Assembly: GCF_000317515.1 (NCBI RefSeq)
Contig: NC_019738.1
Coordinates: forward strand, 719,501 to 783,500
Origin: Allocoleopsis franciscana PCC 7113
GTDB taxonomy: Bacteria; Cyanobacteriota; Cyanobacteriia; Cyanobacteriales; Coleofasciculaceae
Direction: 5' to 3'
Length of the DNA: 64,000 nt
Shown: one piece after another, positions 1-64,000 of the stretch
Position numbering within the stretch: the first letter of the stretch is position 1
Layout: every line of letters begins with the position of its first letter
Notes under the pieces: generated by a model
Database searches by the model: none
What the model was told of the DNA's origin: nothing
Seen by the model: only the letters and a program-made list of their open reading frames with translations
Position numbers and translations under genes: made by a program

Positions 1-2
1 GT

Positions 3-59
3 CTTATTGAGTTTTTGGATGCACTGGGGTTTCGCCTTGCGATCGTAGCCAAAGATTAA
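3..59 (+). CDS. C-terminal end of a small protein, possibly an XRE/HigA-type antitoxin (partial)
   Basis: The window opens inside an open frame that translates to LIEFLDALGFRLAIVAKD and stops with TAA at 57-59. The pattern 'TL..FLDALG..L' is typical of the last helix of small XRE-type antitoxins, where it follows the helix-turn-helix. Only 18 residues are visible, so the assignment is an inference from a short motif. It converges on the mazF gene that ends at 94. If correct, toxin-antitoxin genes continue to the left of the window. Confidence 0.45.
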   Translation, partial: LIEFLDALGFRLAIVAKD

Positions 60-93
60 TTGATGATGGCGTAGAGAGTGCGATCGCATCAGA

Positions 94-465
94 TCAAAGT
101 GATATACCTAGAATCGCACAGAGAGATTGAGCCAGTTCTTGTAGATAGCTATCCTCCAAATGACCAAGCACTCTAATAATTCGAGATTTGTCAATGACTC
201 GAATCTGTTCACAAAGAACTACTGAGTCTTGGCTTAAGCCTCCAACTCCTGCTGGAACGAACACATGAGAAGGCAAAAGTTTACGTCGTATCTTTGTTGT
301 AAACGGGGCAATGATAGTATGAGGACTAACGGCATTAGCCCGATCAATTTGTAGAATCACTACAGGTCGTATTCCTGCCTGCTCTGTACCCACCACTGGG
401 TTAAGATCGCATAAAACTACATCTCCTCGTGCTATGGGGGAACTGGTTGGAGGGGTTGCTACCAC
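94..465 (-). CDS. mazF: MazF/PemK-family endoribonuclease toxin
   Basis: This is a 123-residue protein of the MazF/PemK type, a ribosome-independent, sequence-specific mRNA interferase of type II toxin-antitoxin systems. The signature RGDVVLCDLNP (residues 13-23) followed by GTEQAGIRPVVIL matches the family N-terminal strand and loop. The later 'TTKIRR' and 'DSVVLCEQIRVIDKSRI' blocks match the dimer and catalytic core. Length is normal and the frame is intact, so it should be active. Its start overlaps the end of the upstream DUF2281-type gene (459-689) by 7 bp, the usual antitoxin-then-toxin order. It is the last gene of a leftward operon that also carries a reverse transcriptase. What is unusual is this operon, not the protein. 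Confidence 0.9.
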   Translation of the reverse strand: MVATPPTSSPIARGDVVLCDLNPVVGTEQAGIRPVVILQIDRANAVSPHTIIAPFTTKIRRKLLPSHVFVPAGVGGLSQDSVVLCEQIRVIDKSRIIRVLGHLEDSYLQELAQSLCAILGISL

Positions 466-689
466 TGAATTTCTCCACGAGCGAGACGTTCCTCGTAGTC
501 TTCTAAATTCGGTAAGTAATCAGTGAAGTCTGACTCAGCAATTTCCAGGGCTTCATTGAACTGCATCCACAAGGCAGCACGTTTGCTGTCGTTTCTCATC
601 AGCAGAAATTCTATGAAGTCATTCACTTGCTGGACAAGCGGTTCCGGCAGTTTGCGAATCTTCGCTATGGTTTCTTCCTGTACAGTCAT
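459..689 (-). CDS. DUF2281-like antitoxin, partner of MazF
   Basis: This 76-residue protein begins 'MTVQEETIAKIRKLPEPLVQQVNDFIEFL', cited here only as a pattern: a short helical 'I..LP..L...V.DFI.FL' start typical of DUF2281 antitoxins. The C-terminal half is acidic and ends EDYEERLARGEIQW, like the disordered toxin-wrapping tails of antitoxins. The ribosome binding site GAGAAGG lies inside the last codons of the reverse transcriptase gene, whose stop codon is only 4 nt upstream. Translation of the two is therefore probably coupled. It overlaps mazF by 7 bp. That it neutralises this MazF is inferred from gene order; DUF2281 proteins are also found beside PIN-domain toxins. Confidence 0.8.
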   Translation of the reverse strand: MTVQEETIAKIRKLPEPLVQQVNDFIEFLLMRNDSKRAALWMQFNEALEIAESDFTDYLPNLEDYEERLARGEIQW

Positions 690-693
690 TTTT

Positions 694-2622
694 TTACCTT
701 CTCAAAGGACATATAATTTTTAAGCATTTACCAACAGCATCACGGTACTGCATATATTCGTTTTCTGTAACTCCCCAGGCTATGTTTTGATCTGAACCTG
801 GATGCGAGACTGTGTTGCGATTCCTTCTGTCAAAAAGGTTACGAATATCTATGCATATTTCATGAGGTACAAACTTAGAAGTAAGGTAGTTGACGGCATC
901 ATCTGCTTCGTACTTTTTCTTTTTGTTTTCATCAAGCAGCAGACAAATTGCATGAATTTCGTTAAGAAGGTGATTCAGTGCAACTGAATAAGAGCCAATC
1001 TTCTCGTGAAATATACGCAATCGTATTTGTTCGATAATTTGTGATGCGTCTGAAAGAAAAATTAATTGCCCACCTAACAATTCGTAGTAACCCGGATAAT
1101 CTGATAGTATTTTAGCTTCCTGATATACAGTGGCAATATGGCTGAAAGCTTCGCTACATGTAAGCTTTTTTAAAAGATTTCTGTTTTTGAAATGTGTTTG
1201 ACAGAGAAACTTAATGATTAAATATAAGTCTCTGGTTGTTAGTTGATTTTTAGTATGCAGAAATTTTAAGAATCTATTTAAAGTTTTTTGATTTTTAGAA
1301 ATTATTAAAATAATCTCTCGTGGCATCACTTTTACTAAATCGAAGTTAAACTTATTGAATATTTCTTCAATTCTATTTTTATTTTCTTCGGTTTCTAAAA
1401 GTTGACTTATCGATTCATCATAAACTTCTTTTAGTATTTCTTCTTGAAGAGAGCCATCGTATCCAAGCGAAATATCTATACTTGAATTTTTTAACTTTTG
1501 TAGTTCATCAAAAATGTGGTCTATTTTTTTATGGGGAGCTTCCTCATTATCATCATCATTAGATGGATATTCAGGCGACACTTTTTTCAAATCTTTCAAT
1601 AATTCTTCCTTTTGTTCTAAGTTATTGAGCCAGTAGAGCTTTGTTTTCGTATTGAGTCTTAGTCCTGAATTATAATGCAGTACATCGGCTATTTGTGATG
1701 TAAGTGAATCAGCAATAGCTTCCTTCTTTTTCTGTTTTGTGGATTCTAAAAAATTTATGATTATAAATATATCGTCAACAAAGCGAATTACTTTATGTTC
1801 TTTTATTTCAGTTGGATATTTACTAATTTCTGTATCAATTATTAAATCACTAAAAAGTAAATATACATGACCTATGAAACCCGAAATAATATCGTTATCA
1901 GATTGCGGGATACCTCCTTGCTTACCAGATATATAGTTGAAATAAAAAGTAATTTGCTCCTTGGTTGAAGCATCAAATCGCAAGCTTTCTTTAATACTAG
2001 GCTTGATAAGTCGATCAAGTTTATTAAGCAAAGTTGTAATTGAAATGTTATCAAAGTAGTTTTGAATATCCAATTTTATTACAAGCTTTTTATCAACATC
2101 ATTAGTAGCCTGTTTCCTTACCTGTTTTTTGAATTCTTTATAATTAGGCTTATAGAAGGTAGTTTCGTGCTTAATAACTAAAGAATCTTTATTAAAGAGT
2201 AAATTCCCACCATAGTAACATTTAAAACGCTCATTATTCTTCACATAGTTCTGTAATAACTCTTGAGATAGCTTAAGTAGGTAAAGACCGATTGAGTAGT
2301 ATAAAACCCTCATGGGGTAGGTAAAAAACTTTTGATTACGAAGTCCCAGAGAAGCTTTTGGGATAACATAGTCATACACGGCAAACTCACGTTCTAACCC
2401 ATAAAAAAGATTGTTTGCTACTCTTTTGTTAAAGTATTCTTCCGTTTCGAGTGCAGTTGCTTGTGAAGCAAGCTGCTTATAGTAGAACATACTTAGTGTG
2501 TTGTAGTGCTTATTCCTCTCCATTTGTGAGAGTTGAAAATCTAACAACTTTTTAGCTTGCTGCCATAAACTGAAGTTTAGAAAATATCCTAGCTGTGACG
2601 GAGATGGATTAAAATTCTGCAT
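694..2622 (-). CDS. AbiA-like defence reverse transcriptase with C-terminal HEPN motif
   Basis: A 642-residue protein with the catalytic motifs of a reverse transcriptase. Motif A is KLDIQNYFDNI (Asp185), motif B is QGGIPQSDNDIISG (235-248), and motif C is VIRFVDDIFII (Asp283-Asp284). No maturase or endonuclease domain follows. Instead there is a long alpha-helical region, and at the C-terminus RNTVSH (602-607), which fits the Rx4H RNase motif of HEPN domains. An RT plus helical region plus HEPN is the layout of the Lactococcus abortive-infection protein AbiA, a member of the UG/Abi group of defence RTs. The frame is open up to 2685, but codons above 2622 only re-read the end of the phd gene, so ATG at 2622 is preferred, 16 bp after the phd stop. 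Base composition is clearly more AT-rich than its neighbours, suggesting acquisition. Class assignment is by eye; a retron or group II intron RT is less likely. Confidence 0.85.
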   Translation of the reverse strand: MQNFNPSPSQLGYFLNFSLWQQAKKLLDFQLSQMERNKHYNTLSMFYYKQLASQATALETEEYFNKRVANNLFYGLEREFAVYDYVIPKASLGLRNQKFFTYPMRVLYYSIGLYLLKLSQELLQNYVKNNERFKCYYGGNLLFNKDSLVIKHETTFYKPNYKEFKKQVRKQATNDVDKKLVIKLDIQNYFDNISITTLLNKLDRLIKPSIKESLRFDASTKEQITFYFNYISGKQGGIPQSDNDIISGFIGHVYLLFSDLIIDTEISKYPTEIKEHKVIRFVDDIFIIINFLESTKQKKKEAIADSLTSQIADVLHYNSGLRLNTKTKLYWLNNLEQKEELLKDLKKVSPEYPSNDDDNEEAPHKKIDHIFDELQKLKNSSIDISLGYDGSLQEEILKEVYDESISQLLETEENKNRIEEIFNKFNFDLVKVMPREIILIISKNQKTLNRFLKFLHTKNQLTTRDLYLIIKFLCQTHFKNRNLLKKLTCSEAFSHIATVYQEAKILSDYPGYYELLGGQLIFLSDASQIIEQIRLRIFHEKIGSYSVALNHLLNEIHAICLLLDENKKKKYEADDAVNYLTSKFVPHEICIDIRNLFDRRNRNTVSHPGSDQNIAWGVTENEYMQYRDAVGKCLKIICPLRR

Positions 2623-2638
2623 AGTTACCAAGTCAAGT

Positions 2639-2878
2639 TCACTGGATACTGAGCAAGCAAATATCGGAAGGTAAAGGCTCATCAAAATTGTCGCTCGTCC
2701 AGATTGCCCCAGCGTGTAATCCTGCCATGCGTGGTGTGCTTGGTGACGTAAGCGGCACTAGACGCGCAAGTGGGGTACTACCTTCTGTGAAAACAATCTC
2801 TGTACCTCCACGCACTAGAGCCAATAACTCTTGCAAGCTTATCTGTGCTTCACGCACATCAACTGTTTTCGTGGACAT
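2639..2878 (-). CDS. Phd/YefM-family antitoxin, orphan of its VapC toxin
   Basis: A 79-residue protein of the Phd/YefM type: 'TVDVREAQISLQELLALV' at the N-terminus, then 'GTEIVFTEGSTPLARLVPL', then the toxin-binding tail 'GAIWTSDNFDEPLP'. In this family that tail is normally followed by a few residues and a PIN-domain VapC gene. Here the tail changes to SDICLLSIQ and the next gene, 16 bp on, is the reverse transcriptase. ATG at 2878 is preferred over the upstream TTG at 2884 because GGAG sits 8 nt before it. It is the first gene of the leftward operon and may autoregulate it through its DNA-binding N-terminus. Whether it still binds a toxin is unknown. Confidence 0.85.
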   Translation of the reverse strand: MSTKTVDVREAQISLQELLALVRGGTEIVFTEGSTPLARLVPLTSPSTPRMAGLHAGAIWTSDNFDEPLPSDICLLSIQ

Positions 2879-3001
2879 TGCCAATTCTCCAACCTACAAC
2901 TCAGAATAACCTACTCGATGGAGTTTGCCCTTCAAATCACTTAGACCAGGGAAAATGCGATCGCACTCTCTCAACCCCTTCTCTCCAGCGATCGCAAACT
3001 T

Positions 3002-3223
3002 TCACTCCTGCCTAAACGCTTCGACAAATTCCTCAAGAGAGCAGTTAAGTATCTGCAATAGTTTCTGAATTTGCTCTGGAAACAAACGCGGTCTTTGCCC
3101 CCCTGTTTCCCACTGAGACACTGTACCAACAGTTACACCCATCGCTTCTGCTATTTGGCGCTGGGTTAAGTTAGCACGCTTCCTCAAATATGCAAACGTA
3201 ATTGCTTCTTCTTCGCTTGCCAT
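3002..3223 (-). CDS. Small XRE-family transcriptional regulator
   Basis: A 73-residue single-domain helix-turn-helix protein. The recognition unit is 'LTQRQIAEAMGVTVGTVSQWETG' in pattern (Q21-G41 region), the canonical Cro/C1 arrangement with the invariant Gln and the SQWE turn. The C-terminal helix 'LLQILNCSLEEFVEAF' resembles that of the two other XRE genes upstream, so the three are probably paralogues. It lies 124 bp upstream of the phd-RT-mazF operon in the same direction and could be co-transcribed with it or regulate it. A palindrome with a sigma70-like promoter lies just upstream (3256-3289). Confidence 0.85.
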   Translation of the reverse strand: MASEEEAITFAYLRKRANLTQRQIAEAMGVTVGTVSQWETGGQRPRLFPEQIQKLLQILNCSLEEFVEAFRQE

Positions 3224-3255
3224 GTCGCATCCTCGAAATCAACGGTTGGGAATTA

Positions 3256-3289
3256 TTGGTTGACAATTATGGGTTAACCAACATATAGT
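3256..3289 (+). promoter_or_regulatory. Consensus-like rightward promoter embedded in an inverted repeat
   Basis: TTGACA at 3260-3265 and TATAGT at 3284-3289 are separated by 18 nt, close to the sigma70 consensus, and point rightward. The inverted repeat TTGGTTGA (3256-3263) and TTAACCAA (3274-3281), with one mismatch, overlaps the -35 box and spacer. A bound XRE protein would block this promoter, so it looks like an operator of the divergent XRE gene at 3002-3223. No convincing protein gene follows within about 300 bp on the plus strand. Confidence 0.5.
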
Positions 3290-3548
3290 GAACATGGAAA
3301 AAGACAGGCGATTCGAGGAGTCGCCTCAGACCTTCGATTAACTTGTCTGTTTCCTTCGCCTAACAAGACTCGTACAACCTGACGCCAACCTTGTCCATTG
3401 GCTAGCTGACCCGAAGGTTAGTTTACCCTTTGGCTCGATTTCGTCTGGCTGTCTGATGTCTCATGCATTAGACACCATATCCTCTTTTCACCAAAAAGCA
3501 ATCACTGAATATGTGCGATCGCCAATCTCCTATCCAACCCAATGCAAA
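3290..3548 (+). other. Intergenic region downstream of a strong promoter; possible small RNA
   Basis: No convincing protein is encoded here. A transcript from the promoter at 3260-3289 would start near 3296. It would contain an early hairpin AGGCGA ... TCGCCT (about 3308-3327) and a longer-range pairing between ACCTTCG near 3330 and CGAAGGT near 3413. I see no clear terminator. A regulatory RNA or an antisense transcript into the XRE gene at 3549-3788 is possible but unproven. Confidence 0.25.
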
Positions 3549-3788
3549 TCACTCTGGCTCGATATCAATTCCCTCAAATGCCTCAATCAGTTCATCGAGA
3601 GTGCATTTGTAAGCCTCACACATACGCTTTATTTCAGAGGGTGTCCCTCTAGGCAATGAACTTCGGGCTTCCCATTTCGTAATAGTAGAAGGACTTTTTC
3701 CAATCGAAATCGCGAAGTGGACTTGAGTTAAACCTGTGCGCTGACGCAAATCGGCTGGTGTCAGACGCTTGTCACTTTCTTGGGGCAT
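3549..3788 (-). CDS. Small XRE-family transcriptional regulator
   Basis: A 79-residue single-domain helix-turn-helix protein with 'RTGLTQVHFAISIGKSPS' followed by TITKWEAR, a Cro/C1-type DNA-binding fold. The C-terminal helix 'CEAYKCTLDELIEAFEG' is similar to the neighbouring XRE proteins and may be a dimerisation element. No toxin gene is adjacent, so it is probably a free-standing repressor and not an antitoxin. A 14-bp inverted repeat fills the gap to the next XRE gene and is a likely operator. GC-rich HIP1 sites are absent within it, consistent with an accessory region. Confidence 0.85.
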   Translation of the reverse strand: MPQESDKRLTPADLRQRTGLTQVHFAISIGKSPSTITKWEARSSLPRGTPSEIKRMCEAYKCTLDELIEAFEGIDIEPE

Positions 3789-3794
3789 CTGAAG

Positions 3795-3850
3795 TTTTAT
3801 TAGTAAATCGATAGTAGTTTTATCTTACTAGTAGGTATTTATTAATAAAA
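3795..3850. promoter_or_regulatory. Nested inverted repeats upstream of an XRE gene (operator candidate)
   Basis: Arms 3795-3808 and 3837-3850 are 14 bp long with one mismatch (TTTTATTAGTAAAT and ATTTATTAATAAAA). A perfect palindrome TACTAGTA lies inside at 3826-3833. The element lies directly upstream of the XRE gene that starts at 3788 and just after the XRE gene that ends at 3868. It resembles the TACTAAA/TTTAGTA palindrome at 4174-4191, suggesting related binding specificity. Confidence 0.5.
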
Positions 3851-3867
3851 CACGAAGGACAGTAGAC

Positions 3868-4131
3868 CTAATTATCCTCTGACTGCATTATTGAAGTGTC
3901 TTCAGAGTAAGTTCTCGGTGGGCTAAAGTCATCAGGTAGTTCTTCTGGAGCAACCTTTAGTACTACAAGTAGTGTTTTAAACTGTGGAATTGTCAGCCTT
4001 GGTATAGCCCTGCCTCTTTCCCAATTGGCTACAGTGTCTTGGGTAACACCTAAGATATCTGCAAGCTCCTTCTGGGTAAGGTTTTGAAGCATTCTTAGTT
4101 TTTTGAGAGGCGACAAAGGCTTTTTCGCCAT
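3868..4131 (-). CDS. Small XRE-family transcriptional regulator
   Basis: An 87-residue helix-turn-helix protein. The unit 'LTQKELADILGVTQDTVANWERG' in pattern (about residues 18-40) is a textbook Cro/C1 motif. The basic N-terminus MAKKPLSPLKKLR could add minor-groove contacts. The C-terminus is acidic and probably disordered, ending in SEDTSIMQSEDN. It is the third XRE gene in the leftward array. A perfect 7-bp-arm palindrome 43 bp upstream of its start (4174-4191) is the obvious autoregulatory operator. No cognate toxin is recognisable nearby. Confidence 0.85.
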   Translation of the reverse strand: MAKKPLSPLKKLRMLQNLTQKELADILGVTQDTVANWERGRAIPRLTIPQFKTLLVVLKVAPEELPDDFSPPRTYSEDTSIMQSEDN

Positions 4132-4173
4132 TTTATCCTTAAGAATTGGTTGACCTAAATGTATTGAGATTTT

Positions 4174-4191
4174 TACTAAATTGATTTAGTA
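4174..4191. promoter_or_regulatory. Perfect palindrome TACTAAA-TTGA-TTTAGTA (operator candidate)
   Basis: Seven-base perfect arms separated by TTGA lie upstream of the XRE gene starting at 4131. The rightward strand also carries TTGACC at 4150-4155 and TTTAGTATGAAT, a plausible promoter facing the HTH gene at 4584. Binding here could therefore control both directions. Confidence 0.5.
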
Positions 4192-4487
4192 TGAATAGGA
4201 ACCCTGAACAGATTTAGGGTAGCGACATACGAAAAACGGCATGTGACTCTAAAAGCCAGCATTTGGCTAGTCAACTGCCTTGATTAGTGGTTTGGTCAGA
4301 ACAACCAGTGCTACTGCCTGATACGCGATTCGCGTTTCTGGGCAATCACTGTCCTGTCCATTAACTAGATTACCTATGAGCAAATCCAAAGTGACCGAAG
4401 TTTTCGTGTCATGCAAAAAGTTGCTGAGTAAAAAAAGCGGTTGCATTTTCGGGATGTACTCAGTATCTCGCCGTTGCGCCTCGCTAA

Positions 4488-4520
4488 CGCAAATATCCGT
4501 CTACCCATTAACCAAGTAGG
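4488..4520. repeat. 33-bp direct repeat, copy 1
   Basis: The sequence from CGCAAATATCC to ACCAAGTAGG is repeated at 5069-5101 with 31 of 33 bases identical; only two bases differ, GT versus CC. The copies are 581 bp apart and enclose the HTH gene 4584-4901. The second half, CTACC...GGTAG-like, can form a small hairpin. A duplicated regulatory leader or a past recombination footprint are both possible. Confidence 0.8.
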
Positions 4521-4551
4521 CTTACGACTTGCTGCTATCATAGCCTTCTAT

Positions 4552-4570
4552 GTTGTCACCTGTGCATTAT
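4552..4570. repeat. 19-bp direct repeat, copy 1 (before the HTH gene)
   Basis: GTTGTCACCTGTGCATTAT here matches GTTGTCATCTGTGCATCAT at 4901-4919 in 17 of 19 bases. The two copies sit immediately before and immediately after the HTH coding region. Confidence 0.7.
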
Positions 4571-4583
4571 CGGAGAGTTCGTC

Positions 4584-4901
4584 ATGATTGTAGCTAAAAC
4601 GCCCACTAGAAGACACTGGGAATTGTTCAAGGTTTATAAGCGTTGGGCTGCAAAGCAGATGGAACCCGAAGAGTTCCTGAAGCATTGGGCTGTCAGCTAT
4701 GAAGAGCTGGCTGAACTGTGTGGACGGTCTAAAAGTACAGTAGCTCATTGGTTTTCCAAAGGTGAACACCATAGAGAGCCTTCAGAGGCAGATAAACGAA
4801 GACTGGCAGAGATTCATGCCCTCTGGAACCAATTTGAAAACGAGCCTGTTCACCTGCGAGAAATTTGGGAGCGAAAGCGCAGCCGCAGGCGTAGTGAGTA
4901 G
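4584..4901 (+). CDS. Helix-turn-helix protein of unknown target
   Basis: A 105-residue basic protein. The central part 'SYEELAELCGRSKSTVAHWFSKG' in pattern (about 38-60) is a helix-turn-helix with a recognition helix ending in HWF. The C-terminus is charged and arginine-rich (ERKRSRRRSE). CGGAGAG provides a ribosome binding site before ATG 4584. It runs opposite to the XRE array and is bracketed by 19-bp and 33-bp direct repeats. It could regulate the adjacent gene at 5109. I recognise the fold only; homologous small HTH proteins are common in cyanobacterial accessory regions. Confidence 0.75.
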   Translation: MIVAKTPTRRHWELFKVYKRWAAKQMEPEEFLKHWAVSYEELAELCGRSKSTVAHWFSKGEHHREPSEADKRRLAEIHALWNQFENEPVHLREIWERKRSRRRSE

Positions 4902-4919
4902 TTGTCATCTGTGCATCAT
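4901..4919. repeat. 19-bp direct repeat, copy 2, with inverted repeat
   Basis: This is the second copy of the repeat at 4552-4570. Its first 8 bases GTTGTCAT also form an inverted repeat with ATGACAAC at 4932-4939. The transcript end of the HTH gene could fold there, although no U-run follows. Confidence 0.65.
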
Positions 4920-5068
4920 TTAGTTGCACCCATGACAACAAACCTTTTATTCTGACGAATAGATCTACTTAGATGCAACTTCGATAGGTCTTCCATTAGG
5001 CGATCGCTCGTGCTCGTGTGTGTGCGATCGCCTTCCCTAAAAAACGCGATCGCTTGTGTATAGGCGAT

Positions 5069-5101
5069 CGCAAATATCCCCCTACCCATTAACCAAGTAG
5101 G
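5069..5101. repeat. 33-bp direct repeat, copy 2
   Basis: Second copy of the repeat described at 4488-4520. It lies 7 bp before the ATG of the gene at 5109 and thus forms its leader, directly after a cluster of four HIP1-type GCGATCGC/GCGATCG sites at about 5000-5070. Confidence 0.8.
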
Positions 5102-5108
5102 AAAACTG

Positions 5109-5615
5109 ATGAACCACACTGAATGGCTACGCCTTCAAACCGAAGGCGAGAAAATCTGTTCGTCTCTCAGACAACAAAATTACCGATGCCTGAAACAAAC
5201 CCGCCGATTGAGCTGGAAAATCATCGCCCCCCTTAGTCTCCCCTTACCCACGGGAGAAGCAGAGCACAGCTACCTGCTGACTTGGCTACCATCACCCGTA
5301 AGTGACTGGAGTCTCATCCCCAACGACACCACGCCAACACGGGAAAAGCTATGGAAACACCTTCAAAGTATCCTCAACACCATTCGAGGCACACAAGCCA
5401 CCGACCAACACATCGAGCAACCCGAAGACTATTCGCGTCCTTGGGCGATCGTCCGTCTCCTACCCGACGCTCAACGCTACACAGTGGCAAGATTCTACAA
5501 CAGAGCAGACGCCCAAGACCATCTCAGATTCCTCAAGCGCTTCATTCCAGCCGCAGAATTTGAAGTTATCTTCGATGTTCCGGCAGATTTCGACAGTAAA
5601 ACTTCAGTTGAGTAA
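5109..5615 (+). CDS. Conserved-looking hypothetical protein
   Basis: A 168-residue soluble protein with no signal peptide or membrane segment. The middle is rich in Trp, Pro and Ser ('TWLPSPVSDWSLIPND'), and the C-terminal part 'PWAIVRLLPDAQRYTVARF' followed by 'RADAQDHLRFLKRFIP' looks like a small alpha/beta domain. Codon use and HIP1 content fit a resident cyanobacterial gene. I do not recognise the family. The ATG at 5109 directly follows the second 33-bp repeat. The reading frame is intact. Confidence 0.65.
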   Translation: MNHTEWLRLQTEGEKICSSLRQQNYRCLKQTRRLSWKIIAPLSLPLPTGEAEHSYLLTWLPSPVSDWSLIPNDTTPTREKLWKHLQSILNTIRGTQATDQHIEQPEDYSRPWAIVRLLPDAQRYTVARFYNRADAQDHLRFLKRFIPAAEFEVIFDVPADFDSKTSVE

Positions 5616-5653
5616 TACTAATCCTTTAAATGCTAGCCATAGATACTTTTCTT

Positions 5654-5686
5654 AGCCCCCCTTTTTAAGGGGGGTTGGGGGGATCG
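5654..5686. repeat. Palindromic C6/G6 repeat of a cyanobacterial dispersed family
   Basis: AGCCCCCC-TTTTTAA-GGGGGGTT followed by GGGGGGATC is a hairpin plus an extra G-run. The same architecture occurs at 7057-7090 inside a coding region. Such CCCCCC...GGGGGG elements are dispersed in many cyanobacterial genomes. Here it lies between two rightward genes and could act as a processing or termination hairpin. Confidence 0.7.
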
Positions 5687-5758
5687 ATCTGTAGCTTCTC
5701 AAAACCGAAACGGTGTAATTCTCAGTTCAATCATTTTCAATCCAAAATCCAAAATCAA

Positions 5759-6172
5759 ATGACCATCCTATTTCGCCGCATCAACCCCGCCCAAAAATTC
5801 CGCATCACCAAACGCCAAATTGCCAAATTCCTCCGAATTTCCGAATCCCTCATCGTAAAAATCGAATCTTGGCTCTACGTTCTATTTGTCCATCGCCTCG
5901 ACAAAGGAGGACAATTTATCAGCTATCGTCAGCTAGAACAATGGAAAAATGCCGTTGCTTGTCAGCTACAAAAATGCTCAACTAGAGAACAGCTACAACA
6001 GTTGTGGAATGCAATTACCTTTGACCACACAAAGCACAAAAACCAATATCTTATTTCTGTCCTCCCATTCCTAGAAAACATCAGGTTTAAATGTCTTGAA
6101 GCTATCCCCGAAGCGTCAGTAAACATTCAGCATCATCCTCAATCGATGAGCGTGCAACAACTGAAACTCTAA
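5759..6172 (+). CDS. Hypothetical protein, possible HTH at N-terminus
   Basis: Starting at ATG 5759 the product has 137 residues. The N-terminal 'FRITKRQIAKFLRISESLIVKIESW' pattern resembles a helix-turn-helix. It is followed by 'VLFVHRLDKGGQFISYRQLEQW' and a helical tail. The longer open frame upstream (from 5675) reads through the palindromic repeat region and is unlikely to be translated. The 3' end overlaps the convergent radical SAM gene by 57 bp, which is unusual and lowers confidence in the last residues. I do not recognise a family. Confidence 0.55.
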   Translation: MTILFRRINPAQKFRITKRQIAKFLRISESLIVKIESWLYVLFVHRLDKGGQFISYRQLEQWKNAVACQLQKCSTREQLQQLWNAITFDHTKHKNQYLISVLPFLENIRFKCLEAIPEASVNIQHHPQSMSVQQLKL

Positions 6173-8857
6173 CCCCGTCACCTGCTCCAGCATATAAACC
6201 AGATGCTCCGGGCGCAACAGCGTACCATCATTGCGGCAACTCCCCACATAACGCAACACTGCCGTCGAAACTCCCTCTTCCTCTGTACTCTCTCTGTGCT
6301 TCTGGGGTTCCATCACCTCCAACTCAAACAAGCGATCGCGCAAATTTACCTCTTGCTTTCGACCCGATTTTGTGGTATGACTCCACAAAATTTCCTCACG
6401 ATTCTTTACCGCTTCAACCCAATCCTGCCACAGTGGGGCAAATCCCCCATCAACCACTGCCAAAGTCAGTAAATACTCCGCCCGTTCCAGCGCTTGAGTC
6501 GCACTCGCAGCCTTTAAATCCACCTCCTCCACTCCATACACGGGAATATCCGAAGGTAATTGGGCTGCCAATTGTTGCTTAAACTCCTCAACATCCATCG
6601 GTTGAGTGAGCTCAAACTCCACAATCTCGCCCTCGCTTGTCACTCCCAAAGACAACGCATTGGCAATCATAATTCGAGGCATCGGGTGATAACCACCCGT
6701 ATATGCAATGGGTAGGGAGGCACGTCTCACGGCGCGATCATACAAACGCACCAAATCCAAATGACTCAACAAAGCCATATCGCCCAACTTGCCATACCAA
6801 ACCCGCATCCGCTGGGCTTTTTCGGAATTTGGCTTGAAATGACCGGCAAATTCTGGGATAGGCAGAGGTTGTATCACCACATTGTGACCAAAGTCCACAC
6901 CGCAAACCCCACAGTGAGAACAGCCATCAAAGGAACAATCGGGGACAATTGCCGCTTCTAAAGCCCGTTGCAAGTCTGCAACCAGCCAATTTTTATCAAT
7001 CCCGGTATCAAGATGATCCCAAGGCAACGGTGCATTGTAGGGATTAGGGATTTTTTCCCCCCTTTGATAAGGGGGGGTAGGGGGGGGTGGATTTGAGATT
7101 TTGGATGCTAACTCCTGTACGGGCGGGTTTTGTTGAAGAATTATTGGGTGTTCCGAAACGTTGTCTGCTAAACTCTCCCCTACAAAAACATTCCATTCGC
7201 CATTTTCAACTTGGCGATATTTCCAGGTAAGCTCAGATTCTGCGATCGCTTGTTCCCAAGCCCCAAACGCCCGGTCTAAATTATCAAACCACGAATCCAT
7301 CCCCGCACCCAATTCCCACGCCCGACGCAGTACGGCAGACAAGCGCCTATCACCTCGCCCCACAAAGTCTTCCATTGCCGAAATTCGGACATCGGTGAAA
7401 TTCACCTTCACGCCCTTAATCCAGCGAAATTCTTGACGCAGTAACGCTTGCTTGCGCTTAAACTCCGCCGTTGAAACCGAATGCCACTGAAACGGGGTAT
7501 GAGGCTTGGGCGTGAAATTAGAAATGGTGATATTAAAATTCAGAGGTCTTCTTCGTTGTGCCTGACATTGCTGCTGCAACCAGCGCACCGTCTCAGCAAT
7601 ACCGACGACATCGACATCCGTCTCCCCCGGTAAGCCAATCATGAAGTAGAGCTTAATCTTATTCCAACCCTGCTCAAATGCCGTCTTCACGCCTCGGAGC
7701 AGTTCTTCGTTGGTTAAGCCCTTATTCACAATATCCCGCATTCGCTGCGTTCCGGCTTCTGGGGCAAAGGTTAAACCGCCCTGCCGCGTACCCCCCAGGA
7801 TATTGGCAATATTCTCATCAAATCGGTCTACCCGTTGACTCGGCAAGGAGAGGGAAATATTTTCATCCTTGAGGCGATTTTTGATTTCCATCCCAACGGC
7901 TGGCAGTGCCAGATAGTCGGAACAACTCAGGGATAAGAGGGAAAACTCGTGATATCCGGTTGCCCTCATTCCCTGCTCGATCGCTTCTACTACTTTCTCC
8001 GGTTCCACATCCCGCGCCGGACGAGTGAGCATTCCGGGTTGACAAAAGCGACAACCACGAGTACAACCTCTGCGAATTTCAATAGTAAGGCGATCATGTA
8101 CCGTTTCGACGTAGGGAACCAACCCAATTGAGTAAGCGGGCATGGGTGTGGCGACTCGTCGTAGAATCCGCTTGGGCACATCCGGGCGGTTGGGATGGAC
8201 GGAACCATCTTCTGCCATAACGTAGAACTGCGGGACATATACACCCGGAATCTGGGCTAAATCGAGGAGTAACCCTTCCCGACTTAACCCTGCGGTTTTG
8301 CCTTCTTCCAACACTAAGCCAATTTCGGGTAGTAGTTCTTCCCCATCTCCCAAGGCAATAAAGTCAAAAAAGTCGGCGTAGGGTTCGGGGTTGGAGGTTG
8401 CCGTCTGTCCACCGGCAAAAATCAGTGGGATTTCTGTGATGTCACTGGCGGCACGTTCTTGCCAGGTTAGGGGAATATCTGCCAAACTCAACATTTCCAG
8501 GATGTTGGTGGCTCCGAGTTCATAGCTGAGGCTAAAGCCTAAAATATCAAAATCTTGGAGCGATCGCCGATTTTCAACGGCAAACAGAGGCGTCTTGGTT
8601 TCTCGTAGCTTCGACGCTAAATCGGGGGCAGGTAAGTAAGCGCGATCGCACAGTTGCCGGGGCTGGGCATTCAAAATATTGTAGAGAATAATATGCCCTA
8701 AATTAGAAGCGCCAACCTCGTAAATTTCCGGGTAGGTTAACACCCACCGCACTTGTGCCGTGTCCCAGGGCTTATGTACCGCTCCCAATTCGTTACCCAA
8801 GTAACGCGCTGGCCCCATTATCTGTTTGGTGAGTAGTTCCTCGACGGTGAACGCCAT
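6116..8857 (-). CDS. TIGR03960-type radical SAM protein fused to a DUF2344 domain
   Basis: A 913-residue protein. The N-terminal third has a B12-binding-like fold ('PEIYEVGASNLGHIILYNIL', 'FSLSYELGATNILEML'). The radical SAM core contains RRGCTRGCRFCQPG, with Cys spacing CxxxCxxC for the 4Fe-4S cluster. The C-terminal part from 'MRVWYGKLGDMALLSHLDL' onward is the DUF2344/TIGR03936 domain. In many bacteria the two parts are separate neighbouring genes; cyanobacteria carry the fusion. The reaction is not established. A proline-rich insert at about residues 590-605 is encoded by a palindromic dispersed repeat (7057-7090) and separates the two halves, so it may be a tolerated linker. Confidence 0.9.
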   Translation of the reverse strand: MAFTVEELLTKQIMGPARYLGNELGAVHKPWDTAQVRWVLTYPEIYEVGASNLGHIILYNILNAQPRQLCDRAYLPAPDLASKLRETKTPLFAVENRRSLQDFDILGFSLSYELGATNILEMLSLADIPLTWQERAASDITEIPLIFAGGQTATSNPEPYADFFDFIALGDGEELLPEIGLVLEEGKTAGLSREGLLLDLAQIPGVYVPQFYVMAEDGSVHPNRPDVPKRILRRVATPMPAYSIGLVPYVETVHDRLTIEIRRGCTRGCRFCQPGMLTRPARDVEPEKVVEAIEQGMRATGYHEFSLLSLSCSDYLALPAVGMEIKNRLKDENISLSLPSQRVDRFDENIANILGGTRQGGLTFAPEAGTQRMRDIVNKGLTNEELLRGVKTAFEQGWNKIKLYFMIGLPGETDVDVVGIAETVRWLQQQCQAQRRRPLNFNITISNFTPKPHTPFQWHSVSTAEFKRKQALLRQEFRWIKGVKVNFTDVRISAMEDFVGRGDRRLSAVLRRAWELGAGMDSWFDNLDRAFGAWEQAIAESELTWKYRQVENGEWNVFVGESLADNVSEHPIILQQNPPVQELASKISNPPPPTPPYQRGEKIPNPYNAPLPWDHLDTGIDKNWLVADLQRALEAAIVPDCSFDGCSHCGVCGVDFGHNVVIQPLPIPEFAGHFKPNSEKAQRMRVWYGKLGDMALLSHLDLVRLYDRAVRRASLPIAYTGGYHPMPRIMIANALSLGVTSEGEIVEFELTQPMDVEEFKQQLAAQLPSDIPVYGVEEVDLKAASATQALERAEYLLTLAVVDGGFAPLWQDWVEAVKNREEILWSHTTKSGRKQEVNLRDRLFELEVMEPQKHRESTEEEGVSTAVLRYVGSCRNDGTLLRPEHLVYMLEQVTGLEFQLLHAHRLRMMLNVY
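7057..7090. repeat. Palindromic C6/G7 repeat inserted in frame within the radical SAM gene
   Basis: CCCCCC-TTTGATAA-GGGGGGG-TA-GGGGGGG has the same form as the intergenic element at 5654-5686. On the coding strand it gives the proline-rich stretch NPPPPTPPYQRGEK. The reading frame stays open on both sides, so the element inserted without breaking the gene. Confidence 0.8.
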
Positions 8858-9195
8858 TGCAACCTTCTTTGCTGCTTTGTTGACAGCTAACCCTTAGCAA
8901 CCCATTCATTGTAGAAGGTATTCATCTGACTGGCTGTTCTTTTAGGCGAACGCTACTGCGCTTTGCACATCGGCAAAGCCGTTCACCTAGAACTTGAATA
9001 AAGATCGTTCAATCTGAAAGCCAAAAATGGTGCTGCTCTTGATTGCAACGGGTCTGTATCGGATTCTAGACAGCTAGTTTTATACGGCGTCAGTCGTCGT
9101 GACATTTAGGAGCGGTTAACTTTTGTCTCTCAAAGCTCACAAGAGGAGAATCCTTGGGTTGTTACTGGAGAATCCGGTGATTTTCTCCGGTTCGA
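8858..9195. other. Intergenic region with a hairpin repeat
   Basis: No supported gene. An imperfect inverted repeat TAGGCGAACG (8943-8952) and CGTTCACCTA (8980-8989) encloses an inner CTTTGC ... GCAAAG pair (8961-8966, 8973-8978). This resembles a short palindromic dispersed repeat. The part next to 8857 should hold the promoter of the radical SAM gene. Confidence 0.5.
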
Positions 9196-9558
9196 CTAAG
9201 CAATCAAGCTTAAAGATTCCTCTCCTCGCTCAAGCAGGGCAGAGAATGCATCACGGTTGGGATAAATTTCAAACGCCGCATCTAGCCGAGTCAGTTCAAA
9301 AATCATCTGAATTGAGGCAGCTACACAGCAAATCCCAAAGCGTCGATTCAGACGTTGAGCGAGACGAAATGCACAGATCAACGACATCAAGCCGGCACTA
9401 TCGAGAGAATCGACCCGATGCATGTCTACCAAAACCGCATTCGGAGCTGATGTAACAGCAGCGGTGAGCTGACGTTGGAACTCGGTGGCGTTGGCAGCGT
9501 TGATATGACCCGAAGGTTGAATGATTGTCAACTGTGAATCCCTGATAGCAATTGTCAT
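9196..9558 (-). CDS. STAS-domain protein, anti-sigma factor antagonist type
   Basis: A 120-residue single STAS domain. The motif VDSLDSAGL (about 48-56) holds the serine that is phosphorylated in SpoIIAA-like anti-anti-sigma factors. The flanking 'GHINAANATEFQRQL' and 'NAVLVDMHRV' elements fit the fold. Such proteins switch partners with serine kinases or phosphatases and thereby control sigma factors or other signalling outputs. No kinase or phosphatase gene is adjacent. The ATG at 9558 is preceded by GGTGGG. A promoter probably lies in the AT-rich region that follows. Confidence 0.88.
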   Translation of the reverse strand: MTIAIRDSQLTIIQPSGHINAANATEFQRQLTAAVTSAPNAVLVDMHRVDSLDSAGLMSLICAFRLAQRLNRRFGICCVAASIQMIFELTRLDAAFEIYPNRDAFSALLERGEESLSLIA

Positions 9559-10155
9559 AATTTAAGTTCCCACCTTTTTTAGTAGAAAAACTTGAAAGAG
9601 AATGTAATGAAGATACTCTTTTCGTTCTTTCCTCTACCACTCCCTTTGGTAGGTTTTGCTAAATCTTCATCAAGCTGCTCTACTTTATTAAAGTTTTAAA
9701 TAAACTTTTTTAAATTTTTGTGTCCACCTATACCTATTTTTTAGTAATCTCCCTTAAGGAGTACATTGCTCCTCAACTTTATTGTCCTTAATTATAAGTT
9801 TTATTTATAAAAACTTGGTTTCGGTCTGAAGTTTGTGCTATAAAAAGCTATCTTGCCTAGATCTGAAAAATTCCCTACTAAGAAAAACCTTACCTTGAGA
9901 ACGCTAGGAATCAGCGATCGCTATCTTTAGCGTAAGAGCCATACACAGGAAAATGAGGGTTTGTTTCTATGTCAGATATAACACCTGTGGCAAGTGTTGA
10001 GGGCATTCCACGCCATGCAGGGAAGTCATTGTGAACAGAGAAAGAGTATCCCGTCCTAAGAAGTAGTGATTCAGATCACTTATGCCTCAGGAGTTGGATC
10101 ACTCGAATTTTCAAGGATTCAGCCGAAAATTTCTTACTATGGAGTTCTAGGCATA
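9559..10155. other. AT-rich intergenic region between divergent genes
   Basis: Promoters for the STAS gene (left) and the small gene at 10156 (right) must lie here. AAGTTTTATTTATAAAAACTT near 9797-9817 is an imperfect palindrome. A 21-codon open frame at 9968-10033 has no ribosome binding site and is not called. Confidence 0.4.
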
Positions 10156-10356
10156 ATGATTGTGAAAACTACATTTGTTATTCGTCATCTTGTAGAAAAA
10201 GCCCTTCATCTTAGGAAATTAACTCCTGATATAGAGAACGAAATTAACTATGAACTGACTCGAATGGGTCATATCTCAGATGTTGATTATGAAGCTCTTG
10301 AATTACTCATGTCTGAGATGGATGCCGGTCGAATTCAATTAGTGCCTACCCTCTAA
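10156..10356 (+). CDS. Small hypothetical protein, cyanobacterial type
   Basis: From ATG 10156 the product has 66 residues: 'MIVKTTFVIRHLVEKALHL' and then 'TRMGHISDVDYEALELLMSEMDAGRI'. It is entirely helical in appearance with no membrane segment. The longer frame from 10066 begins in poor-coding sequence, so the internal ATG is preferred. I recall similar short proteins only as conserved hypotheticals in cyanobacteria, without function. It stands alone. Confidence 0.65.
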   Translation: MIVKTTFVIRHLVEKALHLRKLTPDIENEINYELTRMGHISDVDYEALELLMSEMDAGRIQLVPTL

Positions 10357-10557
10357 AGGTCATTGTAGACACCTAAAGCCAAAAAAACTGATCAGTCAGG
10401 GTCGTTCACTCTCATCAGAGCGTTCCTAAACTAGGTAATTATGCGGATATAGGGTTAGGTTAAAAGGCTACAAGCGGTTAATCTACTAAGCGATTGGTCT
10501 GAATCAGGGAATTACAAACTAGCGCGAAGTTCTAAGTTGTGTTCTAGAAAAATCAGC

Positions 10558-10956
10558 TTAAAAAGCGCTCTTATAAGCTTGCCAAACTTTACGGACAAAA
10601 CCACTGAGTTGCTGGTGAGCTTCTGAGGGATTGGCTTGTTGCACCTTGCTGGGGTCATCTAGCTGAACTAAGAGGGGAATAACCTCAGTATCCAAGGCAA
10701 GTCGAAATAAACTCGTCGGCCAAAGCAAATCAGCTCCCTGACGCAAGTCGTATAAATTGAGCTGTTGAGGTGAGAAGGTAGGCAGGGAGTCAGACTCGAT
10801 GGGTGAGATAGCCAGCATCAACGGACGTACCCAACAAACTTGCCGTGATGTAACAACTTGAATAACTTCAGTGTAGAGGCGAGTATTTTCATGCTCTAAA
10901 CAAACAATCTGGCGAGTCTGGAACTGGTAGGCCGAACCGAGCGATCCTTGCTTCAC
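10558..10956 (-). CDS. Hypothetical protein, cyanobacterial type
   Basis: A 132-residue soluble protein starting at GTG 10956. It contains 'GSAYQFQTRQIVCLEHENTRL', 'CWVRPLMLAISPIE' and 'DLRQGADLLWPTSLFRLALDTEV' as conserved-looking blocks. It has no signal peptide or metal-binding motif. Its C-terminus is helical (VRKVWQAYK). I do not recognise a function. It is transcribed away from the Yfr1-like RNA. Confidence 0.65.
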   Translation of the reverse strand: MKQGSLGSAYQFQTRQIVCLEHENTRLYTEVIQVVTSRQVCWVRPLMLAISPIESDSLPTFSPQQLNLYDLRQGADLLWPTSLFRLALDTEVIPLLVQLDDPSKVQQANPSEAHQQLSGFVRKVWQAYKSAF

Positions 10957-11111
10957 ACGAAATAACTATTGAGATGGGATTTTGATCTCTATTTTAGGGT
11001 GTGTCGCTTTGAGGGTGTGCCGCTCAATATAGAATCTGTGTCTCTTGAGAGTACACAGTGTTTCAAAAACTGTTACGAGTGCCTTTCTCAGGCTGAGTCG
11101 CCTTACGATAA

Positions 11112-11176
11112 GAATCGAGCTTAAGCTCCTCACACCATACCAAACGCCGTGCGACGCAAGCGTCGCACGGTTTTTT
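11112..11176 (+). ncRNA. yfr1: Yfr1-like small regulatory RNA
   Basis: GCTCCTCACAC at 11125-11135 matches 10 of 11 bases of the ultraconserved unpaired Yfr1 element (ACUCCUCACAC); only the first base differs. About 11 nt downstream a perfect 10-bp stem CCGTGCGACG-CAAG-CGTCGCACGG followed by T6 (11147-11176) ends the transcript. Motif in a single-stranded stretch directly before a terminator hairpin is the Yfr1 architecture, with a total length of about 65 nt. A TACGAT box at 11104-11109 would place the start near 11115. No protein gene lies upstream on this strand, so the terminator must serve an RNA. Yfr1 is a trans-acting RNA that represses outer-membrane porin mRNAs. The 5' hairpin GAGCTTAAGCTC would partly occlude the motif, which is atypical. 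Confidence 0.75.
11147..11176 (+). terminator. Rho-independent terminator of the Yfr1-like RNA
   Basis: Perfect 10-bp GC-rich stem, CAAG tetraloop and six T residues on the plus strand. Confidence 0.9.
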
Positions 11177-11254
11177 GTTGAGATGCATACATCTTCGTAC
11201 CCGGAGAGCTAAATCCGGAGATACGATTGATTGTGTTGCAAGCAGGAAGCCGCC

Positions 11255-12526
11255 ATGTCAAACGCAGCATTTTTCCAAGGCATACTCGGAGCTTCGAGCT
11301 TGGGAATTGGAGCCTTTGTAGGTGTATTTTGGCAACCAAGTCGGAAAATTTCAGCGGCGATTATGGCGTTTGGCAGCGGTACCTTGCTCTCTGCGATCGC
11401 GTTTGAAATTACACTCCCGGCTTACCGTTCCAGCCACTTCTTAGTGCTTTTTTTTGGTTTTCTGATCGGTGGAGGTTTGTTTATGGGTCTTACCCAATAT
11501 ATTGACCAGCGTGGTGGTTTTCTCCGCAAACCTGCCTCCAGTCGCCGCTACTTATTTGAACATACTCAGGAACACGTTTCCGATGTGCTGCACCGAATTG
11601 CTCATGTTGAGGTGATGCAAAATCTTTCCGTTGCGGAAAGGCAAGCGATTATTCCCTTTCTCAAAGCTGTCCATGTAGAACCCGGAGCGGTCATTTGTGA
11701 AGAGGGAACCCCAGGGGAGTACTTCTACATGATTGTGTCGGGTGAAGCCGAGGTTCACAAAGGTAAGAAAGTTTTGAATATTATGGAACCGGGGGAAGTA
11801 TTCGGTGAAATGGCACTTTTGACTGGAGAACCGCGATCGGCAACGGTTGTGGCTCGTACTCCCATGGAATTGTATCAACTCCACCAAGAACACTTTAATC
11901 ATGTGTTGGCTTGGTCACCTCATTTAGCTTGGTCTTTAAGCCGAGCCTTAGCGCGGCGACTCCGATTCTCGACGGAGTCACGGGTTGCCGCAGAACATCA
12001 TTTAGACCGTTGGCGACAACAGTTAATGGATCAAGTGGAACTCGATTTATTACTCAGAGAAGACCCAGGCACGCTAGAAGGGTTGGTGAAGCGTTCGGCT
12101 CCTTTAGCCATTGTCATCGGTACGCTCATTGATAATATCCCGGAATCAGCCGTGATTGGAATGAATGCGGAGAGCAGCCATTTGGGTTGGTCATTTTTGT
12201 TGGCTGTGTTTATCTCCAATTTCCCCGAAGCGTTATCCAGTTCGGCTGGCATGAAACAGGCAGGAACCAAGAAAAGCCAGATTCTCAGCTTATGGATTGG
12301 GGTGGTGATCTTGAGTGGTTTCTGTGCAGTGGCAGGCAATCTTTTGCAAAGCCATACTTCTGAATTATTCGTAGCGTTAGCACAGGCTATCTCTGGCGGA
12401 GCCATTTTAGCCATGTTGGCAAGTACCATGATGCCGGAAGCTTATGAACTCGGCGGTAGTTCAGTTGCCTTCTCCACGATTATGGGATTTCTCATCAGTT
12501 TTTTGGTTTCCTCACTCAGCTTTTGA
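11255..12526 (+). CDS. ZIP-family metal transporter with a cyclic-nucleotide-binding domain
   Basis: A 423-residue integral membrane protein from ATG 11255, which is preceded by AGGAAG; the upstream TTG at 11231 is less likely. The N-terminal hydrophobic segments ('GILGASSLGIGAFVGVFW', 'LLSAIAFEITLP') and the C-terminal ones ('LAIVIGTLIDNIPESAVIG', 'NFPEALSSSAGM') match ZIP transporters, with metal-ligand-type residues in DNIPE and NFPEA. Between them (about residues 110-225) lies a Crp-like cNMP-binding domain with GEVFGEMALLTGEPRSATV. The domain probably gates or regulates transport of a divalent cation. The substrate cannot be read from sequence. It lies just downstream of the Yfr1-like RNA. 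Confidence 0.85.
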   Translation: MSNAAFFQGILGASSLGIGAFVGVFWQPSRKISAAIMAFGSGTLLSAIAFEITLPAYRSSHFLVLFFGFLIGGGLFMGLTQYIDQRGGFLRKPASSRRYLFEHTQEHVSDVLHRIAHVEVMQNLSVAERQAIIPFLKAVHVEPGAVICEEGTPGEYFYMIVSGEAEVHKGKKVLNIMEPGEVFGEMALLTGEPRSATVVARTPMELYQLHQEHFNHVLAWSPHLAWSLSRALARRLRFSTESRVAAEHHLDRWRQQLMDQVELDLLLREDPGTLEGLVKRSAPLAIVIGTLIDNIPESAVIGMNAESSHLGWSFLLAVFISNFPEALSSSAGMKQAGTKKSQILSLWIGVVILSGFCAVAGNLLQSHTSELFVALAQAISGGAILAMLASTMMPEAYELGGSSVAFSTIMGFLISFLVSSLSF

Positions 12527-12545
12527 CTTCAGAACTATGATTTCT

Positions 12546-13511
12546 CTACATTCTGTCAAGAATCTTTCGGAGTTGTTGCTCTTGTTGTTTCAGTTCTGTA
12601 ATCAATTGAGCCTTCTGAAAAATAATGTCTGGTTTATGCTTATTAAGCTGTGTATCTTCTCTGAGTTGCTGGGTGAGTTGGTAACAGAACTGACATCGTT
12701 CTAAAACTTGCAGAATCGAGGGAGCGAAGGTAGCAAACAAAGATTCATCGGCTTCCGTAAAGCCATTAATATCGATTCTTCTTGACAATTCGACTCCAGG
12801 GTCACAATTTGGCCTTAGTTTATTAATGAGTTGCACGACAGCTACTAAATTTTGTTCCTTATTAAATAGAGGCCAAGCTAAGATAGTGTAAGTGCGGTAT
12901 CCTGTAATTTTATCTATCTTTTTAGACTCTTCAGAACGTGGGTCATTGTACACATCAAAAGGAATATTAATCACACTGGAAGTTGTGGCAGCCAAACTAG
13001 CGATTCCTCGATTTAAAGGCACTTCAATAACTAATGAACCGCCTTGTCCATCCTCTGCATTAATAGAGCCGAGTACGTTTCTTTGGGAGTCGAGTAAAAA
13101 AATGCTTGTGCGATCAGCCCTAATAAAATCTCCGACTTTTCGCGTCAGACGGCGTAGCATTTCACACAGAACACCCACCAACTCATCGACGGCTTGATTT
13201 AGGTTAAGAACGGCTGTATCTAGACTGGAATTAGGGAGGGAGTTTTTTGGGGTAGAAGCTACAGGTAAAGTAGAATCTGAACTATCAGGTAAATGTAAGC
13301 CAGCGACTTCTCGCCAGTTCAAATTCAAGGCTTGACAAATTTCTAAAAAATCAAGACCCGTTAAAAATTGTCCTTTAAGAAAAAGATGAATTTGAGGCAG
13401 AGCTAACCCTAATTCTTCTGCTAGAACTCGCTCGCTCCCATCACTTTTACGTTCCCAAATTGACTTAACGGTTTGAATATACTGCGGATGTACACGTAAT
13501 GTTCGGGACAT
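12546..13511 (-). CDS. HTH-GAF signalling protein
   Basis: A 321-residue soluble protein. The N-terminal 'MSRTLRVHPQYIQTVKSIW' then 'RVLAEELGLALPQIHLFLKG' is the helix-turn-helix-like domain often found at the start of cyanobacterial signalling and NTPase proteins. A linker leads to a GAF domain (about 105-275; 'DRTSIFLLDSQRNVLGS', 'GIASLAATTSSVINIPF', 'LVAVVQLINK'). The C-terminus is a coiled coil (LITELKQQEQQLRKILDRM). GAF domains bind small ligands or chromophores; no bilin-binding cysteine is evident at the usual site. It is convergent with the ZIP gene and has no output kinase domain, so it may act through DNA or a partner. Confidence 0.8.
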   Translation of the reverse strand: MSRTLRVHPQYIQTVKSIWERKSDGSERVLAEELGLALPQIHLFLKGQFLTGLDFLEICQALNLNWREVAGLHLPDSSDSTLPVASTPKNSLPNSSLDTAVLNLNQAVDELVGVLCEMLRRLTRKVGDFIRADRTSIFLLDSQRNVLGSINAEDGQGGSLVIEVPLNRGIASLAATTSSVINIPFDVYNDPRSEESKKIDKITGYRTYTILAWPLFNKEQNLVAVVQLINKLRPNCDPGVELSRRIDINGFTEADESLFATFAPSILQVLERCQFCYQLTQQLREDTQLNKHKPDIIFQKAQLITELKQQEQQLRKILDRM

Positions 13512-13806
13512 AATTGAGCATCAGAAAACTACTTCGATCATAAACGAGACTTAAGCGCAATGGAGTTAGTAATAACTGAACTTAAAGACCTAGGTAACAA
13601 TTCTTGACTTATCGTTCAAGTCCATTGAAATGGACTGAAACTCAAATCCTGTCGTATGAAGACGAATGCGAGCTATGAGATAGTGGTTAAAACCACTGGT
13701 GGTTGTTGCAACTGATGCAAGATCTCAGTTGAAACGGGTTAAGAAGGTCAAGAGGTGCGGTAAAGTTTCAGATACCGGATAATTGTCTTAGCGACACAAC
13801 AACCCA

Positions 13807-14808
13807 ATGAAAGCAGTCTTAATGACAGCCCCTGGATCACCTGAAGTGCTGCAACTTCAGCAAGTACCAGAACCTAAACTTCAAAACGATACAGAAATCT
13901 TAGTGCGTCTGCACGCGGCTGGAGTGAACCCAATTGATACCAAACTGCGGCAGCGAGGTACCTTTTACCCAGACCAGATGCCTGCTATCTTAGGCTGTGA
14001 TGGTGCGGGTGTGGTGGAAGCGGTGGGTTCTGGCGTCCAGCAATTTCGCGTGGGAGATGAAGTTTACTTTTGTGCTGGAGGATTGGGCGAATCGAACACC
14101 GGTAACTATGCGGAATTAACGGTTGTAGATGAGTCCTCAGTTGCCCCGAAACCGACTTCCCTATCCTTTGCTGAAGCGGCGGCGGCACCTTTAGTATTAA
14201 TCACCGCTTGGGAAGCCCTTTACGATCGCGCACGCTTGGAAGCAGGTCAAAAGGTGCTGATTCATGCCGGTGCAGGTGGTGTGGGTCACGTTGCCATCCA
14301 GCTAGCAAAAATAAAAGGGGCTGAGGTTTGTACCACGGTTAGTTCTCAGGACAAAGCGAGATTAGTGCGTCAGTTGGGTGCCGATCACCCCATCCTTTAT
14401 AAACAAACTGACTTTGTGCAAGCGGCGCTAGATTGGACAGGGGGAGAGGGGGTAGACATTGCCTTCGATACGATAGGTGGTAAAACCTTCTGGGAGTCGT
14501 TTCCGGCTGTGCGGGTGTATGGCGATGTGGTGACGATTCTCGAACCCGATTCGGCGACGAATTGGAAGGCGGCGCGATCGCGTAATCTCCGCATTAGCCT
14601 TGAACTCATGCTCACCCCATTGTTACAAGGATTAGTTGCTGCCCAGCAGCACCAAGCTGAGATTCTCAAGCAGTGTGCCCAATGGATTGATGAGGGTAAG
14701 CTCAAAATCCACCTGAGTGAAACTTATCCTCTTCAAGATGCGGCGGTGGCTCATCAGGCGATCGCAACGGGGTCAACAACGGGTAAGATTGTCCTGATTA
14801 TGGAGTAA
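13807..14808 (+). CDS. MDR-superfamily quinone oxidoreductase-like enzyme
   Basis: A 333-residue NADPH-dependent reductase of the medium-chain dehydrogenase superfamily. The N-terminal 'HAAGVNPIDTKLRQRGTF' and 'LGCDGAGVVEAVGSGV' form the GroES-like fold. The Rossmann motif HAGAGGVGHVAIQLAK (about 151-166) binds NADPH. Catalytic zinc ligands of classical alcohol dehydrogenases are missing, as is usual for quinone oxidoreductases. The substrate is unknown; quinones or reactive enals are typical. It is preceded by a 295-bp region holding an AGTGGTT-AA-AACCACT palindrome at about 13681, which could be an operator. It appears monocistronic. Confidence 0.88.
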   Translation: MKAVLMTAPGSPEVLQLQQVPEPKLQNDTEILVRLHAAGVNPIDTKLRQRGTFYPDQMPAILGCDGAGVVEAVGSGVQQFRVGDEVYFCAGGLGESNTGNYAELTVVDESSVAPKPTSLSFAEAAAAPLVLITAWEALYDRARLEAGQKVLIHAGAGGVGHVAIQLAKIKGAEVCTTVSSQDKARLVRQLGADHPILYKQTDFVQAALDWTGGEGVDIAFDTIGGKTFWESFPAVRVYGDVVTILEPDSATNWKAARSRNLRISLELMLTPLLQGLVAAQQHQAEILKQCAQWIDEGKLKIHLSETYPLQDAAVAHQAIATGSTTGKIVLIME

Positions 14809-14911
14809 ATAGATAGCGGTTCTCCATGACTTGTAAAAACTAATAAACCTCTCTAGGCATAGAGAACATAGGGCAGGAGAAGACTGTCTAACCAAGGAGA
14901 CGCGGGCTGCA

Positions 14912-15007
14912 ATGGCACAGTTTCAGGCTGCTTTAACTCACGGTCATCCCACAGCCTCTATATCGCCCTGCTGTTTTGGACGCTTTTTCGGGCTATTCCT
15001 GGATTGA
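14912..15007 (+). CDS. Possible 31-residue peptide
   Basis: ATG 14912 follows AAGGAGA at a spacing of about 12 nt. The frame reads MAQFQAALTHGHPTASISPC and then CFGRFFGLFLD before TGA. The ribosome binding site is the only positive evidence. There is no recognisable family and it may be chance. Confidence 0.25.
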   Translation: MAQFQAALTHGHPTASISPCCFGRFFGLFLD

Positions 15008-15315
15008 ACTTACTAATCTATCTTAGGTAAGAAATTATTATCTTCTTTTATAAAAAGAAATAATGAAATTCATTAAGATTTATAATATAAATCAGAGTTT
15101 TTTTTTCTTAAATTTTCCAAAATTTATTTCTCTTTTAGCTAAAGTATGAAAAAATCAGTATTTCAACAAAAGAGGTCAGCCATGCCGTAACTTTTTAATA
15201 ACTTTACAATATCCCATGAAAGATATTGAACTTTATCAGTACTTCAAAAATCTTCATTTTTTTGAGTGGGTTAACCTCTCCGAATCACAAAGTTAAAACA
15301 CGATAAAATAGAAGT

Positions 15316-15387
15316 ATGTTATTTCCATTTAAAATATACTCTTTCTCCCCAGATGAACTAGAGGCTGAAATCAACACTCTAATTTAA
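15316..15387 (+). pseudogene. Possible remnant of a small cyanobacterial gene
   Basis: ATG 15316 opens a 23-codon frame ending in SFSPDELEAEINTLI then TAA. The same frame continues after the stop for about 35 further codons (SLGRKHFNLVPPTKSRKF...) to a second stop. The 'F..DELEAEIN' start recalls short cyanobacterial hypotheticals, and an in-frame stop would make it a decayed copy. No ribosome binding site is visible. Weak call. Confidence 0.25.
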
Positions 15388-15652
15388 TCTCTTGGAAGAA
15401 AACATTTTAACTTAGTGCCGCCTACAAAAAGCCGTAAATTCGCCCAAGCTACCTTGGGTGGATCGTTGCTTTTGAGATTCCCTCTTCTCTAACTGATGAA
15501 TTACTTCTGTCCGGAGGCAATAGTAATTCCTAAGTCTATAGAAAGAGTTGGAACAAAGTTCTTTCTCAGGGTGTATTCCGCTACACATTAGAAACGTTAC
15601 ACAGGAGTCAGCGAGGACTCCATGTATTCACCAAGCGCCCTGGCTGGAAGCT

Positions 15653-17932
15653 ATGTTACCTTTACAACTCGATCCTCAAAGAATTGCCCTAACGCATTGG
15701 GACAACACCCTTTCGGAAGCGCTATTCCAAGACTTACCCCTCGGTATCTTGGTCATGGAAGCCCAAGGAGAAATTCGTTTCGTCAATCAAGCCGCACTGA
15801 ACTTACTGGGACTGAGTGAAAGTCAGTTGTTCGGTCAAACTCCCGTTGATCCAGATTGGCACATCATCCAAGAAAATGGCAAACCGTTTCAGCTCAAACT
15901 CCAGTCAGTACCAGTAAGAGCTAAACATACTTTAATGCTATTAGTGAGCCGCCAACCCCTACGGAACTTGGTTTTAGGGGTGTATCGACCCTTACTGAGG
16001 GATCGAGTTTGGCTATCAATTAATACTGAACCCAAGTTAGGTTTGGATGGTTGTGTAGAGCGAGTGATTTGTACCTTGAGCGATATCACCAATCTCAAGG
16101 CAGAAGAAAAACTTTCCCGACTCCATGAGTGTTTTTTGAGCCTTGAGAGTGACCCAGATGAGAACATCAACCGCCTAACAGCCTTAGCAGGAGAGTTACT
16201 CGGTGGAACATGGGCCGTCTACAATCGACTGAATCAAGGCTTACTTTGGTCGTTAGGTCAATGGCAGACACCGGCGAATTACATGCATGTGGGTGAACCG
16301 AAGCACAACATTTGTCATGAAGTGATTCAGCGGGGTAGCAATCAAGTCTTTGTGCTTCAAGACTTACAAAACACCTCTTATGCCCACAACAACCCCGACA
16401 TTTTGACACATCAATTACAAACATATATCGGGCAAGCTGTGAAATGTGCCGGGGAGTATATCGGCGCATTATCTGTGGTGTATCAGAATCCCTTCATTCC
16501 CAGTCAAGGGGAAAAAACGTTGATGGGGATTATTGCTGCTGCTATAGGTGTGGAGGAAGAACACAAGCGAGAAGCAACGGTCTGGGCACAAAACGAAGCC
16601 AAATGGCGATCGCTCATTCAAACTAGCTCGAACTTAATAACAATTTTAGAAGCCAATGGAACAATTAAATATGCCAGCCCTGCTATTCGGGGTGTTTTAG
16701 GATACAAACCCAAAGAATTAATGGGTCAAAGTCTCTTTGAGTTAGTCCATCCCGAAGATCTGGTCAATATTGAACAGAATTTTCAAGGCTTCTTGCAAAA
16801 CCCCACCACTGATTTATCCCTAGAGTTCCGATTTCGGCACCAAGACGGCTCCTGGCGATATATCGAGTCAACCTATAGCAATTTACTCATGGATTCTCCT
16901 GTTACGCGCATCGTGGTCAACTTCCGCGATGTTACAGAGCGAAAACGAGCTGAGGAAGCCATAAAACAATCGGAAGCCCAATTGAGAGAAAAAGCCACTC
17001 AACTGGAAAACACCTTACATGAACTGCAAGAAACACAGACGCAACTGATTCAAACTGAAAAAATGTCGAGTCTGGGGTTATTAGTTGCCGGAATTGCTCA
17101 TGAAATCAACAATCCCGTCTCTTTTATCTACGGTAATATTCCCCATGCGACTCAATACACTCAAGATTTACTGCACTTGATTGAACTTTATCGACAGCAA
17201 TATCCTCATCCTGCACCCATCATTCAAGCCGAGGAGGAGTCAATTGACTTGGATTTCCTCAGCGAAGACTTACCTAAACTGATGAACTCCATGCAAATGG
17301 GAGCCGAACGCATTCGTCAAATCGTTCTTTCATTGCGGAACTTTTCCCGTTTAGATAAAGCGGCTAGAGAGCCAGTCGATGTACACCAAGGCATCGATAA
17401 TACTCTACTGCTGTTGCAGCATCGAGTAAAAGCAAAAGCTGGACGACCCAAAATTGAGATCGTTAAAGAGTATGGTGAACTACCTCTAGTGGAGTGTTAT
17501 GCGGGGCAAATGAACCAAGTATTTATGAATATCTTGGGTAATGCCATTGATGCCTTAGAAGAATTAAATGTTGAAAGGTCGCAGGTTGAAGGTTTAAGCC
17601 ATGACGTTCAATCCAATCAAGAGCAACCTCCAACTCCTTGTATTCGGATTCGCACCCAACTCAAAGATGACAATACGGTGTTAATTCGCATTGCCGACAA
17701 TGGCCCAGGGATGACAGCTCAGGTACAACAACAGATTTTTGACCCCTTCTTTACCACCAAATCTGTAGGTCAAGGAACTGGCTTAGGATTGTCAATCAGT
17801 TACCAAATTATCGTTGATAAACATGGTGGTCAGTTGAAATGTGCCTCAACACCAGGAGAGGGAACAGAATTCTGGATTGAGCTGCCAGTCATGCTCCCTC
17901 ATGAACCCCTAAAGGACGCTAAGGCACTTTAA
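15653..17932 (+). CDS. PAS-GAF-PAS sensor histidine kinase
   Basis: A 759-residue soluble hybrid-free kinase from ATG 15653, which has GGAAG 6 nt upstream; a longer TTG frame from 15548 is possible. Order: PAS domain (about 15-130; 'DLPLGILVMEAQGEIRFVNQ'), GAF-like segment (about 150-310), second PAS/PAC ('LIQTSSNLITILEANGTIKY' to 'RIVVNFRDVTERKRAEE'), a coiled coil, then the H-box VAGIAHEINNPVSF with the phospho-accepting His, and the ATP-binding domain with NAIDAL, IADNGPGM and GTGLGLSISYQI. No transmembrane segment, so it senses a cytoplasmic signal. No response regulator is adjacent, so its partner is encoded elsewhere. The large upstream intergenic region may control it. Confidence 0.92.
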   Translation: MLPLQLDPQRIALTHWDNTLSEALFQDLPLGILVMEAQGEIRFVNQAALNLLGLSESQLFGQTPVDPDWHIIQENGKPFQLKLQSVPVRAKHTLMLLVSRQPLRNLVLGVYRPLLRDRVWLSINTEPKLGLDGCVERVICTLSDITNLKAEEKLSRLHECFLSLESDPDENINRLTALAGELLGGTWAVYNRLNQGLLWSLGQWQTPANYMHVGEPKHNICHEVIQRGSNQVFVLQDLQNTSYAHNNPDILTHQLQTYIGQAVKCAGEYIGALSVVYQNPFIPSQGEKTLMGIIAAAIGVEEEHKREATVWAQNEAKWRSLIQTSSNLITILEANGTIKYASPAIRGVLGYKPKELMGQSLFELVHPEDLVNIEQNFQGFLQNPTTDLSLEFRFRHQDGSWRYIESTYSNLLMDSPVTRIVVNFRDVTERKRAEEAIKQSEAQLREKATQLENTLHELQETQTQLIQTEKMSSLGLLVAGIAHEINNPVSFIYGNIPHATQYTQDLLHLIELYRQQYPHPAPIIQAEEESIDLDFLSEDLPKLMNSMQMGAERIRQIVLSLRNFSRLDKAAREPVDVHQGIDNTLLLLQHRVKAKAGRPKIEIVKEYGELPLVECYAGQMNQVFMNILGNAIDALEELNVERSQVEGLSHDVQSNQEQPPTPCIRIRTQLKDDNTVLIRIADNGPGMTAQVQQQIFDPFFTTKSVGQGTGLGLSISYQIIVDKHGGQLKCASTPGEGTEFWIELPVMLPHEPLKDAKAL

Positions 17933-17948
17933 AAGCAAGTCAGCTTCA

Positions 17949-18467
17949 CTATACTTTCGCTTCCAGAGACTTCAGATATTCCGTATTGACCCCGGATTCC
18001 CGCGTCAAGGCAATTTTACCCGTCCGGGCAATTTCACGGATGCCAAACTTACCCAAGACTTGAACAATCGCCACCATCTTACCAGGGTCTCCCACGACTT
18101 CTAGCGTTAGTGAATCCTCCGCAATATCTACCACACGCGCCCGAAATACTTGAGCTAATTCAATAATCTCTGTGCGAGTCGAGCTGTTGCCATTCACCTT
18201 CACCAACATCAACTCACGCTCGACACAGGGTGTAGTTGTAATATCCTGTACCTTGAGGACATTGATCAGCTTGTAGAGTTGCTTCGTTAGCTGCTCAATA
18301 ATGTGTTCGTCCCCAGGTACCACCATAGTAATCCGGGAAATGCCGACCTGCTCGGCTGGGCCAACGGCAAGACTTTCAATATTGAAGCCTCGACGGGCAA
18401 ATAAACCGGCAATTCGAGTTAGAACACCAGCTTCATCTTCGACCAAAACGGAAAGGGTGTGTTTCAT
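17949..18467 (-). CDS. ilvH: Acetolactate synthase small (regulatory) subunit
   Basis: A 172-residue protein with an N-terminal ACT domain ([18 protein letters not shown], '[17 protein letters not shown]', '[11 protein letters not shown]') and the C-terminal ALS small-subunit domain ('[10 protein letters not shown]', '[13 protein letters not shown]'). It binds valine and confers feedback control on the IlvB/IlvI catalytic subunit, the first common step of valine, leucine and isoleucine synthesis. Length is standard. The catalytic-subunit gene is not in the window, as is usual in cyanobacteria, where the two are often unlinked. It is convergent with the kinase gene, with only 16 bp between. 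Confidence 0.96.
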
Positions 18468-18778
18468 TGATTAGAACAAGGGCGGTATGCACGCACTCGC
18501 CTCGCAACCGGAGAAAGTTGTCTTGGCGTGAGTTTTTTATAATATCGCGATCTCTGGCACTGACAAAGTACTCAATCTATCCATCCAAACCACACAAGGG
18601 GACAAGGAGGCAGAAAACAGATGGATTATTTTTGCCAAGTGAGCCTAAACTTATCTCTCCTACGCCAAAAGGTGGAGTAAGCGGGAAGCATTAAATATGT
18701 TGCTAGGTAGATGCGGCTAATTTCCGTATTTATCAATAATATTAAAGACAATCAAGCGTAATTGGAGCTAAACAAGTT
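18468..18778. other. Intergenic region between divergent ilvH and the first BON gene
   Basis: No protein gene supported. It should carry promoters for both sides. The tract before 18779 (ATCAAGCGTAATTGGAGCTAA) recurs almost identically before the second BON gene (ATCAAGCATTCTTGGAGCTAA at about 19596-19616), so the leader was duplicated with the gene. Confidence 0.55.
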
Positions 18779-19147
18779 ATGGGTTGGTTACAAAGACTGT
18801 TTGGTATGGGAAAACCCAAGGACGCTCAGGTTAACCCTCCTGTCCAGGCTGCACCTCAAACGACAGCTCAAGCGCCTGCGAGTACTAACGCCGAAACCAT
18901 TGCCCCAGAACGTGTTGGTTTAAACGGAGAATACGATCAAAGCGGTCTTGCCAAGCGAGTTGCCTTAGCTTTTGACGAAGATCCCGATCTCGCTGATGAA
19001 GAGCGCCTGTGGGTAGCCCAGACTAGCGGGACTATCGTGTTAAAAGGCGAAGTCTCTGACCAAGCGACCCTGAACAAAATGACGAGTATTGCCAGAGGCG
19101 TTAATGGTTGCACTGCCGTAGACACCAGTCAAGTGAAAGTGGGTTAA
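18779..19147 (+). CDS. BON-domain protein, copy 1 of a tandem pair
   Basis: A 122-residue protein. The start MGWLQRLFGMGKP is amphipathic and basic, followed by a Pro/Ala/Gln linker with no transmembrane span. The BON-like domain (about 55-120) has 'LAKRVALAFDEDPDLADEER', 'GTIVLKGEVSDQATLNKM' and a final VDTSQVKVG. BON domains bind phospholipids or stabilise envelopes; the Trp-rich N-terminus may dock to membrane. It is nearly collinear with the gene at 19624. TTGGAG lies about 10 nt before the ATG. The linker is longer here than in copy 2. Confidence 0.85.
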   Translation: MGWLQRLFGMGKPKDAQVNPPVQAAPQTTAQAPASTNAETIAPERVGLNGEYDQSGLAKRVALAFDEDPDLADEERLWVAQTSGTIVLKGEVSDQATLNKMTSIARGVNGCTAVDTSQVKVG

Positions 19148-19286
19148 ATTTTTCTCTTCATGACCTATCCGAAACGCGGATATAAAAGTTTAATCTGGTT
19201 TCTTTCTAGAATGCGTGCAGATGGAACAGATTTTGAATTCATTGCTTAGTAAACGTTTTGGATAGGTTTTAAGTACATCTTCCTAG

Positions 19287-19320
19287 CTCCCTACGGCAAA
19301 TTGTGAGTAGGGAGATTTTC
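19287..19320 (+). terminator. Terminator after BON gene 1
   Basis: CTCCCTAC (19287-19294) and GTAGGGAG (19307-19314) form a perfect 8-bp stem followed by ATTTTCTATTT. A very similar stem follows BON gene 2. Confidence 0.75.
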
Positions 19321-19406
19321 TATTTATGACAGGAATTATGTTCTATTCACTTTTGAACCACTTCTTGTCAGGGAGTTAGCCTAGCGGGACGCCATCTACA
19401 ATACTT

Positions 19407-19509
19407 ACAGCAGATTGCAGGTTTATGAAGTACAGTAACAGCAGTTGGCGAATCAGTATTCGTTGATGCACTGACTTCAGTGTCTCTATTTACTTGCAAT
19501 CTGCTGTAG
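19407..19509. mobile_element. MITE-like element with 17-bp terminal inverted repeats
   Basis: TACAGCAGATTGCAGGT (19407-19423) and ACTTGCAATCTGCTGTA (19493-19509) are inverted repeats with one mismatch, enclosing 69 bp. The interior has a second palindrome (ACTGA-CT-TCAGT at about 19471-19482) and no coding capacity. Size and structure fit a miniature inverted-repeat element between the two BON paralogues. No clear target duplication is visible. A long regulatory hairpin is the alternative. Confidence 0.55.
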
Positions 19510-19623
19510 CTTCTACTATATACACAGCAGAAAGTGTAAATATTTTCCTGAAAAGATGGTGTAAAATCCCCAAATCACCCATTATATTGATGAAAATCAA
19601 GCATTCTTGGAGCTAACGAAACG

Positions 19624-19965
19624 ATGGGTTGGTTACAAAGACTATTTGGAATGGAAAAACCAGCAGAGGCTCAGGTTGACCCTGCGCCTGTAGAAGCGGC
19701 ACCTGACGGCGGAGAAATTCCTCCAGAGCGTGTTGGTTTAAGCGGAGAATATGACCAAAGTGGTCTTGCCAAGCGGGTCGCCTTAGCTTTTGACCAAGAA
19801 CCCGATCTCGCTGATGAAGAACGCCTGTGGGTTGCTCAAACTGGGGGCACTGTAGTTTTAAAGGGTGAAGTCTCTGACCAAGCAACTCTTGACAAAATGG
19901 TGAGTGTTGCCCAAGGCGTTAGCGGTGCTACTAGCGTTGCAACTGATCAAGTTACTGTTGGTTAA
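19624..19965 (+). CDS. BON-domain protein, copy 2 of a tandem pair
   Basis: A 113-residue paralogue of the protein at 18779. The N-terminus MGWLQRLFGMEKP is identical in 12 of 13 positions and the BON-like domain is highly similar ('SGLAKRVALAFDQEPDL', 'GTVVLKGEVSDQATLDKM'), while the Pro/Ala linker is about nine residues shorter. High DNA similarity in coding region, leader and terminator points to recent tandem duplication. The role is the same as copy 1: a small lipid-binding or envelope-associated protein, by family only. Confidence 0.85.
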   Translation: MGWLQRLFGMEKPAEAQVDPAPVEAAPDGGEIPPERVGLSGEYDQSGLAKRVALAFDQEPDLADEERLWVAQTGGTVVLKGEVSDQATLDKMVSVAQGVSGATSVATDQVTVG

Positions 19966-20024
19966 ATTGTTCACTTCATTCTGGAAAGAACTTTCAGACA
20001 ATTGAGTCTGATTCGTCCGTATCA

Positions 20025-20058
20025 CTCTCTACTTGATGTGGTTAGTAGGGAGTTTTTT
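20025..20058 (+). terminator. Terminator after BON gene 2
   Basis: CTCTCTAC (20025-20032) and GTAGGGAG (20045-20052) pair over 8 bp with one G-U, followed by six T residues. It is the duplicated counterpart of 19287-19320. Confidence 0.8.
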
Positions 20059-20601
20059 CTCTAATTTTATAGATTTAGATGACTAGCTTCAATGAATAAT
20101 GAGACTTAAACGGAGCTGAAAAGCTTACTTTCTTAAAGTGAGTCTTTGTCCCAATAATTTAGATTAGTTATATCTTTTATTAATTTTACTTATATGTATT
20201 CTGAATACATCAAATGTTTTCATCAGCGGCTGTATCGGTGTTGGTCAATGCATAAATATTAGCCTATTCAACCTATAGAAATTCTCAATGATACCAGCAA
20301 TAACTTGAGAAAAGTGTAATGTTAAAATTGATAACGCAGCACAATTATAGCGATTTTCAAATGCCCGAAGTACCGATGTAGGAGCAAACGACCGTTTGTC
20401 CCTGCGGTGGTCGGATTTCAGGCAAATGCAATCTGCAATAACTGGTTTTATTCAGTTCTGTCAAGCACGAAAACTCTTAATTTTGTAGAGCAACTTATAC
20501 CTGATAGTCTGAGCAAATGCTGTAGATATTAGAGTTTTCTGTGCTACAACATTTCATCAAAGTTATAGCAAACTTTGAATTTTTTGGTGTGAGGAGTTAG
20601 T
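20059..20601. other. Intergenic region upstream of the SLH porin, with a dispersed repeat
   Basis: No gene supported. At 20378-20405 GTAGGAGCAAACG-AC-CGTTTGTCCCTGC is a degenerate copy of the GCAAACGGCCGTTTGC-type palindrome dispersed in cyanobacteria. The stretch is otherwise AT-rich and should contain the porin promoter and a possible long leader. Confidence 0.5.
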
Positions 20602-22728
20602 GTGAATAAAAATTCTTTAATCAGAGTTTGCGAAGTAGGACTTTTAGGTTTATTAGCTGGGTCTATACATCTAGGTGCCAAGCCTGCGGTTGCCGGGGTG
20701 ACAGACGTATCAGCCAAGAAGCAGACTGAATCCAAAACAGACCATGAGGCTCATGGCTTGGCAGAAACAGTCGATAACACTAGTAATTTGGGTTCAACTC
20801 AAGCTGAACCCATCGGCTTGAGTGAGCAGAATCCGAATCTTGATCTAAGTACAGCCCAAGCGGATGCGAGCTTATTGCGTTCAACTCTGCTGAATCCCGA
20901 TGAGCTTGAAGTGGCTCCCATCACGATCACCGAGGAGGTACAATCTCCATCATCTGTCACCTCTACCCTCCCTAAGAGTTCCCCTCGACAGGCAGAACCC
21001 TCCAAGTCAGCAAAGTCTCTTGCCCAACTCAGTAATGCTCAACCCACCAATGCAGCAGCTACAAAAGAATTAGCACAGAGCAATCCTGAGCCGATGGAGC
21101 AAGTGACTCAGGTTTCCCAACTCAGTGATTTACAAGTTACTGATTCAATGGGACAAGTGACCAACGTTTCCCAGTTGAGTGACGTTCGACCTACAGATTG
21201 GGCTTATGAAGCGTTGCGATCGCTCGTTGAACGTTATGGTTGTATTGCAGGCTATCCAGACGGGACATTCCGAGGCAACCGTGCCATGACTCGCTATGAA
21301 TTTGCGGCGGGTTTGAATGCCTGTTTGCAACAAATTGAGAAATTAACTTCTGGCGGCGGTAGTGAATTTGCGACTAAACAAGATTTAGCCACCTTGCAGC
21401 GATTAGTGGATGAGTTCCGTCCCGAACTCACGACTCTAGGGTCACGCATTGATCAATTAGAAGGTCGAGTTGCCTTTCTCGAAGATCATCAATTCTCCAC
21501 TACAACCAAATTAAGTGGTCAGGCCATCATTTCCGCCATTGGTGCTAGCGGGGGTGCGCCGGATGGCGAGGACGGTAACATCATCCTTACCAATCGGGTG
21601 CGACTTAACTTAGTCACCAGTTTTACGGGGAAAGATACCTTAATTACTGGTTTGCAAGCTTATAACTTCGGGGGGGGTGTCTTTGGGGGAAATAGCCTGC
21701 AAAATACCTTGTTCCCAGGCTCAACCCTTACCTCAGGGATGAGTAAGCTCAGCTTTGAACCCCAATTTCCTGGCTTTGATCCCAAGGACTTATCAATGGT
21801 CGGAACCAATAGCGTTAATTTATACAAGCTACTTTACATCTTCCCCCTTGCCAACAAATTTACGGTGTTTGCTGGCACGGCGGCTGAAGTTTCCGATGCC
21901 TTTCCCGCCATTACTCCCTTTGCAGATGAGGGACAAGAAGCGATTTCCCGTTTCGCGGGTTACAACCCCGTAGCACGTGTATCGGGTGGGACTTCGGGGA
22001 CAGGTTTAGCCTCTGCGGCAGGCTTTATTTGGAGCATTTCTGACAAAATCGACCTCAGAGCCTTGTACGGTAGCGTTAATGCTAACCTGCCCGGTGAGGC
22101 TTCGGATGTTCTGCCAGGGGTTTCAGGGACTCCCTTGGGTGCGGGTGTATTTAGCGGTAGTAGCGTTGTTGCGATGCAACTCACGGTTAAACCCACCAAC
22201 GCCATTGACATTGGATTGAACTATGCCCACAGTTACCACGAAATCAACATCTTGGGCACTGGATTAGCTCAATCGGATGCTAATGCTTTGGGCGGAGTCG
22301 CTCTCGGCACTCCCGTAAACCTCAACTCATTTGGTGCAACCCTAACTTGGCGGTTAACACCGAAGGTGGCGTTAAGTACCTATGGGGCATACATCTTTGC
22401 GAATGATTCCACAGGTGATGTTGATGCCTCGTCTAACTTCAGCAGTTGGATGGTAGGTTTGCACTTTAAGGACTTGTTGAAAGAGGGGAATGCCGCCGGG
22501 CTCATTTTTGGACAGCCACTTTACCGGGTCGATGCAGGTGGGTCTGCGGTGCTGGCGGCGGCTGGCGTCAACAGAGCCACTCCCTACCACCTAGAGGCTT
22601 ATTATCGCTTTCAGGTGAGTAAGAATATCAGCATTACACCGGGTGCTTTTGTGCTGTTCAATCCGGAAGGAAATAGCAACAATGACACCACCGGGGTGGG
22701 TGTTATTCGCACTACATTTACGTTCTAA
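20602..22728 (+). CDS. SLH-domain outer-membrane porin (iron-uptake porin type)
   Basis: A 708-residue exported protein from GTG 20602, with GAGGAG 6 nt upstream. The signal peptide 'VGLLGLLAGSIHLGAKPAVA' precedes a long Ser/Gln-rich linker. The SLH domain (about 190-250) has 'LSDVRPTDWAYEALRSLVER', 'GYPDGTFRGNRAMTRYEFA', and anchors the barrel to peptidoglycan-linked polymer. A short coiled coil ('LTTLGSRIDQLEGRVAFLE') follows, then an OprB-like beta-barrel ending in a C-terminal Phe (TTFTF). Cyanobacterial relatives carry inorganic ions and iron across the outer membrane. A block 'QVTxVSQLSDxxxTD' before the SLH domain is duplicated. Porin mRNAs are known Yfr1 targets elsewhere. Confidence 0.93.
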   Translation: MNKNSLIRVCEVGLLGLLAGSIHLGAKPAVAGVTDVSAKKQTESKTDHEAHGLAETVDNTSNLGSTQAEPIGLSEQNPNLDLSTAQADASLLRSTLLNPDELEVAPITITEEVQSPSSVTSTLPKSSPRQAEPSKSAKSLAQLSNAQPTNAAATKELAQSNPEPMEQVTQVSQLSDLQVTDSMGQVTNVSQLSDVRPTDWAYEALRSLVERYGCIAGYPDGTFRGNRAMTRYEFAAGLNACLQQIEKLTSGGGSEFATKQDLATLQRLVDEFRPELTTLGSRIDQLEGRVAFLEDHQFSTTTKLSGQAIISAIGASGGAPDGEDGNIILTNRVRLNLVTSFTGKDTLITGLQAYNFGGGVFGGNSLQNTLFPGSTLTSGMSKLSFEPQFPGFDPKDLSMVGTNSVNLYKLLYIFPLANKFTVFAGTAAEVSDAFPAITPFADEGQEAISRFAGYNPVARVSGGTSGTGLASAAGFIWSISDKIDLRALYGSVNANLPGEASDVLPGVSGTPLGAGVFSGSSVVAMQLTVKPTNAIDIGLNYAHSYHEINILGTGLAQSDANALGGVALGTPVNLNSFGATLTWRLTPKVALSTYGAYIFANDSTGDVDASSNFSSWMVGLHFKDLLKEGNAAGLIFGQPLYRVDAGGSAVLAAAGVNRATPYHLEAYYRFQVSKNISITPGAFVLFNPEGNSNNDTTGVGVIRTTFTF

Positions 22729-22735
22729 TGTTGTG

Positions 22736-22783
22736 GTAATGGGGAATGGGGAAAACTCAAATGAATCAACAATTCCCCATTAC
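22736..22783. terminator. Bidirectional hairpin between convergent genes
   Basis: GTAATGGGGAAT (22736-22747) and ATTCCCCATTAC (22772-22783) are 12-bp perfect inverted repeats between the porin stop and the hydrolase stop; the right arm overlaps the last codon of the hydrolase. Confidence 0.6.
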
Positions 22784-23733
22784 AGAGTCGTAGATAAAGA
22801 CGAATCGCTAGCCTGTTTTGTCTCATTACAATGACGTGCCAGCCAGTCTAAGATAATTTGATTGACTTGATCTGGACATTCATCGTGGGGACAATGACCC
22901 GCATCATCTAATTCCACCAATTCCAAATTCGGGTTGAGGGCAGCAAACTGACGCGCCAAATAAGGGGGAATCATCCGGTCTTGACGCCCCCACATCAGCA
23001 GTAAGGGAATGTTTAAGGTCGGCAAAATGGTTTTGACCTTGGGTCCAAATTCCGCAGAGGTCATCCCTTTAAACAGGGCGCTAAACGTAGCCGCTGCCCC
23101 CCGATCTTGGGCTGGAACGGCTAAGATTTCCACTAACTCAGCGGTAATAGCGGCGGGGTTCGCGTAGGCACGCCCGACCCACTTCCGCACAAAGGGTGGG
23201 CGTCTGACCACATAAAAAAGGCTTTTGATCACGACGGGTGAAACCACAACACTCTTCACGGCTGAGACTACGGGTCGCAACCAAGGGGGAGTCATCTCCT
23301 CTTCCAGGGAAAAATCAGGTAAATTAATCAGGGCAATTCCTTTAACCATGTCTGGATGAGCTGCCGCTGCGGCGAGACAAACTAAGGAGCCAATTGAGTT
23401 ACCCACCAATACCATTGGCTGCCGGATGAAGGTCTGCCAAAACTCATAAACCTGCTCTACCCAGAGATCAATCTTATACTCCACGGATGCCTTCCGGGAT
23501 GCCCCCCACCCCAGCATATCCAAGGCGTAAACCGTGTGGTGCTGACCAATCACTTCCAAGTTATGACGCCAATGCCCAATGGAGGCTCCAAATCCATGCA
23601 ACAGCATGATTGGGGCTGTTGATTCACTCAGCGATTGCGGGGATCGGATATAGGTGTAGCGAGTCTGCCAGCCTCGCCAAACCCAGTCTCGCTGATTTCC
23701 AACTCGTTGCTGCCAAGGCACAGATGTTGTCAC
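22780..23733 (-). CDS. Alpha/beta-hydrolase
   Basis: A 317-residue alpha/beta-fold hydrolase. The oxyanion region 'MLLHGFGASIGHWRHNL' (HGFG, about 44-47), the nucleophile elbow GNSIG (VLVGNSIGSLV, Ser at about 113), the acid Asp in 'LLMWGRQDRMIP' and the catalytic His in 'DAGHCPHDECPD' form a complete triad. A helical lid lies between. Cyanobacterial homologues include esterase and haloperoxidase-like proteins; the substrate is unknown. It has no signal peptide. It is convergent with the porin and divergent from infC. Confidence 0.88.
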   Translation of the reverse strand: MTTSVPWQQRVGNQRDWVWRGWQTRYTYIRSPQSLSESTAPIMLLHGFGASIGHWRHNLEVIGQHHTVYALDMLGWGASRKASVEYKIDLWVEQVYEFWQTFIRQPMVLVGNSIGSLVCLAAAAAHPDMVKGIALINLPDFSLEEEMTPPWLRPVVSAVKSVVVSPVVIKSLFYVVRRPPFVRKWVGRAYANPAAITAELVEILAVPAQDRGAAATFSALFKGMTSAEFGPKVKTILPTLNIPLLLMWGRQDRMIPPYLARQFAALNPNLELVELDDAGHCPHDECPDQVNQIILDWLARHCNETKQASDSSLSTTL

Positions 23734-23974
23734 GAAAGCCTCACCTTCAAAAAGGTTTACAATTTCTCTTCCATTTTATGGGGTTTCCCCAGACCTAACC
23801 GACTGAAAATGACCCCGTCAGAGTCGTTGAAGTTCCCCAGCCCATTGCCCTAATTGGAAGTTACATGAACAACCTGCACAGAAATATGAGAAGTCTCAGT
23901 AAAATGGCAAGTGTAAACGGACGCTACGCTCTATCCTTTTCAATCCACCGATTTTAGAAATTAATCTGACGCCA

Positions 23975-24502
23975 GTGAATGAAAATAGACGCCAACGCGA
24001 TTTACCCCCAATTAACGAAAGAATCCGGTTCCCTAACATTCGAGTCATCGATACGGATGGGGGACAACTGGGGATAATCACGCCTCAAGAAGCTTTACGC
24101 ATCGCCGAGGAAAAAGAGTTGGATCTCGTCTTGGTGAGCGACAAGGCCGATCCGCCGGTCTGTCGCATCATGGACTATGGCAAGTATAAATTTGAGCAGG
24201 AGAAAAAAGCCCGCGAGGCCAGGAAAAAGCAGCACACTGCCGATGTCAAAGAAGTCAAGATGCGCTACAAAATTGAGGAGCATGATTACCAAGTGCGCGT
24301 CAATCAAGCAGAGCGCTTTCTCAAATCTGGCGATAAGGTCAAAGCCACTATTACCTTCAGAGGTCGAGAAATTCAACACAGTGACTTAGCTGAAGACTTG
24401 CTCAAGCGGATGGCGATGGATTTGGAAGAGTTGGCGGAAGTGCAGCAATTACCAAAGCGGGAAGGTCGTAATATGATGATGCTACTTTCTCCTAAAAAAT
24501 AA
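23975..24502 (+). CDS. infC: Translation initiation factor IF-3
   Basis: A 175-residue IF-3 with the N-terminal domain '[19 protein letters not shown]' and '[16 protein letters not shown]', the lysine-rich linker helix, and the C-terminal domain '[20 protein letters not shown]' to LLSPKK. It binds the 30S subunit, prevents premature joining of 50S and checks initiator tRNA. The open frame begins at GTG 23975. An in-frame ATT at 23960 could add five residues, and IF-3 genes are known to use rare start codons for autoregulation. No strong Shine-Dalgarno is seen at either site. It is probably monocistronic here; rpmI and rplT do not follow. Confidence 0.97.
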
Positions 24503-24589
24503 AGGATGGTCAGTGGTCAGGGGTCAAGATCAGTGACCAGATACACAACCACAGATCACTGACAAACAACAACTGACTGGCTTGAACCA

Positions 24590-27589
24590 ATGAAACTGCA
24601 ACCTCGTGCTCGTGTTCAGGGTGACTGGGTACGTAAAGCCCTACAGTGGGTCAACCTTCGTCCCGAAGAAGGTGAGCGAACCTTATTGATGTTCGCGTTC
24701 TACACAGCAACCTCTGTGGGGTGGCTTTGGTTTGAGTACAGTGCAGTGGCGCTGTTCCTAGACAAATATGGTGCTGAACGATTGCCGTTGATTTATATCG
24801 TCGGTGCGTTTATGGTTTCAGGGCTAGGAGTTTTGTACTCCTGGCTTTCGGGCATTTTGCCGATGCGAAGCGTCTTAGTCACGATCGCCCTGTTGACCAG
24901 CGTACCTCTGTTACTGTTTCGCGTGGGCTTGGGACTCGACTATTTCGATGGTGGAATCGCTTTGGGGACGGTTTTTCTGGTGCGGTTGTGGTCTGATGCA
25001 GTTGAAGTCCTCAATGACCTCAATTCCCAGGTTGCCGCCAATCAGCTATTTAACATCCGAGAGATTAAGCGTACCTACCCGATCATCTCCAGCGGTTTGT
25101 TAGTCGCTGACGTCGTCGCCGGCTTCTCCTTACCCGTCCTGCTGCGTTTCATGGGGCTGTACGATGTGATTATTCTCGCAGCTTTTGCCATGTTGGTAGG
25201 GGCGGGAACGTTGTTTTATCTCGGTCAGCGCTATAACCAAGCCTTTCCTGACTTGCCCTCGCGAGATTGGGAAGACGATGAGTCTGAATTTGCGGTTCGC
25301 AGCACCAGCGGTCCTCTGCAACGCTACATCATCCCTTTATTTACCTTTTTTATCCTGGCAGAAGCCCTGTACCTCTTAGTCGAATTCCAGTATCTCAGTC
25401 AACTAGAGGACAAGCTGCCAGAGACTTCAGACATTGCTGGTTTTTTAGGCTTGTTTGGCGGGATTATTGGGCTATTTGAACTCACCTCCCAATGGTTTGT
25501 CTCCAGTCGGGCGATTGATCGCTTAGGCGTCTTTGTTGCCGCCATGCTGTTGCCCGCATCGTTATCAGTTTTAGGATTGCTGATGCTGACCGGTGCATTC
25601 GACGTTGTGATTGGGTTGATCCGTCAGGTCATTGCGTTACCTGAACTGATTACTGGGCTGTTTGTCGGTCTGATCTTACTCCGGTTTATCGATGAGTTAC
25701 TGCGCTATACCTTAATCGCTGGCATTGAACCCGTCCTCTTCCAACCCATACCAGAGAAGATGCGAAATGCTGTTCAGACTTCTGTACAGGGTATTGCCGA
25801 ACCGATCACAACAGGGATCACAGGTATCAGCATCTTGACCACGATTTGGGTGACCAAAAATCTGTTCCCAGCGATGGAACAATTGCAGAGTCAGGTGTTT
25901 ATCTTTGCGATTGTTCTGTTCTCGGCAATCTGGTTGTTGAGTGGCTACTTGATGCGATCAAGTTATGTGAGTTTGCTCGTGCAGAGTGCAGAACAAGGGC
26001 GTCTAGGTTTTTCCGATGTGGACTTACGGGCATTCAAGCGGGCTGTGGTGGAAGAATTGGAGCAGCCTGGGACGGAAGCCGAGAAACGATCTTGCATTCA
26101 ACTGTTATCTCAAATCGATCCAGCCACCGTGGGCGAAGTCCTCGCTCCTTTATTGCCTCGCTTGTCTACGGCCTTGCAACGCCAGAGTCTAGAGGCCATG
26201 TTAGAGTACCCGAACCCCGATTACCTGGGCGACGTTCAAGTCCTAATTGAGCAAACACCACCCCCAGAAGTCTTAGCCTTGGCACTACGCTATGTCTGGT
26301 TGACCCAATCCGAACTCGATATTCGTACTATTAAGCATTACATGCATTCTGGTGTGGAGCCAACGGTACGAGCCACTGCCGCCGCTTTAATTTTGCGCCG
26401 GGGAACGCCTGCGGAGAAGGCAGAGGCGACGAATACCTTGCGGCGGATGCTCACCTCTAAACGAGAACAAGAACGGGTGATGGGGACACGGGCGCTAGGC
26501 GAGGCAGAATATTTGCAGGCGTTGAGGCTTTATATTCCCAATCTCTTGCAAGATGAGTCGTTGCGGGTGCGTCGGGCTTTGTTGGAGGTGATTGCCGCCA
26601 CTCACTTGGAGGAGTACTATGGCTCTTTGATGAAAGGACTGTACTATAAATCCACCCGTGAAGCGGCGCGTGGGGCATTGGTGCGCCTGAAGGATGAAGC
26701 GATTCCCTTACTCATGGAGTTGGCAGAAGATATCCATAAGCCCGATTTGGTGAGATTACAGGCTTGGATGGCTTTGGGTGAGATGGGCACAGCACAAGCC
26801 CTCAATCAGTTAGTGCAACAGTTGATGAGCAGTTGGGGGACAACTCGTCGCAATATTCTCCGGATTCTGCTGAAGATGCCGAAGGACGCTGGGATTGAAG
26901 GCGTCCTTGACCAATTGGGGCGCAGCGGGATTGAGATGCTCATTGAGCAAGAATTACTGTTTCTGGGTCAGATTTTTGCCGCTATTCTCGATCTAACGAG
27001 TGAGAAAAGCTCTGGAGAGGAGACCGATTTGCTCGTCGGGGCGCTACACAATTTGCAAACGGATTTATTAGAACGCTGTTTCTTGTTGATGAAGTTCTTG
27101 TACCCGATTAGTGCGATTCAAGCGGGAGCGTTTAATGTAGCTTCGGAATCACGGTCTAATGTGGCATTGGGGTTAGAAATTTTAGATAATACGCTGGATA
27201 TTCCCCAAAAAAGAGCGTTTTTGTCCATTTTAGACCGCCGTTCTCCGGAAGAGAAGATGGCTTGTTTGGAGGAATGGGTACCTTATCAACCGATGAGTCC
27301 GAGCGATCGCCTCCGCAGGTTGATTGAATTTCGTCATTTTCTGCCCGATTGGTCTTTAGCTTGTTGTTTTCATTTAGCCAGAACCGCTCACTACAGTTTG
27401 ACGCCGGAAGCTACTCTCGTGTGCTTGCGTCATCCGACCGGTTTTGTCCGAGAAGCGGTTTTAGCCTATTTGAGAGAAGCCTCGCCTCGTGCTTGTCTTG
27501 ATTTGTTACCCGCTTTGAAAAATGACTCAGATCGTTTAGTGGCTGATCAGGCGCAGCGGATACTTCAAGAGTTGGGTCAAGTGAGCTAA
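24590..27589 (+). CDS. ATP/ADP translocase-like membrane protein with HEAT repeats
   Basis: A 999-residue protein. The N-terminal half (about 1-470) has around 12 hydrophobic spans of the nucleotide-transporter/MFS type ('TLLMFAFYTATSVGWLW', 'LIYIVGAFMVSGLGVLYSW', 'LNDLNSQVAANQLFNIREIK'). The C-terminal half (about 485-999) consists of HEAT-type helical repeats ('LLSQIDPATVGEVLAPLLP', 'VRATAAALILRRGTPAEKAE', 'RLQAWMALGEMG'). Cyanobacteria keep this fusion although they are not parasites, so classical energy parasitism is unlikely and the true substrate is unknown. The HEAT part may bind partner proteins. A cNMP-binding protein and a GAF protein follow in the same direction and may form a signalling unit with it. 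Confidence 0.88.
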   Translation: MKLQPRARVQGDWVRKALQWVNLRPEEGERTLLMFAFYTATSVGWLWFEYSAVALFLDKYGAERLPLIYIVGAFMVSGLGVLYSWLSGILPMRSVLVTIALLTSVPLLLFRVGLGLDYFDGGIALGTVFLVRLWSDAVEVLNDLNSQVAANQLFNIREIKRTYPIISSGLLVADVVAGFSLPVLLRFMGLYDVIILAAFAMLVGAGTLFYLGQRYNQAFPDLPSRDWEDDESEFAVRSTSGPLQRYIIPLFTFFILAEALYLLVEFQYLSQLEDKLPETSDIAGFLGLFGGIIGLFELTSQWFVSSRAIDRLGVFVAAMLLPASLSVLGLLMLTGAFDVVIGLIRQVIALPELITGLFVGLILLRFIDELLRYTLIAGIEPVLFQPIPEKMRNAVQTSVQGIAEPITTGITGISILTTIWVTKNLFPAMEQLQSQVFIFAIVLFSAIWLLSGYLMRSSYVSLLVQSAEQGRLGFSDVDLRAFKRAVVEELEQPGTEAEKRSCIQLLSQIDPATVGEVLAPLLPRLSTALQRQSLEAMLEYPNPDYLGDVQVLIEQTPPPEVLALALRYVWLTQSELDIRTIKHYMHSGVEPTVRATAAALILRRGTPAEKAEATNTLRRMLTSKREQERVMGTRALGEAEYLQALRLYIPNLLQDESLRVRRALLEVIAATHLEEYYGSLMKGLYYKSTREAARGALVRLKDEAIPLLMELAEDIHKPDLVRLQAWMALGEMGTAQALNQLVQQLMSSWGTTRRNILRILLKMPKDAGIEGVLDQLGRSGIEMLIEQELLFLGQIFAAILDLTSEKSSGEETDLLVGALHNLQTDLLERCFLLMKFLYPISAIQAGAFNVASESRSNVALGLEILDNTLDIPQKRAFLSILDRRSPEEKMACLEEWVPYQPMSPSDRLRRLIEFRHFLPDWSLACCFHLARTAHYSLTPEATLVCLRHPTGFVREAVLAYLREASPRACLDLLPALKNDSDRLVADQAQRILQELGQVS

Positions 27590-27847
27590 GGCAAGGTGGG
27601 GTGCGGGGGTGCAGAGGTGCTGGGGTGCTGGGGAGAAAAATGCGCTCCGGCGAGAAAGGGGGCTATCAATGCGGATTGGGTATTAGAATACCTTTCCAAT
27701 TGACTGCCTTTTGGCTTCCTTCTTCTGCCTTGTTTAACGTCAAACGGTATATTTTCACAATTATTAGTCTTGAGTCTAGCTGATTACGGTAAACTTGAGC
27801 TTTCCCCAGTCATACAGCGCTAATAGTCCATAGCTGACCGCTAATCG

Positions 27848-28330
27848 ATGTTAACCAGCGTTGAGCGTTTATTGTTTATCAGAGCCGTCCCGATTTTTCA
27901 GGAACTCCGGGACGATTTTTTAGTGCGTCTTGCTTCGGTGATGGATGAATTATCATTCCCCGCCGATCATACGATTTTCACCCAAGGACAGGAGGGGCGA
28001 TCGCTTTATATTGTGGTCAAAGGTTTAGTCCGAGTTCACATCGGCGATCGCGATTTAGCACAGCTCAAGGAAGGAGCCTGTTTCGGGGAGATGTCGTTAT
28101 TCGATGCCGAACCCCGTTCTGCTTCCGTAACGACGATAGAACCCTGTGAATGTCTGATGCTGACGCAGTTACAACTATATGATGCGATCGATGAGACGCC
28201 GGGAATTGCGATTAATATTATTCGCCTGCTGTCTCGTCGCATTCGTGAACTGAATAGTAAGGTAAATGCTTACGAGGCGAAAAGTTCGGCACCAGATTTT
28301 ACGAGGGCGGGAAGCAATTTATCCGGATAA
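27848..28330 (+). CDS. Stand-alone cyclic-nucleotide-binding protein
   Basis: A 160-residue Crp-type sensor domain without a DNA-binding domain. The beta-roll 'FPADHTIFTQGQEGRSLYIVVKG' (pattern) and the phosphate-binding cassette CFGEMSLFDAEPRSASVT (about 78-95) with FGE and RSAS are intact, so cAMP or cGMP binding is plausible. The C-terminal helix 'LLSRRIRELNSKVNAYEAK' is a coiled coil for dimerisation. It lies 258 bp after the transporter-HEAT gene and may regulate it; in other genomes similar domains are fused to such transporters. Confidence 0.85.
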   Translation: MLTSVERLLFIRAVPIFQELRDDFLVRLASVMDELSFPADHTIFTQGQEGRSLYIVVKGLVRVHIGDRDLAQLKEGACFGEMSLFDAEPRSASVTTIEPCECLMLTQLQLYDAIDETPGIAINIIRLLSRRIRELNSKVNAYEAKSSAPDFTRAGSNLSG

Positions 28331-28366
28331 AGGTGATGCAATCTGATCTCTACTCAATGATGCAAC

Positions 28367-28906
28367 ATGAAAGATTTATCGTCGTTAGATATACAGCAAG
28401 TTCTAGCTAAGACTGTTAACGAGGCACCCAATCTTGACGCTGCACTCAATAGCCTGCTGAATAACATCTGTGAATTTACACGCTGGGATTATGGTGAGGT
28501 ATGGATGCCTTGCCAAGAAGGCACAATTTTAGAACTATACTCAGCCTTTTACATTACTCCCTACAGAAGCAATGCCCAAATAGATGCCTTAGAAAAGTTT
28601 CATATCTGTACAAAAGGATTTACCTTTCCATCTGGTATCGGTTTACCAGGGAGAGTGTGGGCATCCCAACAACCTGAGTGGCTCCCCGATGCCTGTGCTG
28701 TATCAGAAGGAGTCTTTTTGCGGAATCAAATTGCCAAAGCGTTTGGCGTAAAAACTGGGTTTGGCATTCCTGTTGTTGGAAGCGATCGCATACTAGCCGT
28801 TCTCGTCTTTTTTATGCTAGATACCCATGAAGAAAATCAAGAATTGATAGACTTTTTGGCAACAATCGCCACGCAAATGGGTGGAAAACTAGAAAAATTA
28901 CTCTAA
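28367..28906 (+). CDS. GAF-domain protein
   Basis: A 179-residue single GAF domain: 'VNEAPNLDAALNSLLNNICE', 'WDYGEVWMPCQEG', 'FPSGIGLPGRVWASQQPEWL', 'FGIPVVGSDRILAVLVFFML'. The GxGLPGRVW motif is typical of GAF domains that pair with histidine kinases or cyclases, but no output domain is present. It starts 36 bp after the cNMP-binding gene, in the same direction, so both are probably co-expressed. The ligand is unknown. Confidence 0.85.
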   Translation: MKDLSSLDIQQVLAKTVNEAPNLDAALNSLLNNICEFTRWDYGEVWMPCQEGTILELYSAFYITPYRSNAQIDALEKFHICTKGFTFPSGIGLPGRVWASQQPEWLPDACAVSEGVFLRNQIAKAFGVKTGFGIPVVGSDRILAVLVFFMLDTHEENQELIDFLATIATQMGGKLEKLL

Positions 28907-29028
28907 ATCAATATAACCGTATTATCCAAAATATCTTCGTTAAAGCGTCTACTTTTTAACTATTAAGTGATGGCACTGACTAAAATAAAAATAAAAAATG
29001 CCCTCTAATCGTTTTGGAGTCAAGGGCT

Positions 29029-29952
29029 GTGATTAATTCCCCTGATTTTGTTTTATTTGCCCAACACGGATGGGCAGATGACAGTAAAGCGATCGCTTCC
29101 CTAGCGCGTTCTCTTGCCACACCAAAAACTTTAATTGTGGCACCAGACTTAGGCTGGATAAAAACCTGGATTAGGATTGACCCCCTGATTCAGAAATTAG
29201 AACAACTTTTCCTAGAAACCATTGCCAGATATCCCAAAACACCGATCAGAATTATCGGTCATTCAATGGGTGGCTTAATCTGGCTAGAAGTCCTCAGCCG
29301 TCACCCGGAATGGTGGTCGCAGGTACACTCATTAATACTCATTGCGTCTCCCATTGGTGGTGCAGATTTAGCACGAATTTTCGACCCTCTGGGAATCGGC
29401 ATCGGTATGGCACGCGATTTAGGCATCAATCGTCGGGAGATGGCTGAGTTAATTGCCACAGCTATTCCTATATTGATCATCGCTGGCGATATTGATAATG
29501 GCAGCGACGGCACAATTACGATAGAAACGACCAAGTTTTCAGGAGCCAAGAAGTTTATCTGCTTACCCGCTTTATCTCATGCCGTTCTCAAAAATCACCC
29601 GGAGGTTGTAGCAACAATTCAGAATTTTTGGAATAACCCACAAATACCTGTAGATGATCGAGGAACCGATTTCAGTACTCGATTAATTCAGCAGTTACGC
29701 TTAGTTCCAGGGATAACTGATGCACATCGACGAGATTTCTATCACTCAAGAGTCTATATAAGGTTCCACAACGGAATTACAATTCGTACCTGGAGAAATC
29801 CTTTACAAGTGGAGCATGTCTTTATTGGTAACAACGAGGGACAATGCCTCTACGGCGGCTTTGTGGGTTGGCTTCATGCTGATGGCTTACGTAAGACCAT
29901 TGAGGATATCAAGAAACAGTATCATGACTTGTGTTCAGCCAAAGTTCATTAG
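29029..29952 (+). CDS. Alpha/beta-hydrolase with a C-terminal extension
   Basis: GTG 29029 is preferred because AAGGG lies just upstream; a TTG at 29014 is possible. About 307 residues. The nucleophile elbow GHSMGG ('RIIGHSMGGLIWLEVLS') and an oxyanion-side 'FAQHGWADDSKAI' show a lipase/esterase-like fold. The acid is probably in 'ILIIAGDIDNGSDG' and the His in 'LPALSHAVLKNHPE'. After about residue 215 a separate 90-residue module follows ('RRDFYHSRVYIRFHNGITIRT', 'GWLHADGLRKTIEDIKKQY'), which I do not recognise. It is 66 bp upstream of the glycosidase gene and may form a two-gene unit with it. Confidence 0.82.
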   Translation: MINSPDFVLFAQHGWADDSKAIASLARSLATPKTLIVAPDLGWIKTWIRIDPLIQKLEQLFLETIARYPKTPIRIIGHSMGGLIWLEVLSRHPEWWSQVHSLILIASPIGGADLARIFDPLGIGIGMARDLGINRREMAELIATAIPILIIAGDIDNGSDGTITIETTKFSGAKKFICLPALSHAVLKNHPEVVATIQNFWNNPQIPVDDRGTDFSTRLIQQLRLVPGITDAHRRDFYHSRVYIRFHNGITIRTWRNPLQVEHVFIGNNEGQCLYGGFVGWLHADGLRKTIEDIKKQYHDLCSAKVH

Positions 29953-30018
29953 TCAGGGGTAATAGAGAATCGGACTTGGAGGCAAGCCGTGTGACCCCAA
30001 TCTCGGTAAAATCAGGGC

Positions 30019-32478
30019 ATGATCTATCAACCACCACGCCCAAAAATCCCTGAGTGTACCTGGCAGCGTCCCATTGGACTTGGCTGGGACAAACCCTACA
30101 CTGTCCGCTATGCAAGTAATCTCGACGATGGCCCCTGGCATGGTATGCCCCTTGGGGGGTTTGGGGCGGGTTGCATCGGTCGTTCTCCACGAGGAGACTT
30201 TAATTTATGGCACTTGGATGGGGGAGAGCATTCTTTTAAAAGCCTCCCGGCTTGTCAGTTTAGTGTCTTCGAGCAATCCGAGAACGCACCCAAGCAAGCT
30301 TATGCTCTGTGTACCGAACCGCCACAGGATGGTACTCTGGGCACGTGGCAATGGTATCCCACATCGCAACAGGCAAAAGGCAATACGGGTACTTATCAGG
30401 CGTTATATCCTCAAAGTTGGTTTACCTATGAAAATGTTTTTCAAACCGAACTGACTTGTGAGCAGTTTTCACCCATTTGGGCGGGGTGTTACCAGGAAAC
30501 CAGTTACCCGGTAGCCGTATTTGAGTGGACGGCACACAACCCTACCGATGCTCCAATTACCCTCAGCATTATGCTGACTTGGCAGAATATCGTGGGCTGG
30601 TTTACCAATGCAATCAAAAGCCCACAAGTAAAAGTGCGGGATGATGGTAGTCCGGTGTATGAGTACCAGCCGCGCTGGGGCGAAAGCACGGGAAGTTACA
30701 ATCAGTGGATTGTGGATAACTTCCGGGTGGGATGCATTTTAGACCGGGTGAGGCTGCATGATAGCGAAGCGGTAGCCGATTTTCGAGGCGCATCTGAGAT
30801 TCAGGAAGGGGAAGGGCAACTGTGTTTTGCCACAGTCACCAATCCCAGTATGGAAGTGTTTTACCACACTCGCTGGAACCCGGCGGGCAATGGGGCTGAA
30901 GTTTGGCAATCCTTCGCCGCCGATGGCAGTTTGAGTGATATGCAGGATGAGACAGCCGCCGCACCGGGAGAACAAATTGCTGCCGCAATCGCCATTCGCT
31001 TTACCATCCGTCCTGGCAGAACCCGTAAAATTCCCTTTATCCTCGCTTGGGATTTCCCCGTCACAGAGTTTTCCCCAGGAGTCAATTACTATCGACGCTA
31101 TACCGATTTCTTCGGTCGCACAGGCAACAACGCCTGGTCAATTGTGCGTACCGCCCTCAAGCACGCTGATTTGTGGAAGGAGAAAATACAATCTTGGCAG
31201 GAACCTATCTTAAAGCGTGAGGATTTGCCCCATTGGTTTAAGATGGCTTTGTTTAATGAGCTGTACCTGCTGGCGGATGGGGGGACTCTCTGGACGGCGG
31301 CGGATGACCGTGACCCGATTGGTCAGTTTGGTGTGCTTGAATGCTTAGATTATCGCTGGTATGAAAGCCTGGATGTAAGGCTTTATGGTTCCTTTGCTCT
31401 AGCAATGCTTTGGCCTCGACTGGATAAAGCTGTACTAGAAGCCTTTGCCCGCGCCATCCCTATCGGTGACAAGACACCGCGAATTATTGGTTATAACCAG
31501 GCACAAGCCATCCGGAAAGCCGCCGATGCCACCCCCCACGACTTAGGTGCACCCAACGAGCATCCGTGGGAACAGACGAACTATACTAGCTACCAAGATT
31601 GCAATCAGTGGAAAGATTTACCCTGTGATTTTGTCTTGCAGGTTTATCGAGATTTTGTCTTCACGGGGGCGAACGATACAGAATTTTTGTGGGAATGTTG
31701 GTCGAGTGTCGTCAAAACGTTAGCTTACCTCAAGACCTTTGACAAAGACGGAGATGGGATTCCGGAAAACTCTGGCGCACCCGATCAAACCTTTGATGAC
31801 TGGCGGTTGCAAGGTATCAGCGCCTACTGTGGTGGGTTGTGGTTGGCTGCTTTAGAAGCCGCGATCGCTATGGGTGAAATCCTGATCAACCACTATCCTC
31901 CCACATCCGAACTCATCGAAGTCCCTGACCCAGAATCCATTCAAGAAACCCTTAAACTCTATCGTCAATGGTTGGAACAATCCCAACCCATTTATCAAGA
32001 AAAACTCTGGAATGGTCAATACTATCGCCTGGATAGTGAGAGTGGTTCAGATATCGTGATGACAGACCAACTATGCGGTCAATTTTACGCTCAGTTATTA
32101 GGTTTGCCGGATATTGTCCCTCCAGAATGCGTCCAGTCTGCCCTCAAAAGCGTGTATGATTCCTGTTTCTTAAAGTTTCAGGATGCCCAACTAGGAGCAG
32201 CCAATGGAGTAAGACCCGATGGTTCACCCGAAAATCCCGATGCAACTCATCCTTTAGAAGTTTGGACAGGCATTAACTTTGGACTGGCAGCATTTTTAGT
32301 GCAGCAAGGAATGAAGCAAGAAGCTTTGCAACTTACGGAAGCGGTCGTGCGTCAAGTCTATGAGAATGGACTGCAATTTAGAACGCCGGAAGCGATTACA
32401 GCAGCGGGAACTTTCCGCGCTAGTCATTATCTGCGAGCGATGGCTATTTGGGCGGTTTATTTCATGATCAATCAGTAG
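30019..32478 (+). CDS. GH116 beta-glucosidase / glucosylceramidase-like
   Basis: An 819-residue soluble enzyme of the GBA2 type. The N-terminal beta-sandwich ('GGFGAGCIGRSPRGDFNLWH', 'PLGGFGAG') precedes the (alpha/alpha)6 catalytic domain. The likely nucleophile is Glu414 in LFNELYLLADGGTLW, and the likely acid/base is Asp589 in ENSGAPDQTFDDW, by analogy with GH116 enzymes. 'GISAYCGGLWLAALEAA' is also conserved. These enzymes hydrolyse beta-glucosides such as glucosylceramide or glucosyl lipids. There is no signal peptide, so the enzyme is cytoplasmic. The natural substrate in cyanobacteria, which make monoglucosyl-diacylglycerol, could be a glucolipid; this is inference. Confidence 0.9.
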   Translation: MIYQPPRPKIPECTWQRPIGLGWDKPYTVRYASNLDDGPWHGMPLGGFGAGCIGRSPRGDFNLWHLDGGEHSFKSLPACQFSVFEQSENAPKQAYALCTEPPQDGTLGTWQWYPTSQQAKGNTGTYQALYPQSWFTYENVFQTELTCEQFSPIWAGCYQETSYPVAVFEWTAHNPTDAPITLSIMLTWQNIVGWFTNAIKSPQVKVRDDGSPVYEYQPRWGESTGSYNQWIVDNFRVGCILDRVRLHDSEAVADFRGASEIQEGEGQLCFATVTNPSMEVFYHTRWNPAGNGAEVWQSFAADGSLSDMQDETAAAPGEQIAAAIAIRFTIRPGRTRKIPFILAWDFPVTEFSPGVNYYRRYTDFFGRTGNNAWSIVRTALKHADLWKEKIQSWQEPILKREDLPHWFKMALFNELYLLADGGTLWTAADDRDPIGQFGVLECLDYRWYESLDVRLYGSFALAMLWPRLDKAVLEAFARAIPIGDKTPRIIGYNQAQAIRKAADATPHDLGAPNEHPWEQTNYTSYQDCNQWKDLPCDFVLQVYRDFVFTGANDTEFLWECWSSVVKTLAYLKTFDKDGDGIPENSGAPDQTFDDWRLQGISAYCGGLWLAALEAAIAMGEILINHYPPTSELIEVPDPESIQETLKLYRQWLEQSQPIYQEKLWNGQYYRLDSESGSDIVMTDQLCGQFYAQLLGLPDIVPPECVQSALKSVYDSCFLKFQDAQLGAANGVRPDGSPENPDATHPLEVWTGINFGLAAFLVQQGMKQEALQLTEAVVRQVYENGLQFRTPEAITAAGTFRASHYLRAMAIWAVYFMINQ

Positions 32479-32671
32479 AAAATTGCTCCTGAGCCTCCTA
32501 TTTCCCAAGCAGACCCCCATGAACTCTCGTTCACAGCGAAAGAATGAAAATTCTTCACCTTCAGCCTTCAACCTATTTCTAAGATAGGTCTACTCGCAAC
32601 AGTTGATTTTTTTGTCAGGATATATCAGAAGAAGAAAAAATTCTGAAAACAATGCCAATTCGTACCACTAT

Positions 32672-34288
32672 ATGAGTCAGGTGAATCCATTTATTCAGCT
32701 TTGCCAGCTTGTGACGACCCAGTTGAGATTGCCCATTGGGCGTGGGTCAAAAACTCTATCGCTAATCATGGCGTTCCTGGGGGCTGCCATCCTGGGGTGG
32801 GGAATGCTTCCCCCTGCCGCTTTGGCTCGTACCGAAACCCCAACCCCGACCTCTGCGTCAATTCAGCCTTACTTGGATGGAGTCATCCAACGGATTACTG
32901 AGTTTCGTCTCGATAATGGTATCAAATTTATTGTCCTCAAACGTGATAAAGCACCGGTTGTCTCATTTGTCACCTATGCCGATGTTGGGGGGGCGGATGA
33001 ACCCAATGGGCAAACCGGTGTCGCTCACTTCCTGGAGCATTTAGCCTTTAAAGGCACCACACGTATCGGGACGAAAGACTATCAGGCCGAAAAGCCGTTG
33101 TTAGACCAATTAGATCAGTTGTTCAAACAAATTCAAGCGGCAAAAAAGGCAGGTAAACAGGCAGAAGTCGCCCAGTTACAGGCGGAGTTTAGCAAAATTG
33201 AAGCAGAAGCGGCTAGCTTGGTCAAGCAGAATGAACTGGGTCAGATTGTTGAGCAGTCTGGGGGTGTGGGATTGAATGCGACGACCTCGGCAGATGCGAC
33301 GGTTTATTTTTATAGCTTCCCTGCCAATAAGCTAGAGCTATGGATGTCCCTGGAATCGGAGCGATTTCTAGACCCTGTGTTTCGAGAATTTCATAAAGAA
33401 AAAGATGTCATTTTAGAGGAGCGTCGTCTGCGAACCGACAACTCTCCCATCGGTAAGATGATTGAAGTATTTCTCGATACCGCCTTTCAGGTGCATCCCT
33501 ACCGCCGTCCGGTGATTGGCTATGACGAAGACATCCGTAACCTAACCCGTGAGAATGTTCAGCAGTTTTTTGAGACTTACTACGCTCCTAGTCAATTGAC
33601 GATGGCGGTTGTGGGGGATGTTGACCCGGCAAAAGTAAAAGAATTAGCTCAAGTTTACTTTGGACGCTACAAGGCTCGACCCGCCGCACCGACAGTCAAA
33701 GCGGTTGAACCTCCCCAAAAGCAAACGCGGGAAGTGACGTTAGAATTACCCTCCCAACCCTGGTACTTAGAGGGATACCATCGACCGGGTGTCAACCATC
33801 CCGATGATGTGATTTATGGAATTATTGGGCGTCTGCTCAGTGATGGACGAACTTCTCGACTGTATAAGTCTCTCGTGGAGCAGAAACAGGTTGCCCTCTC
33901 GGCTCAAGGTTTGAGTGGTTTTCCAGGGGATAAACATCCGAATTTGATGTTATTTTATGCCCTGAGTGCGCCGGGACGTACTGTGGATGAGGTAGCCACG
34001 GCATTACGAAGCGAAATTGAGCGGCTCAAGACAGAACCCGTTTCAGCACAAGAGTTAGATCGAGTCAAGACTCAGTCTCGTGCTGAATTATTGCGATCGC
34101 TCGATTCTAATATGGGCATGGCACGCAGCTTAGTCGAGTACGAAGTCAAAACCGGCGATTGGCGCAATTTATTTCAGGAATTAGAGCAGATTGCCGCCGT
34201 TACCCCAGCCGACATTCAGCGAGTGGCGAAGGCAACATTCACCGCAGAAAATCGCACGATTGGACGCCTGTTAACGAAAAAAGATTGA
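32672..34288 (+). CDS. M16-family zinc peptidase, catalytic-type subunit
   Basis: From ATG 32672 the product has 538 residues with a hydrophobic export signal ('KTLSLIMAFLGAAILGWGML', ending PPAALAR). The inverted zinc motif HFLEH (residues 119-123, 'GVAHFLEHLAFKGT') is intact. The second half is an M16 inactive domain ('GRLLSDGRTSRLYKSLVEQK', then QVALSAQGL) in which the R/Y substrate-binding pair is degraded. It lies 101 bp before a second M16 gene that has the opposite pattern, so the two products probably form a heterodimer. It probably cleaves peptides in the periplasm. An upstream TTG at 32603 is unlikely. Confidence 0.9.
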   Translation: MSQVNPFIQLCQLVTTQLRLPIGRGSKTLSLIMAFLGAAILGWGMLPPAALARTETPTPTSASIQPYLDGVIQRITEFRLDNGIKFIVLKRDKAPVVSFVTYADVGGADEPNGQTGVAHFLEHLAFKGTTRIGTKDYQAEKPLLDQLDQLFKQIQAAKKAGKQAEVAQLQAEFSKIEAEAASLVKQNELGQIVEQSGGVGLNATTSADATVYFYSFPANKLELWMSLESERFLDPVFREFHKEKDVILEERRLRTDNSPIGKMIEVFLDTAFQVHPYRRPVIGYDEDIRNLTRENVQQFFETYYAPSQLTMAVVGDVDPAKVKELAQVYFGRYKARPAAPTVKAVEPPQKQTREVTLELPSQPWYLEGYHRPGVNHPDDVIYGIIGRLLSDGRTSRLYKSLVEQKQVALSAQGLSGFPGDKHPNLMLFYALSAPGRTVDEVATALRSEIERLKTEPVSAQELDRVKTQSRAELLRSLDSNMGMARSLVEYEVKTGDWRNLFQELEQIAAVTPADIQRVAKATFTAENRTIGRLLTKKD

Positions 34289-34389
34289 GTGTCATCCATC
34301 ATCAATCTTCAGTCAGTTGTTGTTAGTTGTTCGTTGACCGATGAGCGATGACCTATCAACAATTCCCAATTCCTAATGACCCATTCTCA

Positions 34390-35874
34390 ATGACTCATTC
34401 AAAATCGAACCTTCAAAATCGTAAATCCTTTAGCTGGTTGGGATTACTCCTGGCTACCCTTGTTCTCGTCGTGGTGTCGCGTTTGCCAGCCCTCGCCGCC
34501 ACCGCCAAGCATTACACTGAGTTAGAATTTGCACCCCTGCCAGAGATTCAGCTCCCCAAGTACACCCGCTATAAGCTGGATAATGGAATGCTGGTGTATC
34601 TCATGGAAGACCACGAATTACCCTTAGTTGGGGGTACCGCCCTGATTCGCACCGGCGAACGCCTCGAACCCGCCGACAAAGTGGGCTTAGCTTCCTTGGT
34701 GGGGGAAGTGATGCGGACTGGCGGTACCACTGAACATACGGGAGATGAACTGAATCAACTTTTAGAACAACGGGCGGCTTCAGTCGAGACGGGTATTGGT
34801 TCAACTTCTGGCAGTGCGAGTTTTAGCGCTTTAAGCGAAGACTTGGATACGGTTTTTGATTTGTTTGCTGAGGTGATTAAAACGCCAGCATTTGCTCAGG
34901 AAAAACTGGATTTAGCGAAAAGACAAAGGGCGGGACAAATTGCCCGTCGCAATGATGACCCGAATGGGATTGCGGGTCGTGAATTTCAGAAACTCATTTA
35001 TGGTAAAGATAGTCCTTACGCCCGCACGGTGGAGTATCAGACGCTCAACCCGATTTCCCGTGAAGATTTGGTGGAATTTTACCAGCAATATGTTCATCCG
35101 GAAAATATGATTTTGGGCATTATTGGGGATTTTGATTCTGCCAAAATGCGATCGCGGATTCAGGAAGAATTTGGCACCTGGAAACCCACCTCTAAAGCGC
35201 CAAAACTCACGGTGCCCTCTGCCACTCAGGCAAAGCAGGGAGGTGTCTTTTTGGTGAATCAGCCTCAACTCACCCAAAGTTATGTTCAGATAGGGCATAT
35301 TGGCGGGGAACTCAACAATCCTGATTACCCAGCACTGGATGTGTTAAATCAGGTGATGAATGGCTTTGGTGGACGTTTATTTAATGAAGTGCGATCGCGC
35401 CAAGGTCTTTCTTACTCGGTTTATGGTTTTTGGAGTCCCCGTTACGATTTTCCGGGTACGTTTGTTGCTGGAGGACAGACGCGATCGGATGCAACGGTAC
35501 CCTTTATTCAAGCCGTTCGCGCCGAAATCGAAAAATTCCGCACAACACCCATCACACCAGAAGAACTGGCATCTGCCAAAGATCAGGTTCTCAACTCGTT
35601 TGTGTTCAATTTTCAAGACCCCAGCCAAACTCTAGCGCGGCTGATGCGTTATGAATATTACGGCTACCCAGAGGATTTTCTCTTCCGTTATCAACAGGCT
35701 GTTAAAACCACAACCATTGAGGATGTGCAGCGTGTTGCCCAAAAATATCTGCAACCCGATAAACTTGTGACGCTAGTTGTGGGTAATGCTCAAGCCATTC
35801 AACCCCCTCTCACCAGCCTTTCCACGGATGTAACCTCTGTCGATATCACAATTCCAGAGGCAAAAAGCAGTTAG
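34390..35874 (+). CDS. M16-family peptidase, non-catalytic-type subunit
   Basis: ATG 34390 gives 494 residues with a signal peptide ('WLGLLLATLVLVVVSRLPALAA'). The zinc motif is lost: the equivalent position reads 'GLASLVGEVMRTGGT' in place of HxxEH. The C-terminal domain keeps the canonical 'FGGRLFNEVRSRQGLSYSVYG' with the R/Y pair that binds substrate C-terminal regions. Hence it supplies what the neighbouring subunit lacks. An upstream ATG at 34348 would add 14 unlikely residues. A 12-bp hairpin (35922-35952) follows as terminator for the two-gene operon. Confidence 0.9.
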   Translation: MTHSKSNLQNRKSFSWLGLLLATLVLVVVSRLPALAATAKHYTELEFAPLPEIQLPKYTRYKLDNGMLVYLMEDHELPLVGGTALIRTGERLEPADKVGLASLVGEVMRTGGTTEHTGDELNQLLEQRAASVETGIGSTSGSASFSALSEDLDTVFDLFAEVIKTPAFAQEKLDLAKRQRAGQIARRNDDPNGIAGREFQKLIYGKDSPYARTVEYQTLNPISREDLVEFYQQYVHPENMILGIIGDFDSAKMRSRIQEEFGTWKPTSKAPKLTVPSATQAKQGGVFLVNQPQLTQSYVQIGHIGGELNNPDYPALDVLNQVMNGFGGRLFNEVRSRQGLSYSVYGFWSPRYDFPGTFVAGGQTRSDATVPFIQAVRAEIEKFRTTPITPEELASAKDQVLNSFVFNFQDPSQTLARLMRYEYYGYPEDFLFRYQQAVKTTTIEDVQRVAQKYLQPDKLVTLVVGNAQAIQPPLTSLSTDVTSVDITIPEAKSS

Positions 35875-35921
35875 TCATAGGAACAAAAGCTAGGGATATA
35901 AAGGGAATATAAAGAAGTGTG

Positions 35922-35952
35922 AAGGATGAAGAAATGTGTATTCTTCATCCTT
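35922..35952 (+). terminator. Hairpin terminator after the M16 operon
   Basis: AAGGATGAAGAA (35922-35933) and TTCTTCATCCTT (35941-35952) form a perfect 12-bp stem with a 7-nt loop. Confidence 0.7.
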
Positions 35953-36480
35953 TACTTATTACCTATTGCCGAAATATCAATTGCACTGACGCCCCTGAGA
36001 ATCACACACTTTAGTCCAACAGCGTTCTAGGAGTTTAACTCTGTAGAGATAGGCAAACAGGCGAGGATCGAGTATAAGCTTTGTTTTAGAACTAAAGACC
36101 GGCTGGTTCAGAAATTGCCACAAAGGAAATTTGAGCTTGATGTCTTTTGAAGCCATAAGAGGAAAATCTTAGAGAAGCGTTGTGAGATCTATTCCACCCT
36201 CCATCAGATACACCAATCAAGGGCTGGTTAGTTAACCTTGGCACATTGTCTGGTGAATTTCCTTGGTGGGGATTACGGAACATTGGAACAATTTTCTGCC
36301 AATCTCAGTAGTTTCCCGGAAGAAGGAGAAGGTTTCACCGTTCGACTTGGCAGTTTGTCAACCCACTTGGTGGGTATTTTATGTAGGAACCCTTAACTCT
36401 AACGAGGGATGGAAGCTGCGACAAGAGAGTTATGCGAATCTTAACGAAAACCTCACAAAGCCTAAGGATGAAGTTTTGTT
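35953..36480. other. Intergenic region upstream of the DUF2243 gene
   Basis: No gene supported in about 530 bp. Short frames on both strands lack ribosome binding sites and look non-coding. Promoter elements for the gene at 36481 must lie near the right end; none is close to consensus. Confidence 0.4.
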
Positions 36481-36978
36481 ATGGAGTCTAAGCTGGAGAC
36501 AGGTAAGCGCAGTGGATTACTGGTGGCGGCGGGCATCCTGATTGGTGCAGGTTTGCTTGCAGGATTTGTTGATGGCATTTTATTGCATGAAATCCTCCAG
36601 TGGCATCACATGTTTACCAGCATTCGACCCGCGACGAACCTCTCTAATTTGGAAGCCAATACTCTAGCCGATGGTCTTTTTCATTTAGGCACCTGGACAT
36701 TGAGTGTGATTGGCCTTTTATTGCTTTGGCGTGCTGGTGGACGTAGCGATATAGCCTGGTCGTCCAAAATCTTCGGCGGGTCTTTACTGCTGGGTGCAGG
36801 GTTATTTGACTTTATAGAAGGTCTCATCGATCACCAAATTCTAGGAATTCATCACGTTAAACCCGGCCCCAATCAGTTAGCGTGGGATATCGGCTTTCTG
36901 ACTTTAGGTGCCATCCTCGCCCTAGTGGGCTGGGTTCTCTTGCGAAGCGGACAAAAGGAAAATTCCAGCCAAGCTTAA
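36481..36978 (+). CDS. DUF2243 family membrane protein
   Basis: A 165-residue integral membrane protein with four hydrophobic segments: 'LLVAAGILIGAGLLAGFVDG' (about 12-31), 'WTLSVIGLLLLWRAG', 'GGSLLLGAGLFDFIEGLIDH' and 'GFLTLGAILALVGWVLL'. The motif GFVDGILLHEILQWHHM with clustered His residues and the later DHQILGIHH are the DUF2243 signature and suggest metal or heme binding. Function is unknown. Start and length are normal for the family. Confidence 0.88.
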   Translation: MESKLETGKRSGLLVAAGILIGAGLLAGFVDGILLHEILQWHHMFTSIRPATNLSNLEANTLADGLFHLGTWTLSVIGLLLLWRAGGRSDIAWSSKIFGGSLLLGAGLFDFIEGLIDHQILGIHHVKPGPNQLAWDIGFLTLGAILALVGWVLLRSGQKENSSQA

Positions 36979-37080
36979 AACTAAGCTATTTCATATCTAA
37001 TTGGCATACAGTAAGAAACCAGGATACTGTCCACATTCGAGTTTACCATTTTGGCTTTTGGCTTTTGCCTTTTAACTGGT

Positions 37081-37665
37081 TTAGCCACGAGAGCGTTCAA
37101 GTAAAATCATCATTAATAAACTTAACAAAACCTGCATTTCTTCCTGCTCACTGAGTTGATTAAGTTGTTTAATCGTAAACTTTCGGGAGAAGAAAGAAGG
37201 CTGCTTTTCCAAGCTCATCACAATCGTGCCATCTGAACGCATCACCACAAAAGCGGGATTGAAGACATACCCACTGAATAAACCAATAATGGGAATCTCA
37301 CTAAATAATCCATCCATGACTTTAACCCATGGATTTTTTTCCCGAATGGTCATGACAACCGTGGCACCATCAAAAATGTCGTATTGCGCTTTCCAAAGCG
37401 ATCTTAACCCTCGTCGTTTCACCGAACCTAAAGGGACACCACTCGATGAGGTGAAGTTGTAACTAGCCGAAAAATCGATGATGCGATCAGCCTTGATAGA
37501 GTACAAGGGATTGTTTTGCTGAGCATCACCAAAGACAGTAATAGATTCCTTGAGTTTGAAGAGCTTCTGCTTAACATAGAAGACAAGGCTACCATGAGCG
37601 TCAGTCACAGACAATTGGGGTGACAAAGCCCAAAATTTGAATTGGAGCTCTAGGGGATAGTGCAT
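37081..37665 (-). CDS. LURP-one-related / Tubby-like C-terminal domain protein
   Basis: A 194-residue soluble protein. The repeated beta-hairpin pattern 'FKFWALSPQLSVTDAHGSLVFYV' then 'KQKLFKLKESITVFGDAQ', 'KADRIIDFSASYNF', 'AQYDIFDGATVVMTIRE' fits the LURP-one/scramblase fold: a 12-stranded barrel around a hydrophobic helix ('GLFSGYVFNPAFVVM'). These proteins bind phospholipids or act at membranes, but the exact role is unknown. The C-terminus is helical (LLSLLMMILLERSRG). It is convergent with the DUF2243 gene. Confidence 0.75.
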   Translation of the reverse strand: MHYPLELQFKFWALSPQLSVTDAHGSLVFYVKQKLFKLKESITVFGDAQQNNPLYSIKADRIIDFSASYNFTSSSGVPLGSVKRRGLRSLWKAQYDIFDGATVVMTIREKNPWVKVMDGLFSEIPIIGLFSGYVFNPAFVVMRSDGTIVMSLEKQPSFFSRKFTIKQLNQLSEQEEMQVLLSLLMMILLERSRG

Positions 37666-37916
37666 GAATTACGCCAAGGAGTAGGTAAAGGAGGAAGGCA
37701 GCGGAAAAAATAGCAGTTATTCTAGCCAGGTTACCGTCTTGCTAGAAGAGCCAACAACCTTAAGATAGAAATTTTAAAAAAGCCTACCCACCCTAACATT
37801 CATGCAAGGGAGAATCTCAAACTGTTCATCTTGCTTTGTGGCAAGAAGCTCCCGCTTATACCCATAACCTTTGGCGTTGAGGTTCAGTGTTCATGACAAG
37901 CTCCTGTTAGAGTTCG

Positions 37917-38519
37917 TTAGAACTTAATGGGAGAATTAGCGCCTGTGTTTGCGCCATTTGAGGTGGTATTAGCCCCTGTATTGGCGGCATTAGGATTGGT
38001 ATTAGCGCCTGTGTTGGCGGCATTAGGATTGGTATTAGCCCCTGTATTGGCAGCATTAGGATTGGTATTAGCCCCTGTATTGGCAGCATTAGGATTGGTA
38101 TTAGCCCCTGTATTGGCAGCATTAGGATTGGTATTAGCCCCTGTATTGGCAGCGTTGGGATTGGTATTAGCCCCTGTGTTCCTAGCATTAGGGTTGGTAT
38201 CCTCACCGGGGGTACCCGTGAAAGTAAAGACTTGGCGATTGGGGGTGGTGTTATCAGTAGGAGTAGCAGCACTATTTGGAGTTGAATTGGTTGCCCTATT
38301 TGTGCTACCAGAGCCATCATCAGCTCTACACAAATTTTCTAAATTGAGGGTAACACCTCGTTGAGTTCGCATATAACAAAAAGGGCTGCCCGTGCCAGAA
38401 TTTCGCACAGTAGGATAGCCCGATGTTTCAGACAAAGGACGGCTAAAGACAACCTGAGGAAGAGATACAATTACGGCAGCAGTAGACAGAGCCGCGCCCA
38501 ACTTAAGGAGTTTTAACAT
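37917..38519 (-). CDS. Secreted Asn-rich tandem-repeat protein
   Basis: A 200-residue exported protein. The signal peptide 'LGAALSTAAVIVSLPQVVFS' precedes a small Cys-containing domain ('SETSGYPTVRNSGTGSPFC', C49 and C64-type pair). The C-terminal half is about eight copies of an 11-residue unit NTGANTNPNAA encoded by a 33-bp minisatellite (37933-38196). Because 33 is divisible by three, copy number can vary without a frameshift. Other frames over the array are also open, but only this one has a signal peptide and good start. It is probably a surface or matrix protein. It shares the NP.A.NTGA pattern with the small protein at 59939. Confidence 0.8.
   Translation of the reverse strand: MLKLLKLGAALSTAAVIVSLPQVVFSRPLSETSGYPTVRNSGTGSPFCYMRTQRGVTLNLENLCRADDGSGSTNRATNSTPNSAATPTDNTTPNRQVFTFTGTPGEDTNPNARNTGANTNPNAANTGANTNPNAANTGANTNPNAANTGANTNPNAANTGANTNPNAANTGANTNPNAANTGANTTSNGANTGANSPIKF
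37933..38196. repeat. 33-bp minisatellite, eight units
   Basis: Units begin at 37933, 37966, 37999, 38032, 38065, 38098, 38131 and 38164. The three central units (38032-38130) are identical, flanking ones differ by a few bases, and the outermost two are degenerate. The array lies wholly inside the coding region of the gene at 37917-38519. Confidence 0.95.
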
Positions 38520-38648
38520 AGATTTAGCAAGGATATTTTAAAAGGCTACCCTCCACCCTAAAAACCCCCGTTCATAAGAACCTATCGCTGGAGGAAGATT
38601 CAGCACTCAGCAAAAGGTAGAACTTTGAAAAAGGCTTAACGGCTTATT

Positions 38649-39779
38649 TTATTTATAAAGAGCATCACCCGTTGTAGGGTCAAAAACAAACAACTGCTCA
38701 AGGTCGAATTGGATGCTAACGCGATGGTCGCTACGCGAACCGCCGAAGGCATCGCCCGGACATCCACGCCAATCTGAAGGAGCCAGAACATCCAAAAGCA
38801 CCTCCGACTCCGGCAGACACCCACGCACTAACGTCTCCCGTCCCAACGGTTCAACCACCTTCACTTCCATCCTCAACTCCCCTGTCCTGTCTGCGTCCTC
38901 TTGCTTGGAGTGGTTCGTTAACGTTACATATTCCGGGCGAATCCCCAAATCTACAAGTTGCCCTGGAACCCATTGCAACCTAATCTGAAGCTCACTGGGA
39001 CAAGGCAAAAACTGCCCCCCTACCTGAAAACCCTCACCCGTATAAGTGCCGCGAAAAACATTCATCGGAGGATTACCCAAAAACGTCGCCACCATGCGAT
39101 TGGCGGGTTGAGCATAAATCCCTTGCGGGTCACCGATTTGTTGAATCCGACCCCGATCAAGGACTACAATCTGGTCAGCTAAGGTCATCGCCTCCACCTG
39201 ATCGTGAGTCACATAAATCGTGGTGATGCCCAATCGTTGATGTAACTGCTTTAATTCTGATCGGGTATCATCCCGTAACTGAGCATCTAGATTCGACAGT
39301 GGTTCATCCAACAGAAAAACTTTGGGTTCCCGTGCGATCGCTCTCCCCAGTGCCACTCGCTGCTGTTGCCCCCCAGACAACTGCTTCGGTTTACGATCCA
39401 ACAGATGGGAAATATCAAGCGATCGCGCCACCCTCTCCACCTGTTTCTCAATCGTTGCCCTGTCCGCTTTCCGCATCCGTAATCCGAACGAAAGATTTTC
39501 CTGCACCGTCATGTGCGGGTAAAGAGCATAGTTCTGAAACACCATCGCCACATCCCGCTGCCGTGCTGGGACATGATTAACTAAAACATCGTCAATAAAT
39601 AGATTGCCATCACTCATTGATTCCAAACCAGCGATCATGCGTAAAATTGTGGATTTACCGCAACCGGATGGCCCCACTAACACCCACAATTGCCCATCCG
39701 GCACCTCAAAGGTAACGTCCTCAATCGCCGTAATTTGGTCAAATTGGCGGGTAATCCCTTCTAATCGAACATTTGCCAT
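38649..39779 (-). CDS. ABC transporter ATP-binding protein of the MalK/UgpC type
   Basis: A 376-residue ATPase for carbohydrate or polyol import. Walker A is GPSGCGKST (about 37-45), the signature is LSGGQQQRV, Walker B is VFLLDEPLSNLD, and the switch His is in 'TIYVTHDQVEAM'. The C-terminal regulatory OB domain has 'FLGNPPMNVFRGTY' and 'DLGIRPEYVTL'. No permease or binding protein is adjacent, so it may serve several transporters, as MsmX-type ATPases do. The C-terminal domain contains a short insertion (GCPGDAFGGSRSDHRVS) encoded by a palindromic dispersed repeat at 38721-38755. The ATP-binding core is unaffected. Confidence 0.93.
   Translation of the reverse strand: MANVRLEGITRQFDQITAIEDVTFEVPDGQLWVLVGPSGCGKSTILRMIAGLESMSDGNLFIDDVLVNHVPARQRDVAMVFQNYALYPHMTVQENLSFGLRMRKADRATIEKQVERVARSLDISHLLDRKPKQLSGGQQQRVALGRAIAREPKVFLLDEPLSNLDAQLRDDTRSELKQLHQRLGITTIYVTHDQVEAMTLADQIVVLDRGRIQQIGDPQGIYAQPANRMVATFLGNPPMNVFRGTYTGEGFQVGGQFLPCPSELQIRLQWVPGQLVDLGIRPEYVTLTNHSKQEDADRTGELRMEVKVVEPLGRETLVRGCLPESEVLLDVLAPSDWRGCPGDAFGGSRSDHRVSIQFDLEQLFVFDPTTGDALYK
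38721..38755. repeat. 35-bp palindromic dispersed repeat inside the ABC ATPase gene
   Basis: It begins GCGATG and ends CATCGC, perfect inverted ends, and contains GCTACGCGAACC and GCCGAAGGC, motifs of a short repeat family common in cyanobacterial genomes. The insertion preserves the frame near the C-terminus of the protein. Confidence 0.7.
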
Positions 39780-39808
39780 AGGTTACAGAGATTAAAGCAA
39801 TTAGTGAG

Positions 39809-42133
39809 CTAATTGAGCAACGCAGATAGGGGAACCACTGATCGCGGAAACTGACTTTTTAACGCCGGCAATACAGGACAAGGCTTTTTCGCCTGCAAGT
39901 TATCGGATGCATGACCACTAAATGTATTCCACCGAAACGGCCCCTTATCTGCCGCAGACATCCACAGCAAGCGTTTAGCTCTTGTCATAGCAACATAGAG
40001 GAGACGATACTCCTCCGCCGTCTTGAGGTGTCCCGCCTGATCCCATGCCTCCATCGCCATGGGTAAGGGTTTGTGATGAAGACTGGCGCGAATTTGGGCG
40101 CGGGCGACTTCAGCAAGGGTAAAATCTCCCAAAAATTGCGCCGCCGTCGGTACCCAAGGACTACCGGGAAGTGTGTCTTCATGCAAAAAAGGCAGAAAGA
40201 CATAATCCCAATCCAGCCCCTTGGCTTTATGCATGGTAATCACCGTGAGTTGTCCCGCACGCAGATAGCGAGAGTCCGCGTCTTCGGTTTCTACCGGTTC
40301 AAAGCGTTCCGAACTGACAATTTCACTCAAGGCTTCCAGGGTAGAATTCATGGAACTATTCCCATGAGTCTGTTTGGCAATGCGTTCGGTTAATTTATCC
40401 GCTGTGGCGAGATCGGATTGGTCGTAGTTTAAGGTGAGAGCGAGGAAGGAAATGAGTTGATGGTGGGGGAGTTCTAAACGGGCGCGTAGCAGATTGGCGC
40501 AGTATTTCCGGGCTTGTTTGACTGAGGTTGTCTGTTGGGGGTCGAGGGGGCCTGGGTAGAGGAATTGTTCGGGGAAGGTGGCGAGGGCGTTGAGGTCTTG
40601 GGTGGGGATGAGTTGGCGCTTGACGAGGACTTCTAAGGCGCTTTTCAGGTAGTCGGGGGAATGGGGGCGATCAAGGAATTGTAGGATGGCTAGGATTTCG
40701 GAGGGGACATGGGAATGGCGATCGCTTCCTGCCACATCATAAACTTCTATCCCATGGTTGCGCTTGAGATATTCCAGCTTCTGAGCCACAAACGTCCCCT
40801 GTCGATTTTCCCGCACTAACACGGCGGCGCTATGAGTGGGGTTTTGTGTCAATAACTCAACCACTCGCTCTCCAATCAGTTCGACCGTGTGGTAAATGTC
40901 ACGAGGGGTGTAAATTTCCAAGCCTCGCCCCACAGGATTAGGATTGGCATCTTTTTGGGGGTCACCCGCATTAACCGGACGAATCATTTGCGGGCGAAAG
41001 GCTTGCTCAGCACCGGTCAGTTGGGAGCGATTCACCCAGTTTAAGACATAGTTAGCGGCATCGATGATGATGCGGGTACTGCGACCGGCCTGATCCATGG
41101 TTGCCAGTCGATCCGTGATTTGGCAAGCTTCGCAGAACTGATTGAAATAAACCGGATCAGCGGGGGTAAAGGTAGAGTTAATCGCTTGATTGGGGTCGCC
41201 CACCCGAATTAAATTCAGCGGTAAATTTGGGGAATTGGGGTTAGCGGCGAGGGTTTCTAAGAGTTTGAATTGTAGGGGGGTGGAATCTTGTGCTTCGTCT
41301 TCAAAGACGGCAAAGAATTGGTTTTGCCACAGTTTACGAATGGCGTCATTTTCCAACACCCGGAGTGCGGCGAGAATCATGTCATCGTAGTCGATGAAGT
41401 TCCGCGATCGCGAGACGTTTTGATATTGTTCGTATAAGCCTGCAGCGATCGCTAAAATTTCATACTCATCCGGTGTCTGTTGCGATAATCGCCACAAATC
41501 TTCTGGCAATAAACCAGAGCTTTTGGCTTCATGAATTACAATTTGGGCAATACTGGGTAACACTTCAGTTTTTAACACCGACTGTCGCCGCAAGCGTTCC
41601 GTTTCTTCCCCATCAAACTGACGCCCTTCTAGCAACATTGAATAACGGCGCGAGTTGTTGGCAATCCACTGTTCCACACAAGCCCGGATTAAACGATGAC
41701 TTTGATTCGGCGTCACCAAGGTGGCACTTTCTAAATTGAGTCCGGATAAGTCTGGATGACGGGTGGCAATGTTCAGCGCTAAACCGTGCAAAGTATAGAC
41801 AACAAAGCTATTTTGTGGTAAACGAAGGTCTTTGAGATTTTCCCGGATTTTGCCTTTAATACTCGCGGCAGCGGAACGGGTGAACGTGACAACGACGAGT
41901 TGGCGTTTTCCGTGGAGTTGAAAACGTGCGATCGCCAAAGCGGCAGCGACTGCCATCCCTGTAGACTTCCCGGCACCGGGTACAGCGGAAACGGCAAGTT
42001 GTCCCCCTTGCCAATCTGCCATGCTTTGTTGTCCCAGTCTGAGACTATTGCGGAGGCGCTGCAAGGTTTGCTCCCGCAAGGCAGCTAGAGGCTGAGTCAG
42101 GGTTGTCTGGTTTTGGGGTTCATCCGGTCCCAT
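39809..42133 (-). CDS. UvrD/Rep-family superfamily 1A DNA helicase
   Basis: A 774-residue ATP-dependent helicase. Walker A is GAGKSTGMA (about 53-61), motif Ia is 'TFTRSAAASIKGKI', Walker B is 'FAVFEDEAQDSTPLQ', motif III 'IRVGDPNQAI', motif V 'VITMHKAKGLDWDYVFLP' and motif VI 'LLYVAMTRAKRLL'. The canonical DEAQD and TRAK elements show an active SF1A enzyme, unwinding DNA 3' to 5'. It is longer than E. coli UvrD (720) and is more divergent, so it may be a cyanobacterium-specific repair or recombination helicase, not the housekeeping UvrD. No nuclease domain is visible. It overlaps nothing and is 29 bp upstream of the ABC gene. Confidence 0.93.
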   Translation of the reverse strand: MGPDEPQNQTTLTQPLAALREQTLQRLRNSLRLGQQSMADWQGGQLAVSAVPGAGKSTGMAVAAALAIARFQLHGKRQLVVVTFTRSAAASIKGKIRENLKDLRLPQNSFVVYTLHGLALNIATRHPDLSGLNLESATLVTPNQSHRLIRACVEQWIANNSRRYSMLLEGRQFDGEETERLRRQSVLKTEVLPSIAQIVIHEAKSSGLLPEDLWRLSQQTPDEYEILAIAAGLYEQYQNVSRSRNFIDYDDMILAALRVLENDAIRKLWQNQFFAVFEDEAQDSTPLQFKLLETLAANPNSPNLPLNLIRVGDPNQAINSTFTPADPVYFNQFCEACQITDRLATMDQAGRSTRIIIDAANYVLNWVNRSQLTGAEQAFRPQMIRPVNAGDPQKDANPNPVGRGLEIYTPRDIYHTVELIGERVVELLTQNPTHSAAVLVRENRQGTFVAQKLEYLKRNHGIEVYDVAGSDRHSHVPSEILAILQFLDRPHSPDYLKSALEVLVKRQLIPTQDLNALATFPEQFLYPGPLDPQQTTSVKQARKYCANLLRARLELPHHQLISFLALTLNYDQSDLATADKLTERIAKQTHGNSSMNSTLEALSEIVSSERFEPVETEDADSRYLRAGQLTVITMHKAKGLDWDYVFLPFLHEDTLPGSPWVPTAAQFLGDFTLAEVARAQIRASLHHKPLPMAMEAWDQAGHLKTAEEYRLLYVAMTRAKRLLWMSAADKGPFRWNTFSGHASDNLQAKKPCPVLPALKSQFPRSVVPLSALLN

Positions 42134-42302
42134 CAGGCGTTGTCATCATTGCGACCTATCAGCTTCAGTTTAGCGTGGTATCGTTTCATAGCTTAGGTTG
42201 CAAAAGCTGATTCCAGTGAGTACTCGAAGGTTCGTCAGTAACACTTGTCCATACCCATATATAAATCAGCTCAGCTCTGGCTTGACAATCAAAATTCACT
42301 GC

Positions 42303-42929
42303 TCACTGCTCACTGTTTGACTCTCCCTCCAAAATTCCCATCAAGACTCTGACTAAACTATCTAAATCATCCGGGACTTTAAACAAGTTGATATCTTGAG
42401 TAATTTGTTGAGAGTTGCGATCAAGCTTACCAAATCGCCAAACATCACCCATCGTTACTGCCCCATAAAACACATTTTGTTCCTCAATATAGGATAGGGC
42501 AATTAACTCGACAGATAACTGAGTAAATCCTCTGGTGAGGTCATCGTTTTTGGCTTCAATAACTAGCAAATTATTGGTTGATCGCAAGAGATAATCAAGA
42601 TTGCCTTTGAGCCAGTTGTTGACATTTAAAGGATACTCAATCCGCATTTTGCATTGGCAATAAATAACGACTTCCAGCAGGATTGGTGATACCAGTGTTT
42701 CCCTTCTGGCAGTTTCATTGCTGAGACTAATAAAAGGTAAAAAAGCTCTGATTTTTTGCTTGAGTTCTGGCAGGTGGTCTAGTTGTCGAGTTGTTCTAGG
42801 TAGAGATAACTCGGCTCTTTCCAGTGAATAATTAAACTCAGCTAAAATATCATCAGCTTCATAGGGTAACTCAAAGTAAGACCGAAAAGTGTAAGATTGA
42901 CCTTCTTGCAGGATTTTGATTTTAGCCAT
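42303..42929 (-). CDS. PD-(D/E)XK nuclease-like protein
   Basis: A 208-residue protein. The core 'GNLDYLLRSTNNLLVIEAKND' in pattern contains Asp in the first strand and the Glu-x-Lys in the next, the active-site arrangement of restriction-endonuclease-like folds. The N-terminal helix 'LPELKQKIRAFLPFISLSNET' and 'LVSPILLEVVI' are typical of stand-alone cyanobacterial members. The biological role is unknown; such genes are very numerous in filamentous cyanobacteria. It follows the helicase direction but is separated by 169 bp, so cooperation is unproven. Confidence 0.75.
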   Translation of the reverse strand: MAKIKILQEGQSYTFRSYFELPYEADDILAEFNYSLERAELSLPRTTRQLDHLPELKQKIRAFLPFISLSNETARRETLVSPILLEVVIYCQCKMRIEYPLNVNNWLKGNLDYLLRSTNNLLVIEAKNDDLTRGFTQLSVELIALSYIEEQNVFYGAVTMGDVWRFGKLDRNSQQITQDINLFKVPDDLDSLVRVLMGILEGESNSEQ

Positions 42930-43273
42930 AGCGCGTTCATCGTTGCTCCTGTTGTTAGGAGGTGAACCCCTTTGATTGAGAAAAGGAATTTACGATTCAT
43001 TATAGATTGGCTGATAGTTACGTTGACTTGAAGGAGCGATCGCTCCGCTCCCTCTTAAGGAAGGACGTGAGTAATGGGAGGCGCGACAGGAGCAATAATT
43101 TTTAAACTTCGTGCATAAAAAAGCTAGAAAAAGGTGACAACTACTACAGCTAGATATACAGATCAGGGTACAACCTTAAGCACAGGAACAGAGGCGATCA
43201 CGAAGTCGTACTGCTCGTCTACTCGTCTAACTCAACTGAAAAAATATTCAAAGCCGTTGGAAACGAAATTAAA
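42930..43273. other. Intergenic region between divergent genes
   Basis: No gene supported. A 14-bp palindrome around a HIP1 site (GGAGCGATCGCTCC, 43033-43046) is the only obvious structure. Promoters for both neighbours must lie here. Confidence 0.4.
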
Positions 43274-44227
43274 ATGCCTACCAATGAGATAAGTACTCAA
43301 GGACACTTCGAGCAAGGTAATACCCTGGCTAGCCAAGGTGATTATCAAGGAGCACTAGAGGAATACAACCAGGCACTGCAACTCGACCCTAATTTTGCTT
43401 ACGCCTACCGTATGCGAAGTTTTATCCGTCACGCCCTAGGAGATTATCAGGAGGCACTAGAGGATTGTAATATGCTTTTTCAACTCAATTGCCCCCTCGG
43501 CGAAGCTGACGCCTACTACAACCGAAGTCTTATCCGTCATGCAGTAGGAGATTATCAGGGGGCACTGGAGGATTGTAATAGGGCATTGCAATTCCTTTGC
43601 CAGTGGCATGACACCCTCCTTGAGAACATCATTCAACCTGTTGCTGATTTCATCGCTGACACCCTCATTCGAGGTCTTATTGCTTTAGGAGAAACTCAGG
43701 AGGTGGTTGAGGACTTGGACGAAAGGTGGCATCGCCCTTGCGATAAACCTAACGCTTATTTCAGACGAGGTGCTATTCGCTCTTGCGCTGGTGACTATCA
43801 GGGAGCACTTGGAGATTTCACTGAGACGATCCGTCTCAAACCCAATGCCAATAATTACTACAACCGAGGTGTTACCCACTATCAGATGGGCAATTATCAG
43901 GAGGCGATCGCAGATTTAACCCAAACATTGCAGCTCAAGCCCAACTTTGTTGCTGCCTACTATAACCGAGGGAACGCTAAGTACGATCTAGGAGACGAGG
44001 CAGGAGCATTTCAGGACTACAATCAAGCACAAGCGATCGCGCCTAATTCTGATATCAATTCCAAGGATGAACATGGTTACTACGGACGTGCTCTTGCCCG
44101 TTCCCGAATGGGAGATAATCTGGGAGCGCTGGAAGATTTAAACAAAGCAGCAACATTGTGCTCTGAGCATAGAAATACAGCTCTCCATCAACGAGTACAG
44201 GAGATGATCAGAACGCTTTCGGATTAG
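43274..44227 (+). CDS. TPR-repeat protein
   Basis: A 317-residue soluble protein of tetratricopeptide repeats of the type 'G(D/N)YQGALEDYNQALQLDP' and 'AYYNRGNAKYDLGDEAGAF'. I count about seven repeats, with one interrupted by a 45-residue insertion ('NIIQPVADFIADTLIRGLI') in the middle. TPRs bind proteins; the partner is unknown. There is no signal peptide. It is monocistronic, 62 bp before the next rightward gene. Some units are nearly identical at DNA level, so copy-number change is possible. Confidence 0.9.
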   Translation: MPTNEISTQGHFEQGNTLASQGDYQGALEEYNQALQLDPNFAYAYRMRSFIRHALGDYQEALEDCNMLFQLNCPLGEADAYYNRSLIRHAVGDYQGALEDCNRALQFLCQWHDTLLENIIQPVADFIADTLIRGLIALGETQEVVEDLDERWHRPCDKPNAYFRRGAIRSCAGDYQGALGDFTETIRLKPNANNYYNRGVTHYQMGNYQEAIADLTQTLQLKPNFVAAYYNRGNAKYDLGDEAGAFQDYNQAQAIAPNSDINSKDEHGYYGRALARSRMGDNLGALEDLNKAATLCSEHRNTALHQRVQEMIRTLSD

Positions 44228-44348
44228 GTGAAATCGCTATCCATGCGTCCATAGCTTGCGACTCAGCAACGGTTTGTAGTGCTGCAAACGGATGAAAAAA
44301 CGCGATTGCACTAAATTCGGATATTGTTCACTAATTCCAGCTACAACC

Positions 44349-45059
44349 ATGTTGTGTGTACCCTTTACAGCTAAACGTGCTTTTTGGGTCGTTTGTCTGT
44401 GTTTCAGTTTCATCCTTTTCCCGCTACCCAGCTACGCCTTAACGGTACAAGACGTACCCAATCCCCAAGAAGAGTATGGCGGTTGGGTAACGGATATGGC
44501 AAATATCCTCAGCCCAAATACGGAAACTAAGCTGAACCAGATGATTACTGGGTTAAACCGTCAAACTGGGGAGGAAATTGTTGTTGTCACTGTACCAGAA
44601 ACGACACCTGCACCAAGTCTGAAAGCCTTTAGCACTAAACTGTTCAACTCCTGGAATCTGGGCAAAAAAGGGATACTCTTTTTGGTGTCTAAAAGCGATC
44701 GCCGTGTAGAAATTACCACCGGCTACGGCATCGAGTCCCTACTCCCCAATGGGCAAGTCAGCGGCATCATCCAAAAAGAAATTATCCCTCAATTCCGACA
44801 GGGGGACTTTGAAGAAGGCATCCTAGCTGGCATTAAGTCAGTAGCGATTAAACTAGGTGGAGATGTTGCTGTTTTACAAGATCTTGCTGTTGATAGTAAT
44901 AATCCAGCCAATTCTAATCAACAGTCCGGTTATGTGGCGTTAGGCATACTGGTGATCGCTGCGTTGGTGTTGCCTTCTTTTTGGTATTTTTCATCCCTTG
45001 GTCGTCGTAGCGATAGTGATATTCCAAGCGAACTTGGTAGTGAAACAGGCGCGGACTAA
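44349..45059 (+). CDS. TPM-domain (YgcG-like) membrane-anchored protein
   Basis: ATG 44349 gives 236 residues starting with a signal peptide ('FWVVCLCFSFILFPLPSYA'). The TPM domain (about 35-170) has 'GGWVTDMANILSPNTETKL', 'EEIVVVTVPETTPAPSLKAF', 'KKGILFLVSKSDRRVEI'. A C-terminal transmembrane helix ('YVALGILVIAALVLPSFWYF') anchors it with the domain outside the cytoplasm. Plant and cyanobacterial relatives (TLP18.3/Psb32) take part in photosystem II repair and show phosphatase activity. The C-terminal tail is very short. The last 25 bp are tandemly duplicated across the stop codon. An upstream ATG at 44292 is possible but poor. Confidence 0.82.
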   Translation: MLCVPFTAKRAFWVVCLCFSFILFPLPSYALTVQDVPNPQEEYGGWVTDMANILSPNTETKLNQMITGLNRQTGEEIVVVTVPETTPAPSLKAFSTKLFNSWNLGKKGILFLVSKSDRRVEITTGYGIESLLPNGQVSGIIQKEIIPQFRQGDFEEGILAGIKSVAIKLGGDVAVLQDLAVDSNNPANSNQQSGYVALGILVIAALVLPSFWYFSSLGRRSDSDIPSELGSETGAD

Positions 45060-45088
45060 TATAAGTGAAACAGGCGCGGACTAATATA
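45039..45088. repeat. 25-bp perfect tandem duplication across a stop codon
   Basis: AGTGAAACAGGCGCGGACTA followed by ATATA is present at 45039-45063 and again at 45064-45088, directly adjoining. The first copy includes the TAA stop of the TPM gene (45057-45059). Both copies are identical, so the event is recent. Confidence 0.95.
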
Positions 45089-45125
45089 GTAGACCACTGA
45101 CAACCCGACCAAGAACCCCTCCCCA

Positions 45126-45148
45126 TCCCTCCCCGCAACGGGGAGGGA
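45126..45148 (+). terminator. GC-rich hairpin after the TPM gene
   Basis: TCCCTCCCCG (45126-45135) and CGGGGAGGGA (45139-45148) pair perfectly over 10 bp with a CAA loop. No long U-run follows. Confidence 0.6.
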
Positions 45149-45315
45149 GCAAGATTTCGGCTTGTGACTAATGTCCTGCTGCTAGGATAATTGCGATCGC
45201 GTAGATAACATAAGAACTTCTACCTCTTGATAGGGGCGATTCGTCTTTCGTCCCTATAAAATCTGGCTCTGTTCCAACCCAGAGCTGCTATATATAAACA
45301 AGACTACCTATCGTA

Positions 45316-46512
45316 ATGCTGCCCCCAGCAACCATGTCAGAACATCTTACTCCTCCAACAACCAAGCCTCGCGTTTCTCATTTCTCCTCTGGCCCTTGTG
45401 CAAAACGCCCTGGTTGGTCTGTTTCTAACCTTCAAAACGCCTGTGTTGGTCGTTCCCATCGTTCTGAAGATGGTAAAGCCAAATTAGCAGAAGTGATTGA
45501 TCGCTCCAAAAAAATCCTCGGCGTTCCTGCCGATTATCGTTTGGGCATCGTTCCGGCTTCTGATACCGGTGCCGTCGAGATGGCATTGTGGTCACTGCTG
45601 GGAGAACGCCCTGTTGATATCCTAGCCTGGGAAAGTTTTGGTCAGGAGTGGGTGAAAGATGTCATAGATGAGCTCAAGTTGCCCGATCTTCGGCTAATCA
45701 AGGCACCCTATGGCAGCTTGCCCGATTTAGACCAAGTTGATTTTAGTCATGATGTGGTGTTCTTGTGGAATGGCACAACTTCAGGCGTTAGAGTTCCCAA
45801 CGGTGATTGGATCAAAGATGACCGTGAGGGATTGACCATCTGTGATGCCACTTCGGCGGTGTTTGCCATGGATGTCCCTTGGAACAAGTTAGATGTGGTG
45901 ACATACTCTTGGCAAAAGGTGTTGGGTGGAGAAGCCCAGCATGGGATCATCGTCCTCTCACCCCGCGCTGTGGAACGACTCGAACGCTATCAACCCGCTT
46001 GGCCGATCCCGAAAATCTTTCGTCTGGCGCAAAAAGGCAAGCTGATTGAAGGCATTTTTAAAGGAGATACCATCAACACCCCCTCCATGTTATGCGTCGA
46101 AGATGCCCTCGATGGGCTGACATGGGCGGAAAGCGTCGGTGGACTGCCTGGGTTAATTCGCCGCAGCGAAGCGAACCTAAATGCGATCGCCCAATGGGTT
46201 GAGCAAAGCACTTGGGCCGATTTTCTCGCCGAAAAATCGGAGACTCGTTCTTGTACCTCCATTTGCTTGAAGATTGTTGATTCTTGGTTTACCAACCTCA
46301 GCCCGGAAGATCAAGCCAAATATACGAAGAAATTGGCGAAACTGCTAGAAAAGCAGGGTGTGGCTTATGATATTGCACCCTATCGCGCTGCCCCACCGGG
46401 ATTGCGGATTTGGGGAGGAGCAACGGTAGAAACCGCAGATATTGAAGCCTTACTTCCCTGGTTAGATTGGGCTTATGCGACGTTGAAAGCTGAGCTTGCT
46501 CCTGTGGCTTAA
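45316..46512 (+). CDS. serC: Phosphoserine aminotransferase
   Basis: A 398-residue fold-type I PLP enzyme of the proteobacterial/archaeal SerC subtype (TIGR01365-like). Near the N-terminus are '[13 protein letters not shown]' and '[13 protein letters not shown]'. The PLP-lysine is in '[18 protein letters not shown]' (Lys in SWQK). '[16 protein letters not shown]' and '[14 protein letters not shown]' bind the cofactor. It transaminates 3-phosphohydroxypyruvate with glutamate in serine synthesis. The start could also be ATG 45334 (MSEHLTPP). It is convergent with pdxH, which makes PLP, the cofactor it needs. Confidence 0.93.
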
Positions 46513-46551
46513 CTGACAAAGCTCGATTAATGCATGTTTTGGATGAAATTC

Positions 46552-46572
46552 TCTCCCCCCTTAGGGGGGAGA
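46552..46572. terminator. Shared hairpin between convergent serC and pdxH
   Basis: TCTCCCCCC (46552-46560) and GGGGGGAGA (46564-46572) pair over 9 bp with a 3-nt loop. The stem is symmetrical enough to act on both strands, and a T-rich stretch (TTTGTTA) follows on the plus strand. Confidence 0.7.
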
Positions 46573-46577
46573 ATTTG

Positions 46578-47216
46578 TTAGGGAGATAGTCGGTTAACCT
46601 CCCAAGACTGCTCATCTTGGCGAGAATACAAGAAGCGATCGTGAAGTCGATTGGGACGCCCCTGCCAAAATTCAAAACTGCGGGGAATCACCCGATAACC
46701 GCCCCAAAAAGATGGAAGAGGCACTTCATGATTCATGAATTTTTGCTTCATCTGTTCAAACTGCATCTCCAAAATTTGGCGTGAGGAAATGATTGAACTT
46801 TGTTGCGAAGACCAAGCTCCAATTTGACTGCCTCTAGGACGAGCTGTAAAATATTTGAGTGAATCAGCCGTAGAGACTTTTGCTGCCGTTCCAATGATTT
46901 GCACTTGACGTTCTAAGGGTAACCAAAGAAAAAGTAGAGAGACTTGGGGATTTTCTTGAATCTGGCGAGATTTTCTACTTTCGTAATTGGTAAAAAAGAT
47001 TAATCCTTCTCGATCAAAGTATTTCAACAGCACAGTCCGTACAGAAGGTTCTGCTTGAGCTGATGCTGTTGCCAAAATCATTGCGTTTGGCTCTAATAAA
47101 TTAGCCGCACACGCTTCTTTAAACCAAATTTCAAACTGCTCGAAGGGGTCTGATTTTAGGTCTTGGCGTCTGAGACCGGCTCGTGTATATTGTTGTCGTA
47201 AATTTTCGATGTCCAT
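46578..47216 (-). CDS. pdxH: Pyridoxine/pyridoxamine 5'-phosphate oxidase
   Basis: A 212-residue FMN enzyme from ATG 47216; the longer frame to 47282 is less likely. Conserved blocks are '[20 protein letters not shown]' (with YESRK following), '[14 protein letters not shown]', '[15 protein letters not shown]' and the C-terminal '[18 protein letters not shown]', which holds the substrate-binding Arg and His. It oxidises PNP or PMP to PLP, the last step of vitamin B6 salvage. It is convergent with serC, separated by a hairpin. Confidence 0.95.
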
Positions 47217-47693
47217 AGCTACTGTGAATTGCGCGGTTATAATCGTCAGTATATTAGTTGTTTTGACAGTCCCACGCTTCAAAAAGCGGGGTTTTTCTGG
47301 CGATTTCTAGAAGGAAATTTGACCGGAGCAGAGACTGTTTCTAAACTAACTCTCTTAATATAAATCCGCTGACTACCCGTCGCGATCGCTCACGTTGCCG
47401 TTACATCCAGCTCTGGGTATCAAAATTTGTAAAAATACCTTGACGATTGAGCCGTCAAAATTTTTTAAATATTGCATAAGTAGCAGCGTAACAAGAGATA
47501 AGTAAACAGCCGCCGAGCAAACCTAAATTTGATGTAGCACTGAAAACGATATCACTTTGTTCGCAAAGCGGCTGGAAAACCAAAGAAGCCTGAAGGGTAC
47601 TGCCTTAACATGGGCAAAATTAGGATGCAGGTGTTCTAAGAGCCTTTGCATCTTTGATAGTTTAGGGTCATGCGTCATTCAACAGGAAGAGAG
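47217..47693. other. Intergenic region with two terminator-like hairpins
   Basis: No protein gene. CCCACGCTT ... AAGCGGGG-TTTTT at 47271-47296 and TTGACG ... CGTCAA-AATTTTTT at 47440-47466 are hairpins followed by T-runs on the plus strand, but no plus-strand gene lies upstream because pdxH reads leftward. They may end antisense or small RNAs, or the second may instead be a promoter region for the gene at 47694. Confidence 0.4.
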
Positions 47694-48056
47694 ATGGACG
47701 ATTTAGAAAATTTTGTTAAACAAGCCTTTGAATCTTTTGTTGAGGAAGTGAACCACGCCTTTGAAGACACTGAAAAAATCCTCCAAGAGGTTGGAGAACA
47801 AGTCCAAATTTTCGCTGATGAAATGATTAGAGAAGGAGAAGCCAAGTTCAATGAATTCAATAAATGGTTAAATGAACAACAAAATCATTCCAACCAACCT
47901 CGTTGGGAACTGCGGCAAAGGCTTTTTACTCTAGTTCAGGGGGATTGGAATCTAGCGGAGCGGTTACTTGATTCAGCAAAAATGAACTATCCCGGACAGA
48001 CAGAAGATTGGTACTGGGAAAAAGTCATTTATGACTTGGAGCGCGATCGCAATTAA
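47694..48056 (+). CDS. Cyanobacterial hypothetical protein
   Basis: ATG 47694 gives 120 residues. The N-terminal half is a long acidic helix ('DDLENFVKQAFESFVEEV' onward, no membrane segment); the C-terminal half has 'RWELRQRLFTLVQGDWNL' and 'AERLLDSAKMNYPGQTEDWY' with conserved-looking Trp residues. I recall this kind of sequence as a conserved cyanobacterial hypothetical only. It stands alone between pdxH and a DUF445 gene. Confidence 0.7.
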   Translation: MDDLENFVKQAFESFVEEVNHAFEDTEKILQEVGEQVQIFADEMIREGEAKFNEFNKWLNEQQNHSNQPRWELRQRLFTLVQGDWNLAERLLDSAKMNYPGQTEDWYWEKVIYDLERDRN

Positions 48057-48166
48057 CAGGATTGTGGAGTGCACTTGTTTCCTGTTTATAGGGTGAGTGT
48101 ACCCAAAATCATATCCACTGATACTTCCTTCTTCTCTTTGTCATTTTATTCCAGCAGGGAATGAGC

Positions 48167-49522
48167 TTAGCGAAGCAGGAGTATACCTGTTTGTACCAAT
48201 CCAACAATCAATCCCAAAATTCCGCCTAAATTAACAATAGCTTGTAATTCACTCTTGACAATTCCTTGAATGGTGAGTTCTAGCTCTTCAGGTGTTGTAG
48301 CCTTAACCCGGTCAACAATCACCTGATCAATTGACAAAATCGGAATAATTTGGGCGACAATTTTTTCTAAATCTTCTTCTAAATAACGCTCTAAGATTAA
48401 CGCCAATTCCTGGCTAATTACGCTCAGCGATGTCGTTACAGCCGCCGAAGTCCTCAGCCGATTGAGAATAAGTACCGCCAGATTATTCCAATCAATGGAT
48501 TCACCTAATCCCTTCAGTACATCAGCACCCCGTTCCTGAACATAGCTGCGAACAGATTCACGGGTCGTTTTACGCAGTTGTCGCACCGTTGAGAGTGGCA
48601 GATTTTGCAGGGAAATATTTTGTAACCAGGCTCGCAAGCGTTCTCGTACGGACAGAGAAATTAAGAGTTCTGCAAGACGTGCATTCGCTGCATCTTTCTC
48701 ATCCAAGCAATAGGTTCGCAGGCGTGTCAAAGAGTTGCGTAGACCCAACAAATTCGCTACAACCCAATAGGTTCCACTCGACTTTTCTCGAAAACCTTCA
48801 TCAATAATCTGAATATTTCGGTCAGTCAAAAAATCAACCAACGCTTGTCGCATGACATCAGGAGGAAGAACAACCTGCAACAGCCAATCAGATAGCTTTC
48901 GTGCCTGTGGTTCACTGAGTTGGAAGTCCAATAAAACTTGATCGAAAATTTGGTTAATTTGGGTTTCCAAAAAATCTTCACGACGAGCAAGTACCTTGAG
49001 CAATCGAGGTAACGATTCACCGAATAAATCGCGCAGAATGCTGGCGAGAATTTTGGCAGTTCTCTGCTCTTTATCAACCTTGACTTGATCCAACGCTAGC
49101 TGCAAGAGCCAGAGAATAGCTCCCTGAACTCGCTCAGTTTGCAGCAGACGCTGTGCCAAGTTTTGCAATTCACCAGGAGTCAGCAGCGATCCCATAATCG
49201 TGTCCGCAATCCGCTTGGCAAGGCGTGCTTGATTGCGGGGAATCAAACCCGGTGTAAAGGGTAGCTGACGCTTCCCAATATAAATAGCTTTGTACGGGCG
49301 GAATAGCATCTTAATCGCTATATCGTTGGTGAAATAGCCAATAATTGCACCCGCCACGGGAGGAGCAATGTAAATCCAAGAAGTAGCTAGATCCAAGGTG
49401 AGAGTCCAGTCAGGCAAAGCGTCAAGAGAGAGAAGGGCGTAGGGACATCTTTTGAGAACACAGCACCTAACACCCAACTCCCATCTTAGCGAGAACGCCA
49501 CAAGGCATGATTCCCTCTTCAC
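48167..49522 (-). CDS. DUF445 family membrane-associated protein
   Basis: The open frame gives 451 residues from GTG 49522, but homologous proteins start close to '[20 protein letters not shown]', so roughly the first 45 residues may be untranslated. After that hydrophobic segment follow '[20 protein letters not shown]' and '[20 protein letters not shown]', the strong DUF445 signature, then a long helical region, and a C-terminal membrane span ('[20 protein letters not shown]'). The long internal helices suggest an envelope-spanning or stalk-like protein. Function is unknown. It may be co-transcribed with menG, 36 bp upstream. Confidence 0.85.
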
Positions 49523-49557
49523 TAGAAATTGGCGGCTGCTAATTACGGAAATTACCC

Positions 49558-50265
49558 CTAGTCCCCATTCCCTTTGCTTACCACTAATACTCCCATCATG
49601 CCGCCTGCGATGGGATAGTGAGTGGCTGTAAAGCCTGCTTTTTGGGCTAAACTCACTTGCTCTGGTCCGGTGGGAAACCGCTCTAAGCTAGGCGCAATGT
49701 AAGCATACTCTTCGGTTAAACCTAATCGTTCAGCGGTAGGCACCACAGCATTTTCCAGATACCACTGCTGAAAGGCACGCATCAACCGATCTTTGGGGCG
49801 ATGAAAGTCTAAGATAGCCGCTTTGGCACCGGGTTTGAGAACGCGATACAATTCGCTCAAACATCGGGGAATATCCGTTACATTTCGCAATCCATATCCC
49901 ATAGTTGCCGCGTCGAAATAATTGTCTGCAAAAGGTAAATCGAGGGCGTTGGCTTCCACCCAATGGATGGGAAGTGGAGGATGCTGGTTTTTAACCCGTT
50001 GATCGGCGATCGCTAACAAACCCGATGAAAAATCGACCCCATAAACCTGACCGGTTGCTCCTACCTGCCGCGCCAAAAGTTGGGCTAAATCACCACTGCC
50101 ACAACATAAATCCAAACAGGTATCCCCTGAATTGGCTGCACTCCACTTGAGTGCCATCCGTTTCCAAACACGGTGCTGCCCTAAACTTAACCCATTGTTC
50201 AGTTGGTCGTAAACGGGTGCAATGCGGTCAAATAAATCCCGAATTTCTGATGCAGATGAGGTCAT
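49558..50265 (-). CDS. menG: Demethylphylloquinone/menaquinone methyltransferase
   Basis: A 235-residue SAM-dependent methyltransferase of the UbiE/MenG type. The SAM loop [14 protein letters not shown] (about 52-65) and the family signature '[17 protein letters not shown]' with '[16 protein letters not shown]' are present. The start has '[20 protein letters not shown]'. In cyanobacteria it adds the last methyl group of phylloquinone, the secondary acceptor in photosystem I. Length is normal. It lies between DUF445 and a response regulator gene, all leftward. Confidence 0.94.
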
Positions 50266-50304
50266 AGAGATAGAGGAGGATGAAAAAGTAGTGTCCCTTC
50301 ATCT

Positions 50305-51297
50305 TCATGCTTCTTGTGCTCTCGGTCGATAAGCACGGGTACTGGTGAGCGCTAACCCAACCTGCTGCGCTGCCAGATGAATGAGTTTGATTTCATCCTC
50401 TTGCAAATGCGTCGTTTTTTGCTTCCATTGAAGCGATAACACCGCCAGCCGTTCACCTCGGTAAATAATGGGGACAAGCAGGTGCATATAGAGACCAACA
50501 TTTCGATAATATTCCGCCTCTGCTGTCAGGGTCGAACTTGGAGTATTGACCCAAAGCTGAAGCTCTTGAGTCTCATGAGGTGTATCTGTCGTATTGCCAA
50601 TTACGGCTTGAGCCAGTGGGTCTTTTTCTAGAGGGCTTTCCAGGATTTCAGATTGGGTGTAAATTCCCTTTACGCTCGTGAGTTGGTTATTTTCCACTAG
50701 CTGCAAAATGCAGGCATCTGCCGAGAAGTTTTCGCCAAACGCTTGAGCGATGGGTTCCAGACAAGAGTTTAAACTATCGGACTCTTGAGCCGCCTGCACA
50801 ATCGTCATCAGTAACGCCATTTGTGCCTGTGAGCGATGCAGTTCTTCTGTCCGCTGCTTTAATAGTTCATAGGATTCAGCGGCGCGTTGTACCACCGATC
50901 TCAATTCATGAGGGTCCCAAGGCTTTGTAATATATTTGTATACCTGTCCCGAATTAATCGCCTCGACCAAATCCTCAACGTCAGTAAAACCCGTCAGGAT
51001 TATCCTCACCGTGTCAGGGAACTGAGGAACCGTTTTACTCAAAAACTCTGTTCCTTTCATTTCCGGCATCCGTTGGTCTGAAATGATGACGGCGACTTCC
51101 CCTGAAGTCGATAACAAGGATAGGGCGTTGACTCCACTATCGGCTCGAAGTACTTCAAAATCGCGTCGGAAGGTACGGTAGAGTAGATCCAGATTATCTG
51201 GTTCATCGTCTACCACTAGCATTTTGGGTTTTTTGGGTCGCTCTAAGCTCATTAACTGACGTTTGATTTGATCAAAATTAGGAATAACATCGTCCAT
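50305..51297 (-). CDS. Response regulator with a GAF output domain
   Basis: A 330-residue protein. The receiver domain (about 22-140) has acidic residues VVDDEPDN, the phospho-acceptor Asp in 'VAVIISDQRMPEMKGTEFL', the Thr in 'ILTGFTD' and the Lys in 'YKYITKPWDPHELR'. A coiled coil (145-165) leads to a GAF-like domain ('ENFSADACILQLVENN', 'RLAVLSLQWKQKTTHL'). There is no DNA-binding or enzymatic domain. It probably takes phosphate from an unlinked kinase and acts by protein contact. It is divergent from raf1. Confidence 0.9.
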   Translation of the reverse strand: MDDVIPNFDQIKRQLMSLERPKKPKMLVVDDEPDNLDLLYRTFRRDFEVLRADSGVNALSLLSTSGEVAVIISDQRMPEMKGTEFLSKTVPQFPDTVRIILTGFTDVEDLVEAINSGQVYKYITKPWDPHELRSVVQRAAESYELLKQRTEELHRSQAQMALLMTIVQAAQESDSLNSCLEPIAQAFGENFSADACILQLVENNQLTSVKGIYTQSEILESPLEKDPLAQAVIGNTTDTPHETQELQLWVNTPSSTLTAEAEYYRNVGLYMHLLVPIIYRGERLAVLSLQWKQKTTHLQEDEIKLIHLAAQQVGLALTSTRAYRPRAQEA

Positions 51298-51529
51298 AAC
51301 AATACGATAAGCTCCTTGCGGCGAATCTAAACTAGCAACCTGACGAGCTGATGTCTAAGGTGATGTTGATATTGGCGTAAAATAAAAAACTTTGGAGAAA
51401 GAAAAAATTTGCCCTCACCTGACTCCTCGCTTGTTCTGTCCGCTTTGCCTGTCAATATTATTAATATCCAGTTCAAGATAAATTAATGTCATCTTTCCCG
51501 TTACACGTCTTGTTAATTTTGCCTAAGTC

Positions 51530-52624
51530 ATGACTGAAATACCACCGGGCACTCCCGAAAGCTACCCTCAACCTGATGCTGAAAGCCTAAATTTTGAAGA
51601 TTTAATCCTATTGCTGCGTCGCAAACAAAGTAACTGGGTGGAGTGGGGAAAGGCTTGTCAGCAGCTACAAAAAGCAGGCTACAGTTCCCAGAAGATATTT
51701 GAAGAAACTGGGTTTGAGCCAATTCAACAAAATCAAGTGATTGTGGCCTCTCAGGTCTACACCACTTTAATCAATGCTGGGGTTTCCGATGCCGTGCGAT
51801 CGCGCTTTGAGCGGACGGGTAGCGATTCGTTGTATGAATTGCGTATTTTAACACAAAATGAACGCGGTGCGGCGGCTGAATTTATTGTTGCCAGAAATCT
51901 GGATTCTGAAGGAGCGCGTGAAGTTGCCAAAGCGGTTAAAGAATTCTCCCGTCGAAGCACTCTACCCGAAGGTTTTTCCAATCATCCCGGTGATGCAGTG
52001 GCTTATGAATATTGGAAACTCGCTCGACAACAAAAGGAGTTACAAGAGCGATCGCGTTTAATTGCACGGGGTTTAATGTTCGCTCATACCCAGGAAGCGC
52101 GGCAACAAATTGAAAAGTTGCTGACTGAACTCGCGGGTGGCGAAAGGCGTCCCGCTCCTCGATTACCGTTCTACCGGATCGAAGCCGACGAACAGCAACC
52201 TCGCCTATTACCCGTCGCCGGTCGGTTCCCCCTGAATTCAGACGACTTGAACAAAGTTTCCCGCCTTCAAAGTACAGGTTCATTCCAACTGGCAAAGGTT
52301 TCTGAGGCACAAACCCTCGTGGCGATACCGGGTTGGCAAGTGATATTGAAGGCACAAGACCCTGTCGGGATTTTGTGTCAAACGAGTCAACTGCCTAATC
52401 AACAGGCTGGTAAATCCGAAGAAGTCATGGTAATTGTTGACCGTGGACAGACGGAATGGGACGGCGACAGTTACTTTATCGTTGACCAATCAGGACAGCT
52501 AGCCATTGAGTGGTTTCAGGACGCTCCAGATGTCAATCTATTAGGACGCATGATCCTCGTACTCCGTCCGAAGAAATTGTTGGATGAAAATCTCAGCCGC
52601 GATGTCTGGCAAATCGATGAATAA
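51530..52624 (+). CDS. raf1: RuBisCO accumulation factor 1
   Basis: A 364-residue assembly chaperone. The helical N-terminal domain ('LNFEDLILLLRRKQSNWVEWG', 'FEETGFEPIQQNQVIVASQV') and the beta-rich C-terminal dimerisation domain ('PRLPFYRIEADEQQPRLLPV', 'WDGDSYFIVDQSGQLAIEWF') match Raf1. It binds folded RbcL subunits after chaperonin release, brackets the antiparallel dimer and promotes assembly of the L8 core before RbcS joins. Full length for the family. It is not next to rbc genes, as in other cyanobacteria. Confidence 0.95.
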   Translation: MTEIPPGTPESYPQPDAESLNFEDLILLLRRKQSNWVEWGKACQQLQKAGYSSQKIFEETGFEPIQQNQVIVASQVYTTLINAGVSDAVRSRFERTGSDSLYELRILTQNERGAAAEFIVARNLDSEGAREVAKAVKEFSRRSTLPEGFSNHPGDAVAYEYWKLARQQKELQERSRLIARGLMFAHTQEARQQIEKLLTELAGGERRPAPRLPFYRIEADEQQPRLLPVAGRFPLNSDDLNKVSRLQSTGSFQLAKVSEAQTLVAIPGWQVILKAQDPVGILCQTSQLPNQQAGKSEEVMVIVDRGQTEWDGDSYFIVDQSGQLAIEWFQDAPDVNLLGRMILVLRPKKLLDENLSRDVWQIDE

Positions 52625-52696
52625 GCGAACAGGGATTCAATTCGGCACGATTTAACTTCTGAAACTCTTGTAGGATGGGCCGAAAAGCCCGTCCTT

Positions 52697-53638
52697 CTAA
52701 GCTGGCAATGCAGAGGGGACAGCAACGTTTTTCAGCACAGTCATGGGGCCTTGTTCTATTAAAATCTGGATCTGCTCCTGGGAACGTACCGCGAGGGTAC
52801 CCGCAAATCCTAAGGAGTTTACAGGAATTGACTCAAACGATTCCAGTGAGCGCGGCACGAGTAACATCCACTCCCGTGTTGCCAAAAGATTATAAGCACC
52901 AGATTGCTGATGAGAACTCTCGTTGCTTAAACCCAAGACTTGAAGCATTGTGTGATACTGCTCCAAGGTTAAAGCAGCCGCTTCTTGTGGAGACTGCAAC
53001 CCACACGAGTCTAACTGTGCGATCGCATGGGCGAAAGGCAAGCCGGGTATAGTTCCAATCGACCCGTCAAAGTGGATGGATGCGAGTAGAGGTGCGATCG
53101 GTACCTTGAGTCCGTTGGGTACAAGCGGCAGTGGCACCAATTGCAAGTGCTTGTGTCGCTGGCTAGCACCCGCCAATTTGCCTGCATTGTAAAACACCAA
53201 GCCGTCAATTTCGGCAAGACATGCCCACATAGCCACAAAATCTTGCAGAGTCAGTAACCTGTCCTGCTCTTCAAACTCTCGCGTGACGATCAGCAGGTGA
53301 TGGTCGAGTACATTAAATTTGTTCAATAGACACAGATGGGTGTCGGAAATGTCTGCAACGAATAAATCCTCCTCGTAAGGAAGAAACGGGTTAAACTCCT
53401 TCCCGGAGGTTGTTTTTTGTTGATCCTGATTCTTTTTTGCTTTTTCCTTGCGGACGAGATTAGGCAAAACCCGAACCAGGAAATTAACGCCGTCTTGCTC
53501 AATCCATTGGCATTCAGTCGGGATGGGCTGGAGTGCACCGCAACCGAGGGCGTGTTCGGTTGTCTGGGTCACTTTTGCCCACAAAGTACCTGATTCTAAC
53601 CGTAGTGTTGCTGGTACATTTTCTTCGGTTTGGGACAT
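52697..53638 (-). CDS. apa: Ap4A phosphorylase / ATP adenylyltransferase
   Basis: ATG 53638 gives 313 residues. The HIT-like active site is 'AGASQRHKHLQLVPLPL' (H-x-H-x-Q), with the catalytic His equivalent. Also present are 'NVLDHHLLIVTREFEEQD' and 'FNPFLPYEEDLFVADIS'. The enzyme degrades diadenosine tetraphosphate by phosphorolysis to ADP and ATP and thus controls a stress alarmone. Eukaryotic-like APA1/2-type enzymes are common in cyanobacteria. It is convergent with raf1. Confidence 0.92.
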   Translation of the reverse strand: MSQTEENVPATLRLESGTLWAKVTQTTEHALGCGALQPIPTECQWIEQDGVNFLVRVLPNLVRKEKAKKNQDQQKTTSGKEFNPFLPYEEDLFVADISDTHLCLLNKFNVLDHHLLIVTREFEEQDRLLTLQDFVAMWACLAEIDGLVFYNAGKLAGASQRHKHLQLVPLPLVPNGLKVPIAPLLASIHFDGSIGTIPGLPFAHAIAQLDSCGLQSPQEAAALTLEQYHTMLQVLGLSNESSHQQSGAYNLLATREWMLLVPRSLESFESIPVNSLGFAGTLAVRSQEQIQILIEQGPMTVLKNVAVPSALPA

Positions 53639-53780
53639 GGTGAAATCTCTTTGGCAGCGTCTGATTCTCCTGTGATATCCCAAGTTGCGGTCAAATGTGA
53701 AGGTTTATAGGACTATAGTGAGCGTTATTTTGGCTTTGTGCGATCGCGTGAGGTGATCGCATCTTGGAGTTTTTGATTTT

Positions 53781-55082
53781 TTATGCTGTTACTGCCTCTG
53801 CTTCTACGTCATCTTCTGATTCATCTCTGACTTTGAAATACCAGTAGAGGTTAGCAACGGCTAAGTTTGAGGCGTTTTGTAAGTTGGCAGGGACTAAGGT
53901 TTTATAACCTGCGATCGCGGATTGTTCGCTGATGTATGATGCAAATTCTTGACGTAAGCTTGGTTTCATCATCAAAACTAGCTGATCTTGCAGGGATGCA
54001 GGATGAGATTTTTGCTTTAAATTCTCGTAGAGTAACTGTTCTGGTGGTGCAGTTAAGGCGGTTGTATCGGCGTTGATGTCTGGGTTAGCTGTGACTTCTG
54101 GGTTGTCGAAGTCGGCACTTTGGAGGAGTTTGAGTTCAGATGGAGGGAGCGATCGCATCCAATCTACATGATTTTGCCAAGACTCTAAGACAGCTAAATC
54201 GTGGTCGTGAATTCGGATAAGTTCGGGGAAGAGGAAATCGAGTTCATCTTCGGTTTCACAGCGTTCAATTACAGTCAGGGAATCTTGACGGATTTTGTCT
54301 TGGAGGGACGAGAGGCGATCGCTTACTGCTGCTAGCTGATTTTGCAATTGAAACGACAAAGTGATTGTCTGGTCAATTGTCCAAGCACATTCCAGCCTAC
54401 GGAGTTGTCCAGCCGCACAAGTTTCTGACAACAACTGAGGATTGTTATAGTCTGCTAATGCCTCTGTTAACATTAACTGTGCGCTTGCTAAGGTAGCGTT
54501 TCTAATACTCAGATCTTCGCACACCATAGCGGTTTTCATGAGCTTAGTTGCTTCTAGAAACTTCCCATAAGCCCGAATCAAAACTAGACGATGCTGCTCA
54601 AACTTGATATCTTGGGCAACCTCATCAATTCGCTGGATGATTTCTGAACCTTGGTCTTTTAGAGCTTTTTTTAGGTCAATAAAACCATTTTTGACTTCTA
54701 GCTTGAGTTGCTTTACATCTTCTCTCAGCTTCAGAGTTTGCCACAAGTTGACGGCTATCAATGCTACACCTGCAAACGTGCCGATACCAATCACAACTGT
54801 AGTTGCTTGCAAAACTCCTAAGCTAGCTTGGACAGCTTGAAATCCTCTGTGCATTTGGTACATCTGTCCTGCACTCATTGCCATCTGTGGAATAGCTGCC
54901 AACGGATTCAGCACAGCGCCGCTATTGCTCAGAATACCCACTGCATTACCAGCAAAGTGACCAGCATTCGCAGTGCCTTTAGCCCATCTAACTACGCCTA
55001 TTGGTACTCCTCCAGAATAAACTTGATCATATATGCCAGCAGCAAGACCAGCCTGAATGTGAGGGGAAAATTGAAACAGCAT
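53781..55082 (-). CDS. Unknown membrane-associated protein divergent from a dynamin
   Basis: A 433-residue protein of unrecognised family. A glycine/alanine-rich N-terminus (1-80) leads to a hydrophobic segment 'ATTVVIGIGTFAGVALIAVN' (about 93-112). A coiled coil 'LREDVKQLKLEVKNGFIDL' to 'IQRIDEVAQDIKFEQ' follows. The rest is helical and acidic, ending in ESEDDVEAEAVTA. Its gene is divergent from the TerB-dynamin gene with only 140 bp between, so they share a control region. That they act together at a membrane is inference. No enzymatic motif is visible. Confidence 0.7.
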   Translation of the reverse strand: MLFQFSPHIQAGLAAGIYDQVYSGGVPIGVVRWAKGTANAGHFAGNAVGILSNSGAVLNPLAAIPQMAMSAGQMYQMHRGFQAVQASLGVLQATTVVIGIGTFAGVALIAVNLWQTLKLREDVKQLKLEVKNGFIDLKKALKDQGSEIIQRIDEVAQDIKFEQHRLVLIRAYGKFLEATKLMKTAMVCEDLSIRNATLASAQLMLTEALADYNNPQLLSETCAAGQLRRLECAWTIDQTITLSFQLQNQLAAVSDRLSSLQDKIRQDSLTVIERCETEDELDFLFPELIRIHDHDLAVLESWQNHVDWMRSLPPSELKLLQSADFDNPEVTANPDINADTTALTAPPEQLLYENLKQKSHPASLQDQLVLMMKPSLRQEFASYISEQSAIAGYKTLVPANLQNASNLAVANLYWYFKVRDESEDDVEAEAVTA

Positions 55083-55221
55083 AGTTCTGCCTCAGTGGGA
55101 GTTCTTTATCTTAGAGCCTAATTTGTCTCATTAAGAAAAGTCACTGAATTTATCTAAATTTTAAACACTTTCAACTGAAGCTAAGCAATACTAGATTTAA
55201 ATTGATTACCTTAGACAGGTT

Positions 55222-57777
55222 ATGAATACTGCCCTAGTCACTTCTGAGGCTGTTGAACTTTTTTCGCGCATTACTGGGCAAAAGCTCAGTCAAAAAACTC
55301 TCACTCCTTCTGTGATTTTCTTAGCAGCTTTGGTAACGGTTCTACTGGGGGTGATGTTGGCAGATGGCACTGTGACAGAGGAAGAAAAGCAGCGCTGGCA
55401 AAAAAGCATCAATAAATTTATCCCTCCAGAGGGTAATGTACGTCAATTGACGCAGCTTTTGAGTAAAGGAGTCAGACAGAATCAGGTATATAAAAAACTT
55501 AACGATTTGCTAACGCTGACGGCTCCGCTTTCAGAATCGGAAAGGCTGTTGTTGATTGGCTTTGGCTATGAAATGTCAGCAGCCGATGGAGTAATGGACG
55601 CTCGTGAGAAGAAGTATTTGGAGGTAATTGCCAATCGACTAGGAATTAACCCACGACACTTGGCGGTTCTCGAAGCTGGGTTCACTCATCAAGGAACTGT
55701 GGAACCATCTGCCTTGGATGAGGTGCAGTCTTTACTTGATCCAGCTCGGTTCCATGAATTGGATAGTGTTTTTGTTAAAGCTACCAGTGATATGTTGGCA
55801 GCTCTACCTGCTAAATCTGAACACAAAGGGATGCAATTACAGCAATCTACATCTTACAAGCATTTAAAAGAGTTCCAGGAGTATCGGCAGCAATTAAGTA
55901 ATTTTTGCAATCAACTTTTCCAGATAATTCAAAATTGTAGCAATCGTGATTTCCTACCTCATACTCTCACAGAGGAGATAAATAAGATATCTAAAAACTT
56001 ACAATTGCAGCCATTTAGACTGGCAGTTTTAGGAGAGTTTAGTCAAGGTAAATCAACCTTACTAAATGCTTTGCTGGGTGAAAAAATTCAACCTGTAAGA
56101 GCAATTCCCTGTAGTGGTACTGTTACAGTTTTGAAATATGGAGCGCAAAGACGGGTAATCTGTCGCTATAAGGATGGACGAGAGGAAGAGATTCCCTTTG
56201 AGCAGTATCAAGTAAAAGCTGCCATTCCCAAAGAAGCAGCACGAGATCATCGCAGTGATGAGCTGGCACAATCCGATCTTGACGAAATCATTTTAGAACA
56301 TCCTGATTTGGAGTTATGTAAAAGTGGTGTAGAAATCATTGATTCCCCAGGATTGAATGAAAATCCTCTGAGGACGACTATCACTCAGAAACTTCTTAAG
56401 GATACAGATGCAGCTATTTTCCTAACAAATGCCATGCGTCTCCTCCCTGAGAAGGAAAAAGAATTGATACAAAATGTAAGGGTACAACTGAATGGGGGTA
56501 AAAAAAACGAGCCAATCGGAAATCTGTTTTTAGTTGTTAATTTTATGGATTTGCTGGACGAGGAAGAAGATTGTGAAGATGTAATACAGCGAATTGAGAG
56601 CTTTGTCAAAGAAGAAAATCTGCTACTTAAGGCTGAAAACCGACTCCACTTTATCTCTGCAAAATCAGCGCTGAAGGCAATTTTAAAAGGAAATGAAGAT
56701 GATTATCTGAAAGCTTTTCAGATTTTCACCCAGTCTTTGGAGGAGTTCCTAACAAGCGAGTGCGGTTCCATAAAACTCAAACAGTTCATCACTAAAATTA
56801 ATACTTTGGTTCAATCAAGTTTTCAGGGGCTGCGCCAAGCAGAGGAAGTTTTAGACGGCAAGGTTAACCTCTCTGAAGTAGAAAAGCAAAAAATATTGGA
56901 ACAAATTGGAGAAGCTAGCGGTCGTGATGTCAGAATTCGTCTTTTAGCAGACCAACTAATAGAGAGTGTGGTTGAACAATCGGCTGAGTCTTGGGATGAA
57001 TGGAGTGAAGGTTTGAGTGAACGAATGGCTCAGAAGAGCCTAAGCTGGACTTCAGAACACAATCCCGTTTTGAGCCAAGACAAACTAATCAAAGACTACA
57101 TGAGTCAATTTCTTCAAGACTTAACACAAGAGATAGATGCTTGGGGAAACAACACTTTTAGAGATGTAATATTACAACAAAATATTAAAATATTAGACGA
57201 AAGAATTTCTCAAGAGTTAGAAGCAATTCAAGCAGAGTTTAAAAGCTTTGATCAACAAGTAAAAAGTCATTTGACTGAGCAACTTAACCTCTCAATAAGT
57301 GGAATTAATGATAATTTTTGGGGTTTTGGAGGTTTTGGCGGTGGCATTGGAGTAGGTGGTGCTTTAGCTGCTGGATTAGTAGCATTTGCAGGAATTGGCT
57401 TCATTGCAATAATTCTAGCAAGCGTAGCCGCAGCAATTGTTGGGGGTTTTGGACTGTCAATGCTAGATATCGATGGGCTTAGAGACAAAATAAAACTTAA
57501 AGTTTTTGAAATAGGATTCCAAAAATTTAATGAATCAATGGATAAAGTTTCAGAAAAATTCTATGAGATTGTTGGTTCAGTCTTTAATAACCGAGTTGAA
57601 TCAGCAAGCCAGGTCATTACACAAGCAATTTTGCTTTATGAAAATCTATTAGAGCAGCAGGAAAAAACTTACAAAGACAGTTTGGAACAGCGCGAGGCTG
57701 ACAAAGTTTGGATCACTCAGAAGCGACAAGAACTTGAGCAGGTGCAGAAGAATATCGAGGCAATTCTCCCTTCCTGA
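55222..57777 (+). CDS. TerB-dynamin-like GTPase
   Basis: An 851-residue large GTPase. The N-terminus (about 25-155) is a TerB-like helical domain ('MLADGTVTEEEKQRWQKSI', 'MSAADGVMDAREKKYLEVI'). The GTPase follows with G1 GEFSQGKSTL (271-280), G2 Thr in IPCSGTVTV (about 295-303), G3 DSPG (374-377) and G4-like NFMD (440-443). A glycine-rich hydrophobic hairpin ('GGIGVGGALAAGLVAFAGIG' and on) near residue 705-745 is a membrane paddle, and the C-terminus is a coiled coil. It resembles bacterial dynamin-like proteins, which remodel membranes and in some species give phage tolerance. G4 is NFMD, not the usual NKxD. The divergent gene at 53781 is a likely partner. Confidence 0.88.
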   Translation: MNTALVTSEAVELFSRITGQKLSQKTLTPSVIFLAALVTVLLGVMLADGTVTEEEKQRWQKSINKFIPPEGNVRQLTQLLSKGVRQNQVYKKLNDLLTLTAPLSESERLLLIGFGYEMSAADGVMDAREKKYLEVIANRLGINPRHLAVLEAGFTHQGTVEPSALDEVQSLLDPARFHELDSVFVKATSDMLAALPAKSEHKGMQLQQSTSYKHLKEFQEYRQQLSNFCNQLFQIIQNCSNRDFLPHTLTEEINKISKNLQLQPFRLAVLGEFSQGKSTLLNALLGEKIQPVRAIPCSGTVTVLKYGAQRRVICRYKDGREEEIPFEQYQVKAAIPKEAARDHRSDELAQSDLDEIILEHPDLELCKSGVEIIDSPGLNENPLRTTITQKLLKDTDAAIFLTNAMRLLPEKEKELIQNVRVQLNGGKKNEPIGNLFLVVNFMDLLDEEEDCEDVIQRIESFVKEENLLLKAENRLHFISAKSALKAILKGNEDDYLKAFQIFTQSLEEFLTSECGSIKLKQFITKINTLVQSSFQGLRQAEEVLDGKVNLSEVEKQKILEQIGEASGRDVRIRLLADQLIESVVEQSAESWDEWSEGLSERMAQKSLSWTSEHNPVLSQDKLIKDYMSQFLQDLTQEIDAWGNNTFRDVILQQNIKILDERISQELEAIQAEFKSFDQQVKSHLTEQLNLSISGINDNFWGFGGFGGGIGVGGALAAGLVAFAGIGFIAIILASVAAAIVGGFGLSMLDIDGLRDKIKLKVFEIGFQKFNESMDKVSEKFYEIVGSVFNNRVESASQVITQAILLYENLLEQQEKTYKDSLEQREADKVWITQKRQELEQVQKNIEAILPS

Positions 57778-57852
57778 AAAGCAAAAGTACGTGGCGATTC
57801 CTGTGTTGAACCTAAGATACCCTAGACAGACACAATAAACAGTTGTCAATCC

Positions 57853-59844
57853 CTAATTAACCGTGCCAGTTAGCGGCGAACTAGCGCTGGCATAACTTTT
57901 CATCGGCATTCGACCCGACAGATAGGCAAGACGCCCTGCTTCTGCTGCCATACCCATTGCTCTCCCCATCGCGACGGGGTTTTGCGCCAGCGCGATCGCA
58001 CTGTTAATTAATAAAGCATCTGCCCCCAACTCCATCGAATAAGCCGCCTCGCTGGGCGTGCCAATTCCCGCATCCACCACCACCGGCACATTGGCTTCTT
58101 CAATAATGATTTGGATATTGGCGGCATTCTTAATCCCCTGTCCCGAACCAATCGGTGAACCCAAGGGCATTACCGTCACACAACCCACCTCTTCCAATCG
58201 TTTCGCTAACAAGGGGTCGGCATTAATATAAGGCAATACGGCAAAACCTTCTTTCACCAATTGCTCTGCGGCTTCTAAAGTACCAATAGGGTCAGGGAGT
58301 AAATACTTAGCGTCCGGAATCACTTCTAACTTGACAAAATTATTATCTTCCTGTCCCAATAGTTTTGCCATTTCCCGACCTAACCGCGCTACCCGCACGG
58401 CTTCTTCTGCCGTTTTACACCCGGCTGTGTTTGGTAACATCCAAATTTTCGTCCAATCCAGCGCCTCTGCTAATCCTTCATGTCCGGGGGCTTGGGTTTG
58501 CACCCGACGCACGGCAACAGTGACAATCTGGCTACCACTTGCCGCAATGCTCTGTTGCATGAGTTCTAGGTTGCTATACTTGCCCGTACCCGTCATCAGG
58601 CGAGAATTAAACGTTCGTCCCGCAATAATCAGCTTGTCTGTGGATTGTTCCGGGAAAGATGGGATTTGAGGGGCAAGGACGGAGGACTTTGAATTGAGCG
58701 ACGAATTGCTGGAGAAAACCATCGGGCTTGTCTGAGCAGGAGCAGATTGAGTATAGAGTCGGTCGTAGCGGAAATGTTCTAGGAGGGGGTGAAATTTTTG
58801 CTGACTAATTAAGTCGGCAATTAACACAGCTGTTCCGGGTGCTAAAAGAATGCCGTTACGATAGTGACCGGTCGCCAGGGTGAGATTCTTACAAGGGCTG
58901 GTGCCGAGAATCGGTAATTCATCCGGTGTTGCGGGACGAAACCCCCACCAGCACTCTTGTATCGCCCAGTCCTGCAATTCCGGATACAAGCGTATTGCTT
59001 GCGCTAAAAGGGTTTGAATCCCGGCTGGTGTATTGTGAGGGGCAAAGCCAACCTCTTCAACGGTGGCTCCGATGATAATTCGTCCGTCTCGACGCGGCAC
59101 GATATAAGTGTTGGAACCGTAAAGGATTCGCTGTAAAGGCAAGGGCTGACGTTTGTCTAAGGGGACTTGTACCGACAACATCTGACCTTTTTTGGGACGG
59201 ACGGGCAATGGCAATAAGCCACTCGACCAGGCACCGGTTGCTAAGACGTAATGGTCGGCTTGAAACTCACCCGCAGAGGTTCTGAGTTCGCGAATCTGGT
59301 GATTTTGCTGCTCAATGGCTTCGACTTCAATGCCTTCACGCAGATTCACACCCAATTCCTGAGCGGCTAGACGTAAGGCTTGAGCCAGTTCCCGGTTATC
59401 CACCTGTCCATCTTCCGGGTACCACCACCCGCCGACGACATCCGAACCTAAACCGGGTTGATACAAATGAATGGCTTTTTGGTCTAACCAAGAGGCTGAT
59501 TCTGCTTCCGCGCCTGTTCCATCTTGTTTGGATGCGATCGCCTCTTCATAAACTGGTGCTAAAATTCCCGATGGCCAATAGCCTGTTGCCACACCCGTTA
59601 GCTGTTCTAGCTTACGAATCCATTCCGGATACAGCGATCGGGACCAACGGCATAAATCCAACATGGGACTTTGGGGAATCCTTTCTGCCCAAGGAGCCAA
59701 CATCCCTGCGGCGGCTAGGGTAGACCCTTGTTGGAAATCGCGGGTGATGAGGGTTACTGTTGCGCCCCGTAATTTGAGTTCAACGGCGATCGCTAAACCG
59801 ATCACGCCGCCGCCGATGATGAGAATGTCACTTGCTGCGTTCAT
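57853..59844 (-). CDS. thiO-thiG: Fused glycine oxidase ThiO - thiazole synthase ThiG
   Basis: A 663-residue fusion. The N-terminal half (about 1-365) is an FAD-dependent glycine oxidase with '[19 protein letters not shown]' (9-27) and '[18 protein letters not shown]'. The C-terminal half (about 400-663) is ThiG, with '[17 protein letters not shown]', the Schiff-base Lys in '[16 protein letters not shown]' and '[16 protein letters not shown]'-type phosphate binding ([15 protein letters not shown]). ThiO converts glycine to dehydroglycine for ThiG, which builds the thiazole ring of thiamin from DXP and ThiS-thiocarboxylate. Fusion allows channeling of the unstable imine. No TPP riboswitch is visible in the 95 bp upstream. 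Confidence 0.95.
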
Positions 59845-59938
59845 GGGAAAAAATTGAGACGCGCCTCGGACACGCCTACGCCGTTGTTCGTTACCGCCTT
59901 AAACCGAGAACAAACAACTAAAACTCAAGCTCTCCATC

Positions 59939-60247
59939 TTACCATAACGCAGGCACACCTTGGTTAGCCTCTGACTGCCCCGCGCCGGTGTTGGTGGCTT
60001 CGGGATTTAAAGTACCATCAGGGGATTGTGCATTACCCTGATTGTTTTGGGCTTGCCGGAGCCGCTGATTGGCGGGTTGTACTTGTGTGCGAGTTCCGGG
60101 TTGGTTTTGTGTTGTGTCTGAAGTATCGCCCGTTTGGTTGGCACTTTGATTCCGACCCGGAAAGGGAAATCGATTACACCCAGTTACTACCCCCACAAGC
60201 ACTGTAGCTACAACGACCCTGCCAATTAATCTCATCAATTTATGCAT
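59939..60247 (-). CDS. Small Asn/Gln-rich lipoprotein ending in PALW
   Basis: A 102-residue protein. The N-terminus has a lipobox-like 'VVVATVLVGVVTGC' with Cys24, suggesting a lipoprotein. The rest is low-complexity and polar: 'RFPFPGRNQSANQTGDTSD', 'NPGTRTQVQPANQRLRQAQ' and 'NPEATNTGAGQSEANQG', ending VPALW. It is a paralogue of the protein at 60686 (FPF.G..QSANQ and the same last five residues). The NPEATNTGAG motif also recalls the 37917 protein. Function is unknown; it is probably an envelope-associated disordered protein. Confidence 0.75.
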   Translation of the reverse strand: MHKLMRLIGRVVVATVLVGVVTGCNRFPFPGRNQSANQTGDTSDTTQNQPGTRTQVQPANQRLRQAQNNQGNAQSPDGTLNPEATNTGAGQSEANQGVPALW

Positions 60248-60685
60248 AAACCTGGGTCAAATAAAAAGAACTAAATGTGCCAATCACAAAAAGTTATCAA
60301 AACGAATATGAATATTATTTTTGTTTTGCTATTTCTTTAGGAATGGCTGCGACTCCAGACTTCAGATTACCAGCCTTGGGGCTAAATTCCTAGCAGATGC
60401 CAGGGTAGGGTCAGCAAGACCTTTGATCAGGCGTTCTGAACGAGTAAGACCTCGCAAGAAGCCGCAGACGTAGCCAAAACGCCCTCGTGTCCGGTAACGA
60501 AAATAACTCACCCGTTGGGAGTAGGGTCAGAGATGACCGCCGGAAATCAGAGTGAGGACTTTTAATGAAGATGGGGGAGAAAGTTTTTCGGAATACTCCT
60601 AAAAACGGGTGGGTTACTTCTGCTGAGCTGGTCTAGAAACCATCACAGCTAGAAACTCATACAGGAGAAGTGGATAGAGTACACC
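60248..60685. other. Intergenic region between paralogous PALW genes
   Basis: No protein gene supported. The middle (about 60400-60620) is GC-richer with short complementary stretches and could be a structured leader of the 59939 gene, but no known RNA family is recognised. Confidence 0.35.
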
Positions 60686-60991
60686 TTACCAAAGTGCTGG
60701 GACTGGCTGAGCGGTTTCTGCTGGGGCAGAGTCCGTCGCTGATGGATTGGTTGTTGTGTTTGGTGCTTGTGCGGTTGTAGCCGGAACGCTAGCTGGCGCT
60801 GTTGCTGTTCTATTGGGCTGACGAGCGCCTAATCTTTGATTGGTGGCTCTAGCGTTTGTCGGTTGTTGACCGGTTCGTAATTGGTTTGCACTTTGACTCT
60901 GCCCTTGGAAGGGAAAACGCCAACCAATCGCTGCTCCTGCCAGAGCGGCGATCGCAACTACCATGATAATTAACCCGATAAATCTGTTCAT
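60686..60991 (-). CDS. Small Gln/Thr/Ala-rich exported protein ending in PALW
   Basis: A 101-residue paralogue of the gene at 59939. The N-terminal helix 'FIGLIIMVVAIAALAGAAIG' lacks the lipobox Cys and probably stays as a membrane anchor. It shares 'WRFPFQGQSQSANQLRTG', a 'NQRLGARQPN'-like segment and the final VPALW. The middle is Thr/Ala/Pro-rich and disordered. One copy seems to have gained or lost lipidation. Function is unknown. Confidence 0.72.
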   Translation of the reverse strand: MNRFIGLIIMVVAIAALAGAAIGWRFPFQGQSQSANQLRTGQQPTNARATNQRLGARQPNRTATAPASVPATTAQAPNTTTNPSATDSAPAETAQPVPALW

Positions 60992-61353
60992 ACCTGAGTT
61001 AAGAAAAGAATCGTGCGTCTGTCAATCTACAAGAATAATCCAAAGCCGTAGGTAATCGGTAATACTCCTTTACCTGGGCTTGGGTCATGGAAGTGAATTA
61101 AGCTTTTACTGATTAGACCTTGATGAGCAAAGCTCACGAGCATGGTGCTAAAAATCTTGCTTCCCTGGCTTGGAAACCCATGACTAAAGTAGTATCTAAT
61201 TTCAGATTTGGCTTTACCTTCACCCTATTTATATATTCTCTATATTCTCACTAAATCTCCGGTCAATGTCGCTACAACTAGCGAAAGAAATATTTTTCCT
61301 CTTCTCCTGTCGATGGGTTGGGTTTGCCCAACCGATCTAGGAGTCGATTCAAC
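60992..61353. other. Intergenic region upstream of the second PALW gene
   Basis: No gene supported. A short plus-strand frame at 61208-61441 overlaps the DUF4079 gene and looks non-coding. The stretch next to 60991 should hold the promoter for the PALW gene. Confidence 0.35.
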
Positions 61354-61791
61354 TCAGGGTAAGTATTTCTGGACAACTTCCCAACCCGTCCAGGAAACCC
61401 AGGTAAATCCTACCAACAGTGCAATATTTGTCCCAACATGAATGGCACGCGCCCAATCTCGTTCTGGGCGGATTAGGGTAGAACTGCAGGCTGAGAGAAA
61501 AACTAGAAATACAACAGACAACCCAGCGATTAAGTGTCCTGAGTGCCCTAAGCTGCCGAAATGACCGAAGGTTCCTACAATGCCAATGAACAGCAGCAGT
61601 AAGACTAAACTAACCATGAGCCAACCCACGATGTAGTGTAAAGGTCTTAACCAACGGGGTTGTAGATGATGAGATTGGCGTTTCCTGAAGAGGACAAACC
61701 CGGTCATACTAAGCAGAAAATACGCCAAGAGGGAGAAGCCCATTGACCAAGCGGCTATCTTCCAGAGCCAAATAAAGGAAGGGAGATTCAC
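61354..61791 (-). CDS. DUF4079 family membrane protein
   Basis: A 145-residue protein with four transmembrane helices: 'AWSMGFSLLAYFLLSMTGFV' (about 14-33), 'LHYIVGWLMVSLVLLLLFIG', 'HLIAGLSVVFLVFLSACSS' and 'AIHVGTNIALLVGFTWVSW'. The His residues at helix ends (LHYIVGW, GHLIAG, AIHVGTN) are typical of DUF4079, a cyanobacterial and plastid family with cytochrome-b561-like appearance. Heme binding is plausible but not shown. Family function is unknown. Confidence 0.85.
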   Translation of the reverse strand: MNLPSFIWLWKIAAWSMGFSLLAYFLLSMTGFVLFRKRQSHHLQPRWLRPLHYIVGWLMVSLVLLLLFIGIVGTFGHFGSLGHSGHLIAGLSVVFLVFLSACSSTLIRPERDWARAIHVGTNIALLVGFTWVSWTGWEVVQKYLP

Positions 61792-61899
61792 AAAATAACC
61801 CCCTATTTGGGTGGGTAGAGTTTTCTCCTCCCATCATAAAAGTAAGGGGTTGCCCAATGAGGACAACCCCTGTCTCAATTTCACTCTAGGAAGGCTCAA

Positions 61900-62301
61900 C
61901 TAGCCCAGAGTCGCAAAAGTTAAAGTTTCTTTTGATAATCGGATATTATGATTGACGAGTTCTACTTTGACTGTTTCCACCGGTTGCTTACTTGTAGTCA
62001 CTTCGGAAGCCTTAGGTGCTGGAGGCTCTATGGCATTATCGTTGTCGTCTACACGCAAACGATCGCAGGGAATCGTATCTGAAAGGATGGCACTGGCCAT
62101 CATGCCAGAGTGAATTTCCAATTGAGCTTTAGCCAGGGCTTCAAACACCAGGCGCTGTCCTGGAAACACAACACGCTCAAAATACCAGTTTGGAATGTTT
62201 GTTATACGAGCGATCTGTATATGGCTAGTGGCATTCACATAGCAGCAGAGAATTTGTTGATTTTGGTTATCAGGTGGGAGAGGATCAAGGATTTGAGCCA
62301 T
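61900..62301 (-). CDS. DUF1830 domain protein with acidic tail
   Basis: A 133-residue soluble protein. The N-terminal ~85 residues ('NQQILCCYVNATSHIQIAR', 'ERVVFPGQRLVFEALAKAQL', 'HSGMMASAILSDTIPCDRL') are the DUF1830 domain found almost only in cyanobacteria. The C-terminal 45 residues are Pro/Ala/Lys-rich and unrelated. Function is unknown. It is leftward and divergent from the final radical SAM gene. Confidence 0.85.
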   Translation of the reverse strand: MAQILDPLPPDNQNQQILCCYVNATSHIQIARITNIPNWYFERVVFPGQRLVFEALAKAQLEIHSGMMASAILSDTIPCDRLRVDDNDNAIEPPAPKASEVTTSKQPVETVKVELVNHNIRLSKETLTFATLG

Positions 62302-62826
62302 AACTGCCAGTGCGATTAACGAATTTAGCTTTTTATTACATCCCTCAAGTTAGCACCTGCGATCCCCACTGGCTGTAAACCCCACTACCAATCACATTCT
62401 CTCAACCTGGGCTATTTAGGAATTGGCAGGGGAATTTCCTAATTTTTTCGGCTTTTGCGCCTTTTTTAAGCAAAACTTGGGAAATTCAAGAAACAATGAA
62501 GGCATCAGCCCACTGTATCTTACCCTGTGGTCTGATTAGTCTCACTTTTACTCTTTTTGGCTTCCTCAAAAAAAATACCACAGAGTTGAGAGAACTCGGT
62601 AATCTTGTTAAAGTTAAGTTATATGAATAATTTTTTCAGAATTTGAGTGGCTCTCCCCGGTCAAACAGCGAGGATCGGTCAGAAGCAAGCGGACTCTGAA
62701 AGTGGGGTAACAGCTCAAAACCCCTTCATCAAGCCAATACAACGCCATCTGATCTCATGATTACTCTAATGTTTATGTTTGAGTCAGTGACTTATAAAAA
62801 AGAACATCCGTAACACAACGTTAACA
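62302..62826. other. Intergenic region between divergent DUF1830 and radical SAM genes
   Basis: No protein gene in 525 bp. At about 62415-62446 TAGGAATT ... AATTTCCTA is a hairpin followed by ATTTTTT on the plus strand, but no plus-strand gene lies upstream, so it may end a small RNA or be chance. Promoters are expected near both ends. Confidence 0.4.
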
Positions 62827-64000
62827 ATGCCACAAAAAATCCTCTATGTTCGGCTTCCCTGCAACCCCATCTTTCCCATTGGTGTCGTTTACTTAGCCGA
62901 TCACGTCCATAAGCTATTTCCCGAAGTTGAGCAGCGCATCTTTGACTTAGGAACGGTGCCTCCCCTCGATTTTGCCAACGCCCTTGATACCTGCGTAGAC
63001 GAGTTTCAACCCACCCTGTTGGTATTTTCTTGGCGTGATATTCAAATTTATGCGCCCGTAGGGGGACGAGGGGGCAACCCCCTACAAAATGCCTTTGAGT
63101 TTTACTATGCTCGCAACCCCTTGATCAAGCTCAGAGGAGCTTTGGGGGGGTTGCGTCTAGCCGCGTCTTACTACACGGAACTCTGGCGCAACCTCGGCTT
63201 AATTCGGCAAGGGGTCAAACGCGCTCAAAAATACCACCCAGAGGCGCGTGCCATTGTCGGTGGGGGGGCAGTGAGTGTGTTTTATGAACAACTGGAAAAT
63301 AAGCTCCCCACCAGAACCATTGTTTCCGTGGGTGAAGGGGAAGCCCTCCTAGAGAAAATTCTGCGAAATCAAGAGTTTCAGGATGAGCGCTGCTATGTGG
63401 TTGGGGAGACAAAACCACGAGATCGCTTAATCCATGAACAACCCGCCCCCCTAGAAAAAACCGCTTGTAATTACGATTACATCGAACAAATATGGCCTAG
63501 TTTTGATTATTACTTACAAGAAAACGACTTTTATATTGGTGTACAAACCAAGCGAGGTTGTCCGCACAACTGCTGCTATTGCGTCTATACCGTAGTGGAA
63601 GGCAAACAGGTACGGATTAACCCCGCTGCGGAAGTGGTAGCTGAAATGCGCCAGCTTTATGATCGTGGCGTTCGTAACTTCTGGTTTACCGACGCTCAAT
63701 TCATCCCGGCACGCAGGTTTATGGATGATGCCATTGAACTGTTGCAGAAAATTGACGATTCCGGCATGAATGATATTCATTGGGCGGCTTATATTCGGGC
63801 AGACAATTTAACGCCCCAATTGTGCGACCTAATGGTGAAAACCGGCATGAATTACTTTGAAATAGGCATCACCAGTGGTTCTCAAGAACTGGTGCGGAAG
63901 ATGCGGATGGGTTACAACTTGCGTACCGTCTTGCAAAACTGCCGGGATTTGAAAGCCGCTGGCTTTAACGACCTGGTTTCTGTCAACTACTCGTTTAATG
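62827..64000 (+). CDS. PSII high-light-acclimation-type radical SAM protein (3' end beyond window)
   Basis: An open frame from ATG 62827 runs 391 codons to the window end without a stop. The N-terminus ('KILYVRLPCNPIFPIGVVYL') and 'PVGGRGGNPLQNAFEFYY' to 'RNPLIKLRGALGGLRLAASY' form the cobalamin-binding-like part. The radical SAM core has TKRGCPHNCCYCVYT with the CxxxCxxC cluster motif, then 'VRNFWFTDAQFIPARRF'. The family is cyanobacterial and annotated in connection with photosystem II acclimation to high light; the reaction is unknown. The missing part is likely about 130-150 residues. Confidence 0.88.
   Translation, partial: MPQKILYVRLPCNPIFPIGVVYLADHVHKLFPEVEQRIFDLGTVPPLDFANALDTCVDEFQPTLLVFSWRDIQIYAPVGGRGGNPLQNAFEFYYARNPLIKLRGALGGLRLAASYYTELWRNLGLIRQGVKRAQKYHPEARAIVGGGAVSVFYEQLENKLPTRTIVSVGEGEALLEKILRNQEFQDERCYVVGETKPRDRLIHEQPAPLEKTACNYDYIEQIWPSFDYYLQENDFYIGVQTKRGCPHNCCYCVYTVVEGKQVRINPAAEVVAEMRQLYDRGVRNFWFTDAQFIPARRFMDDAIELLQKIDDSGMNDIHWAAYIRADNLTPQLCDLMVKTGMNYFEIGITSGSQELVRKMRMGYNLRTVLQNCRDLKAAGFNDLVSVNYSFN

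Follow-up and report, generated by a model that had tools for sequence, protein, structure and literature searches.

Structures are known for bacterial dynamins, but the jobs that these proteins perform are mostly unknown. In NpBDLP from Nostoc punctiforme (PDB 2J68) and in the mitofusins, a GTPase, a neck, a trunk and a hydrophobic paddle follow one another in a fixed order. The cyanobacterial cBDLP clades (KGK, HSR1, chaperone, Tandem A and Tandem B) are defined by conserved gene neighbours, as set out in the searched text of PMC5827413. LeoA, LeoB and LeoC are dynamins as well (PMC4159319), and LeoA and LeoBC have PADLOC models. Bacillus DynA delays lysis, which shows that the outcome of a phage infection can be influenced by a bacterial dynamin (PMC8844932). 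Dynamins of these kinds are either listed among defence models or have been connected with resistance to phage. Among the animal dynamins, loop L4 of MxA is a fast-evolving specificity segment (PMC12047444). JukB (PADLOC PDLC04114, PDB 9jht), a protein of another kind, belongs to the anti-jumbo-phage system Juk (Jumbo phage killer); it is reported to be recruited by JukA and to assemble into tetrameric pores on the vesicle formed early in phage infection (reviewed in PMC13282480).

The locus described here combines features of these systems. It lies in a stretch of 64,000 nucleotides from Allocoleopsis franciscana PCC 7113 (NC_019738.1, positions 719,501 to 783,500), hereafter the window, and consists of two intact, divergent open reading frames. 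Gene D (55222..57777, + strand) encodes a TerB-dynamin GTPase of 851 aa, and gene J (53781..55082, - strand) a helical membrane protein of 433 aa that belongs to no Pfam family. Their start codons are separated by 139 bp (55083..55221). A sequence-only reading had described D as a GTPase with a TerB-like N-terminus, an intact P-loop and a Gly-rich membrane hairpin, and each of these features was recovered. Pfam places a TerB domain at aa 36-148 (55327..55665, + strand; PF05099, E=2.4e-12) and a Dynamin_N GTPase core at aa 267-417 (56020..56472, + strand; PF00350, E=1.9e-24), the G1 P-loop GEFSQGKST and the G3 motif DSPG read as intact, and the Gly-rich hydrophobic hairpin at aa 722-753 (57385..57480, + strand) peaks at aa 722-740 with a Kyte-Doolittle value of 2.6.

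D is a bacterial dynamin-like protein of the BDLP/mitofusin type, as judged from a Dynamin_N GTPase with P-loop and DxxG motif and from a helical neck and trunk bundle with a hydrophobic paddle in the predicted model. Its residues 211-828 match NpBDLP (2j68) with E=4e-45, the model reaches Z 26.6 against mitofusin-1 and 18-19 against BDLP, and the order of GTPase, neck, trunk and paddle is the same. In contrast to NpBDLP and the mitofusins, D adds a TerB domain, has partner variants without a GTPase and carries NFMD in place of the canonical N/TKxD G4 motif, with the specificity Asp retained. NF[M/I/W/F]D occurs in all but two readable members of the family (the exceptions being NKLD and NQID) and NF[M/I]D in most of them; G4 is a sub-motif and is not decisive for membership among the bacterial dynamin-like proteins. 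The PADLOC LeoA model also matches D (E=9.5e-20), and D falls below the cut-offs of the NCBIfam LeoA/HP0731 (20.9 bits vs 325) and DynmDynABac (56 bits vs 1600) models. SynDLP Slr0869 (7zw6) aligns to D over about 65 residues (E=5.7e-4) with no chain-long match, NpBDLP being far closer. In the searched text of PMC5827413 TerB is not mentioned, nor is a J-like gene in divergent orientation, and the J-linked dynamins appear to be a clade undescribed there. We know of no J-like partner for LeoA or LeoBC.

The pairing of the two genes is conserved. When the genomes of 84,980 prokaryotic species were scanned, 78 J loci came to light, each in a record whose title is cyanobacterial, and domain profiles were mapped over these loci and their close relatives. 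Wherever a complete, distinct J gene had at least 600 bp of sequence upstream, a divergent dynamin piece was found there (69/69), and the finding that would have refuted the sequence-only reading, a divergent gene not conserved beside the dynamin in relatives, was not made. A J gene without a dynamin piece proved to be N-terminally truncated or to lie at a contig end. Presence of the pair is patchy: J occurs in 31 of 291 cyanobacterial genomes, in several of them as fragments only, and the C-terminal domain of D (C2) in 26, of which 22 also carry J (Fisher p=4e-22). Those exceptions that were inspected, among them G139, G090, G236 and G039, were explained by a break in the contig, a remnant or a C2 that has diverged. 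J remnants are frequent, and they keep pieces of J without D. We conclude that J and D form an obligate two-gene module, and the 69/69 linkage together with the conserved C-terminal signature given below offers a simple handle to find and classify it.

The link between the genes does not lie in their promoter alone. In genome G212, D and then J are arranged on one strand 3 bp apart as a co-directional operon, so the link lies between the proteins. The shared control region of 140 bp proposed earlier is correct as to layout, with 139 bp in the window and a divergent arrangement that is typical of the family, and insufficient as an explanation of the pairing. Within relatives that have a gap of 137-143 bp, alignment shows a partly conserved intergenic element, AAATACGGTTATNTTT, which is weak in the window, and a candidate promoter resembling TTTACT-N17-TAGGCT may lie on the J side of the region in these relatives.

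The module is also accessory and mobile. A genome of the same genus is collinear with the window across the site at 87-96% protein identity and carries 60 bp in place of the 4144-bp segment that holds J and D (53709..57852); this genome does possess a copy, at another place and with a J of a different clade. J was found 0 times in the viral, phage and plasmid collections IMG/VR, INPHARED and PLSDB, and a phage-borne origin was set aside. PADLOC models gave no match among the 10 neighbour genes of the window pair, which are housekeeping genes, and a defence island at this site was set aside on that account.

Although J is always accompanied by a dynamin piece, the make-up of that piece varies. 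The partners comprise 45 with TerB, GTPase and C-terminal region (41 complete and 4 cut by locus ends), 14 with the C-terminal region only, 5 with TerB and C-terminal region, and 4 with GTPase and C-terminal region. The C-only partners are about 340 aa long and have no membrane hairpin, GTPase or TerB. On the tree of J, 9 changes are required to account for the four states; the C-only partners are essentially one old group and the GTPase-C form arises 4 times. The genome of the window itself holds a second pair at 5.49 Mb, in which J is about 60% identical and the partner is C-only. What recurs is the C1-C2 portion with the terminal signature EQREAEKAWIxQxRQELEQVQ; in the window, C2 spans 57475..57774 (+ strand) and is common to nearly all partner architectures, including C-only. 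From the occurrence of four architectures it follows that the GTPase is dispensable and that the C-terminal helical region is the constant part of D, with C2 as a candidate segment for the docking of J. TerB was also seen alone, in tandem, and fused to an AAA domain adjoining a vWA gene.

A second kind of variation affects the trunk. Among Nostoc members whose J proteins are 88-96% identical, the TerB domain of D is 85-96% identical, but separate classes are seen in the GTPase and, most of all, in the trunk. Identity computed in windows of 30 residues over 11 Nostoc averages 55-74% at aa 509-790 of D, with a minimum of 23%; in the same 11, aa 1-110 of D are 91-97% identical, aa 799-828 are 91% identical, and J keeps 83-98%. 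By equivalence to Nostoc, the region of the window's D that matches this hypervariable mosaic cassette of trunk and hairpin is about aa 509-790 (56746..57591, + strand). In locus L056 the GTPase is like one class and the trunk like another, the change-over falling near aa 519. As far as about aa 518, L047 resembles most relatives; its identity then sinks to 28-55% and recovers at the C-terminus to 82-95% against all but the L053/L054 class. The grouping seen in the GTPase is rejected for the trunk by an AU test (p=2e-5). For the trunk, dS between classes is 0.46-2.9 and in most cases clearly exceeds that of J in the same pairs (0.13-0.48); alleles have therefore been swapped. The ratio dN/dS is below 1 throughout and 0.15-0.46 inside a class. 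The trunk alleles are thus imported by allele exchange and functional, not decayed. The whole partner can also be replaced, as in Anabaena L060 and L066, where the middle domain of J is 99% identical and the partners share 54% in the GTPase and 34% in C1, with TerB missing.

These measurements come mainly from the Nostoc clade, and several close pairs elsewhere show only a mild excess of trunk divergence. Two NpBDLP-tandem dynamins and an 816-aa dynamin, used as controls from the same genomes, show no such variation, and in contrast to the hypervariable D trunk the NpBDLP orthologues of these genomes average 84-100% identity per segment. To our knowledge, no trunk-type polymorphism of this sort has been described in DynA. 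The closest analogy for a variable D is offered by animal MxA and MxB; it is an analogy only, with no specific homology beyond the dynamin superfamily, and MxA varies by point substitution in one loop whereas D exchanges a large trunk cassette.

J had earlier been taken for a membrane and coiled-coil protein of unknown kind. It has no Pfam family and shows one strong hydrophobic segment (aa about 83-111) in an otherwise helical protein (AF2 model, pLDDT 76.5, pTM 0.80); the notion of a membrane coiled coil without known relatives is superseded by remote homology to JukB. The PADLOC JukB model matches J at aa 7-94 with E=1.3e-4, and it also picks up two further cyanobacterial families. One of these (E=3e-13) comes third in 7 genomes, after a dynamin of 790-840 aa and a small gene; the other (E=2e-7) has no dynamin nearby. 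Both are joined to J by hhalign (82%, E=1e-5; 94%, E=1e-7). When the J model was compared with 985 PDB chains, JukB (9jht_B) ranked 3rd (Z 9.7, rmsd 4.7, 186/263 aligned), outranked by two Cry11Aa entries (Z 10.8) whose likeness may be that of a generic helical bundle. Chance Z values for helical bundles reach up to about 13, so that the weight of the case rests on the agreement of sequence and fold. With Foldseek alone, every E-value for the J model exceeded 0.1 and no fold was significant, and no JukB chain came up when PDB sequences were searched by phmmer and hmmsearch from J or its relatives. Taken together, the profile matches and the model support a homology of J to JukB that is remote yet significant.

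J is nevertheless not simply a JukB. It is alike in its N-terminal sequence and fold but longer, with an additional conserved C-terminal domain (aa 340-428), and it is paired with a dynamin instead of JukA. Since JukA was not found beside J, the only JukA-like gene of the genome being weak (E=2e-7) and 6 Mb away, the J-D pair is not a Juk system. Some J proteins carry further tails, namely acyl-carrier domains in 9 loci, with the attachment serine lost in one, and GUN4 in 2 loci. The arrangement of dynamin, small gene and JukB-like gene in 7 genomes represents a second, distinct dynamin family with a similar neighbour; calling these other dynamins SynDLP is not supported, as phmmer finds no Slr0869 matches.

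We contend that J and D constitute an accessory immune-type membrane module, a reading to which we give about an even chance. J would be an effector in or near the membrane, alpha-helical and JukB-like, that inserts into, permeabilises or disrupts it. D would dock J through its constant C-terminal helical region, and its recombining distal trunk and hairpin would form the surface that recognises a target in rapid change, most likely a protein of a phage or a membrane modified by one. In the partners that have them, GTPase and TerB could contribute nucleotide-driven assembly and membrane or stress input; they would be non-essential, because partners without them are common. Once the target is recognised, J would be recruited or released by D at that place on the membrane, which would kill the infection or the cell. 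Docking, pore activity, the phage trigger and this order of events we infer. Counting against this reading are the housekeeping neighbourhood of the window pair, the weak and distant JukA-like gene, the remoteness of the similarity to JukB and a mosaicism quantified mainly in one clade. The membrane-surveillance module of the sequence-only reading thus survives as a conserved pair that is membrane-acting by sequence, but a modular, recombining partner and a JukB-like effector bring it closer to an immune system than to housekeeping. The parallel drawn there with Bacillus DynA, of GTPase-driven protection and delayed lysis, is weakened by the many partners without GTPase or TerB and by C-only partners without a hairpin.

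One rival is a role in membrane repair or stress: much like DynA or NpBDLP, D would assemble into oligomers where the inner or thylakoid membrane is damaged, J would stabilise the site as scaffold or tether, and the phage link would be incidental. This strikes us as unlikely. In its favour, mitofusin and NpBDLP have the folds nearest to that of D, DynA of Bacillus takes part in membrane surveillance (PMC8844932), and the acyl-carrier or GUN4 tails of J suggest that lipid or pigment status is an input. Against it stand the many partners that lack GTPase and hairpin, the patchy presence, the remnants and the empty site, and a swapping of trunk alleles that is absent from other dynamins of the same genomes. 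Obligate pairing, mobility, frequent remnants and a JukB-like J would equally suit a toxin-antitoxin-like pair kept by addiction, with J as a self-toxic pore former and D as its antidote; yet antidotes usually co-vary with their toxin and here J is near constant while D is replaced wholesale, remnants keep J pieces without D, and an 851-aa dynamin would be a costly antidote, which makes this account quite improbable.

The multi-allelic mosaic locus might also be read as one of self/non-self or filament compatibility, in which kin are recognised by their trunk alleles and J brings about the incompatibility. The carriers recovered are, by their titles, mostly of filamentous genera, but the pair is also present in genera usually called non-filamentous, e.g., Chlorogloea, and we hold this reading to be very improbable. 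Finally, coiled-coil trunks tolerate substitution, and the trunk could vary because its sequence hardly matters. This we find scarcely credible: dS jumps in the same cassette, and as relaxed protein constraint cannot raise dS, the excess largely excludes it, quite apart from the discrete allele classes, the dN/dS of 0.15-0.46 inside a class and the conserved orthologous trunks of other dynamins.

An immune-type module remains the reading that we prefer, and with a JukB-homologous obligate partner, a dispensable GTPase and a swapping trunk it would give a large group of cyanobacterial dynamins a testable function. The more specific proposal, a prokaryotic immune system in which the dynamin trunk serves as a recombining, multi-allelic and Mx-like phage-recognition domain that triggers a JukB-like pore, is a tentative one that we would sooner doubt than assert. 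If it is true, the wider family of dynamin and JukB-like pairs would represent a general immune architecture, and the J-D module may be a possible prokaryotic parallel to the antiviral Mx dynamins.

Domains fused to the C-terminus of J, the helical membrane protein with remote JukB similarity, vary among the loci compared. An acyl-carrier-protein domain occupies this position at L017, L020, L059, L063, L065, L066, L067, L070 and L076 (assigned to PF00550 in six of these nine loci, which were scanned), and its attachment serine is intact in all of them except L017, where it is replaced by Phe. At L071 and L082 a GUN4 domain takes the place of the acyl-carrier-protein domain, and J of L018 carries a 276-aa tail to which no domain was assigned.

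Two C-terminal remnants of J were noted for L176 (G012:C168) and L109. At L176, an AAA_15 ATPase and DUF3226 gene pair lies between such remnants, as if a cassette had entered a dead J locus or had duplicated it. The window's genome itself harbors a near-identical (88%) orphan J C-terminus, adjoined by a transposase-like ORF (G000:C1:6332904-6333137), and similar remnants of 60-90 aa are found in several genomes.

At L135, L137-L140, L142 and L144, a dynamin of another family, roughly 790-840 aa long, heads a run of three genes; a 175-300 aa protein, Gly-rich and hydrophobic at some loci, comes next, and then a JukB-like protein of 390-450 aa. L136 also has the JukB-like gene, on a contig too short to reveal any dynamin. 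Three more consecutive dynamin-like genes (585, 693 and 694 aa) in the window's genome (L012, G000:C1:1538930-1544890) are without linkage to J.

TerB domains of the type seen in the window's dynamin (55222-57777) also occur outside this protein (L171-L173, and L167-L170 with L174), alone, in tandem (about 380 aa) or fused to an AAA domain, the last form adjoining a vWA (TerF-like) gene. The G4 motif reads NF[M/I]D in this dynamin and its TerB-type homologues, whereas the J partners with a GTPase and C-terminal region but no TerB have NKLD or NQID; this difference may alter nucleotide affinity.
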